Source: Pseudomonadota bacterium
GTDB lineage: Bacteria > Pseudomonadota > Alphaproteobacteria > Micavibrionales > CSBR16-224
Assembly (NCBI GenBank): GCA_013285465.1
Contig: CP053449.1
Coordinates: 2,070,735 to 2,134,734 of the forward strand
Reading direction: 5' to 3'
DNA: 64,000 bases
The position numbers were made by a program, and so were the translations under genes. This document shows, one piece after another, positions 1-64,000 of the stretch (positions are counted from its first letter, which is position 1; every line of letters starts with the position of its first letter). The notes under the pieces were generated by a model that was not told where the DNA came from, ran no database searches, and saw only the letters and a program-made list of their open reading frames with translations.

Positions 1-218
1 AGTTTTCGCTGCTGGACGCCGCGGAACTGCTGCCCGGCGTTAAAATTGTGTTTGTGGAGGATGCCAGCCGCGGCTTGTCCGAAGATGCCGTCAATACCGC
101 CAAACAGGAGATCAGCGCAGCGGGGATCGACATCAAACAAGCGGCGGAGCTGCTGCCGGAAAAGCCGCGCCCTGCTATTTGTCCCCGCCCGCCTACGCAG
201 AAAAAATTCGGGCGTTAA
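1..218 (+). CDS. pncA: Nicotinamidase, C-terminal part (gene cut by window start)
   Basis: The reading frame is open from base 3 and ends at TAA 216-218. The last 71 codons resemble the end of the isochorismatase-family nicotinamidase/pyrazinamidase: FSLLDA, then a VKIVFVEDASRGL strand-loop, then an ISAAGIDIKQAAEL helix, as in the C-terminus of E. coli PncA. The enzyme deamidates nicotinamide to nicotinic acid in NAD salvage. The catalytic Asp, Lys and Cys lie upstream of the window and cannot be checked. The neighbouring NAD synthetase gene, 22 bases downstream on the same strand, supports a shared NAD operon. Confidence 0.75.
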   Translation, partial: FSLLDAAELLPGVKIVFVEDASRGLSEDAVNTAKQEISAAGIDIKQAAELLPEKPRPAICPRPPTQKKFGR

Positions 219-240
219 AAGATAAAAGAAAGAGTTTAAA

Positions 241-2769
241 ATGGCGCAACGCATTGACCAGAACAGCTTTCCGATCAAGCTTGCCTCTGCCAGCTGCAAC
301 CAGACAGGCGGCGACTGGCCGCGCAATCTGGCCAATATCTGCGCCGCGATTGATCAGGCCGCCGCAGACGGTGCCGATATTCTGGGACTGGAAGAACTCG
401 GACTGACAGGCTATGAGCGCGGTGACGACTTTTTCTATTCCGATAACGACCTTATTTTGCAGATGCTGCGCATCATTGCCCGCTATGCCGCCGCAAAAGC
501 CCCTGATCTGGTCATCTCCGTCGGACATCCGTGGTATTTCTCCGATAAGCATCTGCCCGCACAGGCAGACCGCCGCAAAAACCCGCTATTTAACCGCGTA
601 AATAACTGTTTTGACGCGCAAAGTTTTCTGGCGCATGGCGATATCGCCGCCATTTCCGCCAAACGCTATCTGTTCAATTACGAACGCGGCTATGAAAAGC
701 GCCATTTTGAAGAATGGAGCGAAGAGGCCGCCAACAGCTACGAAAACAAATACGGCAAAGGGCGGCACGGCACAATCGTGATCGAACTGCCGGAAACGGC
801 GTTGCCCGACGGCACAAATATGCCGGAAAAAACCGTGCCTTTCGGTGCGCCTGTCATCCGTATCGGCGCAGGCGATAAAACCGCGCAGCTGACCCATATC
901 ATTTGCGAGGAATACTGGATCGGCTCCCGCTTTGACGGTACAGGCGATAATGATGATTACGGGCAGGATAATCCGCTGGCACAGAAAGCACGGTATTTCG
1001 ACATTACCGTTGCGCTGAACCCGAATGCCAGCCCCCCTGCCCCGGAAAAAATCGACAAACACCGCGAACTGTGCAAACTGGCCTCCCGTCACTGTGAAGT
1101 TCTGGTGCATACGGACGGGCTTGGCTCTTCCGGTTCGACTTTTGCACAATTCGGCAGCCGCCTCATGGCGCAGGATGGCGAGATTATTTCCGAAGGTAAA
1201 CGCGCAAGTTTTCTGGATATGGCCTATACCAGCCAGATTGTGACCGTACGCGCCCCGCGCAATAAAGGTCATGCGCCGCATCTGTCCATCCCGCATCAAT
1301 TCAAAACCGATCACAGCCCCGCCATACAGGACGGCCCCGCCGCGTGGGAATACGGGGAACGTGCGGAATTCGAAGAGGAGATGCGCAACGAGCTGTTATG
1401 GCTGTTCGACTATATGCGCAAAAACCGTATTCAGGGCATTGCACAGGCGTTGAGCGGCGGGGCGGATTCCGGCTATAACGCCGCCAAACTGCGCCTGATG
1501 ATCGAACTGGCCGTTGCCGAACGCGGCATTGACGGTTTTCTGGATGCCATGCCGCATCTGACTTGTGCCGATAAAATCCGCGCCGCTTTCAAAACAGGCG
1601 GGGATGCCGCCGCCATCGACTGCGCCGCGGACGAGATGTTGACCTGCGTTTATATGGGCACGGATAACAGCTCGGAGGATACGCTGCGCGCCGCGCAAAC
1701 ACTGGTCGAAGGCGGCACGGATGAGAACGGTGATACGTTCAAAGGCATCGGCGGAAAATTTGAAAACCGCAATGTCCAAAACCTGCTGGAACAATATTGC
1801 CAAATTTATGCGGGAATGGACTCCCTGTCACTCTTTGCCAAAAATCCCGTTGCTTACGAAAATGTACAGGCGCGGGCGCGGCAGGTTTTGATTATGACCT
1901 TTGCCAATACCGAGAACAAACTCGCCATTTCCAACCCCAATCTGGATGAAGGCCGTAATTCCTATGCGACATGGGGCGGCGATCTGCATGGCGGCATGAT
2001 TAGCGGCAACGCCCATAAGAACAAGGCAAGGCAGCTGGAGCATATGCGCCTGCTTTATGAATACGGGCTGGAAGGTGCTGCCGCGCCTGTCAAAAGCCTG
2101 TTCTGGATTTTGAAAAACAAACCCTCGGCAGAGCTGCAGCCGCGCGGAGCGGACGGCAAGGTCACGCAATTTGACGAAGACCAGCTGGGACGCAGTTTTG
2201 TACAGATGGATGTGATCTCGCATTTCATGCTGAATGACCGTCCGGACAACCAGCACGGGCGCAAGAACAGCCCGCGGGAAGTCTTTGAAAAATGCCGCAG
2301 CCATCCCGCTTTCGTGTCGGACGATATTGCCACGCTGCATGACCGCATCCGCCTGTCCTACGAGAAATGGGGACATGCGCAGTTCAAAATTCACGGCAGC
2401 CCGATTGCCGCCACCTATGGCAAGAATGTCGATCATCAATCCTCGCTGCGCACGCCGAATATCAGCGCGAACCACCGTCCCGAACTGGCGGTGCTGGCAC
2501 TCTATGTGCTGGAAGAGCTGGCAAAAGCAGACGGTACATCGCTGGAAACAATCAGCGGTGAAACGCTGACCGCGCTGCATGGTCGCGCCTTATTTGATAC
2601 AGGTTTCGCCGAAGCCCTCGCCGCAAAAATGTGGACGCCTGATGCGACAGACGGTTTAAAAATGAAAATCGCCACGCTTTATGCGCATCTGAAAACAGAC
2701 GGCACGGCGCTCCTCTCCACAGGCGACGCGAAGAAGGTGACGCCGCAGGAGCAAAAAGCAAAAGCTTGA
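241..2769 (+). CDS. nadE: Glutamine-dependent NAD(+) synthetase, unusually long
   Basis: Makes NAD from nicotinic acid adenine dinucleotide, ATP and glutamine in the cytoplasm. The N-terminal nitrilase-type glutaminase domain (about 1-330) has the full triad: Glu52 in EELGLTGY, Lys141 in AKRYLFNYE, and Cys222 in HIICEEYW. The C-terminal synthetase domain has the ATP-binding SGGADS loop from Ser405, then ENVQARAR, and KPSAELQP in place of the usual PPSAEL. At 842 residues it is longer than usual for the family (roughly 540-700). The extra length lies mainly after the SGGADS loop and at the C-terminus. The ATG follows AAAGAAAGAG. It lies just downstream of the nicotinamidase gene, so salvage and final amidation are probably co-transcribed. 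Confidence 0.9.
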   Translation: MAQRIDQNSFPIKLASASCNQTGGDWPRNLANICAAIDQAAADGADILGLEELGLTGYERGDDFFYSDNDLILQMLRIIARYAAAKAPDLVISVGHPWYFSDKHLPAQADRRKNPLFNRVNNCFDAQSFLAHGDIAAISAKRYLFNYERGYEKRHFEEWSEEAANSYENKYGKGRHGTIVIELPETALPDGTNMPEKTVPFGAPVIRIGAGDKTAQLTHIICEEYWIGSRFDGTGDNDDYGQDNPLAQKARYFDITVALNPNASPPAPEKIDKHRELCKLASRHCEVLVHTDGLGSSGSTFAQFGSRLMAQDGEIISEGKRASFLDMAYTSQIVTVRAPRNKGHAPHLSIPHQFKTDHSPAIQDGPAAWEYGERAEFEEEMRNELLWLFDYMRKNRIQGIAQALSGGADSGYNAAKLRLMIELAVAERGIDGFLDAMPHLTCADKIRAAFKTGGDAAAIDCAADEMLTCVYMGTDNSSEDTLRAAQTLVEGGTDENGDTFKGIGGKFENRNVQNLLEQYCQIYAGMDSLSLFAKNPVAYENVQARARQVLIMTFANTENKLAISNPNLDEGRNSYATWGGDLHGGMISGNAHKNKARQLEHMRLLYEYGLEGAAAPVKSLFWILKNKPSAELQPRGADGKVTQFDEDQLGRSFVQMDVISHFMLNDRPDNQHGRKNSPREVFEKCRSHPAFVSDDIATLHDRIRLSYEKWGHAQFKIHGSPIAATYGKNVDHQSSLRTPNISANHRPELAVLALYVLEELAKADGTSLETISGETLTALHGRALFDTGFAEALAAKMWTPDATDGLKMKIATLYAHLKTDGTALLSTGDAKKVTPQEQKAKA

Positions 2770-2828
2770 TACGTCCTCTTCGATACCGTAAACTTCCGGC
2801 AGAAACTCACGCGAAAAAAGGCTCTGTC

Positions 2829-3356
2829 ATGCTTAGATTTTTTACCGTTCTTACAATTTTCACCCTGTTTTTATTTGCGCCGCATCCCGCCGCCGCTGCC
2901 GAACCGACGGCGCAGGATTTCGATGACTGGCGCATGGTTTGCGAAACAATCGACAAAGAAAAACGCTGCCGCGCCTTTCAGCGCCTATCCATCAAACAGG
3001 ACGAAAAAACGCAGGTGATGCTGATTGCCAGCATCGGTTATGTCGATGACGGCAAAGCCGGACGCGTCCCGACTCTGCGCCTCAGCACGCCGCTAGGCGT
3101 TGTGCTGCCGGCAGGGCTGGCGGTAAATGTCGATCAGGGCGAAAAAGAAAATCTGCCCTTTCATATCTGCCTGCTGGACGGTTGCATGACGGAAATCGGT
3201 TTATCGGACAAAGGTATTGCCGACATGAAAAAAGGGCGCAAACTGAATGTGACCTACCGCGTTGCAGGGATGAAACAGCCCGTTGCGGTACAGGCATCGC
3301 TGAAAGGTTTTACGGCAGCCTATAACGCCCTTGCCAAGAACGAACAATCTCCGTAA
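2829..3356 (+). CDS. Invasion-associated locus B (IalB)-like periplasmic protein
   Basis: A 175-residue protein with a clear signal peptide (hydrophobic FFTVLTIFTLFLFAP, then a PAAAAE cleavage region). The mature part begins with a DFDDWRMVCE segment, and paired cysteines follow (CETIDKEKRC; CLLDGC). This matches the IalB family common in alphaproteobacteria, whose molecular role is poorly defined and may involve the envelope or stress. I chose the ATG at 2829 because it starts the signal peptide and has AAAAGG upstream. An in-frame upstream extension to 2766 would add a non-signal leader. It follows nadE by about 60 bases, but a functional link is not evident. Confidence 0.7.
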   Translation: MLRFFTVLTIFTLFLFAPHPAAAAEPTAQDFDDWRMVCETIDKEKRCRAFQRLSIKQDEKTQVMLIASIGYVDDGKAGRVPTLRLSTPLGVVLPAGLAVNVDQGEKENLPFHICLLDGCMTEIGLSDKGIADMKKGRKLNVTYRVAGMKQPVAVQASLKGFTAAYNALAKNEQSP

Positions 3357-3398
3357 AAGGGACATAACAACCATCCAACGGTAAAGGGGTGTGCCTCC

Positions 3399-4355
3399 GT
3401 GGATATTCATACATTATATGCGGTCATCGGTTTCTGCCTCGCGGCTTATGCCGTGATTGCCAATGATTCCGTGCAGACGCTCGGCACATTCATTGCCTCC
3501 AACCACAAGGCTTTTAAATGGTATTGGCTATGGCTTGCCGCCAGTTCCGTACTGGTGCTGGCGCTGTTTTCCGGCTGGTATTTCTATGACGGCGATATTT
3601 CGCATGGCCGCCTTGATAAAATTCCTCCTGTTGAAATTCAATGGTATCACGCTGCCGCGCCCGGTGTTCTGGTACTATTGACCCGTATCGGTATTCCGGT
3701 TTCAACGACATTTCTGGTGCTGTCGGCCTTTGCTTCCACCGTTGTCTTGAAAGATATGCTGTTCAAAAGCGTCATCGGTTACGGGCTTGCCGCCGTTGTT
3801 GCCTATGTGTTCTGGATGATGCTGGCGCATTTTTTGAATGAAAAGAAAAATCAGGTCAAAGAGGGGCATCGCGGTTTTTGGCGCACAGCACAATGGATGG
3901 CAACAGGTTTCCTCTGGTATTCATGGCTGACGCATGACATGGCCAATATCGCAGTGTTCCTGCCCCGTGAACTGCCTTTGCCGCTATTGCTACTGACGAT
4001 GGCTGCCTTGACGGGCTGGCTGGGTTATATTTTCTGGACGCATGGCGGTAAAATTCAGGAAATCGTTCTGGAAAAAACCGGCTCGCGCTTTATGCGCTCC
4101 GCCACTTTTATTGATCTGATTTACGCTTTCCTGCTGATTTATTTCAAAGGCGTGAACAGCATTCCGATGTCAACGACATGGGTCTTTGTCGGATTATTGA
4201 CGGGACGCGAGCTGGCCATTGCCACGGTACATCGTGAGAACTATAAATTCACTTATGTCTTTCCGCTGATCGGAAAGGATTTTATGAAGATGATGATCGG
4301 CCTTGCCATCTCGGTCGCCATCGTGCTGGCCATCCACAACATCTTTCAGCCCTGA
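3399..4355 (+). CDS. Pit (PHO4)-like inorganic ion permease
   Basis: A hydrophobic 318-residue integral membrane protein with about eight to ten predicted segments. The internal repeat typical of Pit-type phosphate transporters is visible. The first half has ANDSVQTLGTFIAS and later IPVSTTFLV; the second half has HDMANIAVFLPR and later IPMSTTWVFVG. In the family these correspond to the ANDGAN and PVSTT motifs. The second copy has His for the first Asn, so substrate may differ from phosphate. The start is GTG with AAAGGGG upstream. It is transcribed with the IalB-like gene and followed by a sensor kinase, but no phosphate regulon genes are nearby. Confidence 0.6.
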   Translation: MDIHTLYAVIGFCLAAYAVIANDSVQTLGTFIASNHKAFKWYWLWLAASSVLVLALFSGWYFYDGDISHGRLDKIPPVEIQWYHAAAPGVLVLLTRIGIPVSTTFLVLSAFASTVVLKDMLFKSVIGYGLAAVVAYVFWMMLAHFLNEKKNQVKEGHRGFWRTAQWMATGFLWYSWLTHDMANIAVFLPRELPLPLLLLTMAALTGWLGYIFWTHGGKIQEIVLEKTGSRFMRSATFIDLIYAFLLIYFKGVNSIPMSTTWVFVGLLTGRELAIATVHRENYKFTYVFPLIGKDFMKMMIGLAISVAIVLAIHNIFQP

Positions 4356-4446
4356 CGTGAAAAAGACTGTCACAAAACGCGGAAGGCCTGTATCATAATA
4401 AATCCGGTTGCCTCTTTCTTTTTTTAATCGAGCAGAGACATCACCC

Positions 4447-7400
4447 ATGACACAACAGCCTCCCGCCGACTACGGCACAGCCCCCGATATGCTGGGACGG
4501 AAAATATTTTTTTCCTGTCTGATTTTTGTATTAATCGCGGGCACGGCTGTTTTTGCATGGCACAAACATCAAGAAAACCTGCACCGCGAGAGAATTGCGG
4601 AAACCGCCCGTCTATCCGAAAGCACCAGCCTCATTTTATCCGATAAAACAACGTCTTTGCTAAAAGGTTATATCGCTTCGGTACAAATCGCCCTGCAAAC
4701 GCCCTCCATGAAAAACTACATCAAAGATCCCGTGCAGGGCAAACAGGAGTTGGGCGATCTCTTTCTATCCATCGCACAAAAGAGAACCGATGTTTATAAA
4801 ATAAGGCTGATCGATCAAAACGGCAAAGAAACGATTCGTTCCGACCGCGCCCCGGACGGTCAAATTTTCTTAAAAGCGGAAAAAGACCTGCAAGATAAAA
4901 GCGACCGCTATTTCTTCCAGAACAGCATAAAGCTGGCTCCGGGACAGATTTATGTGACAAGGCTGGATTTGAACATGGATAACGGTGTCATCGAAACGCC
5001 ATGGGTTCCGACCATCCGCATCATCACCCCTTTTTCACGCGACGGTGAAACGGCGGAAGGCATTTTCATGTATAATATCAATGCCGGGGATATTCTGTCC
5101 TCCTTTCAGCGTCTGAATACCGAAAATACCTATAGCGACTTCATGCTCGTCAATGAGAGCGGCTATTATCTTGCCGGACGCCCCGAGGAAGATTTATGGG
5201 GTTTCATGTTCGACCATGACACCGGTATGCATACCGATTATCCTGACGTCTGGGAAACGCTGCACGGGCAGAAAAAACAAACCTATCATGCGCCGGACGG
5301 CGATGTATGGTTTGCTCATAAAATTGACCTGCAGCAGGCTCTTACAGCGACAGCCGGAAACAATATTATTTCCGAGCGCCAGCGCTGGTATATCATCACT
5401 CATACACATCCGCCGCCGCCCTTTTCACTGAACGGCCCGGGTGTGTTACTCGCCGTTGCGGGCAGCCTTATCCTGATGGTTTTCAGCTGGTTCTGCGGCA
5501 ACGGCATTGTGGAACAGCAAAAGGTCAAAATCCTCAAAAAAGATCTGGAACGCCGTATCGCCGAAAAAGAGGAAATGATTGCACTGGTGCAAACCGTCGA
5601 GCGCGAAGAAAAGAAACAACGGCAATTTCTGAATACGCTTCTGGACAATATGCCGCTGGCTATTTTTGTCAAAGATGCCCGCAAGGATTTCCGCTGGGTG
5701 ATGATCAATAAAATGGCGCGGCGCATGTTCGGATTGAAACCGCAGGAAATCGTCGGAAAATACGACAAGGATATTCTAACGAAAAGTGAAGCCGCCGCGA
5801 TGCTGACGACAGACCGCGCCGTCATGGACAGCGGCGAAATTCTGGAGCTGGAAGCCGAGCGGATAACAACCGCCGCCGGTACTCTTAATCTGCACATTAT
5901 CAAAGTGCCGATCTATGATGACGAACATGATCAGGCATTATTGCTGACAATGTACAAAGATGTGAGCGAGCAAGTGCAAACACAAGAGGCCTTGAAACGC
6001 GAAAGAGACCGCGCCGAACACGCAAATCAGGCCAAATCCGACTTCCTCGCCAATATGAGCCACGAGCTGCGGACACCGCTGAACGCCATTATCGGTATGA
6101 ATGATCTTCTGGATACGCATAAGCTGGACGAAGAAAACTACACCGCCTTCGAGGTCATCCATAAATCCGCACAATCACTGCTGGCCATTGTTGACGATGT
6201 TCTGGATATCTCCAAAATCGAAGCCGGAGATATGAAGCTTGAGAAAGTGCCCTTCGATTGTTTTGAAATCATTCATCATGTCACCAAATCCCTGTCGCAT
6301 CTGGCCAGCCAAAAAGGATTGACCCTGACGTGCAATATCGGCAAAAACGACTCTCTTATCGTCAAGGGCGATCCGTCGCGTTTTCACCGCATCATGAATA
6401 ATCTTGTCATCAATGCCATCCGCTATACGCATCAGGGCAGCGTTGATGTCACGGCCTCCTCCATACCGGGTCCGCGCCGTAACCGCGTCATCCTGCAATG
6501 CGATGTCCGCGATACGGGCATCGGTATTCCCAAAAACCGTATTGGAGCGATTTTTGAAAAATTTACACAGGCCGATACCTCAACAACGCGCCATTACGGC
6601 GGATCGGGGTTGGGCCTGACGATTATCAAAGAATTGATCGGCATGATGAAGGGCGAGATCAGCGTCAAAAGCGACGTCGGCATCGGCTCCTGCTTTACGA
6701 TCAAAATACCTTTCACCACCGCTGATCTGGCGAAGACGCAACGGAAGAAAGCCTCTCCGCAAATGCTGCCGGAAATGCATAATGACCGGCGCGTCGCGAT
6801 TGATAAAGCGCGGCTACTGGTTGCCGAAGATCACGACATGAACCGTATGGTCGTCGAAAAGCTGCTGCGTAAAATCGGCTGCAAAAGCTTTGATTTTGCC
6901 GAAAACGGACAGGAAGCCGTAGAGATGGCAACAGCCAAAAAATACGATTTGATTTTGATGGATTGTCACATGCCGGAGCTGAGCGGTTATGATGCGACAC
7001 GCGCCATACGGCGTATCGAAAAAGAAACGGGCCGCAAACCGCCGACGCCGATTATCGCGATGACGGCGGATGCCATGCAAGGCACCAAAGAAAAATGTCT
7101 GGAAGCCGGCATGAATGAATATATTACAAAACCGCTGAATATCAACGATATGGCCGAGCTGCTGAGCTATTGGCTGATTTTCGATGCACAACAATTGTCA
7201 GATGCGCATATCACCGTCTCCGGTGCTGCGAAACAAGAAACGCCCGTCCCTATCAATCTTGTGCATATCAATGATTACACCGATGGTGACAAAGATGAAC
7301 AGCGGGAATTACTGGGGCTTTTTAAACAGCAATTCGCAGAATCTCTTGCCCGGTTAAAGGAACAGATCACACCGGGACGCAATAAAGAATGGTCGGAAAT

Positions 7401-7578
7401 CGCGCATCAGATGAAAGGCGGCGCGGCCATGATCGGTGCGGAAGAACTGCGTACGCTCTGTGCCGAAGCACAAAACAAAGAAAACACAACAAAAACGGAG
7501 CGCCAAAATCTTTATAAAGAAATCACGGCGGCCTATGACAGCGTTTGCAGCTATATGGAAGAAGAAGAGCTTATTTAA
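4447..7578 (+). CDS. Hybrid sensor histidine kinase with receiver and Hpt domains
   Basis: A 1043-residue membrane kinase. Order from the sequence: TM1 (about 18-40), a periplasmic sensor region of about 290 residues resembling double-Cache sensors, TM2 (about 331-352), a charged coiled coil, a PAS domain (about 398-520), HisKA with His539 in SHELRTPLN, HATPase_c with DTGIGI and GGSGLGL, a receiver with Asp839 in MDCHMPE, and an Hpt domain with His987 in HQMKGG. It can therefore run a His-Asp-His phosphorelay within one chain. The ATG at 4447 is preferred over an in-frame TTG at 4408. The next gene is a receiver protein and is the likely partner. The signal sensed is unknown. Confidence 0.9.
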   Translation: MTQQPPADYGTAPDMLGRKIFFSCLIFVLIAGTAVFAWHKHQENLHRERIAETARLSESTSLILSDKTTSLLKGYIASVQIALQTPSMKNYIKDPVQGKQELGDLFLSIAQKRTDVYKIRLIDQNGKETIRSDRAPDGQIFLKAEKDLQDKSDRYFFQNSIKLAPGQIYVTRLDLNMDNGVIETPWVPTIRIITPFSRDGETAEGIFMYNINAGDILSSFQRLNTENTYSDFMLVNESGYYLAGRPEEDLWGFMFDHDTGMHTDYPDVWETLHGQKKQTYHAPDGDVWFAHKIDLQQALTATAGNNIISERQRWYIITHTHPPPPFSLNGPGVLLAVAGSLILMVFSWFCGNGIVEQQKVKILKKDLERRIAEKEEMIALVQTVEREEKKQRQFLNTLLDNMPLAIFVKDARKDFRWVMINKMARRMFGLKPQEIVGKYDKDILTKSEAAAMLTTDRAVMDSGEILELEAERITTAAGTLNLHIIKVPIYDDEHDQALLLTMYKDVSEQVQTQEALKRERDRAEHANQAKSDFLANMSHELRTPLNAIIGMNDLLDTHKLDEENYTAFEVIHKSAQSLLAIVDDVLDISKIEAGDMKLEKVPFDCFEIIHHVTKSLSHLASQKGLTLTCNIGKNDSLIVKGDPSRFHRIMNNLVINAIRYTHQGSVDVTASSIPGPRRNRVILQCDVRDTGIGIPKNRIGAIFEKFTQADTSTTRHYGGSGLGLTIIKELIGMMKGEISVKSDVGIGSCFTIKIPFTTADLAKTQRKKASPQMLPEMHNDRRVAIDKARLLVAEDHDMNRMVVEKLLRKIGCKSFDFAENGQEAVEMATAKKYDLILMDCHMPELSGYDATRAIRRIEKETGRKPPTPIIAMTADAMQGTKEKCLEAGMNEYITKPLNINDMAELLSYWLIFDAQQLSDAHITVSGAAKQETPVPINLVHINDYTDGDKDEQRELLGLFKQQFAESLARLKEQITPGRNKEWSEIAHQMKGGAAMIGAEELRTLCAEAQNKENTTKTERQNLYKEITAAYDSVCSYMEEEELI

Positions 7579-7688
7579 CAGGCAGAAGTCTCTTGAAAAA
7601 AGCGTAGAGATTTATAATAATTCAATCCTTGGTTATAATTTATAATATTATGCGCATATTATATTTTTTGATTTGAGGGAGAAGAACA

Positions 7689-8453
7689 ATGATTATCGCA
7701 TCACCCGGCAACAAAGATGTTCTGGTGCAACTGGCTCCGTCCATTCAGGCCGATCTTGACGGCTGGCAGATTGTCATTGTCCGCACCACAAAAAAAAATC
7801 CTGACTATGCCCGCATGATCGTCAAAAAACTTGCTGCGGCCTATGTCGATAAGGACGGTCTGATCGTGCAAAAAGCCGATCACAACATCGTCATGCTGGT
7901 TAATCTGGGCGCACATAAAAACTATATCGAGCTTAGAAGCGAGCTGGAAAAGCACCTGCCCGACCACAGTTCGCACCTGACCGTGCGTAAAATGAGCCTG
8001 CAAGGCTTGCGGCGGTTAAAAAACGACCTGCATAACAAAGACCCCGAAAAAGCAAAAAACGCGTTTTACGATAAACGCCTGATACGCAAAGACAATATCT
8101 TTATGATTGCCGATGATGATATGTTTCTGCGTAAAACCATCGGCACCGCCATCAAAAAATTCGGTGCGGTTTTTGAAGCGGAAAACGGCGACGGCGTCGT
8201 GGAGGAATACCGGAAATCCAACCCCGATTTGCTGTTTCTGGATATTCACATGCCCGGCAAATCGGGCATCGAGCTGATTGACGACATTCTTGACCACGAT
8301 CCCGATGCGCATATCGTCATGCTCAGCGCCGATAGTGTCAAAACCAATATTCTGCAGGCCATTGAAAAAGGCGCGCACAGCTTTTTGACCAAACCTGCGT
8401 CAAAAGACAAATTGCTGGAAGTCCTGCAAAAATGTCCGACCGTTGCCATGTAA
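7689..8453 (+). CDS. Response regulator with N-terminal unknown domain and C-terminal receiver
   Basis: A 254-residue protein preceded by a good ribosome binding site (GAGGGAGAAG). Residues about 1-130 form a basic domain I do not recognise, rich in short strand-helix patterns. Residues about 138-252 are a CheY-like receiver with the acidic pair in MIADDDM, phosphoacceptor Asp185 in FLDIHMPGKSG, Ser/Thr at LSADS, and Lys in FLTKPAS. Having the receiver at the C-terminus with no DNA-binding domain is unusual. It sits 110 bases behind the hybrid kinase, so its Hpt domain is the obvious phosphodonor. Output may be by protein-protein contact through the N-terminal domain (inference). Confidence 0.85.
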   Translation: MIIASPGNKDVLVQLAPSIQADLDGWQIVIVRTTKKNPDYARMIVKKLAAAYVDKDGLIVQKADHNIVMLVNLGAHKNYIELRSELEKHLPDHSSHLTVRKMSLQGLRRLKNDLHNKDPEKAKNAFYDKRLIRKDNIFMIADDDMFLRKTIGTAIKKFGAVFEAENGDGVVEEYRKSNPDLLFLDIHMPGKSGIELIDDILDHDPDAHIVMLSADSVKTNILQAIEKGAHSFLTKPASKDKLLEVLQKCPTVAM

Positions 8454-8492
8454 ACCCTGCGGGCTCCTGATTTATTTAAAGATTTATTTTTT

Positions 8493-9155
8493 ATGCCGCG
8501 TTTCTTTTTAATATTCTGCTGTTTGTCTCTGCTCGTTTTTCAAAGCGGCTGCGCCTCCCCTGCAACGCAGAAGGCGGCCTCCGCGCGTTTTCTCGACAGC
8601 CTTGCCGCCAAACATATGGATAGCGCCGAGCCGGAAAATCTGATGCTGTGCCACGGTCACGGCTGCCGTTTGCAAAGCCCGGTCACGCTCTCCAAAAAAC
8701 AATGGAACAAGGTAAAAGCCGCCTTCCGCCCGCGCGCCAATACGGCGGAAAAAGAACGCAAACAGATTGCCAAAGCTTTTGCCCTGCTGGAGGAATATGC
8801 CGGCGCACAAACCGGTACGGATGCCGATCAGGGCGGTACATTTGAAGCCGCCTTCCGGAAAGGCCAGATGGATTGTCAGGATGAAAGCATGAATGCCGGC
8901 ATGTATTTCCTGCTGCTAAAAAATCAGAAACTGATCCGCCGTCACAGCCTTTACGGCGAGGCACATCGCGGCTTTTTTCTGAATGGCTGGCCGCACCGCG
9001 CTTTGGAAATCTATGACGATAAAACGGAAGAGCGTTACGTGCTCGACAGCTGGTACCATGATAACGGCTTCCCCGCCGAAATCATCCCCGCCAAAGACTG
9101 GCATGACGGCTGGCGGCCTGAAGAAATCAAAAAGAAAAAACCGGCTCCGCAATAG
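8493..9155 (+). CDS. Lipoprotein with a transglutaminase-like Cys-His-Asp pattern
   Basis: A 220-residue protein with a lipobox (hydrophobic leader ending FQSGC, probable lipidated Cys20). I do not recognise a named family. The second half has the spacing of a transglutaminase/papain-like core: Cys in GQMDCQDESMNAG at the start of a helix, His in NGWPHRALEIYDD, and Asp in YVLDSWYHDNG. In transglutaminase-like domains this triad sits on the same helix-strand-strand order. If correct it would be an envelope-anchored thiol hydrolase or peptidase. The C-terminal tail is Lys/Pro-rich. The last codons overlap the left arm of a terminator hairpin. Confidence 0.6.
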   Translation: MPRFFLIFCCLSLLVFQSGCASPATQKAASARFLDSLAAKHMDSAEPENLMLCHGHGCRLQSPVTLSKKQWNKVKAAFRPRANTAEKERKQIAKAFALLEEYAGAQTGTDADQGGTFEAAFRKGQMDCQDESMNAGMYFLLLKNQKLIRRHSLYGEAHRGFFLNGWPHRALEIYDDKTEERYVLDSWYHDNGFPAEIIPAKDWHDGWRPEEIKKKKPAPQ

Positions 9156-9165
9156 AGCCGGTTTT
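9137..9165. terminator. Bidirectional intrinsic terminator
   Basis: An 11-bp perfect stem (AAAACCGGCTC / GAGCCGGTTTT) with a 7-base loop has an A-run on one side and a T-run on the other. It can therefore stop both the lipoprotein transcript and the convergent redoxin transcript. Its left arm and loop are inside the last codons of the lipoprotein gene. Confidence 0.85.
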
Positions 9166-9186
9166 CCTTATAAAGATTTGACGGTA

Positions 9187-9828
9187 TCAGTATTTGACAC
9201 CGCAACCGTAAGGCTGGGTTTCCGCCTGTTCAACCGGCTTGCCGTGGCGAAGCGATTCCAGCGCGGCAACAACATAATTGGTTGCGCCTTCAATCGTTTC
9301 CGGACGGTGACTGCTGTTATCATCAATCGCGCCGTCATAGGCCAGCACGCCGTCTTCATCAATCACATACATATGCGGTGTTGTGCGCGCACCGTAAAGA
9401 TGTCCGACCTGACCTGTAGGATCCAGCAATTCCGCTGTTTGGGCAGCGCCGCGCTCCTGAATGATTTCCTTTGCTTCCGCAGGCGTGACAAAACCTTGCT
9501 TGCCTTCGGCGGAGGAACGGATTGTCAGCCAGACGACATCGCCTTTTTCCGTCTGTTCCTTTTGCAGTTTCTGCATATTACCTGAATCATAATGTTTCAG
9601 CACAAAGGGGCATTGATGGTTCGTCCATTCCAGCACGACTTTTTTGCCTTTAAAACCTGACAGCGACACATCATTGCCGTCCAGATCTTTCAGCGTAAAA
9701 TCAGGCGCCGCTTTGCCGACCTCAGCCGCTTTCTCTATTTTATCGACAGTCACAGCATAGGCTGCCGTAAAAGGCATCACGCCCAGCGCCACAAGCGCAA
9801 CAATCAAAACGCCGTATTTCTTCAACAT
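9187..9828 (-). CDS. Exported thioredoxin-fold redoxin (AhpC/TSA-like)
   Basis: A 213-residue protein starting at the ATG with AGGAAAGGGAAAG upstream. It has a signal peptide (VLIVALVALGVMPFTAAYA), then a redoxin domain: AAPDFTLKDLDGN, KKVVLEWTNHQCPFV with a single resolvable Cys in place of CxxC, and a cis-Pro region ARTTPHMYVID. A C-terminal Cys lies in YGCGVKY. It resembles the AhpC/TSA-like proteins that commonly accompany DsbD-type reductases and probably reduces peroxides or thiols in the periplasm. It lies 61 bases downstream of the DsbD-type gene on the same strand, so electrons from that reductase are the likely supply. Confidence 0.8.
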   Translation of the reverse strand: MLKKYGVLIVALVALGVMPFTAAYAVTVDKIEKAAEVGKAAPDFTLKDLDGNDVSLSGFKGKKVVLEWTNHQCPFVLKHYDSGNMQKLQKEQTEKGDVVWLTIRSSAEGKQGFVTPAEAKEIIQERGAAQTAELLDPTGQVGHLYGARTTPHMYVIDEDGVLAYDGAIDDNSSHRPETIEGATNYVVAALESLRHGKPVEQAETQPYGCGVKY

Positions 9829-9889
9829 GTTTCTTTCCCTTTCCTGTTTTCCTTTAAGCCAGATAACCGTATTCAAAATCTGTTTAGGC

Positions 9890-12010
9890 CTATTTCTCTT
9901 CCGCGTCCAGCGCATTGCGCAAAATTTGCGGCGTTAAAAGCTGCGGCAGCACTTTCGGCGCAGGCCGCTCTCCGCTCTCCGCATTGCGCGGACCGTAATA
10001 AACGTAAAGCGGCACACCGCGGCGCTGAAACTGTTCCAGATAGGCTGTAATCGCCTCATCATAACGCGTCCAGTCACCTGTCACAAGCGTGATACCGCGG
10101 CTTTCAAACAGCTGATGCGCCGCATCCGTTTTCAAAACAGCACGCTCATTCATTTTACAGGTGATGCACCAGGCCGCCGTCATATTGACCAGTACCGGCT
10201 TATCCGCCGCCAGTAATTTATCCAATGCGGCTTGCGTATAGGCAATCTCGCCCGGGGCGGGCTGCACCGGCGTTACCGGCAATTTGTACAATCCGCAGAA
10301 CAACGCCGCAACAAGCACCAGCGTAAAGCCGCGTGACCAGAATTTCTTTTGCGAATCCTTCAGCCAGATAATCCATGCCAAAGCGACAAACATTGCCAGC
10401 GACAGGAAAACCGCATCCATTCCCGCCTGCTGCCCCAAAACCCAGACCAGCCATGTTGCAGTCAGGAACATCGGAAAGGCGAGAAACTGACGGAAGCGCT
10501 CCATCCATGCGCCGGGGCGCGGCAAAGCGGCCCGCAAGGCCGGAATCAGCGTCAGCAGCAGATAAGGCAAGGCCAGCCCCAGCCCCATAAACAGGAAAAC
10601 GAAAATCGCCTGCACCGCCGGCTGCGTCAGCGCATAACCGATGGCCGCCGCCATAAAAGGTGCGGTGCAAGGCGTTGCCAGAATCGTCGCCAAAACACCT
10701 GTGAAGAAACTGGCGCCGTAACCTTCACCGCGCGTCAATGAGGCACCCGCACCGCCGAAGTTCAGTGTAATCTCGAAAAATCCCGCCAGATTCAGGCCGA
10801 TCAGGAACATCAATGCGCCCAGCCCCAGAATGACATAGGGATTTTGCAGCTGAAAACCCCAGCCGACCGCCGCGCCGAAGGACTGAAACACCATCAGCGC
10901 CCCTGCCACCAGACCGAAGGAGGCAACAACGCCGCATGTATAACTCAAACCCTGCATCGCCGCCTTGCCGCGTCCGTGATCGCCATGTTTCACAAGGCTG
11001 AGCGCTTTCAAAGACAGAACGGGGAAGACGCAAGGCATCAGATTTAAAATCATGCCGCCCAGCATGGCCAGCAGCAAATGCGTCAGAAAACGAAAGGAGA
11101 AAAAACGATCCGTTACAAGCGTATCGGAGACAGTCTCCTGCGCGGGCGTTATGGCAAGCGCATTGTCAGCGTTTTTTTTTGCCGTAAAACGATACGCCTT
11201 AGTAGCACCTTCCGCATCATCAATGCGCAGCACCGCCATGGTTTCCGGCACTTCGGAAAAATCGCGGTCGCCGGCTTTGACGGTGACGGTCAGCATATCA
11301 GCTTTAAATTCACTCTGCTGCGCCGCCAGATTATCAATCAATCCCCATGCGGCGGGAAAAAAGGTGATTGTTCCGTCCGCTGTCAGGCTTCCGCCATGCG
11401 GCACCGTCAGGACGAAATTATCGCCCTCTCTGGCGAATTCCACGGCCCAGTCTTTCTCTTCAGGCTGGTGCGCTCGGGCCGCAGCAAAGAAATCCGTATT
11501 TGCGGGCGATGCCGCGGCTTTCACCGGCAGGGTCACGCTGTATTGACCGTCTTCGGGAATGCAAATCTCTTTACAGACCAGCCATGATTTATCTGCGGTA
11601 ATCGTGACGTCTTTTGCCGTGATCTCCGCAGGCGGCGTGATTTCCATCAGGAAATAGGCCTCATGCGCATAACCGTAATTCACAAAAACATCACCATAAG
11701 GCACGCGTTCAGGCGTTTGCCACAAAATATCCCCTGCCGTGAAGCCGTCAGGCATTGTCAGCTTGATCCGCGTCTCCGCGCCGGTATCACCGGGGTTTTT
11801 CCAGTAAGTATGCCATTCAGGGTAAATTGTCTGTTTAAAACCGATCAGAAAGCTTTTTCCCGGCTGAACACCGTCCGTATCCGCTTTCATATCGACGGTG
11901 ACATATTGCGCAGGTTCCTCCGCCTGTGCGGCGGGCGCGGCAAAAACCGCCACGGAAAAGACAAGGCAGAATACGGCAAAAAACTTCTGTAGGCGGGACA
12001 ACTGTTTCAT
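9890..12010 (-). CDS. DsbD/ScsB-type thiol:disulfide reductase
   Basis: A 706-residue inner-membrane protein. It has a signal peptide, then a periplasmic N-terminal domain (about 30-290) with VCKEICIPEDGQY containing a cysteine pair. The membrane domain (about 300-575) has the redox cysteines in LMPCVFPV and ATPCTAPFM. A C-terminal thioredoxin domain carries AAWCITCKMNE (CxxC). Electrons pass from cytoplasmic thioredoxin through the membrane to periplasmic acceptors. The domain order and N-domain match the ScsB-like branch better than classical E. coli DsbD. The ATG at 12010 is chosen because AAAGGG sits 7 bases upstream. A GTG 6 bases earlier overlaps that site. The redoxin gene downstream is the likely client. 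Confidence 0.85.
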   Translation of the reverse strand: MKQLSRLQKFFAVFCLVFSVAVFAAPAAQAEEPAQYVTVDMKADTDGVQPGKSFLIGFKQTIYPEWHTYWKNPGDTGAETRIKLTMPDGFTAGDILWQTPERVPYGDVFVNYGYAHEAYFLMEITPPAEITAKDVTITADKSWLVCKEICIPEDGQYSVTLPVKAAASPANTDFFAAARAHQPEEKDWAVEFAREGDNFVLTVPHGGSLTADGTITFFPAAWGLIDNLAAQQSEFKADMLTVTVKAGDRDFSEVPETMAVLRIDDAEGATKAYRFTAKKNADNALAITPAQETVSDTLVTDRFFSFRFLTHLLLAMLGGMILNLMPCVFPVLSLKALSLVKHGDHGRGKAAMQGLSYTCGVVASFGLVAGALMVFQSFGAAVGWGFQLQNPYVILGLGALMFLIGLNLAGFFEITLNFGGAGASLTRGEGYGASFFTGVLATILATPCTAPFMAAAIGYALTQPAVQAIFVFLFMGLGLALPYLLLTLIPALRAALPRPGAWMERFRQFLAFPMFLTATWLVWVLGQQAGMDAVFLSLAMFVALAWIIWLKDSQKKFWSRGFTLVLVAALFCGLYKLPVTPVQPAPGEIAYTQAALDKLLAADKPVLVNMTAAWCITCKMNERAVLKTDAAHQLFESRGITLVTGDWTRYDEAITAYLEQFQRRGVPLYVYYGPRNAESGERPAPKVLPQLLTPQILRNALDAEEK

Positions 12011-12196
12011 AGACACCCTTTATTATAGACCTTCTTTATCAATCCAAAGCTTTCTCGTCAGCTTGTTTGTTCAAACATTCTTATCTTAGTATTCGCCGGC
12101 AGGAAAGCAAAGGTTACGGTCCATTTTAAATTCTTTTCCAGTTTAGCAAAGAAATGTAAAAAAACTATGTCCTTACAAGAGATTGCACTCCGTCAC

Positions 12197-12224
12197 TTGA
12201 CATATTCACAAATCAGCGTATGAT
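12197..12224 (+). promoter_or_regulatory. Sigma-70-type promoter for the flavoprotein gene
   Basis: TTGACA (12197-12202), a 16-base spacer and TATGAT (12219-12224). Transcription would begin near 12231. This excludes the ATG inside the -10 box at 12220 as a start codon and supports the ATG at 12265. Confidence 0.7.
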
Positions 12225-12264
12225 ACCGCGCTATCAAAAAAAACCGTTACGAAAGGCGACAGAA

Positions 12265-13419
12265 ATGTGCGCGGATATTGTCATCATCGGCGGCGGGCCG
12301 GTCGGGTTATGGAGCGCCATCCAGCTGAAGAAACGCGACCCCGCGCTGGATGTACAGATTTATGAACGTTATGAAGAATACCGCCGCTCCCATATCCTCA
12401 AGCTGGAACATCGCGCCCTGATGTTATACAGCAAAAGTGTCTATGATCTGCCCGAAGCAAAATTCGTTGCCGCCGTTACCGGCGATAATCCGGCAAAAAT
12501 TGCAAAATCCGCCATTGACGGCGAACAGGTCTATATCCGTACCAATGATCTTGAAACGGCTTTAAAAACCTATGCCCATGATCTGGGCATCAATATCAGC
12601 TACGAAAAAATAGACTCTCCCGAAGAGGCGGAAGCACGGCATCCGGAATGCAAAAACTTTATCGCCGCCGACGGCGCGCATAGCACGATGCGCAAGGCAC
12701 TGATGGGCGAGAACGCCACAAAAGACTATCCGCTGCAATATGTTGTCGAAATCAAATATGAAGCCGCAGGCAAGGCGCGCCCGCTAACCGTTGCGGAAAA
12801 TCTGAAAGTGAATAAATACCTGTCCTCCATGTGTTTTGAATATACGGGGCGCGAAAAAGACGGCAAAACACCCGTTACCCTGCGCTTTTTCGTTGACGAG
12901 AAAACTTATAAATCCCTGCCCGAAGCGGGTTTCAAAAATCCGCTCGGTCTTGATAACAAACATATCCCGCCGGAGCTGGCGCATGACATGGCGGCCTATA
13001 TGCAGGCACGAAAAGAAAAGATTGGCGAGGTCTATAAGCAGGATTCGGCAAAAATCAGTAAACTGGAACTGTCACTGTACAGAGCCAAACGCTTTGCCGT
13101 TCAAAAACGCGGGAAAAACTGGTTTCTGGCGGGCGATGCCGCGATGGGCGTGCCCTATTTCCGCTCCTTAAATGCGGGAATGATTATTTCCTCCCAGCTT
13201 GGGCTGATTTTGACGCGCCGCCTGCTGAGCGGCAAGGCGAAAATCGCCGCTTATAACGCCGTACAGCCGCTGGATACGGCATGGGAATTCACGGCCGCAC
13301 ATGGCAAGAATATGGCACTGAATATCTATGATGCTTTCCGCAAGGCCGGCGCCAAAATGTCATGGAAAGCCCAAAAACACCGCAAGAACCGCAACCGCAA
13401 AGGCCCCGGTGCATCCTAA
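12265..13419 (+). CDS. FAD-dependent oxidoreductase, PheA/PHBH-like
   Basis: A 384-residue flavoprotein. The N-terminal dinucleotide fold has IVIIGGGPVGLWSA, and an acidic residue follows in VQIYERYEEY. The second FAD motif is NWFLAGDAAMGVPYFRS, and a DG-type motif appears in NFIAADGAHSTMRKAL. This is the layout of class A flavin monooxygenases and related oxidoreductases. The substrate is not evident, and the central segment is unlike named family members I know. The start at 12265 is chosen because the upstream ATG at 12220 lies in the -10 box and GAAAGG precedes 12265. The C-terminus is very basic. It converges on smpB with only 6 bases between the stops. Confidence 0.75.
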   Translation: MCADIVIIGGGPVGLWSAIQLKKRDPALDVQIYERYEEYRRSHILKLEHRALMLYSKSVYDLPEAKFVAAVTGDNPAKIAKSAIDGEQVYIRTNDLETALKTYAHDLGINISYEKIDSPEEAEARHPECKNFIAADGAHSTMRKALMGENATKDYPLQYVVEIKYEAAGKARPLTVAENLKVNKYLSSMCFEYTGREKDGKTPVTLRFFVDEKTYKSLPEAGFKNPLGLDNKHIPPELAHDMAAYMQARKEKIGEVYKQDSAKISKLELSLYRAKRFAVQKRGKNWFLAGDAAMGVPYFRSLNAGMIISSQLGLILTRRLLSGKAKIAAYNAVQPLDTAWEFTAAHGKNMALNIYDAFRKAGAKMSWKAQKHRKNRNRKGPGAS

Positions 13420-13425
13420 TCAAAA

Positions 13426-13914
13426 TCAGAGTTTGGAATTATTTTCCCGCAGCACGCGTGATTTTTGGCGGTTCCATTCGCGCTCTTTAATCGTGGCGCG
13501 TTTGTCATGCTGTTTCTTACCTTTGGCAAGGCCGATTTCCAGTTTCACAAAACCGTTTTTTGCAAAATAAAGCGAAATCGGCACCAGCGTCATCCCCTGT
13601 TTTTGCAATGCACCGAGAATTTTATCCATCTCGCGCTTATGCAGCAGCAATTTGCGCGGGCGGCGCGCCGCATGCTGGAAACGCGGATTGGAATTTTTAT
13701 ATTCGGGGATATGCGCGTTGAACAGATACAGTTCGCCATCCTGTTCGCCGGCATAACATTCATTGATACTGACTCCACGCCCGACGCGCATCGCCTTGAC
13801 TTCGGAGCCGTAAAGCACCAGCCCCGCCTCCAGTTTTTCCTCGATAAAATAATCGAAACGGGCGCGTTTATTCTGCGCAATGATGCGGCGGCCACTGTCC
13901 TGTTTTTTTGACAT
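13426..13914 (-). CDS. smpB: SsrA-binding protein SmpB
   Basis: A 162-residue protein of normal length. It starts MSKKQDSGRRIIAQNKRARF and contains the family-typical FDYFIEEKLEAGLVLYGSEVK, the SINECYAG segment, and HARRKLLLHK-like basic loop residues (RRPRKLLLHKRE). The C-terminal tail is rich in Lys and Arg. SmpB brings tmRNA to stalled ribosomes for trans-translation. The gene follows dapA on the same strand with a 22-base gap, an arrangement known in alphaproteobacteria. No tmRNA gene is seen in the window. Confidence 0.95.
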   Translation of the reverse strand: MSKKQDSGRRIIAQNKRARFDYFIEEKLEAGLVLYGSEVKAMRVGRGVSINECYAGEQDGELYLFNAHIPEYKNSNPRFQHAARRPRKLLLHKREMDKILGALQKQGMTLVPISLYFAKNGFVKLEIGLAKGKKQHDKRATIKEREWNRQKSRVLRENNSKL

Positions 13915-13936
13915 GACTGCCCCCTTCGCCCCCGCC

Positions 13937-14827
13937 TTACGCTGCTTCTGCGGCAGACAGGCCCAGCCCGTCCATAGCAGCATCAATAATTTTTGCAGCT
14001 TTGTCGGTCACAGGCAGCAGCGGCAGGCGCAGCTCGTTCCGGCAGAAACCCAGACGCGACAGCGCATATTTCGCAGGCGCCGGATTGCTTTCGCAGAACA
14101 TGGCATGATGCAGCGGCAGCAAAGCATCGCGCAAGCGGTTAAATGTCTCGCGGTCACCCGCCGCCCAGGCTTCATGCAGCTGTGCACATTGCGCGGGGGC
14201 AACATTCGCCGTCACGGAAATACAGCCGTCACCGCCTTGCGCCAGATAAGCGGCAACCGTCGCATCCTCACCCGATAACAAGCAAAAATCACTGCCCAAA
14301 GCGCGGCGCATTTCCAACGGACGTACCAGATCAGGCGAGGCATCTTTAATGCCGACAATACGCGGGAAGTTTTTCGCAAGTTCGATCACTGTCGCGGTTT
14401 CAATCACCCCGCCTGTGCGTGACGGCACATTATACAGCACGATCGGCAAATTCGTTGCGTCATGCACAGCCTTCATATGCGCAATAATCCCGGCCTGTGT
14501 CGGTTTATTGTAATAGGGCGATACAACCAGCAGCGCATCCGCGCCGAGGCTTTCCGCCGTCGTCGCCAGCTGTACCGCTTTGCGCGTATCATTCGCGCCC
14601 GCCCCTGCCATCACCGGCACGCGGCCTTTGGCTGTATCGACGCAGGTTTTGACAACAGCCGCGTAATCATCCATATCCAGCACAGGAGTTTCCCCTGTCG
14701 TGCCGCAAGGGACAAGACCGTGTGTGCCTTGCGCAATATGCCAGGCAATAATTTTCGCATAAGCTTCGGCATCAAAGCTGTCGTCTTTAAACGGTGTCAC
14801 CAATGCGACAAAAGATTTTGCAAACAT
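13937..14827 (-). CDS. dapA: 4-hydroxy-tetrahydrodipicolinate synthase
   Basis: A 296-residue TIM-barrel enzyme that condenses pyruvate with aspartate semialdehyde in lysine and diaminopimelate synthesis. Family marks are ALVTPF near the start, the CGTTGETPVL signature, the active-site Tyr in YYNKPTQ and NVPSRTGG, and the Schiff-base Lys in IVGIKDASPD. The ATG at 14827 gives the normal length. Upstream in-frame sequence is not conserved in character. It is divergent from the lytic transglycosylase gene and followed by smpB. The other lysine/DAP gene in the window, dapF, lies 10 kb away. Confidence 0.95.
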   Translation of the reverse strand: MFAKSFVALVTPFKDDSFDAEAYAKIIAWHIAQGTHGLVPCGTTGETPVLDMDDYAAVVKTCVDTAKGRVPVMAGAGANDTRKAVQLATTAESLGADALLVVSPYYNKPTQAGIIAHMKAVHDATNLPIVLYNVPSRTGGVIETATVIELAKNFPRIVGIKDASPDLVRPLEMRRALGSDFCLLSGEDATVAAYLAQGGDGCISVTANVAPAQCAQLHEAWAAGDRETFNRLRDALLPLHHAMFCESNPAPAKYALSRLGFCRNELRLPLLPVTDKAAKIIDAAMDGLGLSAAEAA

Positions 14828-14921
14828 AGCATTTATTCCCGTGTTATAGCTGTGGTTTGGCCTTCCTTTGCCCCCGTCGCCGTGATAGATTGAGACGATA
14901 AGGAGAGGTTTGGGACAAGCC

Positions 14922-16937
14922 ATGTTATTATCGGCACTCACTATACAGCGGAACAAGGCAGACTGCAAATACCAAGACCTGTTTTGGGGTCCGTATCGCG
15001 CGTTTTTCTGCCTGTGCCTCTGCGCCCTCTTGCTAATGCCGGCACAAGCCCGTGCCGCAACGCCGTTTGACGGGCTGCAAAAAGCCGTCAGATCCGGGCA
15101 AATCAAATCCCTGTCCGATATCGCACTCATCGGTGATTTATCGCTGTGGTATGTAGCGCTGCAAACCAAGCAGGACGTACCTTATAAATCCCTGCAAGCG
15201 CTTCTGGACCGCCATCCCGCATGGCCGCAATCCGGCACGCTGCGCAAATTGATTGAACAGAAACTTCCCGCAGATGCCCGCAGCCGCGAAATGGAAGACT
15301 GGTTCGCAAAATTCCCGCCGCGCAGCGGTGACGGGCTGGATAAATATCTAAAGGCGCTACAAAAAGACGGCGACCACGCCAAAGCTGCCAATATACTGCG
15401 CCGCACATGGCCGCATATTGATCTTTCCGCCAAAGAAACCGCCAATTTTGCCGCGAATTACAGCCGTTACCTGTCGGCAGAAGACCACCGCGCCCGTGCG
15501 GATCATTTGTTCTGGCAGCAGCGCCTGACGGAAAGCACATATCTGCTGCCCTTCCTAAGCAAGGCCGACCGTAAACTGGTTGAGGCCCGTATCCAGCTGA
15601 TGCGTCTGAATTCCGGTGTCGATACTGCCATTAATGCCGTGCCGCAAAATCTGCAAAAAGATGCGGGGCTTCTCTATGCGCGGGTCTATTGGCGGCGCAA
15701 CAAGGATATGGATGACGGTGCCGCGGAACTGCTGAGTCCTGCCAATATGCCGCAGGACCTTGGCCCCGCCCCTGACCGCTGGTGGCGCGAAAGGCATATT
15801 CTGGCACGCCGCGCTATGGAGAAACAGGATTATAAAACCGCCTATAAGCTTGTTTCCACGCATCAGCAAAAAAGCGGCTTTTCCTTTGCGCAGGCGGAAT
15901 TCCTGTCGGGTTTTCTGGCACTGCGCTTTTTGAATAAGCCGCGCAAAGCCTTCTTCCATTTCCACAGCCTGCACCAGAATGTTTCCACCCCGGTCAGCCT
16001 GTCACGTGCGGCTTACTGGGCGGGACGCGCTGCGGAAGTCTTGAAACAAGATTCAACAGCGCGGCAATGGTATCTGGCTGCCGCCGCGCATCCGGCGACA
16101 TTTTACGGCCAGCATGCGGTGGAAAAACTCTCGAATGTCGATATTCGTCCCGTTTTGACGGGCGGCGCGATGACAATCAATGCCGCCGAACAGCAGAAAT
16201 TCGCACAAAATGACAATATGCGCGTCCTGAAATTCCTGAATGCCGCCGGTCTGCATGAAGAGGCACAGCCTTTTTTCCGTGCCGCGCTGATCGCCGCCGA
16301 AACCCCGTCGGAATATATGATGCTGGTTGAAATGGGCAAAGACACGCAGCAATATCATTACAATGTTTTTGCCGCGAAAAAGATTTTGTCCGGCGCAAAA
16401 TCAATTTTGTTTGAAGACGGCTATCCCGCCCTGCCCAAGACATGGATGCCGCGCCGCAGCGCCCGCGACATTACGCTGACCCATGCGCTGATCCGTCAGG
16501 AAAGCAATTTTGAAACCACCGCCAAAAGCCCTGCCGGTGCACTCGGTCTGATGCAGCTGATGCCTGCCACTGCCGGACAGACCCGCGTCAAACTGGGCAT
16601 TCCGCGCCCTGCAAACGGTGTCGATGCGCTGCTGTCCGACCCCGCCTATAACATCATGCTGGGCACGACTTATCTGGAACAGATGCTTGACCGCTATAAC
16701 GGCTCCGCCGTCATGGCCGTTGCCGCCTATAATGCCGGGCCGGGGCGCGTTGACCGCTGGCTGAAAGAAATGGGTGATCCGCGCAGCGCCGGCGATGAAG
16801 CCATGATCGATTGGATCGAAATGATCCCGATCTACGAAACCCGCAATTACGTCCAGCGCGTGCTGGAAAACCAGTTCGTTTATATGTACCGCTTTGCGCC
16901 CGAAACACAATTCGTGCGCCTGTCCAGCCTGTTTTAA
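14922..16937 (+). CDS. slt: Soluble lytic murein transglycosylase (Slt70-like)
   Basis: A 671-residue exported protein with a signal segment (FFCLCLCALLLMPAQARAA). A long alpha-helical superhelical region (about 50-480) is followed by a C-terminal SLT domain (about 500-650). The catalytic Glu is in ALIRQESNF, followed by AKSPAGALGLMQLMPATA and AAYNAGPGRVDRWL. It cleaves glycan strands of peptidoglycan in the periplasm with 1,6-anhydro product formation. The ATG at 14922 is used. A TTG at 14910 sits only one base after the AAGGAGAGG site and is less likely. It is divergent from dapA, another peptidoglycan-related gene. Confidence 0.9.
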   Translation: MLLSALTIQRNKADCKYQDLFWGPYRAFFCLCLCALLLMPAQARAATPFDGLQKAVRSGQIKSLSDIALIGDLSLWYVALQTKQDVPYKSLQALLDRHPAWPQSGTLRKLIEQKLPADARSREMEDWFAKFPPRSGDGLDKYLKALQKDGDHAKAANILRRTWPHIDLSAKETANFAANYSRYLSAEDHRARADHLFWQQRLTESTYLLPFLSKADRKLVEARIQLMRLNSGVDTAINAVPQNLQKDAGLLYARVYWRRNKDMDDGAAELLSPANMPQDLGPAPDRWWRERHILARRAMEKQDYKTAYKLVSTHQQKSGFSFAQAEFLSGFLALRFLNKPRKAFFHFHSLHQNVSTPVSLSRAAYWAGRAAEVLKQDSTARQWYLAAAAHPATFYGQHAVEKLSNVDIRPVLTGGAMTINAAEQQKFAQNDNMRVLKFLNAAGLHEEAQPFFRAALIAAETPSEYMMLVEMGKDTQQYHYNVFAAKKILSGAKSILFEDGYPALPKTWMPRRSARDITLTHALIRQESNFETTAKSPAGALGLMQLMPATAGQTRVKLGIPRPANGVDALLSDPAYNIMLGTTYLEQMLDRYNGSAVMAVAAYNAGPGRVDRWLKEMGDPRSAGDEAMIDWIEMIPIYETRNYVQRVLENQFVYMYRFAPETQFVRLSSLF

Positions 16938-16954
16938 AAAGGAGAAAGCCCGCG

Positions 16955-17569
16955 GTGCCGCTTTCCTCTTTTGTCAGCAATATCATCAGCAGAAAACCGC
17001 ATGTGCCGGAATTCGAGACCGTGGTGCTGGAAACGCCGCGCATGATTCTGCGCCCGCCGCGCGAAAGCGACCAGAAGGCATGGATCAATGCCCGCCGCGA
17101 AAGCCGCGCCTTTCTGGAACCGTGGGAACCGGCATGGCCTGCGCGAGAAGTTCTGCCGAAAGATTTCCATTCCTTCCTGTCTGCGCGGGAAAAGAAATGG
17201 CGGCGCGATCAGGGCTACAGCTTTCTGCTGTTTCTAAACGACAGCAAACAGCTGGTCGGCTGCGTCAATGTCAATAATGTCGTGCGCGGCGCAGGGCAAT
17301 ATGCAACGCTCGGCTACTGGATTGCCAAGGATTATGCGGCGGAAGGCTATATGACCGAAGCGGTCGGCGCGGTCTGCGATTATAGTTTCAAAGGATTAAA
17401 GCTGCACAAAATCGCCGCGGCCTGCCTGCCGGAAAATGTTCCCAGCCGCCGCGTCTTGCAAAAGCTCGGCTTCACGCGCGAGGGCATGGTGCGTAAACAT
17501 TTGAAAATCGCAGGCGACTGGCGCGACCATATCCTTTACGGCCTTTTGGAAGACGATCCGCGCCCGTGA
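16955..17569 (+). CDS. RimJ/RimL-type GNAT acetyltransferase
   Basis: A 204-residue protein starting at a GTG with AAAGGAGAAAG nine bases upstream. Family features are LETPRMILRPPRESD at the start of the fold, WEPAWP, the acetyl-CoA region YWIAKDYAAEGYMTEA, and the end motif LQKLGFTREGMVRKHLKIAGDW, closely like RimJ. RimJ acetylates the N-terminal alanine of ribosomal protein S5 in E. coli, but substrates of homologues vary. It starts 17 bases after the transglycosylase stop codon and is probably co-transcribed with it. Confidence 0.8.
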   Translation: MPLSSFVSNIISRKPHVPEFETVVLETPRMILRPPRESDQKAWINARRESRAFLEPWEPAWPAREVLPKDFHSFLSAREKKWRRDQGYSFLLFLNDSKQLVGCVNVNNVVRGAGQYATLGYWIAKDYAAEGYMTEAVGAVCDYSFKGLKLHKIAAACLPENVPSRRVLQKLGFTREGMVRKHLKIAGDWRDHILYGLLEDDPRP

Positions 17570-17577
17570 CCCCCCTT

Positions 17578-19845
17578 CTATTTTCCGGTGGCAACATAAA
17601 CACCCGTCCAGTTTTGCGGCGGGTTTTTGATGTAATTTTCAATCCGTTCAAGATACATGGCATAAAATTCCGCCAGATGTTTCGGCGCTTTCGAAACGCA
17701 TTTATCCTTTAAAATATCCCGCGCCTTTTTAAACGCACCCGCGCGGTACTGTTTCAGCATGTCATCATGTGCCTTTTTCAAGCTTTGGAATTTCGGCGTT
17801 GCCGCATAATCCGCATCCCCCAGCAGCGTAAAGATACGCTCTGGCTCCGTACGGCCTTTCACCGTCAACAGATCAATTTCCAGCAAGGCCAGATCATCCG
17901 CCGCTTCCGCCGTCTGTGCGCCCAGCAAAATCGGCAGTTTATAGGTTTTTGTCTGCCCCTCCAACCGCGCCGCCAGATTGACGCTGTCACCGATTGCCGA
18001 ATAGGCAAAACGCTGTTTCGAGCCCATATTTCCGACCGAACATAGCCCCGTCGACAAACCGATGCCCATGTCCAGCCTGCGGAAATCGCGTTTTTGCTTT
18101 TTCGCGTCTTTTTTGATTTGTTCATTGACGCCGTCCAGCTGGCCCAGCATTTCCAGCGCCACCAGACAGGCACGGCGCGGGTGATCGGCAACATCGACAG
18201 GCGCATTCCAGAAAGCCATAATCGCATCACCCATATATTTATCAATCGTGCCGCGCTGCGCCATAATCGCCGAGGTCATCGGGGTGAGAAAATCATTCAT
18301 CATTTTAATCAGCGCATCCGGCGGCATGGTCTCGGCGATGGAGGTAAAGTTACGCACATCGGTGAACATCACACTCAGCTCCCGCTCCTCACCGCCAAGC
18401 GCCAGTTTTTCAGGCGAGGCCAGCACCTCTTTCATCAATTCCTCGGAGATATAGTGACCGAAAGCCTCGCGGTAAAAGCGCTTTTCATGCTCGGTGCGCA
18501 GATTGCTCAGGATTGCCGCCGCCATAAACATCGTCAGGGTTACAATCGCCGGATAAACGGGATCAATCAGCATGCCGCTTTGCTGATACATATAAAGCGA
18601 GGCACCGGAAACCCCCGTCAGAATCAGAAAGCCCAGCGAGGCCAGCGCCGCCGTGCCGACAAAAGGTGCCAATAAAATCATCAATAAACCGGCACCGATC
18701 ATCGTAACCAACTCGGTTAAATCGAAATATTCCGATCTCTCCAAATGTTGCCCCGCCAGAATCTGCTCCAGAATTTCGGCATGAATTTCCACACCCGGTA
18801 CGATTTTATCCAGCGGCGAAGAACGCATATCCTTCAATCCCTCCGCCGAGGTTCCGATCATCACGATTTTGTTTTTGATTTTCTCCGGTGCGACCTTGCC
18901 GTCCAGCACCTCCCATGCCGGGATATAACGCTCCGGATGATGTCCGCTGTAATAAACCAGAATATGGCCGTTCTGGTCGATCGGGATGTGATAATCGCCC
19001 AGTTTCAAATCCGTGATGCCGTAACCTTCGGAACTCGGCTCTTTAGAACTTGTCACCGTCACGACCCGCCGCCCCAAGGCAACGCGCAAAGCCTCCAGCG
19101 GCAGTGAGGGATACACATCGACCATGCCGTCCTTGCCCGGACCTGCAATCAGCATCGGCATACGGCGGATCACGCCGTCGCTTTCCGGTCTCAGGGTAAA
19201 ACTGCCGTTCCCTGCTGCGGCAGAGGCCAGCCGGTCAATCGTTGTCGCAAAATTTCCAGTCGCAAACAGAAAATCCTCCGGCGCAGGTGATACACCGGCA
19301 TTGAACAGCCTTACGGTTTTGACGGGAATGCTCGGTATCTGCTGTTCCGACCCGACAAAGCTGGTCACGACATTCCCCGCTTTGCGGATTGTTTCGGCCA
19401 GAATATCATCATGGTCCGGCAGATTGCGCAAAACGCTTAAATTCAGATCACCGCTGCCCTGCCGCCCTTCAATCAGCTCCGCGATTTTTCCGGGCGAGGT
19501 CCAGTCCTCCTCCGCAAAGACGATATCAAAAGCGATGGATTTCGGCTGCATCTCCGCCAGCTTGTCGACCAGATCGGCGACAATGACGCGGGGCCAGGGG
19601 AATTGTCCTTTATGCTGCAGCGATGCCTCGTCAATATCGACAATCACTACACCGTCAATACCGTTTTCAGGCATAATTCGCGGCGCATTCGTATCCCGCG
19701 GAAAAATGCGGTTATAATAATCAAAGGCAATAAAATTCAGCCGCTTCACCAAAGGCTTGTTGCTTTGATGCATGGCAACCAGCCCCGCCAGCAATGCCAG
19801 CAGCACCAGAATATCCCAAAACCGTCCTTTTAATGATCGTCCCAT
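17578..19845 (-). CDS. CHASE2-domain class III adenylate/guanylate cyclase
   Basis: A 755-residue membrane enzyme. An N-terminal TM is followed by an extracytoplasmic CHASE2 sensor (about 35-360; GVVIVDIDEASL, FPWPR, IVMIGTSAEGL are typical). Three closely spaced TMs follow (about 375-455), then a class III cyclase domain (about 490-690). The metal-binding aspartates are in MFTDVRNFTS and MGDAIMAFWN, and the domain ends with FAYSAIGDSVNLAARLE. The architecture is standard for alphaproteobacterial cAMP-producing sensors. The sensed signal is unknown. It is divergent from fabA and convergent with the RimJ-like gene. Confidence 0.9.
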   Translation of the reverse strand: MGRSLKGRFWDILVLLALLAGLVAMHQSNKPLVKRLNFIAFDYYNRIFPRDTNAPRIMPENGIDGVVIVDIDEASLQHKGQFPWPRVIVADLVDKLAEMQPKSIAFDIVFAEEDWTSPGKIAELIEGRQGSGDLNLSVLRNLPDHDDILAETIRKAGNVVTSFVGSEQQIPSIPVKTVRLFNAGVSPAPEDFLFATGNFATTIDRLASAAAGNGSFTLRPESDGVIRRMPMLIAGPGKDGMVDVYPSLPLEALRVALGRRVVTVTSSKEPSSEGYGITDLKLGDYHIPIDQNGHILVYYSGHHPERYIPAWEVLDGKVAPEKIKNKIVMIGTSAEGLKDMRSSPLDKIVPGVEIHAEILEQILAGQHLERSEYFDLTELVTMIGAGLLMILLAPFVGTAALASLGFLILTGVSGASLYMYQQSGMLIDPVYPAIVTLTMFMAAAILSNLRTEHEKRFYREAFGHYISEELMKEVLASPEKLALGGEERELSVMFTDVRNFTSIAETMPPDALIKMMNDFLTPMTSAIMAQRGTIDKYMGDAIMAFWNAPVDVADHPRRACLVALEMLGQLDGVNEQIKKDAKKQKRDFRRLDMGIGLSTGLCSVGNMGSKQRFAYSAIGDSVNLAARLEGQTKTYKLPILLGAQTAEAADDLALLEIDLLTVKGRTEPERIFTLLGDADYAATPKFQSLKKAHDDMLKQYRAGAFKKARDILKDKCVSKAPKHLAEFYAMYLERIENYIKNPPQNWTGVYVATGK

Positions 19846-19943
19846 AATAATGATTTCAGCCGGGCTGTATCCATCTGATTTTTCTGTCCGCTTTCATTCT
19901 ACACGGGATAAAAATCTTTCAGAAGAGGCTATTTTGATTTTCC

Positions 19944-19972
19944 TTGCACTCGCTTTCCATTGGAATTATAAG
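19944..19972 (+). promoter_or_regulatory. Probable promoter of the fabA-fabB-fabI operon
   Basis: TTGCAC (19944-19949), a 17-base spacer, and TATAAG (19967-19972). The start of fabA is about 70 bases downstream. No clear operator palindrome is seen around it. Confidence 0.65.
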
Positions 19973-20045
19973 GGGTGTTGCATAAACGACATTAACAAAA
20001 AGGGACTTTTCAGGCTTGAAAACAGCAGTTGAGACGATAAAAAAT

Positions 20046-20585
20046 ATGACAGAAAAATCCACCAACCTGCATGTGCCGCAAGGCAGCTATTCTTACGATG
20101 ATTTGATCTCTTGCGCAAAAGGCGAAATGTTCGGCCCCGGCAATGCGAAGCTGCCGCTGCCGCCGATGCTGATGTTTGACCGCATCACGGAAATCAGCGC
20201 AACGGGCGGCGCCTATGATAAAGGTTTCATCACGGCGGAGCTGGATGTAAAGCCCGACCTGTGGTTTTTCGGCTGCCATTTCCATGATGATCCGGTTATG
20301 CCGGGCTGTCTCGGCCTCGACTCGCTGTGGCAGTTGCTCGGCTTTTACCTCGGCTGGACAGGTGCGGAAGGTTCCGGCCGCGCACTGGGTGTCGGCGAAG
20401 TGAAATTCACAGGTCAGGTTCTGCCGACAGCCAAGCTGGTCACCTATACGGTCGATCTGCGCCGCGTCATTAACCGCAAGCTGGTGCTGGGCATCGGTGC
20501 GGGTACGGTCACGGTTGACGGTGAAACCATTTATGAAGCGCAGGATCTGAAAGTCGGCCTGTTCGCAAATCCGAGCACGATGTAA
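20046..20585 (+). CDS. fabA: 3-hydroxydecanoyl-ACP dehydratase/isomerase
   Basis: A 179-residue hot-dog fold enzyme very like E. coli Fab[27 protein letters not shown] with the catalytic His, [15 protein letters not shown] with the catalytic Asp region, and [18 protein letters not shown]. It dehydrates 3-hydroxydecanoyl-ACP and isomerises the product to cis-3-decenoyl-ACP, the branch point to unsaturated fatty acids without oxygen. I use ATG 20046. An in-frame TTG at 20016 would add ten residues, and E. coli FabA has no such extension. It is the first gene of fabA-fabB-fabI. Confidence 0.97.
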
Positions 20586-20641
20586 AACGCCAATCAAGGC
20601 AAGACATCAATCCCCCTCATTTCAAGGATACGGAGAGAAAC

Positions 20642-21868
20642 ATGCAAAAAAGACGCGTTGTTGTCACGGGAATGGGCATCGTGTCCTGTATCGGTAATGA
20701 TCAGGAAACGGTCACGCAATCACTGAAGGACAGCCGTTCCGGTATTGTTTTCAGCGATACCTATGCTGAAATGGGTTTCCGCAGCCATGTTCACGGCGCG
20801 GTTGACATTGATCTGCAGGAAAAAATCGACCGCAAACTGCTGCGCTTTATGGGTGACGGTGCGGCCTATAACTATATCGCCATGGCCGATGCCATCGCCG
20901 ATGCGGGTCTGGAAGAAAAAGACGTTTCCAACGAGCGCACGGGGCTGATTACCGGATCAGGCGGTATCTCCACGAAAAACCTTGTTGCCGCCGCCGATAT
21001 CGCGCGTGCAGGCAGCCCGAAACGCGTCGGCCCCTATATGGTGCCGCGCTGCATGTCCAGCACCAATTCGGCAACGCTGGCAACGCCGTTCAAAATTCTG
21101 GGGGTCAATTACTCCATTACCTCGGCCTGCGCGACCTCGGCACATTGCATCGGCAATGCCGCGGAAATGATCGAATACGGCAAACAGGACATTATGTTCG
21201 CCGGCGGCGGGGAAGAGCTGGACTGGTCGCTGACCGTGCTGTTCGACGCGATGGGGGCTTTATCCTCCAAATATAATGATGCGCCGGAAAAAGCCTCCCG
21301 CGCTTATGACGAAGCCCGCGACGGTTTCGTGATTGCAGGCGGCGGCGGCACGCTGGTTCTGGAAGAGCTGGAACATGCAAAAGCCCGCGGCGCGAAAATT
21401 TACGGCGAAATCATCGGTTACGGCCTGACTTCGGACGGTTATGACATGGTTGCCCCCTCGGGCGAAGGCGCACAGCGCTGCATGAAAATGGCCATGCAAA
21501 ATCTTGACGGCCGCAAAGTTGATTATATCAACACGCACGGCACCTCGACACCTGTCGGCGATATGAAAGAAATTGAAGCGCTGAAAGCCACATTCGGTGA
21601 CGGCAATATTCCGAAATTCAGCTCGACCAAATCGCTGACCGGCCATTCGCTGGGCGCAACAGGCGTACAGGAAGCGATTTACGCCTTACTGATGATGAAA
21701 CACGGCTTTATTGCCGGTTCCGCCAATATCGATACGCTTGACCCCGCCATGGGTGATGTGCCGGTTGTCAGCAAAACGGAAAACGCCGCGATTGATGTCG
21801 CGCTGTCAAACAGCTTCGGCTTTGGCGGCACGAATTGCACGCTGGCACTGGGAAAATATGACGGGTAA
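20642..21868 (+). CDS. fabB: 3-oxoacyl-ACP synthase I
   Basis: A 408-residue thiolase-fold condensing enzyme. Catalytic Cys is in [12 protein letters not shown], and the two catalytic His are in [11 protein letters not shown] and [10 protein letters not shown]. It starts [18 protein letters not shown]. Its pairing with fabA identifies it as FabB rather than FabF: it extends cis-3-decenoyl-ACP for unsaturated fatty acid synthesis. The ribosome binding site is GGAGAG. It begins 56 bases after fabA. Confidence 0.95.
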
Positions 21869-21904
21869 TTTTTGCCAAGAACCTCGAACGATAGAGATTA
21901 AAAG

Positions 21905-22735
21905 ATGACTGACGGAAAATTGATGCAGGGAAAAAAAGGCCTGATTATGGGGGTCGCCAATGACCATTCCATCGCATGGGGCATTGCGCAGACCTTGCAT
22001 GCGCAAGGCGCGGAGCTGGCCTTCACCTATCAGGGCGATGCCTTTGGAAAGCGCGTAAAACCGCTGGCCGACAGCATTGGTGCCGATATCGTCCTTCCCT
22101 GTGACGTGTCATCGGAACAAGATGTCGACCGGCTGTTTTCCGATCTAGAAAAACAATGGGGCAAGATCGATTTTCTTGTCCATGCCATTGCCTTTTCCGA
22201 CAAGAACGAGCTGAAAGGCGATTATGTCGATACCTCGCTGGAAAATTTCCTGACCTCGATGCATATCTCCTGCTATTCCTTCACCTCGATCGCCCGCCGC
22301 GCGAAGAATTTGATGACGGATGGCGGCAGCATGATCACCCTGACCTATCTGGGCTCGGAACGCGTCATGCCCAATTACAATGTCATGGGCGTTGCAAAAG
22401 CCGCGCTGGAAGCCTCCGTCCGTTATCTGGCCGTTGATCTGGGGCCGAAGAAAATCCGCGTGAATTCGATTTCACCGGGGCCGATGCGCACGCTGGCCGG
22501 TGCCGTCATCGGCAATGCCCGCCATACGTTCAAATACACGCAGCAGGCGTCACCGCTGCCGCGTTCGGTTGATCTGGAAGATATCGGCAATGCCGCTTTG
22601 TATTTCCTGAGCGACCTTTCCGCCGCCGTCACAGGCCAAAATCATTACGTTGATTGCGGTTTCAATATTGTCGGCATGCCGAAAAAGGAAACCGTCTGCG
22701 CCGTCGCTTTGAACGGCAACGGAAACGGCGATTAG
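21905..22735 (+). CDS. fabI: Enoyl-ACP reductase (NADH), FabI type
   Basis: A 276-residue short-chain dehydrogenase-like enzyme. It has GLIMGVANDHSIAWG (nucleotide-binding loop), HAIAFSDKNELKGDY, a serine-rich segment, and the catalytic Tyr-x6-Lys in YNVMGVAKAALEAS. RVNSISPGPMRTLA follows, as in FabI. It catalyses the last reduction of each elongation cycle and is the target class of triclosan and diazaborines. The C-terminus has a short extension rich in Asn and Gly. It is the third gene of the fab operon, 36 bases after fabB. Confidence 0.95.
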   Translation: MTDGKLMQGKKGLIMGVANDHSIAWGIAQTLHAQGAELAFTYQGDAFGKRVKPLADSIGADIVLPCDVSSEQDVDRLFSDLEKQWGKIDFLVHAIAFSDKNELKGDYVDTSLENFLTSMHISCYSFTSIARRAKNLMTDGGSMITLTYLGSERVMPNYNVMGVAKAALEASVRYLAVDLGPKKIRVNSISPGPMRTLAGAVIGNARHTFKYTQQASPLPRSVDLEDIGNAALYFLSDLSAAVTGQNHYVDCGFNIVGMPKKETVCAVALNGNGNGD

Positions 22736-22744
22736 GCCGCGCCG

Positions 22745-23272
22745 ATGATGCGCCTTGCCCGCCGGTTTTTCTGCTGCCTGTGCTTTTTTATCAGTCTTTT
22801 TCCTGCCGCTGCCCGCGCCGGTGAGCCCTGCCCGATTTATCAGGCGGTTTTCAAACCGCATCCCGCTTATTATACCGCAGAAGAACGCGCGCTGGATTAC
22901 CGTATGACGGTCACGCCGCCGCCTGCGGGAAAAAAGGGCATGGACCGCTGGCATGATTTTATCATTCATGTCCGCGATGCCGCGACAGCAGCAGAGCTGA
23001 GCCGCTACCGCATGTCACTGGCTTTTCCCTTCGGCGGCATTATCCCGACCATCGACGGCGCGCGTTTTTATCCCGCCAATGAGGATTTTAGCCGCAACGG
23101 CAATTACGAAACCGCGCCGCATGCGCTGATCCTGCCGAATTTCGGCACACGTTTTCGCCATGCGAACTGGGAGAAATCAAAACGTATCACATTCCTGACC
23201 GACGCCAAAACCCCGCCCGGCCCCGAAACGCCGGAACTCTGGATGCTGGAAAGTTGCACAGAATCCAAATAA
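22745..23272 (+). CDS. Unknown exported protein behind fabI
   Basis: A 175-residue protein with an N-terminal signal (FFCCLCFFISLFPAAARAG). The mature part has two conserved-looking cysteines (EPCPIYQ near its start and LESCTESK at the end) and an Arg/Tyr/Pro-rich middle (YRMSLAFPFGG). I do not recognise a family. The start lies 9 bases after the fabI stop, so translation is probably coupled to the fab operon. A link to lipids is possible but not shown. Confidence 0.6.
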   Translation: MMRLARRFFCCLCFFISLFPAAARAGEPCPIYQAVFKPHPAYYTAEERALDYRMTVTPPPAGKKGMDRWHDFIIHVRDAATAAELSRYRMSLAFPFGGIIPTIDGARFYPANEDFSRNGNYETAPHALILPNFGTRFRHANWEKSKRITFLTDAKTPPGPETPELWMLESCTESK

Positions 23273-23317
23273 TAAATACCTAACAGCCTGATTTAAAATA
23301 TAAAAAATCGCTCAATA

Positions 23318-23346
23318 TTGACATAAAAAGCGGATGCCGTTATAGT
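23318..23346 (+). promoter_or_regulatory. Strong sigma-70-type promoter
   Basis: TTGACA (23318-23323), a 17-base spacer, and TATAGT (23341-23346), nearly consensus. It lies 35 bases before the next gene's ATG, in AT-rich sequence after the fab operon. Confidence 0.85.
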
Positions 23347-23381
23347 TATTTCCTTTCATATAAGAAAAAAGGACGAGACTG

Positions 23382-24119
23382 ATGGCTGATTTCAAAGAGC
23401 TTCGCAAAGCCTATGCGGATAAGACGTTGAAAATTTTTGCGAACAAAGACGGGTCCGATTATAAAGAGCCCGTTAAAACCGTGCTGTTTGGTGGCAGCCT
23501 CATCAGCCTGTTATGCTTTGTGGGCGGTATGGCCATTCATTCCAATGATGCCCTGCCCGATAAAACAGGTACGGAAAACCGCGCCGTTGTCCATGAAGCC
23601 TTTCAAAAAACCGCCCGGACACTGACATCTCTGCATACGCAGCTGGATCAGGGCGTTGATGCCCGCAATAGCGCTGCGACCATGGAAACGCTGAAACGCC
23701 TGGATGTGTTGGGAACGGAGATTCCCGCTTACATCGAATCCCCTGAAGATGATGCGGCAAGGCAGCGCATGCTGGACAGCGAATTACCGAAATTTCTGGA
23801 AGCGCTGGCACTGGATAGTGATTTGACCGAAACGGATAAAGACAATTTCCTGAAAGACCTTGCAAAGTCGGGTATTCCGCTGGAAAACACCATCGCTGCA
23901 AAATACAATGCCGGTGCTTTTGACGAATGCCGGATAAAATACGACAATGCCGCCGATATCTATGCCTGCAGTCCGGGTGAAGCGCAAAATCTGAAACAGG
24001 CCGGCATAACAAACTCTCTTCCGGGGGTCGGACTGCTTTTGCTGTTCAGCATATTGCTGGGCGCAACAGATCCGCGCACAATGCGCAAATACGCCAAACA
24101 TCACAGCATGAACCACTAA
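23382..24119 (+). CDS. Two-TM membrane protein with extracytoplasmic helical domain (STGGG family relative)
   Basis: A 245-residue protein preceded by AAAAAAGGACGAG. It has a basic cytoplasmic N-terminus, TM1 (about 30-50, VLFGGSLISLLCFVGGMAI), an acidic, mostly helical segment of about 150 residues, TM2 (about 210-228, GVGLLLLFSILLG) and a basic C-terminal tail. I do not recognise a named family. It shares layout and a local motif, LTETDKDNFLKDL, with the two tandem proteins at 46.0-47.4 kb (LTEQDYRFLDENL, LTEGDYTALRGNL), so I take it as a diverged third copy. Two cysteines in the outer segment (DECR, YACS) are specific to this copy. Confidence 0.65.
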   Translation: MADFKELRKAYADKTLKIFANKDGSDYKEPVKTVLFGGSLISLLCFVGGMAIHSNDALPDKTGTENRAVVHEAFQKTARTLTSLHTQLDQGVDARNSAATMETLKRLDVLGTEIPAYIESPEDDAARQRMLDSELPKFLEALALDSDLTETDKDNFLKDLAKSGIPLENTIAAKYNAGAFDECRIKYDNAADIYACSPGEAQNLKQAGITNSLPGVGLLLLFSILLGATDPRTMRKYAKHHSMNH

Positions 24120-24130
24120 TTTTTTGACAT

Positions 24131-24949
24131 TTAAAGACTGACGTCACCGCGGAAAACTTCAGCGACAGGACCTGTCATCATAATGCTGTCCGTCTCGTCG
24201 TCCCATGTGATGGAGAGCGTACCGCCATCCAGAATAATCTCCGCCGTACGTCCGGTTTTACCCGCGCGGACCGCACAGACCAGCGCCGCACAAGCCCCTG
24301 ACCCGCAAGCCCGCGTGACGCCTGCACCGCGTTCCCAGACCCGCATCCTGAGTTTATTCCGCGCCTGTACCTCGACAAATTCAACATTGGTACGTTCGGG
24401 AAACAATGCGTGATTTTCCACGGCAGGCCCCCATTCCTCCAGCGGGACTTTTGCCGCATTTTCGACAAAAAACACCACATGCGGGTTGCCGACATTCACC
24501 GCCAGCGCCTTATCCACCCCCGGCAGCGGCAGCGCCAGAGAATCCGTGTCCTGTTCCTCGGATAGCGGGATTTCCTGCCAGCCCCAGCGCGGCGCGCCCA
24601 TATTCACCGTATAAAGCCCGTCTCCCGCTTTTTCGGCGTAGCGCATTCCCGCCACCGTCTCGATGGTGACGGCATCTTTTCCCAATTCCTCACAAAGCAG
24701 CGCCCCGACACAGCGGGCGGCATTACCGCAAGCCTCGGCCTGACTGCCGTCGGTATTGAAAATACGCATAAACACATCAGCATGTTTCGTCTCTTCCAGC
24801 ACAATGAACTGGTCACAGCCGATGCCCGTTTTGCGGTCGGACAGCCTGCGGATGACATCCGTATCCAGCACGCCCGCATCACGCCCGCGCATATCAAAGA
24901 TTGCAAAATCATTGCCCAGCCCGTGCATTTTGATAAAGGGAAGCGTCAT
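24131..24949 (-). CDS. dapF: Diaminopimelate epimerase
   Basis: A 272-residue enzyme that interconverts LL- and meso-diaminopimelate for lysine and peptidoglycan. Both catalytic cysteines are present: FNTDGSQAEACGNAARC and TRACGSGACA. FIKMHGLGNDFAIFD is the typical N-terminus. ATG 24949 is used; a TTG at 24958 would overlap the flhB stop. It lies five bases after flhB on the same strand, which suggests co-transcription of two unrelated functions. It converges with the two-TM protein gene. Confidence 0.95.
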   Translation of the reverse strand: MTLPFIKMHGLGNDFAIFDMRGRDAGVLDTDVIRRLSDRKTGIGCDQFIVLEETKHADVFMRIFNTDGSQAEACGNAARCVGALLCEELGKDAVTIETVAGMRYAEKAGDGLYTVNMGAPRWGWQEIPLSEEQDTDSLALPLPGVDKALAVNVGNPHVVFFVENAAKVPLEEWGPAVENHALFPERTNVEFVEVQARNKLRMRVWERGAGVTRACGSGACAALVCAVRAGKTGRTAEIILDGGTLSITWDDETDSIMMTGPVAEVFRGDVSL

Positions 24950-24954
24950 CCGCG

Positions 24955-26034
24955 TCAAAGCCTCTTGTTTTTCAATTTAAAGACATAGGAAATCACCTCG
25001 GCAACCGCCTTATACTGCTCTGCCGGAATCGTTTCGCCGATATCCATCCCGCCATGCAGCGCCCGCGCCAGCGGCGGGTTTTCAACGATAGGCACCTTGC
25101 TTTCCTTGGCAATCTCCTTGATACGCTGCGCCACATCATCCACACCTTTGGCCAGCATCACCGGCGCATTCATATTTGCCGGATCATATTTCAAAGCCAC
25201 GGCATAATGATCGGGGTTGGTAATCACGACATCAGCTTCGGGAACCGCCGCCATCATACGCTGACGGGCGCGCGTTTCACGCAATTCGCGCAGACGCGCC
25301 TTGATTTGCGGGTCCCCTTCGGCCTGTTTATATTCTTCCTTTAATTCCTGACGGCTCATGCGCATTTTTTTCATGAAGTCATGACGCTGATACATGTAAT
25401 CCAGCACGGCAATAATTGTCAAAACCGCGATGACCGCCGCCAGCAATTGCAGCAGCAGCATATCAAATTCCTGCAGCATCTCGGAGAAATCAAAATAGAT
25501 GAAACGCTCGATGGTCGGGAAGGCCGGCCATAAAACAGCGACACTCACCGCCGCAATGACCGAAATTTTCAAAACCCCCTTCACAAATTCCATCAGCGAA
25601 CGCAGGGAAAACAGGCGTCCAAAGCCTTTAATCGGTGAAATTTTGCTCAGGCTCGGTTTCAGGGTTTCCGCAGAAAACAGCGGGCCGATCTGCAAGAACG
25701 GCCCTGCAATCGCCGCCACAAAAACAATCAAAAGCGGCAGCAGCCATAACATGCCGATTTCGCCGAACAGCATTTCCACCGTCTGCTGCAGCCCTTTCGG
25801 ATCCGTGGGAATATGATGGGCATTGGCCAGAAAGAAGGTCAGCGTATCCTTCATATGTGACAGCGTGTACGGCCCCAGCATACTGATGATAATCGCACCA
25901 GCCAGCAGCATCACCCATGTATTGACCTCACGGCTTAGAACAACCTGGCCGCGCCTTCGCGCATCCTCCAGTTTCTTCTGCGAGGGTTCCTCGGTCTTCT
26001 GACTGTCGTCTGTAAAGTCGTCTTCCTCGGCCAT
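24955..26034 (-). CDS. flhB: Flagellar type III export protein FlhB
   Basis: A 359-residue export-gate protein. The N-terminal half has four hydrophobic segments after SQKTEEPSQKKLEDARRRGQ. The cytoplasmic domain carries the self-cleavage motif as NPDH (VVITNPDHYAVALKYD), where NPTH is usual. Cleavage occurs between Asn and Pro in the family and switches export from rod/hook to filament substrates. No other flagellar export genes (fliP, fliQ, fliR, flhA) are in the window, so the gene is isolated from its usual partners. It is followed at once by dapF. Confidence 0.9.
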   Translation of the reverse strand: MAEEDDFTDDSQKTEEPSQKKLEDARRRGQVVLSREVNTWVMLLAGAIIISMLGPYTLSHMKDTLTFFLANAHHIPTDPKGLQQTVEMLFGEIGMLWLLPLLIVFVAAIAGPFLQIGPLFSAETLKPSLSKISPIKGFGRLFSLRSLMEFVKGVLKISVIAAVSVAVLWPAFPTIERFIYFDFSEMLQEFDMLLLQLLAAVIAVLTIIAVLDYMYQRHDFMKKMRMSRQELKEEYKQAEGDPQIKARLRELRETRARQRMMAAVPEADVVITNPDHYAVALKYDPANMNAPVMLAKGVDDVAQRIKEIAKESKVPIVENPPLARALHGGMDIGETIPAEQYKAVAEVISYVFKLKNKRL

Positions 26035-26110
26035 TGATCCGGTCCGTGTGCTTCCTGTCTGATAAGAATGATATGCCTCCGATCATAGCACAGCCGTCAA
26101 GACAAAACCA

Positions 26111-26140
26111 TTGACAATCATGCCCGCCCTTATGTATATT
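26111..26140 (+). promoter_or_regulatory. Sigma-70-type promoter
   Basis: TTGACA (26111-26116), an 18-base spacer, and TATATT (26135-26140), about 59 bases before the next gene on this strand. It is oriented away from flhB. Confidence 0.65.
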
Positions 26141-26198
26141 GTCGCGGGTTTGAGCCTCTGCTCCCCGCGCTAAGCAATCAAAAGGATGAGAAGAAGCG

Positions 26199-26702
26199 AT
26201 GACAGATTCCGCGCCGAAAAAACACATCACCGAAAAACTTCATGCCGCTTTTAACCCGCGCGCCGACAAGCTGGTCAATGTGCAGGAATGGCGGGAAAAA
26301 TACGAAGACAAACTTTCTGCGACCCTGAACCGGCTGGATAAAGTCAAACGCGCCGTTCTTTTCGATCCGATGCATCTGGTCAGCGGTTTGCGGCAGGCCT
26401 TCAACATCGCCCGCGAAAAAACCGACAACCCGTATTTCGTGTCCAAAAATGTTGCCGAACGCTTTGAAGCCGAAGGCCGCATTCCCGAAGCCGATGAAAT
26501 CTATGTCATGCAGGATACGATTCTGGACGGTCCGGGGCAGAATTCCCTGATTTCCAAAAGCCTGCAAAAATTCTCCGGCACGCAGGGGCGCATGAACAAA
26601 GCCCGTCTGGAAGCCGTCAATGACTGCAAGAACTTCATTGATAAGCTGAAAAACGGCGAGATCGTCCGCCTGCCGATGCGGCGCGGCCATCCGAAACGCT
26701 AA
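26199..26702 (+). CDS. Small basic soluble protein of unknown function
   Basis: A 167-residue, Lys/Arg-rich protein without signal peptide or membrane segment. A good ribosome binding site (AAAAGGATGAGAAG) precedes it, and it has its own promoter. It is probably mainly helical: an N-terminal KHITEKLHAAFNPRADKL segment, a RLDKVKRAVLF helix, and a C-terminal helix ending in a basic tail (RLPMRRGHPKR). I do not recognise a family. It stands alone between flhB and the HEPN-like gene, so context gives no function. Confidence 0.6.
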   Translation: MTDSAPKKHITEKLHAAFNPRADKLVNVQEWREKYEDKLSATLNRLDKVKRAVLFDPMHLVSGLRQAFNIAREKTDNPYFVSKNVAERFEAEGRIPEADEIYVMQDTILDGPGQNSLISKSLQKFSGTQGRMNKARLEAVNDCKNFIDKLKNGEIVRLPMRRGHPKR

Positions 26703-26766
26703 TTTATTTGCTATCCGCTCATAACAAATACTTAAGCACGTAGAGAGACTGCCAGAACAATACAAA

Positions 26767-27339
26767 CTAAGTATCGTTTCTTTCCTTTCGTGCCTTAACA
26801 CCTCTCTTAACACTTCCCCGAAGCGGTGTTGTTCTTAGCTGAGGAGACAATCCTCTCGATATCATAAAACTCATAATATCCACACCTGCCTGATAGATCG
26901 TAGCAGCATCATGTTCAATTTCCTGCACAGGTATTTTCTTCAGATCATACTGTAGGCTACCTCTGGCCTTTGCTCTCAGGCTAAAAACTTCTCTCGTGTC
27001 AGGATGTATAGCGAATGCGTTATGAACGATCGTATTGCGTTTATCTAGTGCTTGTTTAACAGCATCTAATAGTTCATCAAGCTTATCCAGTTCTTTAATG
27101 TCTGGAGCTTCAATTTCAGCTAGTGTGCGTAGAATGTCATTCTTTAATGGAAAAGACATGTGAGTAGTTAGAGCTATAGTTTTAGCATTATCAATCTCAA
27201 GAAGAGCACCAATCAGGTCTTGTAAGACAGATTCTGTTTGTGCACAGGCCGCCGTCACTAATCCTATTGCATGCAAATATTCGGCAGGCAGGTTGCGTGG
27301 GTCAAAATCATAAATAATAGGTGTCTTATTATTCGACAT
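26767..27339 (-). CDS. HEPN-like protein with RNxxxH motif, atypical composition
   Basis: A 190-residue protein, mostly helical. Residues about 118-123 are RNTIVH, which fits the R-x4-6-H signature (Arg followed by a polar residue) of HEPN-domain ribonucleases, inside a helical frame (LDELLDAVKQALDKRNTIVH). The N-terminal FDPRNLPAEYLHAIGLV region resembles conserved hypothetical proteins I have seen in alphaproteobacteria. The tail is very basic. The gene is visibly AT-richer than its neighbours, with codons such as CTA, TTA and AGA that are scarce around it, suggesting transfer. No antitoxin-like partner (MNT nucleotidyltransferase or small antitoxin) is adjacent. RNase activity is inference. 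Confidence 0.6.
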   Translation of the reverse strand: MSNNKTPIIYDFDPRNLPAEYLHAIGLVTAACAQTESVLQDLIGALLEIDNAKTIALTTHMSFPLKNDILRTLAEIEAPDIKELDKLDELLDAVKQALDKRNTIVHNAFAIHPDTREVFSLRAKARGSLQYDLKKIPVQEIEHDAATIYQAGVDIMSFMISRGLSPQLRTTPLRGSVKRGVKARKERNDT

Positions 27340-27367
27340 TAGATATCCAAGACATTAATCACAAACA

Positions 27368-28672
27368 TTAACCGCTTGCCTGCTCTTCCCCGTCTTCTTC
27401 GGGACGGACAGGCACAACACGCACCAGCGTAATCTGGTTGCGCTGGCGGCGCAGGACCTCGAAACGGAAACCGTAGAAACTGAATGTCTGTCCGATTTTG
27501 GGAATGCTCTGGCTTTCATGCAGAATCAATCCCGCCAGCGTCGCATAATCCTCATCCGGCAAATCCCAGTCCAGCTGGCGGTTCAAATCGCGGATCGTCG
27601 CCTTGCCGTCAATCAGATAACTGCCGTCGGGCTGGAAACGCGTCTGGATAGCAGCGACATCATGTTCATCGGTAATCTCGCCGACGATTTCCTCCAGAAT
27701 ATCCTCCAGCGTCACAACCCCGACCAGACTGCCGTATTCATCGACGATGACGGCAAAATGCTCGCGGCGGCGGCGGAATTCCTGCAACTGGTCGAACAAG
27801 GTCGTGGATTCGGGAATGAACCACGGCTCGAACATGCAGTTTTCAATCGTGAACTCTTTCATATCGCCTTCACAGCGGTTCAATTCGCGCAGCAGCATTT
27901 TCGTATGCAGAATACCGACGATATTATCCGGCGTTTCCTGCCAGACCGGCAGGCGCGTATAGGGGCTGCTCAGAACTTCCTCGACCAGCGCCGCAGTTTC
28001 CTGCCCCGCATCAATCATCATCACATTCCGGCGGTGCACCATAATATCGGAAACATCAACATCGGCCAGATCAAGAATCGAGCGCAGCATCGCATGGGCT
28101 TCGGCTTTTTCCTCTTCCTCGGTTTTCTGCCGCTGCAGATCAATCGCGCCGCGCAGCTCGATATCCGGATCTTCATCATCATCCTCGCGGTCAAGATGCA
28201 CCCCGAACATTTTCAGCGTCGTTTCCACGATTTTCGTGACCGTGTCGGTAATCGGCGCCAGCAGAAAAACCAGCGGACGCAAAACCGGCGAGACCGCCAG
28301 CGCCATGCGTTCGGCATTATTAATCGCATAGGTTTTCGGCAGCACTTCGGCAAAAACCAGCACCAGCACCGTCATTCCCAGTGTTGCGTAAACAACACCC
28401 GTTTCTCCGAACAGCGTAATCAGCAGCGAGGTCGCCAAAGCCGAGGCCAGAATATTGACAAGATTATTGCCCAGCAGAATGGCGCCGATCAAACGCTCTT
28501 TTTGTTCCTGCAGCTGTTTCACCGCAGCGGCGCGTTTATTGCCTTTGCGGAACATTGCATGTATCCGCGCGCGCGAGGATGCGGTTAGCGCCGTTTCGGA
28601 GCCTGAAAAAAAGCCCGAGCAGAGCAGCAGCGCAAGAATTGCCAGACCCGTTCCCCATATATACATATCCAT
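27368..28672 (-). CDS. CorC/HlyC-type membrane protein (CNNM + CBS pair)
   Basis: A 434-residue protein with an N-terminal DUF21/CNNM membrane domain of about four segments (LLCSGFFSGSETAL, GAILLGNNLVNILASALAT, VFAEVLPKTYAINNAERMAL). Two CBS domains follow (about 205-335; VSDIMVHRRNVMMID, FAVIVDEYGSLVGVVTLEDILEEIVGEI), then a C-terminal CorC_HlyC domain. Family members act in Mg2+/Co2+ transport or homeostasis, though many are labelled hemolysins. Its place downstream of aroK-aroB on the same strand is common in alphaproteobacteria. Confidence 0.9.
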   Translation of the reverse strand: MDMYIWGTGLAILALLLCSGFFSGSETALTASSRARIHAMFRKGNKRAAAVKQLQEQKERLIGAILLGNNLVNILASALATSLLITLFGETGVVYATLGMTVLVLVFAEVLPKTYAINNAERMALAVSPVLRPLVFLLAPITDTVTKIVETTLKMFGVHLDREDDDEDPDIELRGAIDLQRQKTEEEEKAEAHAMLRSILDLADVDVSDIMVHRRNVMMIDAGQETAALVEEVLSSPYTRLPVWQETPDNIVGILHTKMLLRELNRCEGDMKEFTIENCMFEPWFIPESTTLFDQLQEFRRRREHFAVIVDEYGSLVGVVTLEDILEEIVGEITDEHDVAAIQTRFQPDGSYLIDGKATIRDLNRQLDWDLPDEDYATLAGLILHESQSIPKIGQTFSFYGFRFEVLRRQRNQITLVRVVPVRPEEDGEEQASG

Positions 28673-28731
28673 GATGTTTTGCGTCCTTTAAAAAAGAAAC
28701 ATTAAATTGATTGATACTGATCTCGTCTATC

Positions 28732-29847
28732 TTACACTTTTTTTATACCTGCAAAAGCCGTGTGCAATATATTCCGCACCGTATCGGCGGAAACGCCGTC
28801 GCCGACAAAGGCGCGGCCGGTTTCCCACAGCAGGACAAAGCGCATTTTTCCGTCCCTGTTCTTTTTATCATAACGCATATAATCCATCATCTCCGCCGCC
28901 GCAACAGAAAACGGCGGACGCACGGGAATCCCCAGTTTTTGAAAATGACTGATGACATCCTCCGCCGTGCCGGTCGGGCACAGCCCCATCGCCTCGGAGA
29001 GCTCCGCCGCCATCACCATGCCGATGGCAACCGCCTCGCCGTGACGGAGGCGGTCATCATAACCTGCGGCACGTTCCAACGCATGACCGAATGTATGGCC
29101 AAAATTCAAGAGCGCACGCAAATCATCGGTTTCCTTTTCGTCAAGTGCGACAATCTCGGCCTTGATCGCACAGCTGCGCGCCACCGCGTGACAAACAGCG
29201 TCATTATCAAGCGCCAGCACGGCCGCGCCGTTTTCCTGCAGCCAGTCCCAGAACGCCGAATCATGGATCAGCCCGTATTTGGCGGTTTCGGCATAACCGG
29301 CTTTCAGCTCCCGCTCCGGCAATGTCTTAAGCGTATCCGTGTCGATGACCACCGCATCCGGCTGGTAAAAGGCGCCGATCAAATTCTTGCCTGCAGCCGT
29401 ATTAATACCGGTCTTGCCGCCGACGGAGCTGTCAACCTGTGCCAGCAGCGTTGTCGGCAGCTGCACAAAGCCGATGCCGCGCAGCAGAATGGCGGCGATA
29501 AACCCTGCCAGATCACCGACAACGCCGCCGCCCAGCGCAAATATTGTTGTCCGGCGGTCAATGGCTTTTGTCAGGATGTCCTGCGCGATTTTCTCGACAT
29601 TGGCAAAGCTTTTGCTGTCCTCCCCCGGCGTAACGGCGTAAACCGCAATCATATCCCAGCCCGCCTGTTTCAGCGCCGCCAGAACCTGATCCTGATAAAG
29701 CGCTGCGACATTTTCATCCGTCATCAGGATACCCCGCCCCGCGGCAGGGGGCAGCAATTCCGCCAGCTGCCCGTAAAGCCCGCTGCCGATATGCACAGGG
29801 TAACTGCCCGATGCCGCCTTGACCGTCACAGTTTCATGAATGCCCAT
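28732..29847 (-). CDS. aroB: 3-dehydroquinate synthase
   Basis: A 371-residue NAD-dependent enzyme of the shikimate pathway that makes 3-dehydroquinate from DAHP. Visible marks are IFALGGGVVGDLAGFIAA (NAD/phosphate loop), QLPTTLLAQVDSSVGGKTGIN, KYGLI, and the zinc His in LLNFGHTFGHALE and RHGEAVAIGM. Its start overlaps the end of aroK by 14 bases, so the two are translationally coupled. CorC follows. Confidence 0.97.
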   Translation of the reverse strand: MGIHETVTVKAASGSYPVHIGSGLYGQLAELLPPAAGRGILMTDENVAALYQDQVLAALKQAGWDMIAVYAVTPGEDSKSFANVEKIAQDILTKAIDRRTTIFALGGGVVGDLAGFIAAILLRGIGFVQLPTTLLAQVDSSVGGKTGINTAAGKNLIGAFYQPDAVVIDTDTLKTLPERELKAGYAETAKYGLIHDSAFWDWLQENGAAVLALDNDAVCHAVARSCAIKAEIVALDEKETDDLRALLNFGHTFGHALERAAGYDDRLRHGEAVAIGMVMAAELSEAMGLCPTGTAEDVISHFQKLGIPVRPPFSVAAAEMMDYMRYDKKNRDGKMRFVLLWETGRAFVGDGVSADTVRNILHTAFAGIKKV

Positions 29848-30373
29848 TTATATACTCCAATACAGCGTCTCTTACTTTATGCCCCATCGCCCGCGGTGAT
29901 AAATCCGCACTGCAATCCACCGTCACATCCGCCTGGGCATAAACCGGATAGCGTTTTTCTATCAGCGCCTCCAGAACGGCGCGGGAATCCGTATTTTGCA
30001 AAAGCGGGCGGTGCGATGTGCGCGATGTGCGTTCCACCAGCAGATCCAGATCGGCCTTCAGCCAGACGGACACCGCCATATTTTTGATATTGTTCCGCGT
30101 GACCTCGTTCATAAAGGCGCCGCCGCCTGTTGCCAGTACCAGCGGTCCTTCCGTCAGCAGCCGCTCGATAACGCGAACCTCGCCCTCACGGAACCCCGTC
30201 TCGCCGTAAAGGTCAAAGATCTCCTGCACCGAACATCCGGCGGCCTCTTCAATTTCACGGTCGGCATCTGCAAAGCGCATATGCAGCAGCTTTGCGATTT
30301 CACGGCCCACCCGCGTCTTCCCTGCCCCCATCAATCCGACAAGAACAATGTTTTGCTCGCGCGATTTTCCCAT
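29834..30373 (-). CDS. aroK: Shikimate kinase
   Basis: A 179-residue P-loop kinase that phosphorylates shikimate. Walker A is GLMGAGKTRVG. The shikimate site has DADREIEEAAG and GFREGEVRVIE, then LATGGGAF, and the lid has RTSHRPLLQ. Length is normal. It is the first gene of aroK-aroB-corC and faces away from xerD, as in many alphaproteobacteria. Confidence 0.97.
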   Translation of the reverse strand: MGKSREQNIVLVGLMGAGKTRVGREIAKLLHMRFADADREIEEAAGCSVQEIFDLYGETGFREGEVRVIERLLTEGPLVLATGGGAFMNEVTRNNIKNMAVSVWLKADLDLLVERTSRTSHRPLLQNTDSRAVLEALIEKRYPVYAQADVTVDCSADLSPRAMGHKVRDAVLEYINGHS

Positions 30374-30600
30374 GTAAAATTCTCTATCCTCTCGAAATGA
30401 TTGTAGAATCGCTCCGGAAAAATAACAAAACTTAAATTTTCCGCGGCGGAAAATAAATTAATTCCGCGCCGCCGCATGAAATAACATAATGCGGATATTA
30501 CAAAATGCTCGCCTTGAACATAATAAAATAACGTAGAATCAAGACACTGTATTATTTTCCATCATCATGAAATATTTTTCCAATTTTATGAAAAAACTTA

Positions 30601-30629
30601 TTGACAATACCCTATGGCTATGCGATATT
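30601..30629 (+). promoter_or_regulatory. Sigma-70-type promoter, distal
   Basis: TTGACA (30601-30606), a 17-base spacer, and GATATT (30624-30629). It lies about 160 bases before the 50-residue membrane protein gene. Confidence 0.6.
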
Positions 30630-30718
30630 CTGCTGTACGGTAAATAGGTATCTTAGCTTGCATACAGAAGTCCAGTCGTGTGACAAACCAAGGCACCTAA
30701 ATCCCCGGCAAACGAAGT

Positions 30719-30748
30719 TTGACCGTGGACAATTAAATCGAGTACGAT
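30719..30748 (+). promoter_or_regulatory. Sigma-70-type promoter, proximal
   Basis: TTGACC (30719-30724), an 18-base spacer, and TACGAT (30743-30748). It would give a leader of about 35 bases before the small gene's ATG. Confidence 0.55.
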
Positions 30749-30789
30749 AGAATGCATAGAGTAAAAAACTGAAAAGAAAACAGGTAACT

Positions 30790-30942
30790 ATGCGCTTTAT
30801 CACAATCCTCTTTTTTTGTTGTCTCATTGGTCTGACCGTCGGTTTCGGGGCGCTGGCCGTCTGGGATATGCCCCAGCCGAAAGAACATGTTGAGAAAACC
30901 GTGGATAACGGGCGTTTTTTCGGAAATAATGGTGAAAAGTAG
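30790..30942 (+). CDS. Small single-TM protein (50 residues) between aroK and xerD
   Basis: The sequence reads MRFITILFFCCLIGLTVG, continues FGALAVWDMPQPKEHVEKTV, and ends with a polar tail NGRFFGNNGEK; TAG at 30940-30942. Residues about 3-25 form one membrane segment. The WD-P-P-x-x-x-VEK-x(5-8)-RF pattern after it matches short hypothetical proteins I associate with the same locus in other alphaproteobacteria, from memory. The ribosome binding site is ACAGGT. Two promoters lie upstream. Function unknown. It is too short for usual ORF cut-offs and easily missed. Confidence 0.65.
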   Translation: MRFITILFFCCLIGLTVGFGALAVWDMPQPKEHVEKTVDNGRFFGNNGEK

Positions 30943-31265
30943 AAGTAATCTAACAAGATAGCGAATCACCATAAGATAAGATTGGCATAACTCCAGGCAG
31001 CCCTTTAAACGGCAAGTGCGCAATGTGTACGGGAAAACCACTATTCCCTTATCCCATTGAAAAGAAAAGATTAAAAAATTTTCATATATTGCACTTGCTT
31101 TTTTTGCCAAAATACGGCCTTATGTCGTATAGGCAGTTGAAAAAGATGCGTTATGAAGCGCTTTTAAAAATTTTCTGTTAAAGGAATATTTTTTAAAGAC
31201 GCTCCTATAAAAGATAATAACCGTAACGCATCGCATGGTGAAAACGAAAGAAGAAGGAGAGAAAG
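30943..31265 (+). other. Upstream region of xerD
   Basis: A 323-base AT-rich region without a convincing gene. It ends with the strong xerD ribosome binding site AAGGAGAG (31253-31260). A possible weak promoter, TTGCAC at 31089 with a poor -10 around 31112, precedes a leader of about 145 bases. No clear terminator for the small membrane protein gene is visible. Confidence 0.4.
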
Positions 31266-32258
31266 ATGGCACGTCCAGGTCGTCCCCGTCAACCCAGAGC
31301 CCCGCTTCCGGTAACGGTCGAAGGGTTTTTGGAAATGTTGATTTCCGAACGCGGTGCAGCGATGAATACAAAGCATGCATATGAACGCGATCTTGCAGAT
31401 GTCTGCGCATTCCTGCGTAAGCAGAACAAAGACATCGAAACGGCATCCACAGATGATTTGAAAGAATATCTTGCGGATTTGGCCGAGCGTCACAACGCGA
31501 AAAGCAAAAGCAAACACGTCAACGGCGGTAAAACCGCAGCGCGCACAATCGCCCGCCGCATTTCCGCCCTGCGTCAATATTATGGTTTCATGATCACGGA
31601 AAGCAAGCGTGAGGACGATCCGACCACAGGTCTGGAAAGCCCGAAACAAACACGCGCTCTGCCGAAGGTTCTGACAGAAGAAGAAGTCAGCATCCTGATC
31701 AAAACAGCCGCAGGCCGCGGCACGCCGGAAAACATCCGTCTGGTATCTCTGCTTGAGATCCTGTATGCGACGGGTCTTCGTGTTTCCGAACTGGTCGGTC
31801 TGGAAGTTTCGGCTGTCGGCGAAGGCTGCCGTTTCATCATGGTTGAGACAAAAGGCGGCCGCGAACGTATGGCGCCGCTGTCCGAACCGGCACAAAAAGC
31901 GCTTGAAAACTATATGCGCATCCGCCCGCGTTTCCTGTCGCACGAGCGCAAGGAACTGCTTGAAAAATGGCTGTTCCCGTCCCGCACGTCCGAATCCGGT
32001 CACCTGACCCGTCAGCGTTTTGCACAGCTTCTGAAAGAGCTGGCGCATCAAGCTGATCTGGATCCGGATCGCGTCAGCCCGCACGTATTGCGTCACGCAT
32101 TTGCAACGCACCTTCTGCAGCACGGCGCTGATCTGCGCTCTGTCCAGAAGATGCTTGGTCACGCGGATATCGCGACCACGCAAATCTACACGCAAGTGCT
32201 GGATGATCAGGCAACAGACACCGTCACGGAAAAACATCCGATGGCTGCTGAGAAATAA
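31266..32258 (+). CDS. xerD: Tyrosine recombinase XerD
   Basis: A 330-residue site-specific recombinase that resolves chromosome dimers at dif with XerC and FtsK. The N-terminal core-binding domain (about 15-110) precedes the catalytic domain. Catalytic residues seen are Arg172 in ATGLRVSELV, Lys in ETKGGRERMAPL, His-x-x-Arg in SPHVLRHAFATHLL, His in MLGHADIATTQ, and nucleophile Tyr308 in IYTQV. Position next to aroK-aroB and accA is the conserved alphaproteobacterial place of xerD rather than of an integron or phage integrase. The N-terminus has a short basic Pro/Arg-rich extension. Confidence 0.92.
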   Translation: MARPGRPRQPRAPLPVTVEGFLEMLISERGAAMNTKHAYERDLADVCAFLRKQNKDIETASTDDLKEYLADLAERHNAKSKSKHVNGGKTAARTIARRISALRQYYGFMITESKREDDPTTGLESPKQTRALPKVLTEEEVSILIKTAAGRGTPENIRLVSLLEILYATGLRVSELVGLEVSAVGEGCRFIMVETKGGRERMAPLSEPAQKALENYMRIRPRFLSHERKELLEKWLFPSRTSESGHLTRQRFAQLLKELAHQADLDPDRVSPHVLRHAFATHLLQHGADLRSVQKMLGHADIATTQIYTQVLDDQATDTVTEKHPMAAEK

Positions 32259-32284
32259 GCCTGATTACAAAAGCGAATTCTAAG

Positions 32285-32315
32285 AAAAGGGAGCTTTGAA
32301 AGCTCCCTTTTTTTT
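32285..32315 (+). terminator. Intrinsic terminator after xerD
   Basis: A 12-bp perfect stem (AAAAGGGAGCTT / AAGCTCCCTTTT), a 3-base loop and a run of eight T. Strong, and placed just before accA, so accA needs its own promoter or read-through. Confidence 0.92.
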
Positions 32316-32355
32316 GCTAATCTCGTGCTTCCAAAAATAAAAAGGAAAAAAGAGG

Positions 32356-33297
32356 ATGCTGGAATTTGAAAAGCCGCTGATCGAGCTGGAGAAAAAAATT
32401 GCCGAGCTGGAACGCATGAGCAATGACAATGATGTCTCCATTGCGGACGAATTGTCGCGCCTGCGCAAAAAGGCCGACCGCATCGTCAAGGACACCTATG
32501 CCGATCTGGCGCCGCAGCAGAAAGTTGCCGTTGCACGCCACCCGCTGCGTCCGCATTTCGTCGATTACGTCAAAAAACTGGTGACGGATTTTACCCCCTT
32601 GGCCGGTGACCGGCTCTTCGGCGATGATCATGCGCTGCTGGGCGGGCTAGGCCGTTTTCAGGGCCGTCCCTGCGTCATTATGGGGCAGGAAAAAGGCCAT
32701 GATACCGACAGCCGCATCCATCACAATTTCGGTATGACTCGTCCGGAAGGCTACCGCAAGGCGCAGCGTCTGTTATCACTGGCCGGGCGGTTTCAACTGC
32801 CGGTCATTACGCTGGTTGATACGGCAGGTGCTTATCCCGGTATCGGCGCGGAAGAGCGCGGACAATCCGAAGCCATCGCCAAATCAATCGAATCATGCCT
32901 GCGCTGCACCACGCCGATTATCTCCGTTGTCATCGGCGAAGGCGGCTCCGGCGGTGCCGTCGCGATTGCCACGGCCAACCGCGTTCTTATGCTGGAACAT
33001 GCGATTTACAGCGTCATTTCTCCCGAGGGCTGCGCCTCCATCCTCTGGCGCAGCGGCGATTATGCCCGCGATGCGGCGGAAGCACTAAAACTGACGGCAC
33101 AGGATTTGAAAGAGCTGGAAATCATTGACGATATTATTACCGAACCGGTCGGCGGCGCACACCGCTTCCCGCAAAAAACCATCGAAAATGTCGGTCAGGC
33201 GGTTATCAAACATCTGGATGAGCTGAAAGACATGGACGCAGATGCCCTAAAACGCGACCGGCAGGAGCGTTTCCTGAAAATCGGCGACCGGTTTTAA
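32356..33297 (+). CDS. accA: Acetyl-CoA carboxylase carboxyltransferase subunit alpha
   Basis: A 313-residue subunit that with AccD transfers the carboxyl group from biotin to acetyl-CoA in the first step of fatty acid synthesis. Marks are [17 protein letters not shown] at the N-terminus, [37 protein letters not shown]-like [18 protein letters not shown], and GEGGSGGA with the oxyanion loop. Normal length. AGAGG sits directly before the ATG. Its end overlaps the converging methyltransferase gene by four bases. Confidence 0.97.
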
Positions 33298-33902
33298 GAT
33301 TTCCGCGCAATCAGGCGTATAAGTGCGCCCTCACCCTGATGCCTGCCGCTATTCAGGGTCTCGACGCTTTCTTCCAGCCGCAGAATATCCAACATGCCGA
33401 AATCCGCGCGCAGTGTTTCTTCCGAAAAAAGCATCTCCGCTTCCTGCGGACCGCCGGAAGCGTATTCCAGCTGTTCTTTTCTGAAGCCTTCCAGCAGCAG
33501 CAGCCCGCCCGGTTTCAAACAGGCAACATATTTTGCATGGATATCATGCCGCAAATCGGGCATCAGGTGGAAATAGCTGACGACAACACCGTCATAATGC
33601 CCCGTTTTGAAATCAAATTCCTCCACGCCCGATACATCCGCCTGCAGCGTGACGCCGTAATGCTGTGCCGCCGCCAATGCTTTTTGCACGCCGGCGGTAG
33701 AACCGTCAAAACTATGAACATCAAAACCCTGCCGTGCCAGAAACACGCCGTTACGCCCGTCACCATCGGCGGGCAGCAGAATTTTACCCTGCGGGGGGAA
33801 AAGAGAGATGGCATCTTTTAGAAAAGCGAGCGGCGCCTCCCCGAAGAAAGCGCCGTCTTGTGCATAGCGTTCATTCCAGAAATCACGCCATTGCTGTTCC
33901 AT
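33294..33902 (-). CDS. SAM-dependent methyltransferase, TehB-like
   Basis: A 202-residue class I methyltransferase. It has [21 protein letters not shown] at the N-terminus, motif I as [16 protein letters not shown], an acidic residue after VHSFDGS, and motif IV-like [16 protein letters not shown], then a [12 protein letters not shown] strand. This resembles TehB/thiopurine-like methyltransferases and the small-molecule methyltransferases found in many alphaproteobacteria. Substrate unknown. It is the last gene of a leftward group with the DUF4167 gene. Confidence 0.75.
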
Positions 33903-33941
33903 CGCATCACTCCTGCACCGGATAGGAAGCGTCTTTTAAAC

Positions 33942-34376
33942 TCAGGCCGGTTCCGGTGTGCGTGCGGTTTTATTGGACGCACGGTTACGTTTTTCAGCGG
34001 TTTCGATTTCATCCGCCAAAGAAACATCCTTGCCGTCAACAACTGGCGTCTGAACATTACCGTCCACGCCGTCCGCCTTGCTGTTTGTACTGCGCGGCTG
34101 TTGTTGCTGTTTATTCTCTTCATTCGCATTGATCAGACGCTGATAATGCTCCGCATGCTGCAAATAACTTTCGGCCAGCACATGATCGCTGCCGGCTGAG
34201 GCATCACGCGCCAAAGCAACATATTTATCATAGACCTGCTGTGCATTGCCGCGGATACGGACATCGGGGCCGTTACTGTCAAAAACCTGCGTGCGGGAAT
34301 TATTCGTTCTGTTACGGCCAGCTCTGTTATTACCGTTGCTGTTCCGTGAACGCCGGGGGTTCGAACCGTGTTTCAT
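33942..34376 (-). CDS. DUF4167 protein
   Basis: A 144-residue protein with an Asn/Arg-rich N-terminus (KHGSNPRRSRNSNGNNRAGR). The DUF4167 core follows (about 31-82: FDSNGPDVRIRGNAQQVYDK, then a helix ending YLQHAEHYQRLI), with a low-complexity Gln/Asn and acidic tail. The family is confined mostly to alphaproteobacteria and usually sits beside prmC, as here. The basic N-terminus suggests nucleic acid binding, but this is inference. Confidence 0.9.
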   Translation of the reverse strand: MKHGSNPRRSRNSNGNNRAGRNRTNNSRTQVFDSNGPDVRIRGNAQQVYDKYVALARDASAGSDHVLAESYLQHAEHYQRLINANEENKQQQQPRSTNSKADGVDGNVQTPVVDGKDVSLADEIETAEKRNRASNKTARTPEPA

Positions 34377-34674
34377 TGCTGCTCCATCTCGTGCTTCGAT
34401 ATGTTTTTTAGTGCTCCCAAAAAGCCCTTACCGGTTCTTACTTTCGCGCATTTTTATATTTCGCACCGGTTTTTGATATTTTTTGCGTATTTTTATATAG
34501 TTAGCAAGTTTTCTTCGCAACAAATATCTGGGCTTCATTCATAATAACGCGGATTGCGCAAAAGGGTAAAGCCCTTTTTTGCACAGAAAATAACACTCAA
34601 GCTCCGCATATGCGGACATAATAGCCGTCCGACCCGCGAAATCAAGCGGTTTCTTGCCCTTTTGCGTCTTTATT
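34377..34674. other. Intergenic region between the DUF4167 gene and prmC
   Basis: AT-rich, 298 bases. It contains a weak symmetric hairpin at 34560-34578 (AAAAGGG / CCCTTTT, 5-base loop) that may end the prmC transcript in either direction. Two similar AT-rich tracts near 34450-34500 (GCGCATTTTTATAT, GCGTATTTTTATAT) are seen. No gene. Confidence 0.4.
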
Positions 34675-35541
34675 TCAGCGGCGAAAAAAAATGCAGCGGT
34701 CGCGTCCGGCCAGGTCTTTTGCACAGCGGATATCGGAAAATCCGCTTTCTTCACACAGCCTGCGCAAATCATCGGCCTGATCATAGCCGATTTCAAAGAC
34801 GCATAATCCGCCCTCTGCCAATAATGCGGGCAGCAGCGCAAGAATCTCGCGGTAGCAATCCAGCCCGTCTGCACCGCCATCCAACGCCTGCAGCGGATCA
34901 AATTCTTTCACCTCGCGCGATAATCCCGCAATATCCGCATGCGGAATATAAGGCGGATTTGATACAATCACATCAAAATGCCCCAGCTTCTTCACATCTT
35001 CCGCTGCGGTCCAATCCAGAACCTGCACGCGGCATCTATCCGCAACCCCCAGTAACCGGGCATTTTCTTCCGCGGTTTTGACCGCCTCCGGCGCGATATC
35101 AACGGCAAGTGCTTCCGCCTTGGGACAAAGACTTAGAAGCGTCAGGGCAATGCAGCCGGTTCCCGTTCCCAGATCAAGCAGGCGAAAGCCGTTATCTTTT
35201 CCTGTGCCCAGTTCCCGCAATACGGTTTCGATCAGGGTTTCGGTATCGGGGCGCGGATCCAGCGTCGCGGGAGAGAGCAGAAAATCCGCGCCGTAAAAAC
35301 CGCGCCGCCCCAGAATGCGCGAAACAGGCTCTCCGTCAATCCGGCGGGTGCGGTAATCCTGCATCTGCCGTATCTGCGTATCTGTCAGCAACTGATCTCT
35401 TTGTGTGACCCATTCCTCGCGCGTGATGCCCAAAACAGCCGATAACAGCAAACGCGCATCCAATGCGGCGGTTTCAATCTCCGCCGCCGCAAAAATATCT
35501 TTTGTCTCTTTATATATATCTGCAACAGACATATTTGACAT
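34675..35541 (-). CDS. prmC: Release factor glutamine N5-methyltransferase
   Basis: A 288-residue enzyme that methylates the Gln of the GGQ motif in peptide chain release factors. It has RRGFYGADFLLSPATLDPRPDTE, motif I LLDLGTGTGCIALTLL, and the NPPY substrate motif in DVIVSNPPYIPHADI. The ATG at 35541 is chosen because AAAGGA sits 8 bases before it. A GTG 24 bases upstream lacks a site. The usual neighbour prfA is absent on this side. The start overlaps the divergent mscS promoter. Confidence 0.93.
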   Translation of the reverse strand: MSNMSVADIYKETKDIFAAAEIETAALDARLLLSAVLGITREEWVTQRDQLLTDTQIRQMQDYRTRRIDGEPVSRILGRRGFYGADFLLSPATLDPRPDTETLIETVLRELGTGKDNGFRLLDLGTGTGCIALTLLSLCPKAEALAVDIAPEAVKTAEENARLLGVADRCRVQVLDWTAAEDVKKLGHFDVIVSNPPYIPHADIAGLSREVKEFDPLQALDGGADGLDCYREILALLPALLAEGGLCVFEIGYDQADDLRRLCEESGFSDIRCAKDLAGRDRCIFFRR

Positions 35542-35562
35542 TATCGAATCCTTTGCTATGCT
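35535..35562 (+). promoter_or_regulatory. Sigma-70-type promoter for the MscS channel gene
   Basis: TTGACA (35535-35540), a 16-base spacer, and TATGCT (35557-35562). The -35 box overlaps the first codons of the divergent prmC gene. Confidence 0.65.
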
Positions 35563-35622
35563 CACATCCGTATAATACGCATGTATTCCTATATAGCAGA
35601 AAGAGGGAAAAAGGAACTCACC

Positions 35623-36504
35623 ATGGAAAATATGAATATCGACTTCGCGAAACTTTATGAACTCGTCCTGATTTACGGGGTACAGTTATTAACAGGTATT
35701 GCGATCTTCTTTGTCGGTCGCTGGGCTTCACAGGTTGCCGCCAAATTCGCCCGCAAAGCAATGGAAAAGGCCAAGCTCGACAAAACGCTGGTCTCCTTTG
35801 TCGGAAATCTGCTTTATTATGCGCTGCTCGGTTTTACGATCATCGCCGCTATGGGACAGATGGGGATTGAAACCACGTCATTTGCCGCCGCGATCGCCGC
35901 TGCCGGTCTGGCCGTCGGTCTGGCCCTGCAAGGCTCGCTGTCCAATTTTGCCTCAGGCATTATGATCGTGCTGTTCCGCCCCTTCAAAGTCGGTGATTTT
36001 ATTGACGCCGCAGGCGCAATGGGAACCGTCGACAGCCTGAATATCCTGACAACAACGCTGAAAACGCCGGATAACAAAATCGTTATTATTCCCAACAAGA
36101 ACATCCTGAACGGCAATATCACCAATTTCTCGGCACGTGATACCCGCCGCATCGATCTGGTTTTCAGCATCGGTTATGATGACGATATCAAAGCCGCCAA
36201 GAAAATCCTTGAGAAAGTCGTCAAAGCGGACAAACGTGTGCTGGACGAGCCCGCACCGATGATTTCCGTGATGGAACTGGCGGCAAACAGCGTCGATTTC
36301 GCCGTACGCCCCTGGGTGAACTCCTCCGATTTATGGGCCACCCGTTGCGATTTGATCGAAGCCATCAAGCTGGAATTCGACAAAGCAGGGATCAGCATTC
36401 CCTTCCCGCAGCGTGATGTGCATATTTATGAAGCAGCAAAGAAGCCTGCTGCAAAAAGCACAGCCAAAACATCATCAAAGGCAAAAACGAAAAAAGCGGC
36501 CTAA
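35623..36504 (+). CDS. mscS: Small-conductance mechanosensitive channel (MscS)
   Basis: A 293-residue channel of E. coli MscS size. Three TMs are followed by the pore helix motif AAAIAAAGLAVGLALQGSLSNFASG with the Gly/Ala packing pattern. A beta domain with IPNKNILNGNITNFSARDTRR and an alpha/beta vestibule follow. The C-terminal tail is Lys/Ala-rich. It releases solutes during hypo-osmotic shock from the inner membrane. ATG 35623 has AAGGA 7 bases upstream; an in-frame ATG at 35581 has no site and adds a polar leader. Confidence 0.93.
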   Translation: MENMNIDFAKLYELVLIYGVQLLTGIAIFFVGRWASQVAAKFARKAMEKAKLDKTLVSFVGNLLYYALLGFTIIAAMGQMGIETTSFAAAIAAAGLAVGLALQGSLSNFASGIMIVLFRPFKVGDFIDAAGAMGTVDSLNILTTTLKTPDNKIVIIPNKNILNGNITNFSARDTRRIDLVFSIGYDDDIKAAKKILEKVVKADKRVLDEPAPMISVMELAANSVDFAVRPWVNSSDLWATRCDLIEAIKLEFDKAGISIPFPQRDVHIYEAAKKPAAKSTAKTSSKAKTKKAA

Positions 36505-36531
36505 TATCGGTATCGCTTGCACAATAGAATA

Positions 36532-36561
36532 AAAGGGTGGAGCAAACATGCTCCGCCCTTT
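36532..36561 (+). terminator. Terminator-like hairpin after mscS
   Basis: A 13-bp stem (AAAGGGTGGAGCA / TGCTCCGCCCTTT, one T-G wobble) with loop AACA. The T-run is short, so termination may be partial. It lies 40 bases before the next gene. Confidence 0.6.
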
Positions 36562-36600
36562 ACACTTGAGACAGACGTCCATAACTTTCGGGAATCAAAC

Positions 36601-37146
36601 ATGTCGGCCAGACTCGTCACGCCCTCCGGCGCATTCAAAGACAGCTTTATCGAAGCCTTGCGTGAAGGCTTTGTCCGCGGTGTCGAAACGGAACGCAGCA
36701 AAGAGGAGATCGATGCCATCGCAGATGATTTCCCCGCCTATCTTGAAAATATCCTCACCAAGGACAAAACCGGCCAAATCCTCTGCCCCGACGGCAATAC
36801 CTATGAACGTGTTCCGTCCAGCGATTACTGGCTTGTGCTGGATGAGGCCTTTATCGGCAGTATCTCCCTGCGTCACAGACTAAACGAGTTTCTGCTGAAA
36901 TTCGGCGGTCATATCGGTTACGGCGTGCGCCCCAGTTTCCGCCATCAGGGCTATGGCACGCTGATGCTGCGGCTGTGTCTTGACGAAGCCCGCAAAATCC
37001 TGAAAACCGACCGCGTGCTGCTGACCTGTGCCGAAGGCAATATGGGGTCACGCAAGATTATCGAGGCCAATGGCGGCATCCTTGAAGACACTGTCAGCTT
37101 TGACTGGCAGGATGATAATACGATGCGTTACTGGATCGACCTGTAA
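36601..37146 (+). CDS. GNAT acetyltransferase
   Basis: A 181-residue protein. The C-terminal half has the GNAT core: IGSISLRHRLNEF, then the acetyl-CoA pyrophosphate loop GHIGYGVRPSFRHQGYGTLM with R/Q-x-x-G-x-G/A, and later NMGSRKIIEANGG, which is typical of the predicted acetyltransferases COG3981 type. Substrate unknown. Start at ATG 36601 with CGGGA upstream. It stands alone between mscS and dksA. Confidence 0.8.
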   Translation: MSARLVTPSGAFKDSFIEALREGFVRGVETERSKEEIDAIADDFPAYLENILTKDKTGQILCPDGNTYERVPSSDYWLVLDEAFIGSISLRHRLNEFLLKFGGHIGYGVRPSFRHQGYGTLMLRLCLDEARKILKTDRVLLTCAEGNMGSRKIIEANGGILEDTVSFDWQDDNTMRYWIDL

Positions 37147-37276
37147 CCGCGCGCGCTCAAAAAAGCTTGAATTAGGCTCAAAAACAGGATAAGGTGGCGT
37201 CCTTATTAACCTTTTGTAAAGGAAGTATTGTTATCTTATTTCAGATAATCAATATCCATATTTGAGGTACACGTCC

Positions 37277-37714
37277 ATGTCTATTGAAGCACGCAAAGCA
37301 ATTTTACCCCCCGATTACACACCGACGGATAAAGAAGAGTTTATGAATCCGGTAATGGCTGAATTTTTCCGTCAACGACTGCTGTTGTGGCGCGAAGAAC
37401 TGCTGGCCGGTTCGACCGAAACCATTGAAACCATGCAGCAGGATAATCTGCAAAAACCGGATATTGCAGACCGCGCCGCTGCCGAGACGGATCACGCGCT
37501 GGAACTGCGTACCCGCGACCGTGAACGCAAACTGATCAGCAAGATCAATGAAGCGCTGGAAAAAATCGAACAAGGCACTTACGGCTATTGTGAAGAGACC
37601 GGCGAGCCGATCGGCGTTGCCCGTCTGATTGCCCGTCCGATCGCTGTTTACAGCCTGGAAGCGCAAGAACGCCACGAGCGCCATGAAAGAACAAGACGCG
37701 ACGAACGCGAATAG
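37277..37714 (+). CDS. dksA: RNA polymerase-binding transcription factor DksA
   Basis: A 145-residue protein of E. coli DksA size. A coiled coil (about 30-100; RQRLLLWREELLAGS, DRAAAETDHALELRTRDRERK) carries the acidic tip in ADRAAAETD. The globular zinc-finger region is YGYCEETGEPIGVARLIARPIAVY with only one of the four zinc cysteines, as is common in alphaproteobacterial DksA. It acts with ppGpp on rRNA and amino acid promoters. TTGAGG upstream and the ATG at 37277 give the normal start. It ends before a bidirectional-looking terminator. Confidence 0.93.
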   Translation: MSIEARKAILPPDYTPTDKEEFMNPVMAEFFRQRLLLWREELLAGSTETIETMQQDNLQKPDIADRAAAETDHALELRTRDRERKLISKINEALEKIEQGTYGYCEETGEPIGVARLIARPIAVYSLEAQERHERHERTRRDERE

Positions 37715-37773
37715 TCTTTAAAACGGATAAACAAAGAAGACGAAACGTCAAAAGGACTTTTGGTCTTAACAGG

Positions 37774-37808
37774 AAAAACGCCTCCTACGGCAGGGGGCGT
37801 TTTCTCTT
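37774..37808 (+). terminator. Intrinsic terminator after dksA
   Basis: Stem AAAACGCC(TCC) / (GGG)GGCGTTTT with a short loop, followed by TTTTCTCTTT. The A-run on the left lets it serve the converging gene as well. Confidence 0.8.
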
Positions 37809-37830
37809 TATATAAATACCTTCTTTTCCG

Positions 37831-39936
37831 TTATGACTGCCGCCTGCCGGAGCGCCCCTCGCGATACCATGCCATCATCATCACCAGCGCAATCACCAGC
37901 ATTGCGCCAAGCGGCGGCAGTAGCGGAAAGCTTTTCAAACCGGTCACGCGATAGGCCTCATTCTTTTTCACGGCAATCCAGTCATCGCCGTAATATTTCA
38001 ATTTGGCAAATCCGGCGCCGTGGCGCAGCTCAAAACCCTGTCCCGCTTCACGGTACCAGACTTCACCGCCGCCTGTTTCCGCCGTCAACGGTGCCAGTTT
38101 TTCATTCGTGGCAATCACCTGCTGCATTTCAGGCACATCAATCCGGCCGACAACGGCAAAGGCTTTTTGCCCTGATGTCGGATCTTCAAAACGGTAAAGC
38201 CCGTATTGGTCAACACTCACATCACCGCGCTGCCAACGGCGCATATCTTCACGCCGCAACGTCAATGTTTTTTGCTCCTGCTCCGGCGTAAACATGGCAA
38301 TATCGATATTTTCATCTACATCCAGCAAAGCGCGGCGGCGCACAGTCAGATCAAAACCGTTCACGCTGACCACAAGACGGTTTTCCTCCAGCTCCGGTTC
38401 TTTCATCAGCCAATGCACCAGACGGCGCAGCAGCTCTTTCTGCGGGCCGCCATGTTCCAGCCCGCGCGCCCACAGCCATGTGTGATCGCTGGCCAGCCAT
38501 GCCACGCGGCCTTTTTCAGCCTTATCCAGTACCAGCAGCGGATATTTCTCCGCCCCCGTCATCAATACCCGCGATGTCGGCGCAACTTCTGCCTTGACCT
38601 GACGGAACCAGCGCCCCCATGCCTGCTGTTTATCCGTCAGCCTTTCGGTGACGGGATGCACATCGCCCAGCTCGGTTTTCTCGGGGATAAAACCGTTTTC
38701 AATTGTGCCGCCCAGCGGACGGGCCGGCAGAATATCGCGCACACCTGTTTGGTACAGCGAGCTTTCACCGCCATATTCATCGCCCGATGCCATCAAAAGC
38801 GCCCCGCCGTTTTTCACGTATTCACGGATATTGCGCATGTAAAATCCCTGCAAAATGCCTTGCAGGTGATAGCGGTCAAAGACGATCAGATCGAAATTCT
38901 TGATTTTGCGCTGGAACAGCTCATGTGTCGGGAAGGCAATCAATGACAGCTCATGCGACGGCGTCGGATCCAGCGCCTGCGGTGAACGCAGAATGGTAAA
39001 ATGCACCAGATCCACCGCCGGATCGGAATTAAGCAGGTTCCGCCATGTGCGCTCCCCCGCATGCGGCTTGCCGGAAACCAGCAGCACGCGCAAACGGTCA
39101 CGCACCGCGCGGATAATCGAAAAGGCGGTATTATTCGCCGCCGTCAATTCGCCCTCAAGCCGGGGAACCGTAAAGCTGAGAACCGTGTCACCGGCATGTT
39201 CCATTTTAAAGCTGAGCTTGCGTTCCTCGCCGATCACCACCGGAAACACACCGACAGGATCCCCGTCCTGCATGACGTCCAGACGCAGTTTTTCGGTCTG
39301 CCCTTTCGGATAGCCCTGCGCATCAATACGCACCGTCACCGTCACCGTATCACCGGTCAGCGCATAGCGCGGCGCCTGCGTGACAATCACCGAAATATCC
39401 TTTTCATCCTTGCCGCCGGTATAAACGGTATGGATGGGGATGTTTTTCAGACGTTCATCCTCCAGCGGTGCGGCGGGCGCATCATGCACCTGCCCGTCCG
39501 TCACCAGTATTACACCCGCCAATGCGTTTTCTTCCTGTTCCAGCACCGCTTCGCGCATGGCCGACCACAACCGGGTTTCATCCTCCTGCGCCTCCACCGT
39601 CAAGTAGACGGGCTCCACATCCGGCAGCGCTTCAAGCTGTTTGCGGATATTATCCATCGCACCGGCCACCAATGCGGGGCGCTGACCGACTTTTTCACTC
39701 GGCGTATTATCCGTAACAATCAGAACCGTGTCTTTGATGGCTTCGCGCTGTTCCTGCATCACGGACGGGTTGGACAGTACCAGAAAGACCAGCGCCAGCG
39801 CCAGACCGCGCCACCATGTGCCGCGCGCACGACGCAACAGTGCCAGTACAAACAGTACGAAGGCCAACATGCCCAGCACGGCCAGAGCCTGCCAAGGCAG
39901 TAAAGGAACAAAATTGAGCGTCATATATTGCTGCAT
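37831..39936 (-). CDS. Membrane protein with vWA-like and GATase1-like regions (BatA/DUF4159 cluster)
   Basis: A 701-residue protein with two N-terminal TMs (about 12-58), then a vWA-like region (TVLIVTDNTPSEK, GVILVTDGQVHD), a beta-rich middle (YALTGDTVTVTVRID), a class I glutamine amidotransferase-like fold (RVLLVSGKPHAGER, FDLIVFDRYHLQ, YVKNGGALLMASGDEYGG), and a C-terminal TM (LGAMLVIALVMMMAWY). This architecture is known for the third gene of MoxR/DUF58/DUF4159 loci. Its ATG abuts the stop of the upstream gene (TAGATG), so translation is coupled. Function of the cluster is unsettled; envelope stress or assembly has been proposed for related Bat proteins. Confidence 0.75.
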   Translation of the reverse strand: MQQYMTLNFVPLLPWQALAVLGMLAFVLFVLALLRRARGTWWRGLALALVFLVLSNPSVMQEQREAIKDTVLIVTDNTPSEKVGQRPALVAGAMDNIRKQLEALPDVEPVYLTVEAQEDETRLWSAMREAVLEQEENALAGVILVTDGQVHDAPAAPLEDERLKNIPIHTVYTGGKDEKDISVIVTQAPRYALTGDTVTVTVRIDAQGYPKGQTEKLRLDVMQDGDPVGVFPVVIGEERKLSFKMEHAGDTVLSFTVPRLEGELTAANNTAFSIIRAVRDRLRVLLVSGKPHAGERTWRNLLNSDPAVDLVHFTILRSPQALDPTPSHELSLIAFPTHELFQRKIKNFDLIVFDRYHLQGILQGFYMRNIREYVKNGGALLMASGDEYGGESSLYQTGVRDILPARPLGGTIENGFIPEKTELGDVHPVTERLTDKQQAWGRWFRQVKAEVAPTSRVLMTGAEKYPLLVLDKAEKGRVAWLASDHTWLWARGLEHGGPQKELLRRLVHWLMKEPELEENRLVVSVNGFDLTVRRRALLDVDENIDIAMFTPEQEQKTLTLRREDMRRWQRGDVSVDQYGLYRFEDPTSGQKAFAVVGRIDVPEMQQVIATNEKLAPLTAETGGGEVWYREAGQGFELRHGAGFAKLKYYGDDWIAVKKNEAYRVTGLKSFPLLPPLGAMLVIALVMMMAWYREGRSGRRQS

Positions 39937-42720
39937 CTACCGCCCGATCCTGTTCAAGAGTTCCTGCGTATGGATCTGGTCGACCTTATAATTACCGGTC
40001 AGCGCCATCATAATCACATTAATGCCGAAACGGTAGGCCATCTCGCGCTGTCTTTCTCCGCCGGAATCAATGCGGAACATCGGGCGACCGTTATCCATTG
40101 TTGCCCAGGCACCGGCCCAATCATTGCCGCCAATCATCATGCTGGGCACATTATCATGGTCCTGTGCCGGTTTTTTCTGCACCCATAATCTGCCGCCGTT
40201 ATAACGGCCCGGGAAGTTATCCAACAGATAAAAAGACCGCCGCAGCGCATGCATCTCTGGCACGGGATGCAATGCCGGTATCCGCATACCGCGCAGCAGG
40301 GTTTTCAGATGCTGCGCACCGCGGCCCTGATCGACACGGTCTTCATCCATACCGTATTGACTGTCACGCGTATCAAACAGGATCAAACCGCCATTCTCGA
40401 GATAATCCTGCACATTATCGCGTCCGCGTCTTGTCAGCGGCGTCTGCGATGCGGAAATCGGCCAATAGATAAAGGGGAAATAAGTCAACACATCCCGTTC
40501 GGGATTAACGCCGACAACACCCTGAATATCCACCGATGTCCGCCGCCCCGCCATCCGGCGCAAAGCATCCAGCCCCCGGCGGCTGGTTTGATCCAGATTG
40601 CCGTCTCCGGTCATCACATAAGCGATCCATGTCTCATTCGTATAGCGGATGGCTTCGCTTTCCTTCACCGCAGGCTGCTGTGCCAGCGCCGTACCGGGCA
40701 AAAAACCCAGCAGCGAGACTGCCGCGATTACCATCGCCGCCCGCACCGGACGCGTCAACAAGCCGCGCATATAAAGCGAAATCAGAAAATCAGCCAGCAG
40801 CAACAGCAAGACCGTCACCGCCAGATGCGGCTTGAACGAGGTTTCCTTACCGCTTTCATAAGGCATAACTTTCACCTCATCCGGCAGATTATAGGTAATA
40901 CGCGTGGTCGGCAGATTGACATGGTCAATCAGATTAAAGGCTTTCAGCGCATCGCCCTCGCCGTAAAAACCGGGCGGATTTTTCGGATTAACCAGAAAAT
41001 CCTTCTGGTTGGTAATCGGCTCGAATTGCGTTCCCGCCGGCTGCAAACGCCCGAAACCGTCCAGCAGCCTGTCAGGCATCAGGCGAACATCCTGCCCTTC
41101 AATACCCGTCACGCCGACGCTGAGGGCGATCAACCTCTTCAGCATCTCGATAAAAACACCCGAAATACTGATATCGCTCCATAACGGATTGGCGGTGGTA
41201 TGAAACAGGACAATATGCCCCGCGCCTTCCGTCCCGCCGGTGACCAGCGGTGTTTTATCCGTCAGACGCGCCCAGATTTTTTCCTCCAGCTCCAAAGACG
41301 GCTCCGCCAAGACCTGTTTGGAGACCGTAATCTTGCTGTCTTCCGGAATCTCCAGCCCTGCAAAGGGGCCCGTTTCGGCAAAACCGCCCAGTTCCTGCGG
41401 CACATCCCATGTCAGGCTACCTTCAAAATCGCGGCCGCCGTAACGCAGACGCACCGGCAGAAGATTATCCCTGTCCGGCTGTGCGGCAATATTCGGCCCG
41501 GCAAAACGTACCAGCATCCCGCCTTTTTCAACCCAGCCGCGCAGCTCTCCGCGTTCATCGGATGTCAGCGGGTAATCGTCACTGATCATCATCACGGCCA
41601 GTTTTGCTCCCTCCAGCATGTCATGCACCGTACCGGTTCGCAGATCGGCATAAGGCTCCAAAGCGCGGATCATATAAAAGATGTCATTCAAATAGCCCTG
41701 ATTATTCAGCATCGCCTCGGTTGCGGCAATCCCGACGGGACGGAAACGCCAGTTTTCATCCACCATATAAGTGCCGCCCGCATGGCTTGCCTGCTGAATT
41801 TTCAGATGCGTCAACTGGTTGCGGCGGTCCGTATCAATTGCGACCTGCGCGGTTTCTTTGCTGCTGCCTGCGGCAATCATCATCCGCTCCTGCCCCAGCA
41901 CGCGCCCGCCTTCCCCATACATGACAACCGTGGCGGGGACAGCCTGTTCGGTCTCCGTCAGGCGCCGCGCCTCCAGCGTCAGCGTGTTTTTATCCTTGCC
42001 GGGCAGCACTTTCAGCAATGTCGGAAAATAGGCATCATTGCCCGCATCCACCAGCGTAACCTCGCCCCTGTCCCGCAGCAGATTGATCAGGTGATAGGTT
42101 TCCGAATCCTTATAACTCTGCTGTTCCCCCGCGACACCGGAATGAAAGCCGTTACTGATCCAGAACGTATCAAGCTCTTTACTTAAACGGGCGGTTTTTT
42201 CAGCGATGTCATCATAATCGGCGGGCCATGGCTGCGGCGTAATCTGCCGCACCAGCCCTTTGGCGGCTTCTGCCGCGACGATATTGGTGTCATAAATGCG
42301 GGAGGCCGTCGGCACAACAATAATATTGCGGCCGCTGCGGTGTACGCGTTCGATAAGACGCTGCGCCATATCCTGCCGCTGTTGCCAGTTCTGCCCCGCC
42401 GCCCAGTCATTATCAATCAGCAGCAGTACGGGACGGTCTTTCTTTAACACGGAATCATACAGCTCCTGCGCGGTATGGGTTACAGGTTCCGCCATCGCCA
42501 GAATAAACAGACCCAGCGCCGTTACGCGCAGCAACAGCAACCACCAGGGCGTATGCTGACTGGGCTTTTCCGTTTCCTGCAAATTGCGCAGCAGCATGAT
42601 GGCCGGAAACGGAATCCGTTTTGGTGTCGGCGGCAACAGCCTAAGCAGCAGCCAGACAATCGGCAGCAGCGCAAACCCGAATAACACGGCGGGAAACAGA
42701 AATGTTACCAAACTTGGCAT
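39937..42720 (-). CDS. BatA-N / DUF4159 membrane protein
   Basis: A 927-residue protein. The N-terminal BatA-type membrane region (about 1-90: FLFPAVLFGFALLPIVWLLL, then PTPKRIPFPAIMLL, ending LGLFILAMAEPV) is followed by a vWA-like domain. A long periplasmic part follows, then a TM (LAVTVLLLLLADFLISLYMRG), and a C-terminal DUF4159 domain (about 720-925: RYTNETWIAYVMTGDGNLDQ, FPFIYWPISA, YLENGGLILFDTRD). This fusion is widespread in alphaproteobacteria. It is in one operon with the DUF58 gene upstream and the vWA/GATase-like gene downstream. Confidence 0.85.
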   Translation of the reverse strand: MPSLVTFLFPAVLFGFALLPIVWLLLRLLPPTPKRIPFPAIMLLRNLQETEKPSQHTPWWLLLLRVTALGLFILAMAEPVTHTAQELYDSVLKKDRPVLLLIDNDWAAGQNWQQRQDMAQRLIERVHRSGRNIIVVPTASRIYDTNIVAAEAAKGLVRQITPQPWPADYDDIAEKTARLSKELDTFWISNGFHSGVAGEQQSYKDSETYHLINLLRDRGEVTLVDAGNDAYFPTLLKVLPGKDKNTLTLEARRLTETEQAVPATVVMYGEGGRVLGQERMMIAAGSSKETAQVAIDTDRRNQLTHLKIQQASHAGGTYMVDENWRFRPVGIAATEAMLNNQGYLNDIFYMIRALEPYADLRTGTVHDMLEGAKLAVMMISDDYPLTSDERGELRGWVEKGGMLVRFAGPNIAAQPDRDNLLPVRLRYGGRDFEGSLTWDVPQELGGFAETGPFAGLEIPEDSKITVSKQVLAEPSLELEEKIWARLTDKTPLVTGGTEGAGHIVLFHTTANPLWSDISISGVFIEMLKRLIALSVGVTGIEGQDVRLMPDRLLDGFGRLQPAGTQFEPITNQKDFLVNPKNPPGFYGEGDALKAFNLIDHVNLPTTRITYNLPDEVKVMPYESGKETSFKPHLAVTVLLLLLADFLISLYMRGLLTRPVRAAMVIAAVSLLGFLPGTALAQQPAVKESEAIRYTNETWIAYVMTGDGNLDQTSRRGLDALRRMAGRRTSVDIQGVVGVNPERDVLTYFPFIYWPISASQTPLTRRGRDNVQDYLENGGLILFDTRDSQYGMDEDRVDQGRGAQHLKTLLRGMRIPALHPVPEMHALRRSFYLLDNFPGRYNGGRLWVQKKPAQDHDNVPSMMIGGNDWAGAWATMDNGRPMFRIDSGGERQREMAYRFGINVIMMALTGNYKVDQIHTQELLNRIGR

Positions 42721-42733
42721 CAGCGCCCTTTTC

Positions 42734-43585
42734 CTATCTTTTGCTAAACATCAGCATTTCATAAATCGGCAAAACGGCATCCGTTGCCGCGGCTTCCGTA
42801 CCCGCCTCATGGAAAAACCACCCTGCCGCCTTGACGATCGTCTTCAACGCCTTGCGATGCTGTTCCAGTTTTTCCTGATAGGCGGCGCGGATTGTCCGCA
42901 CATCCTGTATTTTCTGCGGTTCTTCGCCTTCTTCCAGCCCGGTAAAGACCGCATGGCCGGAAAACGGCAGTGATTTCTCGGCAGGGTCAAGAATATGCAC
43001 AAAATGCCCGTCAATGCGGTTCAAGGCCAGCTGCTGCACATCCTGCGCCAGTTCTTCCGTGTCGATCAGCCCGTCCGTCACAAAAACGCCATGCGCATCA
43101 CGCGGCAGTTTTCCCAGATCGGACAAAGGACGCCCCTGCTGCATCAGCAATTCCGCAACATGCGGCAAAGACGGATAGCCCTGTAAAGGGCGGTGCCCCG
43201 GCACCAGCACATTTTCGCCGCCGCGCAGCAGCGCCCCCGCCAAAGACAAAAGCAGAAACATCGCATAGCGTTTTTTGGTCGGAAATTTCGCAGGGTCGGA
43301 GCTGTAATCCATCGACCCCGATGCGTCATGCCATAAAATAACGGTTTGCGCCGCCTCCCATTCCGTCTGGCGGATATAGGTATTGTCGCGTTTTGCCGAT
43401 TGCCGCCAGTCAATACTGCGTACAGGGTCGGAGGGCAGATAGCTGCGGAACTGCCAAAAGCTTTCCCCCATACCGACGCGGCGGCGTCCGTGACTGCCTT
43501 GAATCACATTCATCGCGACGCGCTCCGCCGCCACGATCAGGTCGGGCAGGCTGTCTTTTTGCAATAATTCGGCAAATTCGCTCAT
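42734..43585 (-). CDS. DUF58 protein
   Basis: A 283-residue soluble protein. The DUF58 core has HGRRRVGMGESFWQFRSYLP, DPVRSIDWRQSAKRDN, and a MIDAS-like Asp/Ser motif in ILWHDASGSMDYSS. It is the usual companion of the MoxR AAA+ ATPase and Bat proteins. Here no moxR gene lies upstream: the next gene on this strand is xseA. It lies 13 bases before the BatA/DUF4159 gene. Confidence 0.88.
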   Translation of the reverse strand: MSEFAELLQKDSLPDLIVAAERVAMNVIQGSHGRRRVGMGESFWQFRSYLPSDPVRSIDWRQSAKRDNTYIRQTEWEAAQTVILWHDASGSMDYSSDPAKFPTKKRYAMFLLLSLAGALLRGGENVLVPGHRPLQGYPSLPHVAELLMQQGRPLSDLGKLPRDAHGVFVTDGLIDTEELAQDVQQLALNRIDGHFVHILDPAEKSLPFSGHAVFTGLEEGEEPQKIQDVRTIRAAYQEKLEQHRKALKTIVKAAGWFFHEAGTEAAATDAVLPIYEMLMFSKR

Positions 43586-43630
43586 GAAATGATTTTTTCT
43601 TTATCGGTGAATATCTTGCGTTATTCCGTT

Positions 43631-45034
43631 TCAGTCCGTTTTGATAATAGCAGAAAGCTTTCCGTCATGGAATTGCAAGCCGACAAAATCCCCGTCCGAA
43701 AGTTCCGCCGCGCCATGCACGGTTTTTCCGGTTTTCGGGTCTGTCACCAGCGCAAAGCCGCGCTCTAATATCTTTTTAAAGGACAGGCTCTCCAGCATTG
43801 CGGATAAAAATTCCAGACGTTTTTTTTCCGTTTCTGTTTTTTGCCGCATGACTGTCTGCAAACGCTCCGTCAAATTCTGCAATTGCCGCCCGTCATGCAC
43901 AGCCTGCGTCCGCAATGCCGACGGTGTCAGCCGCGCCGATAATTCGCGCAAATGCGCCTGCCGCTGTGCCAGCCAGTTTTTCAATCCCATATCCAGCCGC
44001 AGTCCGGCTTGGTCCAGCCTTTGCACGGCGGTTTCCAGCAAACGTGCCGGATTACCCAGCCCGCGCGCCAAAGCTTCCAGCTGGCGGCGCGACAGCATCA
44101 ACCGGCTTTGCATCACCTGTACCAGCCGTCCTTCATAATCCAGCACCTGCGCGGCAATTTGCGCCCTGACAGGCACGGCCTTTTCCGCCGCCGCCGTCGG
44201 TGTCGGCGCACGCAAATCGGCGGCATAATCAATCAGAGTCGTATCGGTTTCATGCCCCACAGCGGAAATCAGCGGAATAGCACTTGCCGCCGCCGCACGG
44301 ACAACCGCCTCGTCATTAAACGGCATCAAATCCTCCAGCGATCCGCCGCCGCGCGCCACAATCAGCACATCGGGACGGTGCGGAGAATTTTCCGGCAAGG
44401 CGTTAAAGCCCTCAATCGCTTTTCTGACCTGTTCAGCCGCGCCCTGCCCCTGCACCATCACCGGCCAGACCAGCACGCGGCGCGGAAAGCGCTCCGCCAG
44501 ACGGTGCAGAATATCGCGGATCACCGCACCGGTCGGCGAGGTCACAACACCGATGACATCCGGCAAAAACGGCAGCGTTTTTTTACGGTTTTCGTCAAAC
44601 AGGCCTTCCGCCGCGAGTTTTTTGCGCCGATCTTCCAGCATTTTCAGCAGCGCGCCCTCACCTGCCAGCTCCATGCTTTCAATAATCAGCTGATAATTCG
44701 AACGCGCGGGATAGGTTGTCAACCGCCCCGTACAGACGACATCCAGCCCTTCCTCCGGTTTCACGGACAACCGCGCCATCGTGCCTTTCCAGCAGATGGA
44801 ATCAAGTACGGCATTTTCATCTTTCAAAGATGTGTAAAGATGTCCCGATTTGGCCACTGTGACCCGCGACAGCTCCCCGCGCACACGAACATAGCCGAAT
44901 TCGTCTTCGATACGCCGCTTCAGTAGGTTACTCAGCTGGCTGACCGTGATTTCCTGCGGCGCATTTGCGCCGGATGTCTTTTCCGGTGCGGTTTTTTCCT
45001 GTTCCGTCGCATGATCGAAAAGAGATTTTTCCAT
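43631..45034 (-). CDS. xseA: Exodeoxyribonuclease VII large subunit
   Basis: A 467-residue nuclease subunit. The N-terminal OB-fold (about 25-125: ITVSQLSNLLKRRIEDEFGY, VRVRGELSRVTVAKSGHLY) precedes the catalytic region (GVVTSPTGAVIRDILHRL, RGGGSLEDLMPFNDEAVVRA, SAVGHETDTTLIDYAADLRA). A long coiled coil follows, and the C-terminus is the typical LERGFALVTD segment. With XseB it degrades single-stranded DNA. ATG 45034 with AAGGAA upstream is used. No xseB is nearby. Confidence 0.95.
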   Translation of the reverse strand: MEKSLFDHATEQEKTAPEKTSGANAPQEITVSQLSNLLKRRIEDEFGYVRVRGELSRVTVAKSGHLYTSLKDENAVLDSICWKGTMARLSVKPEEGLDVVCTGRLTTYPARSNYQLIIESMELAGEGALLKMLEDRRKKLAAEGLFDENRKKTLPFLPDVIGVVTSPTGAVIRDILHRLAERFPRRVLVWPVMVQGQGAAEQVRKAIEGFNALPENSPHRPDVLIVARGGGSLEDLMPFNDEAVVRAAAASAIPLISAVGHETDTTLIDYAADLRAPTPTAAAEKAVPVRAQIAAQVLDYEGRLVQVMQSRLMLSRRQLEALARGLGNPARLLETAVQRLDQAGLRLDMGLKNWLAQRQAHLRELSARLTPSALRTQAVHDGRQLQNLTERLQTVMRQKTETEKKRLEFLSAMLESLSFKKILERGFALVTDPKTGKTVHGAAELSDGDFVGLQFHDGKLSAIIKTD

Positions 45035-45217
45035 GAAAAAATAATTCCTTAAAAGACAAAGCGGCAATAAGTTGCAACGCCTACTTGCCCTGATTTCCCT
45101 TACCGCGATAGAATAGTACTAAGAAGCGCGAAATAAAAACCAAAAATTAATTTTTTCGGGCTAGAATAAGATAATGAAAACGAAGCCGTATGACGGGAAA
45201 AGCAAAGGAAAAGCAAA

Positions 45218-45571
45218 ATGTTAGATTTATCCGCCCCCGCCATTAACCAGTTAAAGGGCGATGATGCGCAAAATCTTGTGGCGTTTTACATGAATACGCC
45301 GGGGATTACCAAGGCCCATGAATGGTCTTTGGAACAGGCACCGGAAACAGATGTCGCACCGCCGCAGCCGAATGTGTTGAGAACGGTTGGTGCAGGTGCC
45401 TCCGCACCGGGCGCAGGTGGTGGCGGCGGACGCCGCGCAGCCGCACAGCAGCCGGCACAGAAAACCGAAGCGGCATCTGCCGCAGTAGAAGCGCCGCCCG
45501 CAGAGGCCGCCCCTACAGAAGCTCCGGCGGCGGCAGAGGTCGTTGACGATAATGATGAGGCACAAGGATAA
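45218..45571 (+). CDS. Short protein with Ala/Pro-rich tail, unknown
   Basis: A 117-residue protein with AAAGGAAAAG upstream. The first 45 residues look folded (LDLSAPAINQLKGDDAQNL, VAFYMNTPGITKAHEWSLEQ). The rest is low complexity: a Gly-rich patch (GAGGGGGRRAAA), then Ala/Pro/Glu-rich sequence ending in an acidic cluster. No signal peptide or TM. I do not recognise a family. The next gene starts 5 bases after its stop, so the pair is co-transcribed. Confidence 0.6.
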   Translation: MLDLSAPAINQLKGDDAQNLVAFYMNTPGITKAHEWSLEQAPETDVAPPQPNVLRTVGAGASAPGAGGGGGRRAAAQQPAQKTEAASAAVEAPPAEAAPTEAPAAAEVVDDNDEAQG

Positions 45572-45576
45572 AAAAT

Positions 45577-45879
45577 ATGGCCAATGAAGCGCTTGTTGAA
45601 GATTACGAAATTTTCACCAATGACCGTAACGCCGTCGCATTCTTCCTGCTGCGCCATTCGGCGCTGGATGAAAACCGCGAAAAAGGCCCGTTTCTGTTCG
45701 CCGTACAGGATAATAACACCGTCATTGTCGGTACCGAGGCACATCATGCCATTTTCCCCAATGTCGCCCGGGATGTGATCAACGCCATTAAAGAGCGTAA
45801 TGCCATCCTGCTGGTTGAATTCGAGAATCAGGCGCCGTTCCGCTGCACGCCCTGCTATCTGTCACCGAATAGCGGTTGA
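45577..45879 (+). CDS. Small acidic protein, unknown
   Basis: A 100-residue protein with AAGGAT upstream. It looks like a compact alpha/beta domain: AFFLLRHSALDENREKGPFL, then FAVQDNNTVIVGTEAHHA, a helix, and AILLVEFENQAPF. It ends with a CTPC cysteine pair close to the C-terminus. No signal or TM. Not recognised. It ends just before a strong terminator, so it closes the two-gene unit. Confidence 0.6.
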   Translation: MANEALVEDYEIFTNDRNAVAFFLLRHSALDENREKGPFLFAVQDNNTVIVGTEAHHAIFPNVARDVINAIKERNAILLVEFENQAPFRCTPCYLSPNSG

Positions 45880-45909
45880 CGCTTTAACAGTTTCCTCCAA
45901 AGAAAAGTT

Positions 45910-45940
45910 CGCCTGTTTTCTTTGAAAACAGGCGGCTTTT
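45910..45940 (+). terminator. Intrinsic terminator after the small gene pair
   Basis: An 11-bp stem CGCCTGTTTTC / GAAAACAGGCG with a TTT loop, followed by GCTTTT. Confidence 0.8.
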
Positions 45941-45952
45941 CGTGCGCTTTCC

Positions 45953-45981
45953 TTGACAAAAATATATGATTATGTTAAAAA
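45953..45981 (+). promoter_or_regulatory. Promoter of the tandem two-TM protein pair
   Basis: TTGACA (45953-45958) with a 16-17 base spacer to TTAAAA/TAAAAA (45975-45981). The -10 is weak. The in-frame TTG here overlaps the -35 box, so it is not a start codon. Confidence 0.5.
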
Positions 45982-46027
45982 TAACCCCTTGAACGGCGAT
46001 GTATTTTCCAAGAGGGATTCTAAAATA

Positions 46028-46714
46028 ATGGCACTTGAAAAAGCTGGGAAAGCCCTGAAAAGCACAGGCGGCGGCATTGCCTATTATACGGCACTGGCGG
46101 CGATTCCGCTTTCAGCCATTTTTGCCTTGAATAATGATATTGCAGATTACAATGACGGCACCACTGCCGACAGTCAGGCCGCTGTTGCCGAATATACCGC
46201 GCAAAGCCAAGATATGATGGGGCTTTACAACTCCATTGCCGCCCTAGAAGAGGCCTCCGCCCGCCAGAACAGTCCTGATGAGGTCATCGCCTTTCAAAAC
46301 CGCATCGTCGATATCAAGCGCGATCTGATTACGCAAGGCGATGCGTTGGAAAGCAAAATTTTAAATGACGCAAGGCTGACCGAGCAGGATTACCGTTTTC
46401 TGGATGAAAATCTTGAAATTGAAGCCACCGACTATGTCGATCTTCCCGCCGGCGAACGCTATTTGGAAGAAGCACGCGCCGCCGCACAGGGAGAAACAGC
46501 TGCAGATAAAACGCCGCAAATCATGGAAGCCATGAACGGTTACGACGACGGGCGCTTTGGCTCTGTCATGTTATCGCTCTTGATCGGCTTTGTAACAATC
46601 GTCGTCGGCGGCGGCGCTTTTATCAGCTCCGGCACCAGTGAAGATTTACGCAAAACCGCTGCCAACAGCCTGATCAAAGCAGGCCAGAAACGCCGCCGCA
46701 AACCGCAGCATTAA
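46028..46714 (+). CDS. Two-TM membrane protein, tandem paralog 1 (STGGG family)
   Basis: A 228-residue protein. The cytoplasmic N-terminus contains KALKSTGGGIAYY, then TM1 (TALAAIPLSAIFAL). A mainly helical acidic segment of about 145 residues follows (TADSQAAVAEYTAQSQ, LTEQDYRFLDENL, TDYVDLPAGERYLEEARA), then TM2 (VMLSLLIGFVTIVVGGGAF) and a basic tail ending RRRKPQH. The next gene repeats this plan motif by motif. Family not recognised. ATG 46028 is used; upstream in-frame codons lie over the promoter. GAGGGA is 11 bases upstream. Confidence 0.65.
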   Translation: MALEKAGKALKSTGGGIAYYTALAAIPLSAIFALNNDIADYNDGTTADSQAAVAEYTAQSQDMMGLYNSIAALEEASARQNSPDEVIAFQNRIVDIKRDLITQGDALESKILNDARLTEQDYRFLDENLEIEATDYVDLPAGERYLEEARAAAQGETAADKTPQIMEAMNGYDDGRFGSVMLSLLIGFVTIVVGGGAFISSGTSEDLRKTAANSLIKAGQKRRRKPQH

Positions 46715-46728
46715 GGGATGTATCCACC

Positions 46729-47418
46729 ATGTATAGCGACCATGAATCAAAATCCGGTAAATTTCTGCGCAGTACGGGCGGCGGTATCGCTTATTACGGC
46801 AGCTTGGTTGCTGCGCCGATTGCGTTGATTTTCGGCATTTCCTCCATCGGTCCTGATTACAATAAAACAACAAATCCGGACAGTCAGACCGCGCTTGCCG
46901 CCTATACGCAGGAAGGACAATCCCTGACACAGCTGTTTGACGAAGCAAAAATGCTGCGCGAAGCCGCCGTCAACCAAAACACGCCGGAAACGGCACTGGA
47001 TTTCCAGCACAATGCCATTGAGCGTGAAACGCAGCTCCGCGCACTGGGGCAGGATTTTGCCAGCCGCGTCCTGACCGACAGCAAACTAACGGAAGGCGAT
47101 TACACCGCCCTGCGCGGAAATCTCACGATTGATGAAACCGAATATGTGTCCCTGCCCATCGGTGCGCCGACACTGGAAGAAGCGCGTGCGACCGTCTCCG
47201 GCGATGATGTGCAGGCACAAGCCACAGAAATTCGTCAGATGATGAGCGATTTCGACGATATGAGAGATCTACGCTTTGGTACGTCTTTTGCTATTTTTAT
47301 GCTGTCTCTCATCGGCGGTATTGCTTTTTGTGTCAGCGGCACAGCCGACAACAAGCGTTATGACCTTGCCCGCGGGCTGGACAAGCTAGCTCAAAAACGC
47401 CTCAAGCCGAAACATTAA
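46729..47418 (+). CDS. Two-TM membrane protein, tandem paralog 2 (STGGG family)
   Basis: A 229-residue protein, 14 bases after paralog 1. Shared landmarks are FLRSTGGGIAYYGSL (TM1 start), NPDSQTALAAYTQEGQS, NTPETALDFQHNAIERETQLRALG, LTEGDYTALRGNL, TEYVSLPIGAPTLEEARA, then TM2 (FAIFMLSLIGGIAFCVSG) and a basic tail ending RLKPKH. The pair arose by tandem duplication. The large central segment sits between the two TMs, outside the cytoplasm if the basic ends are inside. Function unknown. Confidence 0.65.
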   Translation: MYSDHESKSGKFLRSTGGGIAYYGSLVAAPIALIFGISSIGPDYNKTTNPDSQTALAAYTQEGQSLTQLFDEAKMLREAAVNQNTPETALDFQHNAIERETQLRALGQDFASRVLTDSKLTEGDYTALRGNLTIDETEYVSLPIGAPTLEEARATVSGDDVQAQATEIRQMMSDFDDMRDLRFGTSFAIFMLSLIGGIAFCVSGTADNKRYDLARGLDKLAQKRLKPKH

Positions 47419-47420
47419 GC

Positions 47421-48038
47421 TTACAGATCATCTTCCTGTTCAGGGGATTCGAATGCCTCATGGATAACACGGCCGCCGCCCGGCACCAGACCAAGGTCAC
47501 GCGCCGTGCCGCCGTTTAATTCCAGTACCGCCCAGACGCGCGATCCGGAATGGATGGACGCCTTTGAACGCGGTTCGGCATTTTCATGCAGTTTCGCCAC
47601 TGTACCGTCACGGTTTAAAAACAGAATATCCAGCGGCAGATGCGTGTCCTTCATCCAGAAGGAACGCTCTTTCACATCCCAGAACAGGAACAGCATACCG
47701 GAATCCTTATCCAGGCGGCGGCGATGCATCAGCCCGCGGCGGCGCTGGGCATCATTAGCGGCAACCTCAACGCGGAACTGGGTTTCATGCCCGTCAGGAC
47801 TCAGCACAACCAGCTGATTTTCCGATGCCGTCAGTTTGGAAGAATCGACATAGATTTCATCACTATCGTCAAAATCAAAGCCGATCAGCTCTTTCAGCGG
47901 GAATTCCGGCCCGGTATTGTGACACATGACTTCATTATATTTCGGCATCAGCACGAAATAACCCCATGCCGTCACGCCCGCAAATATGATAAAGGCGGGG
48001 ATCACAATGAAGACCAGTATTTTTTTCAAACGTCTCAT
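47421..48038 (-). CDS. DUF192 protein, membrane-anchored
   Basis: A 205-residue protein with an N-terminal TM anchor (ILVFIVIPAFIIFAGVTAW), then the DUF192 domain (about 85-195: FRVEVAANDAQRRRGLMHRR, GMLFLFWDVKERSFWMKDTHLPLDILFL, VLELNGGTARDLGLVPGG). The family is widespread and its exact role is unclear. It is convergent with the second tandem paralog (2-base gap) and lies downstream of the ion transporter gene. Confidence 0.88.
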   Translation of the reverse strand: MRRLKKILVFIVIPAFIIFAGVTAWGYFVLMPKYNEVMCHNTGPEFPLKELIGFDFDDSDEIYVDSSKLTASENQLVVLSPDGHETQFRVEVAANDAQRRRGLMHRRRLDKDSGMLFLFWDVKERSFWMKDTHLPLDILFLNRDGTVAKLHENAEPRSKASIHSGSRVWAVLELNGGTARDLGLVPGGGRVIHEAFESPEQEDDL

Positions 48039-48063
48039 GCATCCATCCTAAAAGTACGGAAGC

Positions 48064-49425
48064 CTAGTGTAAATAGACAAACCACGCATAGACGGACGCA
48101 ACCGTCATGGTCACCAACATCAACGGAAAGCCGAATTTCAGGAAGCGCATGAAGGAAATACGCTCCCCCGCACGTTCGGCAAATCCCGCAACAATCAAAT
48201 TGGCACTGGCACCGACCAGTGATCCGTTACCGCCGAAACAGGCGCCCAGCGACAAACACCACCAAAGCGGCATCAAAGCCTGATCACCGCCCAGATTGGG
48301 CCCCATCGCCTTAATCATCGGAATCATCGTCGCCACAAAAGGAATATTATCCACAATCGTGGACGCAATCGCCGACACCCATAAAATCAGCATGCCGGTC
48401 ATCGCAATATTTCCTTCGGTAAAGGCCAGAAATTTATGCGCAAAAATACTCAGCAGCCCGGTCGTTTCCACACCATAGACGATGATAAACAGACCGATGA
48501 AGAAAAAGATGGTTTCCCATTCCACGGTATTCAGTGCGCTATGCACTTTTTTGGACTGTGTTTCCGGAGATTTGCGCCAACCATCCATCAGCAGCAGCAA
48601 CGCCGCACAGAACAGTGCCACCGTTCCCGGCTGGTAACCCATATCATGTCCGGCGGTAAAGCCCAGCAAAGCCAGTCCCATAGCAATTCCGGATTTCACC
48701 AGCAGTACTTTGTCATTCAGCGCCTCTTTCTCGTTATAGGACATGATATAAGCGCGGTCTTTATCACTGGTTTTCAGCTTGCGCCCCCACATGACATCAA
48801 AAATCAACATCATCAAAACCATGGTAATCAGTGCCGGCGGCCCGACATTATAGACAAAATCCATAAAGCTGAGATCAACAGCCGATCCGATCAGAATATT
48901 GGGCGGATCACCGATCAATGTTGCCGTACCGCCGATATTTGACGCGAAAATCTGCGTGAACAAAAACGGAAAAGCCGGAAGTTTTAACTGATCGACCAGC
49001 AGCAGCGTCACCGGCACAATCAGCATCACCGTTGTCACATTATCCAGCAAAGCCGAGAAAACAGCCGTGATGATTGATAACCCGACCATCAAAAGACGCG
49101 GATCACCGCGCACAAATTTGGCCGTTAAAATCGCTATATATTGAAAAATACCGCTTTTCTTGGAGACGCCGACAATGGTCATCATACCGACCAGCAGCGC
49201 AATCGTATTGAAATCAACACCGCGAATGGCCGCCGACTGGTTCAAAACCCCCGTCAACACCATCAATCCGGCACCGATCAGCGACACCACGGCGCGGTTA
49301 ACACGCTCGGTAATAATCACCGCATAAGCGGCAACCAGTATCACCGCCGCCGTTATCAACGGATCCAATCCGAAAATCACATCCGGCGTAAATGTTTCTC
49401 CGCCGCCACCATGCCCTACAACCAT
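48064..49425 (-). CDS. ArsB/NhaD-superfamily ion transporter
   Basis: A 453-residue protein with about eleven hydrophobic segments. Family landmarks of the ion transporter (IT) superfamily are LDNVTTVMLIVPVTLLLVDQL, the GGTATLIGDPPNILIGSA loop, and in the second half ASTIVDNIPFVATMIPMIKA and GGNGSLVGASANLIVAGFAE. This inverted repeat fits NhaD-type Na+/H+ antiporters or P-protein-like transporters; the ion is not decided by sequence alone. A CBS-domain gene lies just upstream on the same strand, suggesting nucleotide-linked regulation (inference). Confidence 0.85.
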   Translation of the reverse strand: MVVGHGGGGETFTPDVIFGLDPLITAAVILVAAYAVIITERVNRAVVSLIGAGLMVLTGVLNQSAAIRGVDFNTIALLVGMMTIVGVSKKSGIFQYIAILTAKFVRGDPRLLMVGLSIITAVFSALLDNVTTVMLIVPVTLLLVDQLKLPAFPFLFTQIFASNIGGTATLIGDPPNILIGSAVDLSFMDFVYNVGPPALITMVLMMLIFDVMWGRKLKTSDKDRAYIMSYNEKEALNDKVLLVKSGIAMGLALLGFTAGHDMGYQPGTVALFCAALLLLMDGWRKSPETQSKKVHSALNTVEWETIFFFIGLFIIVYGVETTGLLSIFAHKFLAFTEGNIAMTGMLILWVSAIASTIVDNIPFVATMIPMIKAMGPNLGGDQALMPLWWCLSLGACFGGNGSLVGASANLIVAGFAERAGERISFMRFLKFGFPLMLVTMTVASVYAWFVYLH

Positions 49426-49446
49426 TTTTCTTTAATCCTTTTTTTC

Positions 49447-49917
49447 TTATTCTTCTTTGAATGCGCGGCGGCGCAACAGCTCTTCGATCAGCGACTGTTT
49501 AGAGACAATACCGATCAGTTTGCGCGTATCGGCTTTCAGAACCGCCATCGGGGCATCATATTTATAAATCATATGCACCATTGCCCAAAAAACTTCGTCT
49601 TCCCGTAAAACCGGGCGTTCGGTATCCACGACATCGCCGATTTTCATTTTATAAACATCACCCAGCTTATCGACAACCTGTTGGTCAGTGCCGTGCAGAA
49701 AATCCAGATCATCCACACCGCCTTCAGCCAATACGGATTTCGGTAAAAGCTGTTTTAGAACCTGACGGAAATGGAACATGCCGATATAGTTTCCACGGCC
49801 GTCCACAACGGGCATGGAACGGATCCGTTCTTTCAGCAAACGCTCCATGCCTTTACCGACCGTATCTTTCGGTGATACCGTCAGCGGATTTTTTAGCATA
49901 GCGGATATACAGGACAT
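49447..49917 (-). CDS. CBS-domain pair protein
   Basis: A 156-residue soluble protein of two CBS domains (NPLTVSPKDTVGKGMERLL with IRSMPVVDGRGNYIGMF; then DVVDTERPVLREDEVFWAMVH with APMAVLKADTRKLIGIVSKQ). Such modules bind adenosyl ligands and regulate linked proteins. It lies 21 bases before the NhaD/ArsB-like transporter gene, the probable partner. Confidence 0.88.
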   Translation of the reverse strand: MSCISAMLKNPLTVSPKDTVGKGMERLLKERIRSMPVVDGRGNYIGMFHFRQVLKQLLPKSVLAEGGVDDLDFLHGTDQQVVDKLGDVYKMKIGDVVDTERPVLREDEVFWAMVHMIYKYDAPMAVLKADTRKLIGIVSKQSLIEELLRRRAFKEE

Positions 49918-49953
49918 TGTTCAAAAGACCCTTTCTTCGTGACGATGGTTTTA

Positions 49954-50811
49954 TTATCCGTTCACTGCCGCATTTCCGGCAGGGTTCGAAAAAGGAAGAG
50001 ACTGACGCAAAATACCGCCGGACAAAACTTGCTCGACCCGCACGGCCAGCCCCGTCTTTTCATCCAGTTCGACGAATAATCCCGCCAGCGTTACCCGCTC
50101 ATCCTCATCGGGATCCATCGGCGGTTTCGGTACTTTATGGCGGAAACGGTTGATCGCGCCTTCCTTGTGAAAACCCAGAACGCTGTCATAGCAGCCGCAC
50201 ATGCCGGCATCGGTCTGAAACGCCGTGCCGCCCGGCAATATCTGATAATCCGATGTCGGAACATGGGTATGCGTGCCGACAACCACGGACACACGGCCAT
50301 CAAAATGATGACCGAAAGCCTGCATCTCGCTGGTGGCTTCGCCATGAACATCAACGATAATGCTTTGCACATCGCGACCCAGCGTATATTTCTGCAATAA
50401 ATTCTGCATTTTCACGAAAGGGTCATCAACCATATCAAACATGAACAGGCGCAGCATCATATTCACAACCAGCACTTTTGCACCGCCCGCCGTCTGCAAC
50501 ATCACCGATCCGCGTCCCGGCATCGTATCCGACAAATTCAAGGGACGCAGCAAACGGTCGTCTTTTTCAATATAGGGAATAATTTCGCGCTGATCCCAGA
50601 CATGATTACCGGTGGTAATGCAGTCCACACCCGCATCATATAAATCCGCGCAAACATCCGGCGTAATGCCGCGCCCCTTTACCGCATTCTCGCCATTGAC
50701 GACAACGCAATCCAGCGCCCATTCGCGGCGCCAGACAGGCAGCAAACGCGCAATTTCACGGCAAGCAGCCGCGCTGACCACATCGCCCAGAAAAAGAAAC
50801 CGTATTGTCAT
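49954..50811 (-). CDS. YmdB-type metallophosphoesterase (TIGR00282 family)
   Basis: A 285-residue enzyme with the dimetal motifs of the YmdB family: FLGDVVSAAACRE, VVNGENAVKGRGIT, DCITTGNHVWDQREI, IIVDVHGEATSEMQAFG, and VVVGTHTHVPTSD. Members hydrolyse cyclic nucleotides or related phosphodiesters. It normally follows the 5-formyl-THF cyclo-ligase in alphaproteobacteria, as here. The C-terminus has a short extension after the core. Confidence 0.9.
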   Translation of the reverse strand: MTIRFLFLGDVVSAAACREIARLLPVWRREWALDCVVVNGENAVKGRGITPDVCADLYDAGVDCITTGNHVWDQREIIPYIEKDDRLLRPLNLSDTMPGRGSVMLQTAGGAKVLVVNMMLRLFMFDMVDDPFVKMQNLLQKYTLGRDVQSIIVDVHGEATSEMQAFGHHFDGRVSVVVGTHTHVPTSDYQILPGGTAFQTDAGMCGCYDSVLGFHKEGAINRFRHKVPKPPMDPDEDERVTLAGLFVELDEKTGLAVRVEQVLSGGILRQSLPFSNPAGNAAVNG

Positions 50812-50872
50812 TGAAAATTAATCCTTCACACCTCTTGAGAACTAGACCCTGAAATCCGGGGCGCGCAGAGGC

Positions 50873-51469
50873 TCAGAAACGGTCAATCATACGTTCCGTT
50901 ACCACGCAATCCAGCACGACATCATGCGGCTCGACCGGCAGTAATTCCACGGATTTTTGAACACTAAAGCCGATACCGACGACTTCCACCGGTTTCTTCG
51001 CACGCAGTGCCGCGATCGTCCGGTCGTAATAGCCGCCGCCGTAACCAAGACGTTGCCCGCGGCGGTCATAAGCCACCAGCGGCACCAGCAGAATATCCGG
51101 ATCAAGTGTTTCAGCCACGGGATCGTTTTTATCGGGAACGGGAATACCGTGCGCCCCTTGCACCATTTTCACCGTGCTTGCCCAGCCGCGGAAAATCAGC
51201 GGTTCGTCTTCACGTGCGATGACCGGCAATGCACAGCGATGTCCGCCCGAAGATAGATGCATCAGCACGGGACGGATATCCGCCTCGCCATGGACGGGCC
51301 AATATCCGGCGATAACTTTGTTTTTAAAGTCGAAATTATTGAGAACCTTGCTGGCGATTTCAGCAGCATAATGCTGTTCTACAACGGGAGAAATTTTGCG
51401 GCGTTCAGTCAAAAAGAGTTCTCTGAGGCTTTTTTTATCAGAGGCAGGCATATGCTGTCGCGCTTCCAT
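50873..51469 (-). CDS. 5-formyltetrahydrofolate cyclo-ligase
   Basis: A 198-residue enzyme that converts 5-formyl-THF to 5,10-methenyl-THF with ATP. Typical segments are KKSLRELFLTERRKISPV, IAGYWPVHGEADIRPVL, and the C-terminal LLVPLVAYDRRGQRLGYGGGYYDRTIAAL with the ATP-binding loop. It lies downstream of the 6S RNA gene on the same strand, the arrangement of ssrS-ygfA (fau) in many proteobacteria. A second in-frame Met at residue 7 is possible. Confidence 0.93.
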   Translation of the reverse strand: MEARQHMPASDKKSLRELFLTERRKISPVVEQHYAAEIASKVLNNFDFKNKVIAGYWPVHGEADIRPVLMHLSSGGHRCALPVIAREDEPLIFRGWASTVKMVQGAHGIPVPDKNDPVAETLDPDILLVPLVAYDRRGQRLGYGGGYYDRTIAALRAKKPVEVVGIGFSVQKSVELLPVEPHDVVLDCVVTERMIDRF

Positions 51470-51659
51470 TTTTTTATCTTCCTTCCTGCTTTAGAACGAT
51501 GTCTCCAAAATTAAACCATGTTACGAAATAAATGACAAGAGCGATTGGGCATAAACAATTGCGAAAAAAGACAATTATTTTCCAGAACTTTAAAATGAGT
51601 GGATTACGGGCTGTTTGATCGGGACAGATTCTAACAAAACCGGAGAAGTATTATAAAGT

Positions 51660-51824
51660 GGTGAGGGTGCCACATATGCCGTGGACTGTCTTATCCGCAA
51701 GTGGCCCTGGTCTACCAGGTGGGCACCGCAATAACCGGACCTCGATCCGGCCAGAGGCAGCTCCCGAGCGAATGTTTGTCGGCCTCTGCGATATAGAATC
51801 TCACGCACACCGCAGCACCCTCAT
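51660..51824 (-). ncRNA. ssrS: 6S RNA
   Basis: About 165 bases on the minus strand between zapA and the folate cyclo-ligase gene, the classic ssrS place. The ends pair (GAGGGTGC / GCACCCTC). The 5' arm reads CTGCGGTGTGCGTGAG, aligned with the E. coli CTGAGATGTTCGCAAG. The 3' arm has CACGGCAT opposite the E. coli GGCGGCAT. The region of the central bubble carries a small hairpin CCTGG-TAGA-CCAGG, like the E. coli CCTTGAACC hairpin. A further stem CCGGA/TCCGG lies near the apex. The exact ends are estimated. 6S RNA binds sigma-70 RNA polymerase and lowers transcription in stationary phase. A covariance model search would confirm it. Confidence 0.82.
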
Positions 51825-51839
51825 AAACTTAGACGTAGA

Positions 51840-51869
51840 ATAATATCGGCTAACAAAAACAAAAAGCAA
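51840..51869 (-). promoter_or_regulatory. Probable promoter of 6S RNA
   Basis: On the minus strand, TTGCTT (plus positions 51864-51869), an 18-base spacer, and TATTAT (51840-51845). Transcription would start about 8-16 bases before the predicted 5' end of 6S RNA. Confidence 0.55.
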
Positions 51870-51883
51870 AACATCCTGCGCCT

Positions 51884-51990
51884 CTAGAGCGCACAGCGTT
51901 CAATAGGGGACAGGCGCAAGGAGCGAAGTGTACGTACAAGTACATGAGCGACGCAGCAACGCAGCCCATATTGAACGATGGGTGCTCTAG
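51884..51990. repeat. Palindromic element at the end of zapA
   Basis: Arms CTAGAGC...GTTCAAT (51884-51904) and ATTGAAC...GCTCTAG (51970-51990) form an imperfect 21-bp inverted repeat with 18 matches. The inner region has a second small palindrome TGTAC-gtacaa-GTACA set in purine-rich AAGGAGCGAAG and ATGAGCGACGCAGCAACGC. The right arm contains the zapA stop codon. From memory, very similar AAGGAGCGAA...GTAC...GAGCGAC elements recur in other proteobacterial genomes, so a dispersed REP-like repeat is likely. It can also act as a terminator or RNA-processing stem between zapA and 6S RNA. Confidence 0.7.
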
Positions 51991-52394
51991 CCGAAAGCTT
52001 CGACTTTGGCCGTCAGACCTTCAACACGCGCCGTCAGCTGTTCAATCACTGCCAGCACCTGCTGCTTTTCAGCTTCCAGACGCTCCAGCGTTTCTTCCAG
52101 CTCTGCAATTGCGGCATCATCCGCAACATCGGCACCGGCATCCGTTTCCTCCGGCGCATCCATTTTCAGCGGCGAACCGAGACCGGCGTTTTCGCGTGCT
52201 TCCAGTGCCTCATTGGCCAGCAGTAACGCCGCCAGCACCATCAGATGGGAATCGTTATACGCAGCACCCGAACGGCTGATTTCCTTGATGCGCTGATCGA
52301 CATAAGTCGCCAGATCCAGCACACGGCCTTCCTGCCCGACATCACAGGCGATGTCATAGCCGCGGCCATTAATATTGATGGTGATTTCCGACAC
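51987..52394 (-). CDS. zapA: Cell division protein ZapA
   Basis: A 135-residue protein. The N-terminal ZapA domain (SEITININGRGYDIACDVGQ, DLATYVDQRIKEISRSG, LMVLAALLLANEALEARE) is followed by an acidic linker and a C-terminal coiled coil (IAELEETLERLEAEKQQVLA). It cross-links FtsZ filaments at midcell. It is longer than E. coli ZapA (109) because of the linker. It lies downstream of the DUF4164 gene with a 5-base gap. Its stop codon lies within a palindromic repeat. Confidence 0.9.
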   Translation of the reverse strand: MSEITININGRGYDIACDVGQEGRVLDLATYVDQRIKEISRSGAAYNDSHLMVLAALLLANEALEARENAGLGSPLKMDAPEETDAGADVADDAAIAELEETLERLEAEKQQVLAVIEQLTARVEGLTAKVEAFG

Positions 52395-52399
52395 GGCTC

Positions 52400-52618
52400 T
52401 TACTCCTCGGCCAGCAGGGTTTCCAAACGCGCGATCGTGCTGTCAAGCTTGTTGGCCAGCGCCTTTTTAAACCGGCGGTCATTTTCATTGGCAAATGCGA
52501 ACAGTTCGGGCTCCCCTTGCATTGTCGCAAGCTCTTTTCCGTGCGTATCCAGATGTTTTTCAAGGCGGGCGACCGCTTTTTCCAGATGCTTCAATGCCGG
52601 CAAGACTGTTTCCTTCAT
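52400..52618 (-). CDS. DUF4164 coiled-coil protein next to zapA
   Basis: A 72-residue helical protein (ALKHLEKAVARLEKHLDTHG, then ANENDRRFKKALANKLDSTI and ARLETLLAEE). The heptad pattern and position directly before zapA match the DUF4164 proteins of alphaproteobacteria, which may help ZapA. ATG 52618 has AGGGG about 11 bases upstream. An in-frame upstream start would add 12 residues without a good site. Confidence 0.75.
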   Translation of the reverse strand: MKETVLPALKHLEKAVARLEKHLDTHGKELATMQGEPELFAFANENDRRFKKALANKLDSTIARLETLLAEE

Positions 52619-52731
52619 GGTGTCAGAACCCCTAAGATGTAATCGCTGTAACAACGATCATAGAAATTTTTTTCGCAAAGATCAAGCGCTCGCACGGTCT
52701 GAAACAGATTCAAACCGTGCGATGCCTAAAA

Positions 52732-53574
52732 TCAGTTCCGGTGTTTGGTAAACCATGTCGGTTTTTTGTATTCTTTGACCGAACGTTTTGCTACGCGGTT
52801 AAAGGTTCCCAGCGTTTCCGCCGCCATACCGTAAAGCGAACGCACGCCGCGGACGATCACATCCGGCACTGCTGCCACAAGGCCGAAAGCGTAGGCCAGC
52901 GAGCCTTTGACCGTATTTTTAACGGTGGCAATACGCTCTTTACGAACATTGCTGCTCAGCGCTTTTTTCGCGGCTTTTTCTTCCGCTTGCGCGGTCTTCA
53001 GATCAGCTTTCAGTTCCTTTTCCGTCGTACGGTAGGTTTCGGCATTTTCTTTATTCACCGTATCGGTTTCCTGACGCAGCGTTGATTGTGCGCCGGACAG
53101 CTCTTTCTTTTCTTCCTGCAGTTTTTGCAGCGCCTGTTTCAGCTGTGCTTCCAGTGAATGGATTTCCTTATAGCGCGAGTCGACGGTTTTTGTGAAACGG
53201 TCAACGCTCTCTTGAGAAACGCGCAGCTTTTCCGCCGCCTGCTCATCCAGCTGGGTGCGCAGCTTTTCCAGTTTTACGGGCAGGCCGGTTTTCTTTTCAA
53301 CGGCCACTTCCTGCGCCTGCTGGAACGGCTCTTCAAACTGTTCTTTCACGGCAATGGTTTTTGCCTTTTCTTCGCGCAAAATTTGCAAGGGCGATTTACG
53401 TCCCTTCGGAGCAACCGGTGCCTCTTCGGCGGTTTCAGCCGCAGCGGCAACAGCCGTATGCGCATCATCGGTTTCAGCCGTATCAACCGTTTTCGGCGCT
53501 TCCGGTGCGTCGCCCTCAATAAGATCCATATCTTTTTGCGGTTCCTGAACGTCTTTTTGGTCTTTTTTAGCCAT
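52732..53574 (-). CDS. Long coiled-coil protein with C-terminal hydrophobic helix, unknown
   Basis: A 280-residue protein with AAAAGGGTAGAAAG before the ATG. The N-terminal third is acidic and Ala/Glu/Pro-rich. Residues about 70-215 form a predicted coiled coil (KLEKLRTQLDEQAAEKLRVS, HSLEAQLKQALQKLQEEKKE). A mildly hydrophobic segment (GSLAYAFGLVAAVPDVIVRGV) and a basic tail with KKPTWFTKHRN follow. No family recognised. Proximity to zapA and DUF4164 on the same strand makes a structural or division-related role possible, but nothing proves it. Confidence 0.6.
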   Translation of the reverse strand: MAKKDQKDVQEPQKDMDLIEGDAPEAPKTVDTAETDDAHTAVAAAAETAEEAPVAPKGRKSPLQILREEKAKTIAVKEQFEEPFQQAQEVAVEKKTGLPVKLEKLRTQLDEQAAEKLRVSQESVDRFTKTVDSRYKEIHSLEAQLKQALQKLQEEKKELSGAQSTLRQETDTVNKENAETYRTTEKELKADLKTAQAEEKAAKKALSSNVRKERIATVKNTVKGSLAYAFGLVAAVPDVIVRGVRSLYGMAAETLGTFNRVAKRSVKEYKKPTWFTKHRN

Positions 53575-53897
53575 GGTCTTTCTACCCTTTTCTAAATATA
53601 TAATCTGATTTACACTGTTATTTATGTTGTCGCGGCGCATCTTGCTTCGTGACAATGCCTAAAAATTCCTATATTTCCCAGAGCGGCTTTATAACAAACC
53701 GCACGGAAATGTCAATCTATCGGGTTTTACTTTTAACATATCGCAATAAAAGTCGCAACTGTTTTTTAACTTTTTCTTAACGATTCATCCTGCAAAATAA
53801 TGCCTGAAAACAGCGCTCAAATTGACTTTTATAGATATTTATGCTACACTGAAAATGTAGAAATGTTTTTTACGAACAGAACGTTTAGGACAGGATA
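53575..53897. other. Divergent intergenic region between the coiled-coil gene and the FlaG-like gene
   Basis: 323 bases, AT-rich. The right-hand promoter is listed separately. The left side has only weak -10-like sequences for the coiled-coil gene. No gene or RNA is evident. Confidence 0.4.
53822..53850 (+). promoter_or_regulatory. Sigma-70-type promoter for the FlaG-like gene
   Basis: TTGACT (53822-53827), a 17-base spacer, and TACACT (53845-53850), close to consensus, 47 bases before the ATG. Confidence 0.75.
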
Positions 53898-54413
53898 ATG
53901 ACGGAGATTTTAAGCATAGGCGGGGCCGTATCCCCTCTGAATGTGCGCAACAGCGCACAGGCTGTCTCTGCCCCGGAAGTTTCCGGCAGCGTCCGAAACG
54001 AATCATTCATCTCTTCCCGCATTCGTGTTGATAACCTGCTTGATCTGGCTATTCTGGAATACCGCTCCCAGGAAGGCGAAGTTATTCGCCAGTTCCCGAC
54101 GCAAGGGCAAATTCAGGCATTTCAGCGTGCGGCCGAGCTGGATAACCGTAATGTCACAGCCGAAGACAGCAGCTTCACCCCCGTCAATACCAATGACGGC
54201 GCAACAACCACCACGACGCAGTCGGGCACAACGACAGGCGCCGCCTTCTTCGCACAGGATACAGCGACGACAGAAGCGGCACCCGCACCGCAAACCTCAA
54301 CATCATCGGTACCGGCGCCTGCGCCTGTTACGACATCGAATGTCAGCAGCTTTGTTTCGGCACCCGTTTCCAACGCAACAACACCTTCCACAACACAATC
54401 GGTCGTGGTTTAA
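53898..54413 (+). CDS. FlaG-like protein with Thr/Ser-rich tail
   Basis: A 171-residue protein. Residues about 35-80 hold SRIRVDNLLDLAILEYRSQEGEVIRQFPTQ, where EGEVIRQFP resembles the GEVIRQIP signature of flagellar FlaG proteins. The C-terminal 80 residues are low complexity (Thr, Ser, Ala, Pro, Gln) without signal or TM. FlaG affects filament length in some bacteria. The gene has its own promoter of sigma-70 type and no flagellar neighbours. The isolated flhB is 28 kb away. The assignment rests on a short motif. Confidence 0.55.
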   Translation: MTEILSIGGAVSPLNVRNSAQAVSAPEVSGSVRNESFISSRIRVDNLLDLAILEYRSQEGEVIRQFPTQGQIQAFQRAAELDNRNVTAEDSSFTPVNTNDGATTTTTQSGTTTGAAFFAQDTATTEAAPAPQTSTSSVPAPAPVTTSNVSSFVSAPVSNATTPSTTQSVVV

Positions 54414-54542
54414 CACCGCACGTCACTTTTCCCTGCCGCACTGCAACATATTTATTTTTCAGCAATTTTAAGCTATCTCTAAACATTCTGTGGTAGAATA
54501 AATGATAGGGAAACCGCATGCTTTTTTAGGAGAACAGAGTGT

Positions 54543-55094
54543 ATGGCGGCCCGCCGAAAGAATAGTTTTGTTTTGAATATGGGCGTTTTTGCAACCGTCC
54601 TTGCCCTTATTTTTATGCTTTCCGGCTGTATGAAGCTTGCCGACCAGCATGTAAATACCGAGCTGTTTGACAGCAAACAGGATATGCAGACCCGCGTTGG
54701 CGAGCTCAAGGCTGGCATGAAGAAAAAAGACGTCTTCACCGCCCTGAATATTCCGGAAGAAAAATTCAACCGCCTCAGCCTTCAGGACATCCAGACGGCG
54801 CTCTACGGCAATTCGCAGATGCAGGGCACCCCCGAACAGCTTGAGAAATTCCGCCGTCAGCTTTTGCGCTATGACGGCTATTCCCTGCCCTACCGCTTTA
54901 TTGAAAGCGAAGGCTCACTCGGTTTCGCCAAGGTCAAAATCCACAAAAAAGGCCATGATCTGATATTGATCCTGATTTTCCACGATAACAAGCTGACGCA
55001 GGCCACTATTCAGGGCAAGCAGGAAGTGGACGAGATGGAAGACCAGTATCTGTGGAACACGATTCTGCGCACAGGCGTCAACGCCGCAATGTAA
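54543..55094 (+). CDS. Lipoprotein of unknown function
   Basis: A 183-residue protein with a signal ending in a lipobox: MGVFATVLALIFMLSGC, Cys29 lipidated. The mature part is a charged domain (DMQTRVGELKAGMKKKDVF, ALYGNSQMQGTPEQLEK) with a beta strand-rich end (FAKVKIHKKGHDLILILIFHDNKL). Its GELKAGMKKKDVFTAL helix is reminiscent of the SmpA/OmlA/BamE fold (short helix then strands), but similarity is weak. A good ribosome binding site (AGGAGAAC) precedes ATG 54543. Confidence 0.6.
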   Translation: MAARRKNSFVLNMGVFATVLALIFMLSGCMKLADQHVNTELFDSKQDMQTRVGELKAGMKKKDVFTALNIPEEKFNRLSLQDIQTALYGNSQMQGTPEQLEKFRRQLLRYDGYSLPYRFIESEGSLGFAKVKIHKKGHDLILILIFHDNKLTQATIQGKQEVDEMEDQYLWNTILRTGVNAAM

Positions 55095-55126
55095 TCTCTT
55101 AAAAAAGATAAACAGGAATTGTTTTT

Positions 55127-55753
55127 TTAGCTGGTGGCCGGACGCTTATTCGTCACCGGCAGATCGGCGGCAATCGGTTCGTCATCCACCATTTCGATCA
55201 GACCGTTTTCGGTCATCGAAAAACGTGCGGCAAAAAGCGCATCGCCGTAAAGAACCATACCGCTGGCCTGCAATTCGCCTTTTTCATTCCGGCCTTCAAA
55301 AGACGCGGGGCGGATTGCGCCTTCCAGAACTTTGCGCATGGCATCATCCATTTTGGCGTGATCGAAAGCATCATCATCCATCTTTTCCACAACCAGAAAC
55401 GGCCCTTCATCGCCGTGAACGAAATAGCAGAAAAAGCGCAGATAATCGAGGACATTTTCCTCATCAACATGCACAGGACCGGCTTCATTTGCTTCGTGAA
55501 TCGGCGTACTGGAGCCGTCCAGATGGAACATTTGCCCCTGTTTTGCCAAAAACCAGAAAGGACCGACGCCTTTCGGCCATGCGGAATCACTCACACGCAC
55601 CATGGCAATATTTTTGTAAAACGGCAACTGACGCCATTCAACCTTGGCTGTTTGCGCGGATGCCGTATGTTTTCCGGCAACGGGATTAACGGATTTCAGG
55701 AACGGCTCGGTTTCGGGGCCTTGAACGACCTGCCAGTTATTATCGTCATACAT
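55127..55753 (-). CDS. Unknown soluble protein next to pyrG
   Basis: A 208-residue acidic protein without signal or TM. It has aromatic, beta-rich segments (KVEWRQLPFYKNIAMVRVSD, GPFWFLAKQGQMFHLDGSS, LRFFCYFVHGDEGPFLVVEK). It looks like a conserved hypothetical domain of alphaproteobacteria with a WPKGVGPFWFL core, but I cannot name it. ATG 55753 has AAGGGTG upstream; a GTG 12 bases earlier overlaps that site. It is on the same strand as pyrG, about 105 bases downstream. Confidence 0.55.
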   Translation of the reverse strand: MYDDNNWQVVQGPETEPFLKSVNPVAGKHTASAQTAKVEWRQLPFYKNIAMVRVSDSAWPKGVGPFWFLAKQGQMFHLDGSSTPIHEANEAGPVHVDEENVLDYLRFFCYFVHGDEGPFLVVEKMDDDAFDHAKMDDAMRKVLEGAIRPASFEGRNEKGELQASGMVLYGDALFAARFSMTENGLIEMVDDEPIAADLPVTNKRPATS

Positions 55754-55858
55754 GATGCTGTTCACCCTTATTTAAAAGCTCTCATTTCGGCGTCCATCGT
55801 GCCACGTTCAACTTTCAAAATCAAGCCGATAGAAAGACATAAATCGTTAAAACTCTCA

Positions 55859-57523
<1,665 letters not shown>

Positions 57524-57563
57524 TCACGCGTAAACGTAAAAATTATGCGCCGGATCATCCGGC

Positions 57564-58016
57564 TTATTCCGCGGCTTTATCGCCCGGTTTTTCTTCTGTT
57601 GTCTCGTCTGCCGTGTCCGCCGCAGCGCCGTCTTCCGCAACAGCCGCATCTTCGGCAGGCATCTCTGCGGTTTCTTCAACCGCTGCGCCGCCTTCAACCG
57701 CGCCTTTTTCTTCCGGCGCATCTTTATTCATTGCCGGTGCCTGCGGCGTTTTCACATCCAGAATGGAGCCGGATTGTTCCGCTGATCTGTGCGTCGCGAG
57801 AATCGCCAATGTCAGGCTTGTGATCACAAAAGCCGTTCCCAGCCATGTTGTCAGACGCGTCAATGCATCCGCCGTTGCACGCTGCGAGGCGAAATTACCC
57901 ATACCGCCGCCGCTGCCGCCGACGCCAAGCCCGCCGCCTTCCGAACGCTGCAAAAGCACCACCGCGATAATACCGAGCGCGACAATCAAATGTATGACCA
58001 GAACAACTGCTTCCAT
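57564..58016 (-). CDS. secG: Preprotein translocase subunit SecG
   Basis: A 150-residue protein. Two membrane segments (AVVLVIHLIVALGIIAVVLL and LGTAFVITSLTLAILA) flank the loop QRSEGGGLGVGGSGGGMGNF, the SecG signature. The C-terminal tail of about 70 residues is Ala/Glu/Asp-rich low complexity, longer than in E. coli SecG (110 residues) but common in alphaproteobacteria. It forms the SecYEG channel. tpiA, often upstream, is absent: the region upstream holds the mraZ control region. Confidence 0.93.
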   Translation of the reverse strand: MEAVVLVIHLIVALGIIAVVLLQRSEGGGLGVGGSGGGMGNFASQRATADALTRLTTWLGTAFVITSLTLAILATHRSAEQSGSILDVKTPQAPAMNKDAPEEKGAVEGGAAVEETAEMPAEDAAVAEDGAAADTADETTEEKPGDKAAE

Positions 58017-58168
58017 TTTAAAAAATCCGTTTTTTCATTGTTTTAGGGATGTCTTATCCCTGTCCGAATAAGGCCTGTTTGTAACGCATCCGTGCAGCGA
58101 AATCAAGCGCAAATCATGCCTGCTTTTCCGCAGGCTGCTATCCGGTTTTTACATGCCACTCCACTTTT

Positions 58169-58200
58169 TCCCTTGCTTTCCCATCAATTCCCATGATATA
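58169..58200. promoter_or_regulatory. MraZ-type operator overlapping the probable dcw promoter
   Basis: Three direct repeats at a 10-base period: TCCCT (58169-58173), TCCCA (58179-58183), TCCCA (58189-58193), the reverse complement of TGGGA-N5-TGGGA-N5-AGGGA. This is the repeat layout described for MraZ binding upstream of E. coli mraZ. The sites overlap a plausible promoter, TTGCTT (58173-58178), a 16-base spacer and GATATA (58195-58200). Binding would block RNA polymerase, fitting autorepression of the dcw cluster. Confidence 0.65.
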
Positions 58201-58396
58201 CCATTATATACCATACAGCTGTACAGCGAATCATAAAAAACAACATGCTGACAGCAGAACGGATATGTCAGACCGATGGTTTTGGAGACGCAAATGACGT
58301 GCTTATCCGGGACATACAAGACAAAACGGGCAGACAGATAAGGGCGCAAAGCCCCATAGAATAAAGCGAAGATACACTTTTGGAGACGACAAGATT

Positions 58397-58443
58397 CAGG
58401 CCTTCACCCTTCTTTATAAAAGGGAGGGGGCCTGTTTTCTTTC
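58397..58443 (+). terminator. Terminator-like hairpin just before mraZ (possible attenuator)
   Basis: CAGGCC (58397-58402) pairs with GGCCTG (58429-58434), with an inner CCCTT/AAGGG stem, followed by TTTTCTTT. It stands 30 bases before the mraZ start and downstream of the putative promoter, so it would cut transcription of the dcw genes unless read through. Confidence 0.6.
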
Positions 58444-58472
58444 AATAATGCAAAGGGTTAAAGGCAGATAAA

Positions 58473-58928
58473 GTGGGCTTGTTTCTATCCACATATGTGA
58501 ACAAAATCGACGGCAAGGGACGCGTTTCCGTGCCGGCGACCTTCCGTGCCGCCCTTGCAGCCAACCCGTTTCAGGGCATTGTCGTTTTCCGTTCGCGCAG
58601 CCATCAGGCGCTGGAGGGATTCGGCATGGATGACATGACCGAGATTGCACAGCGCCTTGACCATTTCGACCTGTTTTCCGACACGCAGGATGATCTGGCC
58701 AGTATGATTTTTGCCGAGGCGCGGCAGCTGCCCTTTGACGGCGATGGCCGCATCGTACTGCCCGAGGATTTGCGCGGCTTTTGCAGCATGTCCGACAAGG
58801 CCGCTTTTGTCGGTATGGGACGGAAATTCCAGATATGGGAGCCGGACGCGCTTGAAAAACGCCTTGCCGATGCGCGCCAAAACGTTCAGGATAAGGGCTT
58901 AACCGTACCCCCGAACAAAAACGCGTAA
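58473..58928 (+). CDS. mraZ: Transcriptional regulator MraZ
   Basis: A 151-residue protein starting at GTG with AAAGG 9 bases upstream. It has two SpoVT-AbrB-like repeats: FLSTYVNKIDGKGRVSVPATFR, and later QLPFDGDGRIVLPEDLRGF with DKAAFVGMGRKFQIWEP. MraZ binds direct repeats upstream of its own gene and represses the division/cell wall cluster. Such repeats are seen 280 bases upstream. It is the first gene of the cluster and ends 7 bases before rsmH. Confidence 0.95.
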   Translation: MGLFLSTYVNKIDGKGRVSVPATFRAALAANPFQGIVVFRSRSHQALEGFGMDDMTEIAQRLDHFDLFSDTQDDLASMIFAEARQLPFDGDGRIVLPEDLRGFCSMSDKAAFVGMGRKFQIWEPDALEKRLADARQNVQDKGLTVPPNKNA

Positions 58929-58935
58929 GAAAAAC

Positions 58936-59910
58936 ATGTCTTCCTCAGATGCCCCGCATATTCCCGTCCTCCTGCGCGAGGTGCTGGAAGCCCTGTCACC
59001 GAAAGACGGCGGCACTTATGTTGACGGCACTTTCGGCGCAGGCGGTTACAGCCGCGCCGTGCTGGATGCGGCAAAAGACAGCATTGTCTATGCGATCGAC
59101 CGCGATCCGTCCGCCATTGTCACCGCAGAAAATCTGGCCAAGACCTATCCCGGCCGCCTGATTCCCGTGCGCGGCTGTTTCGGTGATATGGACAAACTTC
59201 TGGCGGATCAATGCCCTGACGGTGTCGACGGCATCATGCTGGATATCGGCGTCTCCTCCATGCAGATTGATGACGGCGCACGCGGTTTTTCCTTCCAGAA
59301 AGACGGAGCGCTGGATATGCGTATGGATCCCGAACATGGCGAAAGTGCCGCCGATCTGGTCAACACAATGGATGAGGAAGACCTCGCCAATCTGCTCTAT
59401 AAATACGGGGACGAGCGAAAATCCCGCCGCATTGCCCGCCGCATTGTCGAGGCCCGCGCGGAACAGCTCATCGAAACGACAGCGGCTCTGGCGGAGATTA
59501 TCCGCCGCGCCCTGCCGCCGAAACGCGGCGATAAAATCGACCCCTCCACCCGCAGTTTTCAAGCACTGCGCATCGCGGTGAATGACGAGCTGGGCGAGCT
59601 GGAACGCGGCCTTAACGCCGCCGCAAAAATCCTGAAACCCGGCGGTATTCTCGCCGTTGTCACCTTCCATTCGCTGGAAGACCGCATCGTGAAAAATTTC
59701 TTCCGCAGCTATGCCGCGCCGAAAACCCATATGTCGCGCTATGCGCCTGCAGAGCGCGCAGCAGAAGCACTGGCGGAGGCAAATGCCTTCCCCTTCCGGC
59801 TCCGGCAGCGCAAACCGGAAACCGCAAGCGATGAAGAAATCAAACGCAATCCGCGCTCCCGCTCCGCCAATCTGCGCTGGGCCATCCGGACGGAGACAGC
59901 ATGGCCATGA
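58936..59910 (+). CDS. rsmH: 16S rRNA (cytosine-1402-N4)-methyltransferase
   Basis: A 324-residue methyltransferase (also MraW). Marks are HIPVLLREVLEALSPKDGGT, motif I VDGTFGAGGYSRAVL, MLDIGVSSMQIDDGARGFSF, TRSFQALRIAVNDELGELE, and VTFHSLEDRIVKNFF. It methylates the decoding centre of the small ribosomal subunit and has been reported to counter MraZ toxicity. The end, ATGGCCATGA, overlaps the start of the next gene, so translation is coupled. Confidence 0.97.
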   Translation: MSSSDAPHIPVLLREVLEALSPKDGGTYVDGTFGAGGYSRAVLDAAKDSIVYAIDRDPSAIVTAENLAKTYPGRLIPVRGCFGDMDKLLADQCPDGVDGIMLDIGVSSMQIDDGARGFSFQKDGALDMRMDPEHGESAADLVNTMDEEDLANLLYKYGDERKSRRIARRIVEARAEQLIETTAALAEIIRRALPPKRGDKIDPSTRSFQALRIAVNDELGELERGLNAAAKILKPGGILAVVTFHSLEDRIVKNFFRSYAAPKTHMSRYAPAERAAEALAEANAFPFRLRQRKPETASDEEIKRNPRSRSANLRWAIRTETAWP

Positions 59911-60947
59911 AGGATATTTTCAATACGGCAAAAGAGGAAAATCTGTTCCACCGCAATCCGCGCTGGCTGGGCGGTGACGGCGCCTCCTCCGTCGATCTGG
60001 GTGATGGGCGGGTTTTATGGTTGTTCGGTGACAGCTTTATCGCCTCTGATGACAACAGCACCCGCGCCGATGCCACCATGGTGCGCAACAGCATCGCCAT
60101 CCAGACCGGAAACGACCCCGCAACGGCAAAAATGGATTTTTACTGGCGCGAGAATGAAAGCGCCCCGCCCTCCTCCTTTTTCCCCGAAAGCGGTGATGAC
60201 ACATGGTTATGGCCGGGGCACGGCATCCGGCTTGATGACGGCAGTCTGCTGATTTTCGCGATGCGTGTCCGTGAAACCGATCACGCCGCTGATGAACCGC
60301 CTGATCCGCTGGGTTTTGAAACTGTCGCGTACCTCGCCATATCCATTGATAATCCTGATGACAATCCTGCCGATTGGCATTTACAAACGCTGACCCCGCC
60401 CGACAATCAGGCCGGAATCATTTTCGGCGCAGGCGGTGTCGTAAAAGATGATGCGTATCTTTATGCGCTTGGCGTCCGCGACGCCGCTCCGGAAAAACCG
60501 GTTTATGCCGCACGCTGGTCTTTAGACAGTCTCGCAAAACAGGATATGAGCGGAGCGGAATACTGGTGCGGCGATAAATGGAAAAAAAATATCGATGATG
60601 CCGTACCGCTCTTTGAAAATGCACAGACGGAAATGTCGCTGCATTACGACCCGGATCGCAAGGAATATCTGTGTATCCAGACGAGCGGTTTCGGCGATAC
60701 CGCGCTGACAATCCGTTCCGCCGCCCGCCCCGAAGGATTATGGAGCGAACCGGAAACGATCTGCGACCTGCCCAAAAGCGAGAATAAAAACCTTATTTCC
60801 TATGCGGGCAAAGCCCATCCGCATCTAACGGCGGAAAACGGCACATTGCTGAGCTACGTTACGAACAGCTTGAATATTAAAGATATTTTTGACGATGAGG
60901 CATTATATTATCCGCGCTTCGTCAAATTTCCCGCCAAGAAATATTGA
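59901..60947 (+). CDS. DUF4185-like beta-propeller protein inside the dcw cluster
   Basis: A 348-residue protein without signal or TM. The opening RNPRWLGGDGASSVDLGDGR, then VLWLFGDSFIA, and repeated strand pairs (DDTWLWPGHGIRLDDGSLLI, YLYALGVRDAA, YVYAARWSLDS-like VYAARWSLD) fit five-bladed propellers related to glycoside hydrolase clans (DUF4185/DUF5005). Family members act on or bind carbohydrates, but catalytic acids cannot be fixed here. Two ATGs are possible (59901, 59907). The first has GGAGA 4-5 bases away; the second gives a 4-base ATGA overlap with the rsmH stop. It is not a normal dcw member. Confidence 0.6.
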   Translation: MAMKDIFNTAKEENLFHRNPRWLGGDGASSVDLGDGRVLWLFGDSFIASDDNSTRADATMVRNSIAIQTGNDPATAKMDFYWRENESAPPSSFFPESGDDTWLWPGHGIRLDDGSLLIFAMRVRETDHAADEPPDPLGFETVAYLAISIDNPDDNPADWHLQTLTPPDNQAGIIFGAGGVVKDDAYLYALGVRDAAPEKPVYAARWSLDSLAKQDMSGAEYWCGDKWKKNIDDAVPLFENAQTEMSLHYDPDRKEYLCIQTSGFGDTALTIRSAARPEGLWSEPETICDLPKSENKNLISYAGKAHPHLTAENGTLLSYVTNSLNIKDIFDDEALYYPRFVKFPAKKY

Positions 60948-60971
60948 CATATGTCACTATATTATGATAAA
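60944..60971 (+). promoter_or_regulatory. Possible internal promoter before the tandem unknown genes
   Basis: TTGACA (60944-60949), whose TGA is also the stop codon of the propeller gene, and after 16 bases GATAAA (60966-60971). The -10 is weak. If active it would let the two paralogs be expressed apart from rsmH. Confidence 0.4.
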
Positions 60972-61015
60972 AGTATTCTCTTTTACATGACAGAGAATGA
61001 AAGGGAACATCTCCT

Positions 61016-61588
61016 TTGGATATGCCCGATACAACACCGCAGCACGAAATGTCCGAAGAGGCCGCCCTCGTCAATCTGAATCTCAGAATGGCCAACAGCC
61101 TGCATGACGTCTATGACATTTTAACGGGCGCGTTTTCTGACCTGTCTCCCGCCGATAAAGCCGCCGTTGTGCGCAAGGAATTTTTCGATGATCCGCCCAA
61201 TGACGAGGCGATGATCCGCGAAGTGCTGGATAACCTCCATAAAGCGGGAAACAGCCCCGATAATGCGCTGCAAACCTATATCATGGCGGAAGTTTTCGCC
61301 GCATTAGCGGAAAATAACGACCCTTTCCCACTCATTCCGCCTTTGCAAAAACATCTGGGCCGCCTGACGGATGCCGAATATGCCCGCCCCGCAAAACTGA
61401 GCGAAGCCTTTCAGGAAGCCATCATGGAAACGCTGGGAATTGAACCGCCGGATAACCAGAAAATGGCGATTGATGTCCGCAATCCCTTCGCGGCACTGGC
61501 AAAGCCGCAAAACGGCCATGATGCGGATAGCGCGCAACCCCCGACACATGCCAATCTGCGCCGCTATCTTGGCCGCAACGGCAAATAG
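61016..61588 (+). CDS. Unknown dcw-embedded protein, paralog A
   Basis: A 190-residue acidic, mostly helical protein without signal or TM. Start: TTG 61016 with AAGGGAAC 9 bases upstream. The following codons GAT ATG match the next gene's ATG GAT ATG, so the TTG fits the paralog better than ATG 61022. Shared with paralog B are a helix pair (MANSLHDVYDILTGAFSDLS), IPPLQKHLGRLTDAEYARP, DVRNPFAALA and a terminal HANLRRYLGRNGK. I do not recognise a family. It may bind a cell division or wall protein, judged only by its place. Confidence 0.65.
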   Translation: MDMPDTTPQHEMSEEAALVNLNLRMANSLHDVYDILTGAFSDLSPADKAAVVRKEFFDDPPNDEAMIREVLDNLHKAGNSPDNALQTYIMAEVFAALAENNDPFPLIPPLQKHLGRLTDAEYARPAKLSEAFQEAIMETLGIEPPDNQKMAIDVRNPFAALAKPQNGHDADSAQPPTHANLRRYLGRNGK

Positions 61589-61613
61589 CCCTTTTGTCTT
61601 AAGGATATAAATC

Positions 61614-62189
61614 ATGGATATGGATGATGACAGATTAAGCGGTCTTTCCCCCGCGGCAAAAGACATTGTTTTACGTATCGAAACCGTCACCCGTGCGCAG
61701 GAAGCACTGGAAATTTTGCGCACCGATTTTGCCGCCCTACCCGCTGACGAGCGTAAAACACTGGTCATGGATTATTTCCTTAAAGAAATGAAACTTGATG
61801 ATCCGCAATTTCTGACACTCGCCAGTGCCGAGCTGGCCGAACCGCCCCGCAATGATGATGCGCTTTTTGAAGGCTATGTTTTTGCCGAATTTTTTGCCGC
61901 CGTTGCCGAGGCCGAACATGACTCCCCCGTTATTCCCGCCCTGCAAAAATATGTCGGTGCGCTGACGGATGAAGAATACCGCCGCCCCGAAATATTATCG
62001 CTGGCCCTGCGTCAGGCGTTTCAAGAGGCGCTGCAAGGCACGGAAAGTGACGACAAGAATGCGGATATCATCCCCGGCGATGTGCGCAACCCTTTCCGCG
62101 CCGCCGCTGAAAAAGCCGCGCAGGATAACGGCCAGCCTTCCGTGCCGTCTCACGCCCATCTGCGGAACTATCTCGGCAAGAAAAAATGA
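61614..62189 (+). CDS. Unknown dcw-embedded protein, paralog B
   Basis: A 191-residue acidic helical protein with AAGGATA 7 bases before the ATG, 25 bases after paralog A. Matching blocks: IVLRIETVTRAQEALEILRT with DFAALPADERKTLVMDYF, IPALQKYVGALTDEEYRRP, GDVRNPFRAAAEKA, and terminal HAHLRNYLGKKK. The pattern strongly suggests tandem duplication. The basic YLGxxxK end after a variable linker looks like a short linear motif. Function unknown. The 156 bases to ftsL hold no further gene. Confidence 0.65.
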   Translation: MDMDDDRLSGLSPAAKDIVLRIETVTRAQEALEILRTDFAALPADERKTLVMDYFLKEMKLDDPQFLTLASAELAEPPRNDDALFEGYVFAEFFAAVAEAEHDSPVIPALQKYVGALTDEEYRRPEILSLALRQAFQEALQGTESDDKNADIIPGDVRNPFRAAAEKAAQDNGQPSVPSHAHLRNYLGKKK

Positions 62190-62345
62190 CGCAGCCCGAA
62201 ACTGCCCCCTAAAACTGTCTTGAAGACGGGACGGCATCCTTGCCGCCGCGGCTTTTTTCACCTATACTGGACTTTAAGGCAATTCTGCCGTTTCTCTTCC
62301 GGTTTTCCGGTATTTCACGTTCTCTTTTTTACTGTTGTCAGACCC

Positions 62346-62765
62346 ATGAAAGACTATATTTTTGCCATTTTCTGGTTTTGCCTCGCCGGTCTGTCCGGCG
62401 CCGCGCTGTATTATACCAGCGAGCAAACCCATATCACCGCCAAAAATATCGCGGAAATACGGGCGGCAACAACGGAAACAAAGCATGATATCGCCGTATT
62501 ATCGGCGGAATACTGGCGTTTAACCGCCCCTGCACGGCTCGAAGCGCTGGCGGCGCGGCTGATGCCCGATTTACAGCCGATGACCGGCGCACAGCTTCTG
62601 CCGCCCCGTCCTACGGCAAAATCCGCGGCGGCAGGCAAACATCCCGTTGTTTCATCGGTCAAGGATCTGATCGACAATCTTCTTGAAACGAATGACCGTA
62701 CCGGCCTGTCCGATGCGCAACAACAAAAAGCGGTTCTGGCACAAAATGCATCACATACTCCCTGA
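62346..62765 (+). CDS. ftsL: Cell division protein FtsL
   Basis: A 139-residue bitopic protein. A short N-terminus and TM (YIFAIFWFCLAGLSGAALYY) are followed by a periplasmic coiled coil (TAKNIAEIRAATTETKHDIA) and AEYWRLTAPARLEALAARLM, the alphaproteobacterial FtsL signature (AEW-x-L-x-x-P-x-RLE-x-LA). It pairs with FtsB and FtsQ in the divisome. Start ATG 62346 begins the TM; in-frame extension to 62220 is not family-like. Its end overlaps ftsI by 20 bases, as expected. Confidence 0.88.
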   Translation: MKDYIFAIFWFCLAGLSGAALYYTSEQTHITAKNIAEIRAATTETKHDIAVLSAEYWRLTAPARLEALAARLMPDLQPMTGAQLLPPRPTAKSAAAGKHPVVSSVKDLIDNLLETNDRTGLSDAQQQKAVLAQNASHTP

Positions 62766-64000
62766 TAACAGCGGCCATATCACGCTGGACGGGCAGCGTC
62801 ACGGCTTCCTGCAAAAGGCGCATCTGCGCATGGCAATGGTGACCTGTGTGCTGATGCTGGGCTTCATCGCAATTGCCTGGCGGCTGACGCATTTAAGCCT
62901 GATCGGTGTTTATGCCCCCGGTACCGCAGCGGCCGGACAGATGCAAACGGCAGGCATCACGGCTTTGCGCGGCGGCATCACCGACCGTAACGGCGAACAT
63001 ATTGCCGCCACTTTGCGCATGCCCTCGCTTTACGCCGATCCGGCGCTGGTCGGCAATGCGGATATTCTGGCGCGTGACCTGTCCAAAATTCTGCCTGTAA
63101 CCGCAACGGACATAAAACATAACCTTGCGCGCGGCGGGCGTTTCGTCTGGCTGTACCGTAATCTGACCCCGAAACAACAGCAGCGGATCAATGATCTCGG
63201 TTATCCCGAGCTGGGCTTCCGCGACGAATACCGGCGCGTCTATCCGCAGGGCAATCTGCTCTCGCATCTTCTGGGCTATACCGACAGCGACGGCAACGGC
63301 ATTGCGGGACTGGAAAAACAATATAATGATTTGCTGAAAGAAGGCGATGTGCTGCGCACCACGCTGGATATCCGCGTTCAGAACATTCTAAAGCGCACAA
63401 TACAGCAATCCGTCACCCGTTTTCAGGCCATCGGCGGGGCAGGCATTATGATGGATATCAAAACCGGCGAGATTATCGCCATGGTCTCCCTGCCCGATTT
63501 CGACCCGCATAATCCCGCAGATGCGCCGGCGGAAAAACGCTTTAACCGCAATACAACCGGCGTGTTTGAAATGGGCTCGACCTTCAAGATATTCTCGATT
63601 GCCGCTGCCCTGCAAAACGGCAGCACCACAGCCGACGAAGTTTTTGACGCAACGGAGCCCCTGCGCATCGGCCGCCATGTCATTCGCGATTTCCATGCCG
63701 AAAAACGCCCGATGACGGTACGCGAGATTTTCCTGCATTCCTCAAATATCGGAACGGCGCTGATTGCGCAAAAAATGGGCTCGGAAAATCTGCAGAATTT
63801 CTTCCGCGATCTCGGTCTTTTCACCCGCGTGAATATTGATCTGCCCGAACGCGCCTTGCCGCTTGTACCCCGCCGCTGGGGCGAAGCCGCCACCGCCACC
63901 GCCTCTTACGGTCACGGTTTTGCCGTCACGCCGCTGCATCTTGCCGTCGGTGCCGCCGCCATTGTCAATAACGGGCTTTTACTGCCGCCGACGCTGACGC
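62746..64000 (+). CDS. ftsI: Peptidoglycan transpeptidase FtsI (PBP3), N-terminal part
   Basis: The frame runs from ATG 62746 to the window end without a stop (418 codons visible). A cytoplasmic N-terminus and TM (MVTCVLMLGFIAIAW) are followed by the PBP dimerisation region with RGGITDRNGEHIA and DLPDFDPHN-like LPDFDPHNP. Then comes the transpeptidase domain with the active-site Ser278 in GSTFKIF (SxxK) and the SxN motif in HSSNIGTALI. The KTG motif lies beyond the window. It cross-links septal peptidoglycan. The start overlaps the ftsL end. Confidence 0.95.
   Translation, partial: MHHILPDNSGHITLDGQRHGFLQKAHLRMAMVTCVLMLGFIAIAWRLTHLSLIGVYAPGTAAAGQMQTAGITALRGGITDRNGEHIAATLRMPSLYADPALVGNADILARDLSKILPVTATDIKHNLARGGRFVWLYRNLTPKQQQRINDLGYPELGFRDEYRRVYPQGNLLSHLLGYTDSDGNGIAGLEKQYNDLLKEGDVLRTTLDIRVQNILKRTIQQSVTRFQAIGGAGIMMDIKTGEIIAMVSLPDFDPHNPADAPAEKRFNRNTTGVFEMGSTFKIFSIAAALQNGSTTADEVFDATEPLRIGRHVIRDFHAEKRPMTVREIFLHSSNIGTALIAQKMGSENLQNFFRDLGLFTRVNIDLPERALPLVPRRWGEAATATASYGHGFAVTPLHLAVGAAAIVNNGLLLPPTLT

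Follow-up and report, generated by a model that had tools for sequence, protein, structure and literature searches.

The mraZ leader of the window (the whole 64,000-nucleotide stretch of alphaproteobacterial DNA analyzed here) probably has two outputs. A partial terminator ahead of mraZ would yield both a small RNA and read-through into the dcw cluster, in the manner of UpsM of Rhodobacter sphaeroides, and the arrangement would have been invented independently in the family of the window (f1). The region and its neighbors contain the following features.

57564 to 58016, minus strand: secG, the divergent neighbor (PF03840)
58169 to 58213, plus strand: MraZ-type operator of five CCC/ACC-A repeats (sequence, operator matrix, and DNA-level conservation in G002, G003, and G007)
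58173 to 58202, plus strand: putative mraZ promoter, with a -35 element TTGCTT at 58173-58178 and an extended -10 element TGaTATACC at 58194-58202 (alignment)
58210 to 58472, plus strand: predicted mraZ 5' leader of ~263 nt (predicted transcription start; operator-to-start distance)
58218 to 58255, plus strand: promoter-proximal hairpin with an A-rich loop, GAATCATAAAAAACAACAT (forms in the predicted folds of the window and L007)
58294 to 58341, plus strand: possible 15-codon leader open reading frame (ORF), MTCLSGTYKTKRADR, with GGAG 6 nt before its ATG (sequence)
58328 to 58342, plus strand: conserved box GGGCAGACAGATAAG (common to L007; partly to L009 and L008)
58364 to 58386, plus strand: conserved box AAGCGAAG...TTTTGGAGA, directly 5' of the terminator hairpin (four-member alignment)
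58397 to 58434, plus strand: terminator-like hairpin of 9 bp, a 1x1 internal loop, and 5 bp (z of -4.1; covariation; single match per genome)
58435 to 58443, plus strand: U-tract TTTTCTTTC; 7 of its first 8 bases are T (sequence)
58473 to 58928, plus strand: mraZ, with a GTG start, the first gene of the dcw cluster (PF02381; start by homology)

In the proposed mechanism, RNA polymerase would start at a promoter that is repressible by MraZ through the five operator repeats, repression being expected from knowledge of the family, and would transcribe the leader of ~263 nt. Most rounds would stop at the intrinsic terminator ~38 nt before mraZ and release a structured RNA of ~225 to 235 nt with a U-rich 3' end, and a minority of polymerases would continue into mraZ-rsmH-ftsL-ftsI. 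MraZ repression and the leader terminator would thereby stack two control points on the dcw cluster. The released RNA may be stable and could act in trans, and it is likely to be an Hfq client; the A-rich loop and U-rich end of the leader are compatible with, though no proof of, this role, and an Hfq gene is present in all seven family genomes.

Operator, promoter, and neighboring genes

The operator repeats TCCCT (58169-58173), TCCCA (58179-58183), TCCCA (58189-58193), TACCA (58199-58203), and TACCA (58209-58213) have a period of exactly 10 bp and, as read from the sequence, overlap the mraZ promoter. The original prediction of three TCCC(A/T) repeats at 10-base spacing on a likely promoter was right in spacing and overlap, but five repeats are present. 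Its assignment of the repeats to MraZ is backed by comparative data. An operator matrix was refined on 197 alphaproteobacterial mraZ upstream regions, the window locus among them; these were taken from the window's order, from 30 loci plus 80 further loci sampled across the class, and from 21 named genome records. The window site scored 45.7, compared with 6.3 for the best shuffled upstream region, and 192 of the 197 regions contained a site scoring >10; because the regions scored are those on which the matrix was trained, this contrast measures consistency across loci and is no independent test.

Alignment of the window with TTGAC...TATCCCAT at mraZ promoters elsewhere in the order and class makes TTGCTT and TGaTATACC a plausible mraZ promoter. 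Its placement depends on homology, since a scan for promoter-like sites misses this operator-linked promoter. Transcription would start near 58210, ~7 nt past the -10 element. No co-directional gene precedes the leader in the window, and the genes 5' of mraZ (secG and pyrG; a ykvA-like gene in g2) point away from it. With secG and pyrG divergent, transcripts that reach the terminator hairpin have only one evident origin, the mraZ promoter.

The MraZ-autoregulated dcw promoters of Escherichia coli and Mollicutes likewise have a direct-repeat operator over the first dcw promoter and encode MraZ directly downstream. The window differs from both in the repeats themselves, which are TCCCA/TACCA (TGGGA on the opposite strand) in five copies at 10-bp spacing. 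Furthermore, the 5' UTR from E. coli mraZ1p measures 38 nt (PMC5089854), whereas the window leader spans ~263 nt and has a terminator-like hairpin at its end.

L007 has a sequence just ahead of the promoter and 5' of the mraZ operator, TTAACCCAAATTTAA, that can be read as a CtrA-type site (TTAA-N7-TTAA); none is found at the corresponding place in the window. Between rsmH and the ftsL/ftsI region, the dcw cluster of the window includes a DUF4185 gene and two Pfam-less genes that resemble each other (59901-60947, 61016-61588, and 61614-62189), and the latter two have the C terminus ...HANLRRYLG... in common. A 6S RNA (73 bits) is located at 51663-51821 on the minus strand.

A long leader with conserved boxes

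From the predicted transcription start to the GTG at 58473, the leader measures ~263 nt, in agreement with the start codon originally predicted about 265 bases downstream. The operator-to-start distance in the window is 269 nt, against a class median of 90 nt and a 95th percentile of 198 nt (192 leaders). All six f1 members with mraZ (loci L006 to L011, including the window locus) have long leaders of 198 to 279 nt, with L009 at 198 nt, and five of them (L007, L006, L010, L011, and L008) are among the seven longest of the 192 surveyed in the class. Leaders in the other families of the window's order are mostly 50 to 170 nt long. Family f3 (e.g., G008, G014, G020, and G023) gave no mraZ match in an order-wide search of the listed genomes and may have lost the gene.

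The whole leader (58211-58446) is more stable than its shuffles (z of -3.4). Near the promoter, the hairpins of the window and L007 have nearly identical A-rich loops on replaced stems, a comparison of two sequences; the hairpin is weak in L009 and absent in L008. The box AAGCGAAG...TTTTGGAGA precedes mraZ in G000, G002, and G003, with a variant in G006. Elsewhere, its pattern has matches in 35 of 135 order genomes, which is near the rate of a reversed-pattern control, and these matches were rejected as further elements, as the contexts read looked like coding DNA.

The leader could alternatively be a conditional attenuator, in line with the original prediction that the layout would allow attenuation of the whole division cluster; read-through would then be switched by a ligand, by a protein, or by translation of the ORF at 58294-58341, and dcw expression would track a signal. 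We consider this rather unlikely. The boxes GGGCAGACAGATAAG and AAGCGAAG...TTTTGGAGA, just 5' of the terminator, do resemble a binding or pairing site, and the small ORF has a good Shine-Dalgarno sequence. In addition, two reports describe the sRNA StsR as pairing with the R. sphaeroides mraZ leader and affecting read-through (PMC8625941, PMC8307010), that is, as acting on the leader in the homologous position (PMC8625941). Nevertheless, the L007 counterpart of the ORF is shortened, being readable as MTIRADR, and the L008 and L009 leaders have no equivalent; a coding role is unsupported, and leader-peptide attenuation was rejected on this lack of conservation. Open frames running through the terminator from TTG GAG in L006, L007, and L009 were likewise discarded, as their peptides are mutually dissimilar. 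A search of Rfam 15 with the leader returned nothing at the gathering threshold, the best subthreshold match being sok at 24 bits versus the 59 required. Furthermore, the terminator 5' arm is predicted to pair only partly with upstream RNA (mean of 0.28 to 0.58 in L006, L007, and L009), and its partners differ among relatives, with no shared antiterminator pairing evident.

The terminator-like hairpin and its conservation

The hairpin at 58397-58434, CAGGCCUUC-A-CCCUU/AAGGG-A-GGGGGCCUG, has 14 bp and is followed by TTTTCTTTC. The segment 58385-58446 folds at -25.4 kcal/mol (z of -4.1), which none of 200 shuffles matched, and the hairpin ranks 6th in stability among the 293 candidates (hairpin plus T-run) that the two strands of the 64-kb window contain. 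A hairpin with a T-run had been predicted just before the ribosome binding site; hairpin and T-run stand, but they do not directly abut the likely site AAAGG (58460-58464), which is ~25 nt away. The GTG of mraZ follows the hairpin end after 38 nt. A short leader RNA would have its 3' end near the U-tract at 58435-58443. A bidirectional terminator serving an opposite gene was rejected, as no minus-strand gene enters the region and the tail on that strand is not rich in T.

The terminator region and the box upstream of it can be aligned in L006, L007, L009, and L008. Among the 14 hairpin pairs, 5 have changed on both sides across the four genomes, a number reached in 6 of 500 shuffles and compared with at most 2 in slid registers, although four sequences limit the statistics. 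Paired cells make up 94% of the hairpin alignment versus 35 to 59% in slid registers; the alignment was built on sequence and not fitted to structure, and the structure was the window's own fold. The arrangement of 9 bp, a 1x1 mismatch, and 4 to 5 bp is kept in L006 and L009, where substitutions have changed many stem bases (C-G to U-A, U-G to A-U, and C-G to A-U). The fold z score of -4.1 in the window compares with -3.3 in L007 (its U-tract was truncated in the test) and -4.5 in L009. Repeats and hairpin are both conserved in relatives, where a lack of conservation would have counted against the original prediction.

A covariance model (R1) built from the four f1 elements has one match per genome, always before mraZ, in four of the seven family genomes; as these four matches are its training set, they indicate single-copy linkage to mraZ and are not independent confirmation. 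The draft assembly G001 contains neither mraZ nor the element. Beyond f1, the only R1 match in 135 order genomes was L241 in G023, which looks like an ordinary gene-end terminator and was discarded. A search of a plasmid collection gave no match.

It is unlikely that the hairpin is instead a structural or stabilizing element of the mraZ mRNA leader, acting as an RNase barrier or insulator of the ribosome binding site and not as a terminator. Such a role would fit L008, of the same genus as L009, where the strongest hairpin (-30.8 kcal/mol) has a poor tail of only UAUUU, and L010, where the U-tract is short and weak. However, a classical U-tract directly abuts the stem in three of the four homologous elements (TTTTCTTT, TTTTCTGT, and TTTTTTAATTT), and the layout matches that of the proven UpsM terminator. 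No terminator-type hairpin was found in the L011 leader, and two f1 members with mraZ lack an alignable element, which only four carry. The poor tail of L008, the weak U-tract of L010, and the missing hairpin of L011 indicate that the terminator is not kept family-wide.

It is very improbable that mraZ has its own promoter past the hairpin and that the upstream promoter and terminator form an independent small-RNA gene: AATAAT (58444-58449) could serve as a -10 element, but no -35 element lies at the right spacing, the promoter scan found no site in the 38 nt past the hairpin (weak evidence, since the scan is also blind to the operator-linked promoter), these 38 nt show no conservation among L006, L007, and L009, all of which have the MraZ operator at the distal promoter, and a 5' UTR of only ~23 nt would be left.

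Comparison with UpsM and with other mraZ leaders

In R. sphaeroides, a 268-nt mraZ leader with a terminator yields UpsM, an abundant, Hfq-bound sRNA of 206 nt with Hfq and RNase E dependence and RNase E processing; read-through is ~1%, estimated at once in 100 (PMC5089854). UpsM is the only characterized precedent found (PMC5089854), and the short stable RNA that the original prediction offered as an alternative matches it. Weber et al. described this layout as exclusive to Rhodobacteraceae (PMC5089854), and searches of open-licence literature found no other report of an UpsM-like mraZ leader outside that group.

By its layout, the f1 leader would work like UpsM. Leaders of the UpsM type are long mraZ 5' UTRs (~170 to 270 nt) with a single distal promoter, and the operator-to-start distance of 269 nt puts the window near the top of the 192 leaders. 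In both, the mraZ promoter is followed by a leader of similar length (268 nt in R. sphaeroides and a predicted ~263 nt in the window), an intrinsic terminator, putative in the window, separates this promoter from mraZ, mraZ starts with GTG, no second promoter is detectable, and Hfq is encoded. The distance from the terminator end to the start codon is 84 nt in R. sphaeroides versus 38 nt in the window, and ~43 nt at the loci labeled Rhodobacteraceae that were used for comparison. The conserved boxes also differ, and the other families of the window's order are mostly without the feature. Finally, the UpsM terminator is proven, whereas its window counterpart is predicted from sequence.

In a strict scan (≥9 pairs, ≤46 nt, ≥5 T in an 8-base tail, and -20 kcal/mol or better), strong terminator-type hairpins occurred in 9 of 192 class mraZ leaders, versus 0.2 expected from dinucleotide shuffles. 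Five belong to the Rhodobacteraceae-type loci L027 to L031, three to f1 (L006, L007, and L009), and one to L096 of family f7, where the hairpin is promoter-proximal. L027 to L031, of the UpsM type known to terminate, served as positive controls; four are titled Rhodobacteraceae, Paracoccaceae, or uncultured Alphaproteobacteria, and L030 is titled Flavobacteriaceae, yet its leader and MraZ N terminus match those of the other four. R1 had no significant match in these five leaders, the best reaching 10.3 bits with an E value of 3.3 (R. sphaeroides UpsM itself lies outside this set), and no sequence homology to them was detected either.

The f1 element therefore looks like an independently arisen variant of the UpsM layout. 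It could also be an old trait, repeatedly lost and now too diverged to be recognized. An independent origin is simpler, given that R1 finds no significant match in the Rhodobacteraceae-type leaders and that most families of the order are without the feature. If true, a second case in a distant alphaproteobacterial order, unrelated in sequence to the first, would make premature termination before the division operon a recurring regulatory solution, and the f1 leader would be an independent system in which to ask what the leader senses and whether its RNA acts in trans. A further-reaching proposal is possible but doubtful: that the f1 element (box AAGCGAAG-TTTTGGAGA plus terminator) provides both signal-responsive dcw read-through and a trans-acting sRNA, RNA-level control of dcw having evolved at least twice in Alphaproteobacteria. 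A broader parallel is offered by SreA and SreB of Listeria, sRNAs derived from SAM riboswitches according to their citation in PMC5089854. There too, a leader that is terminated early gives rise to an RNA with a possible role of its own, but the window leader has no riboswitch match and no evidence of a ligand.

Two further mraZ leaders were observed. L213 (G264, family f125) has a 107-nt leader in which a hairpin (TCTTTTTA) lies 38 nt before the start; at -18.6 kcal/mol it falls just under the threshold of the strict scan, and it is possibly another independent case of a leader terminator. In family f7, the mraZ loci L095, L096, L101, L105, and L113 carry a conserved hairpin, ACAUGAUCRUGRGGG...CCCUCAUGUGAUC, directly 3' of the MraZ operator. 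Three of its pairs have changed on both sides and it is without a U-tract; it is a second mraZ leader structure in the window's order.
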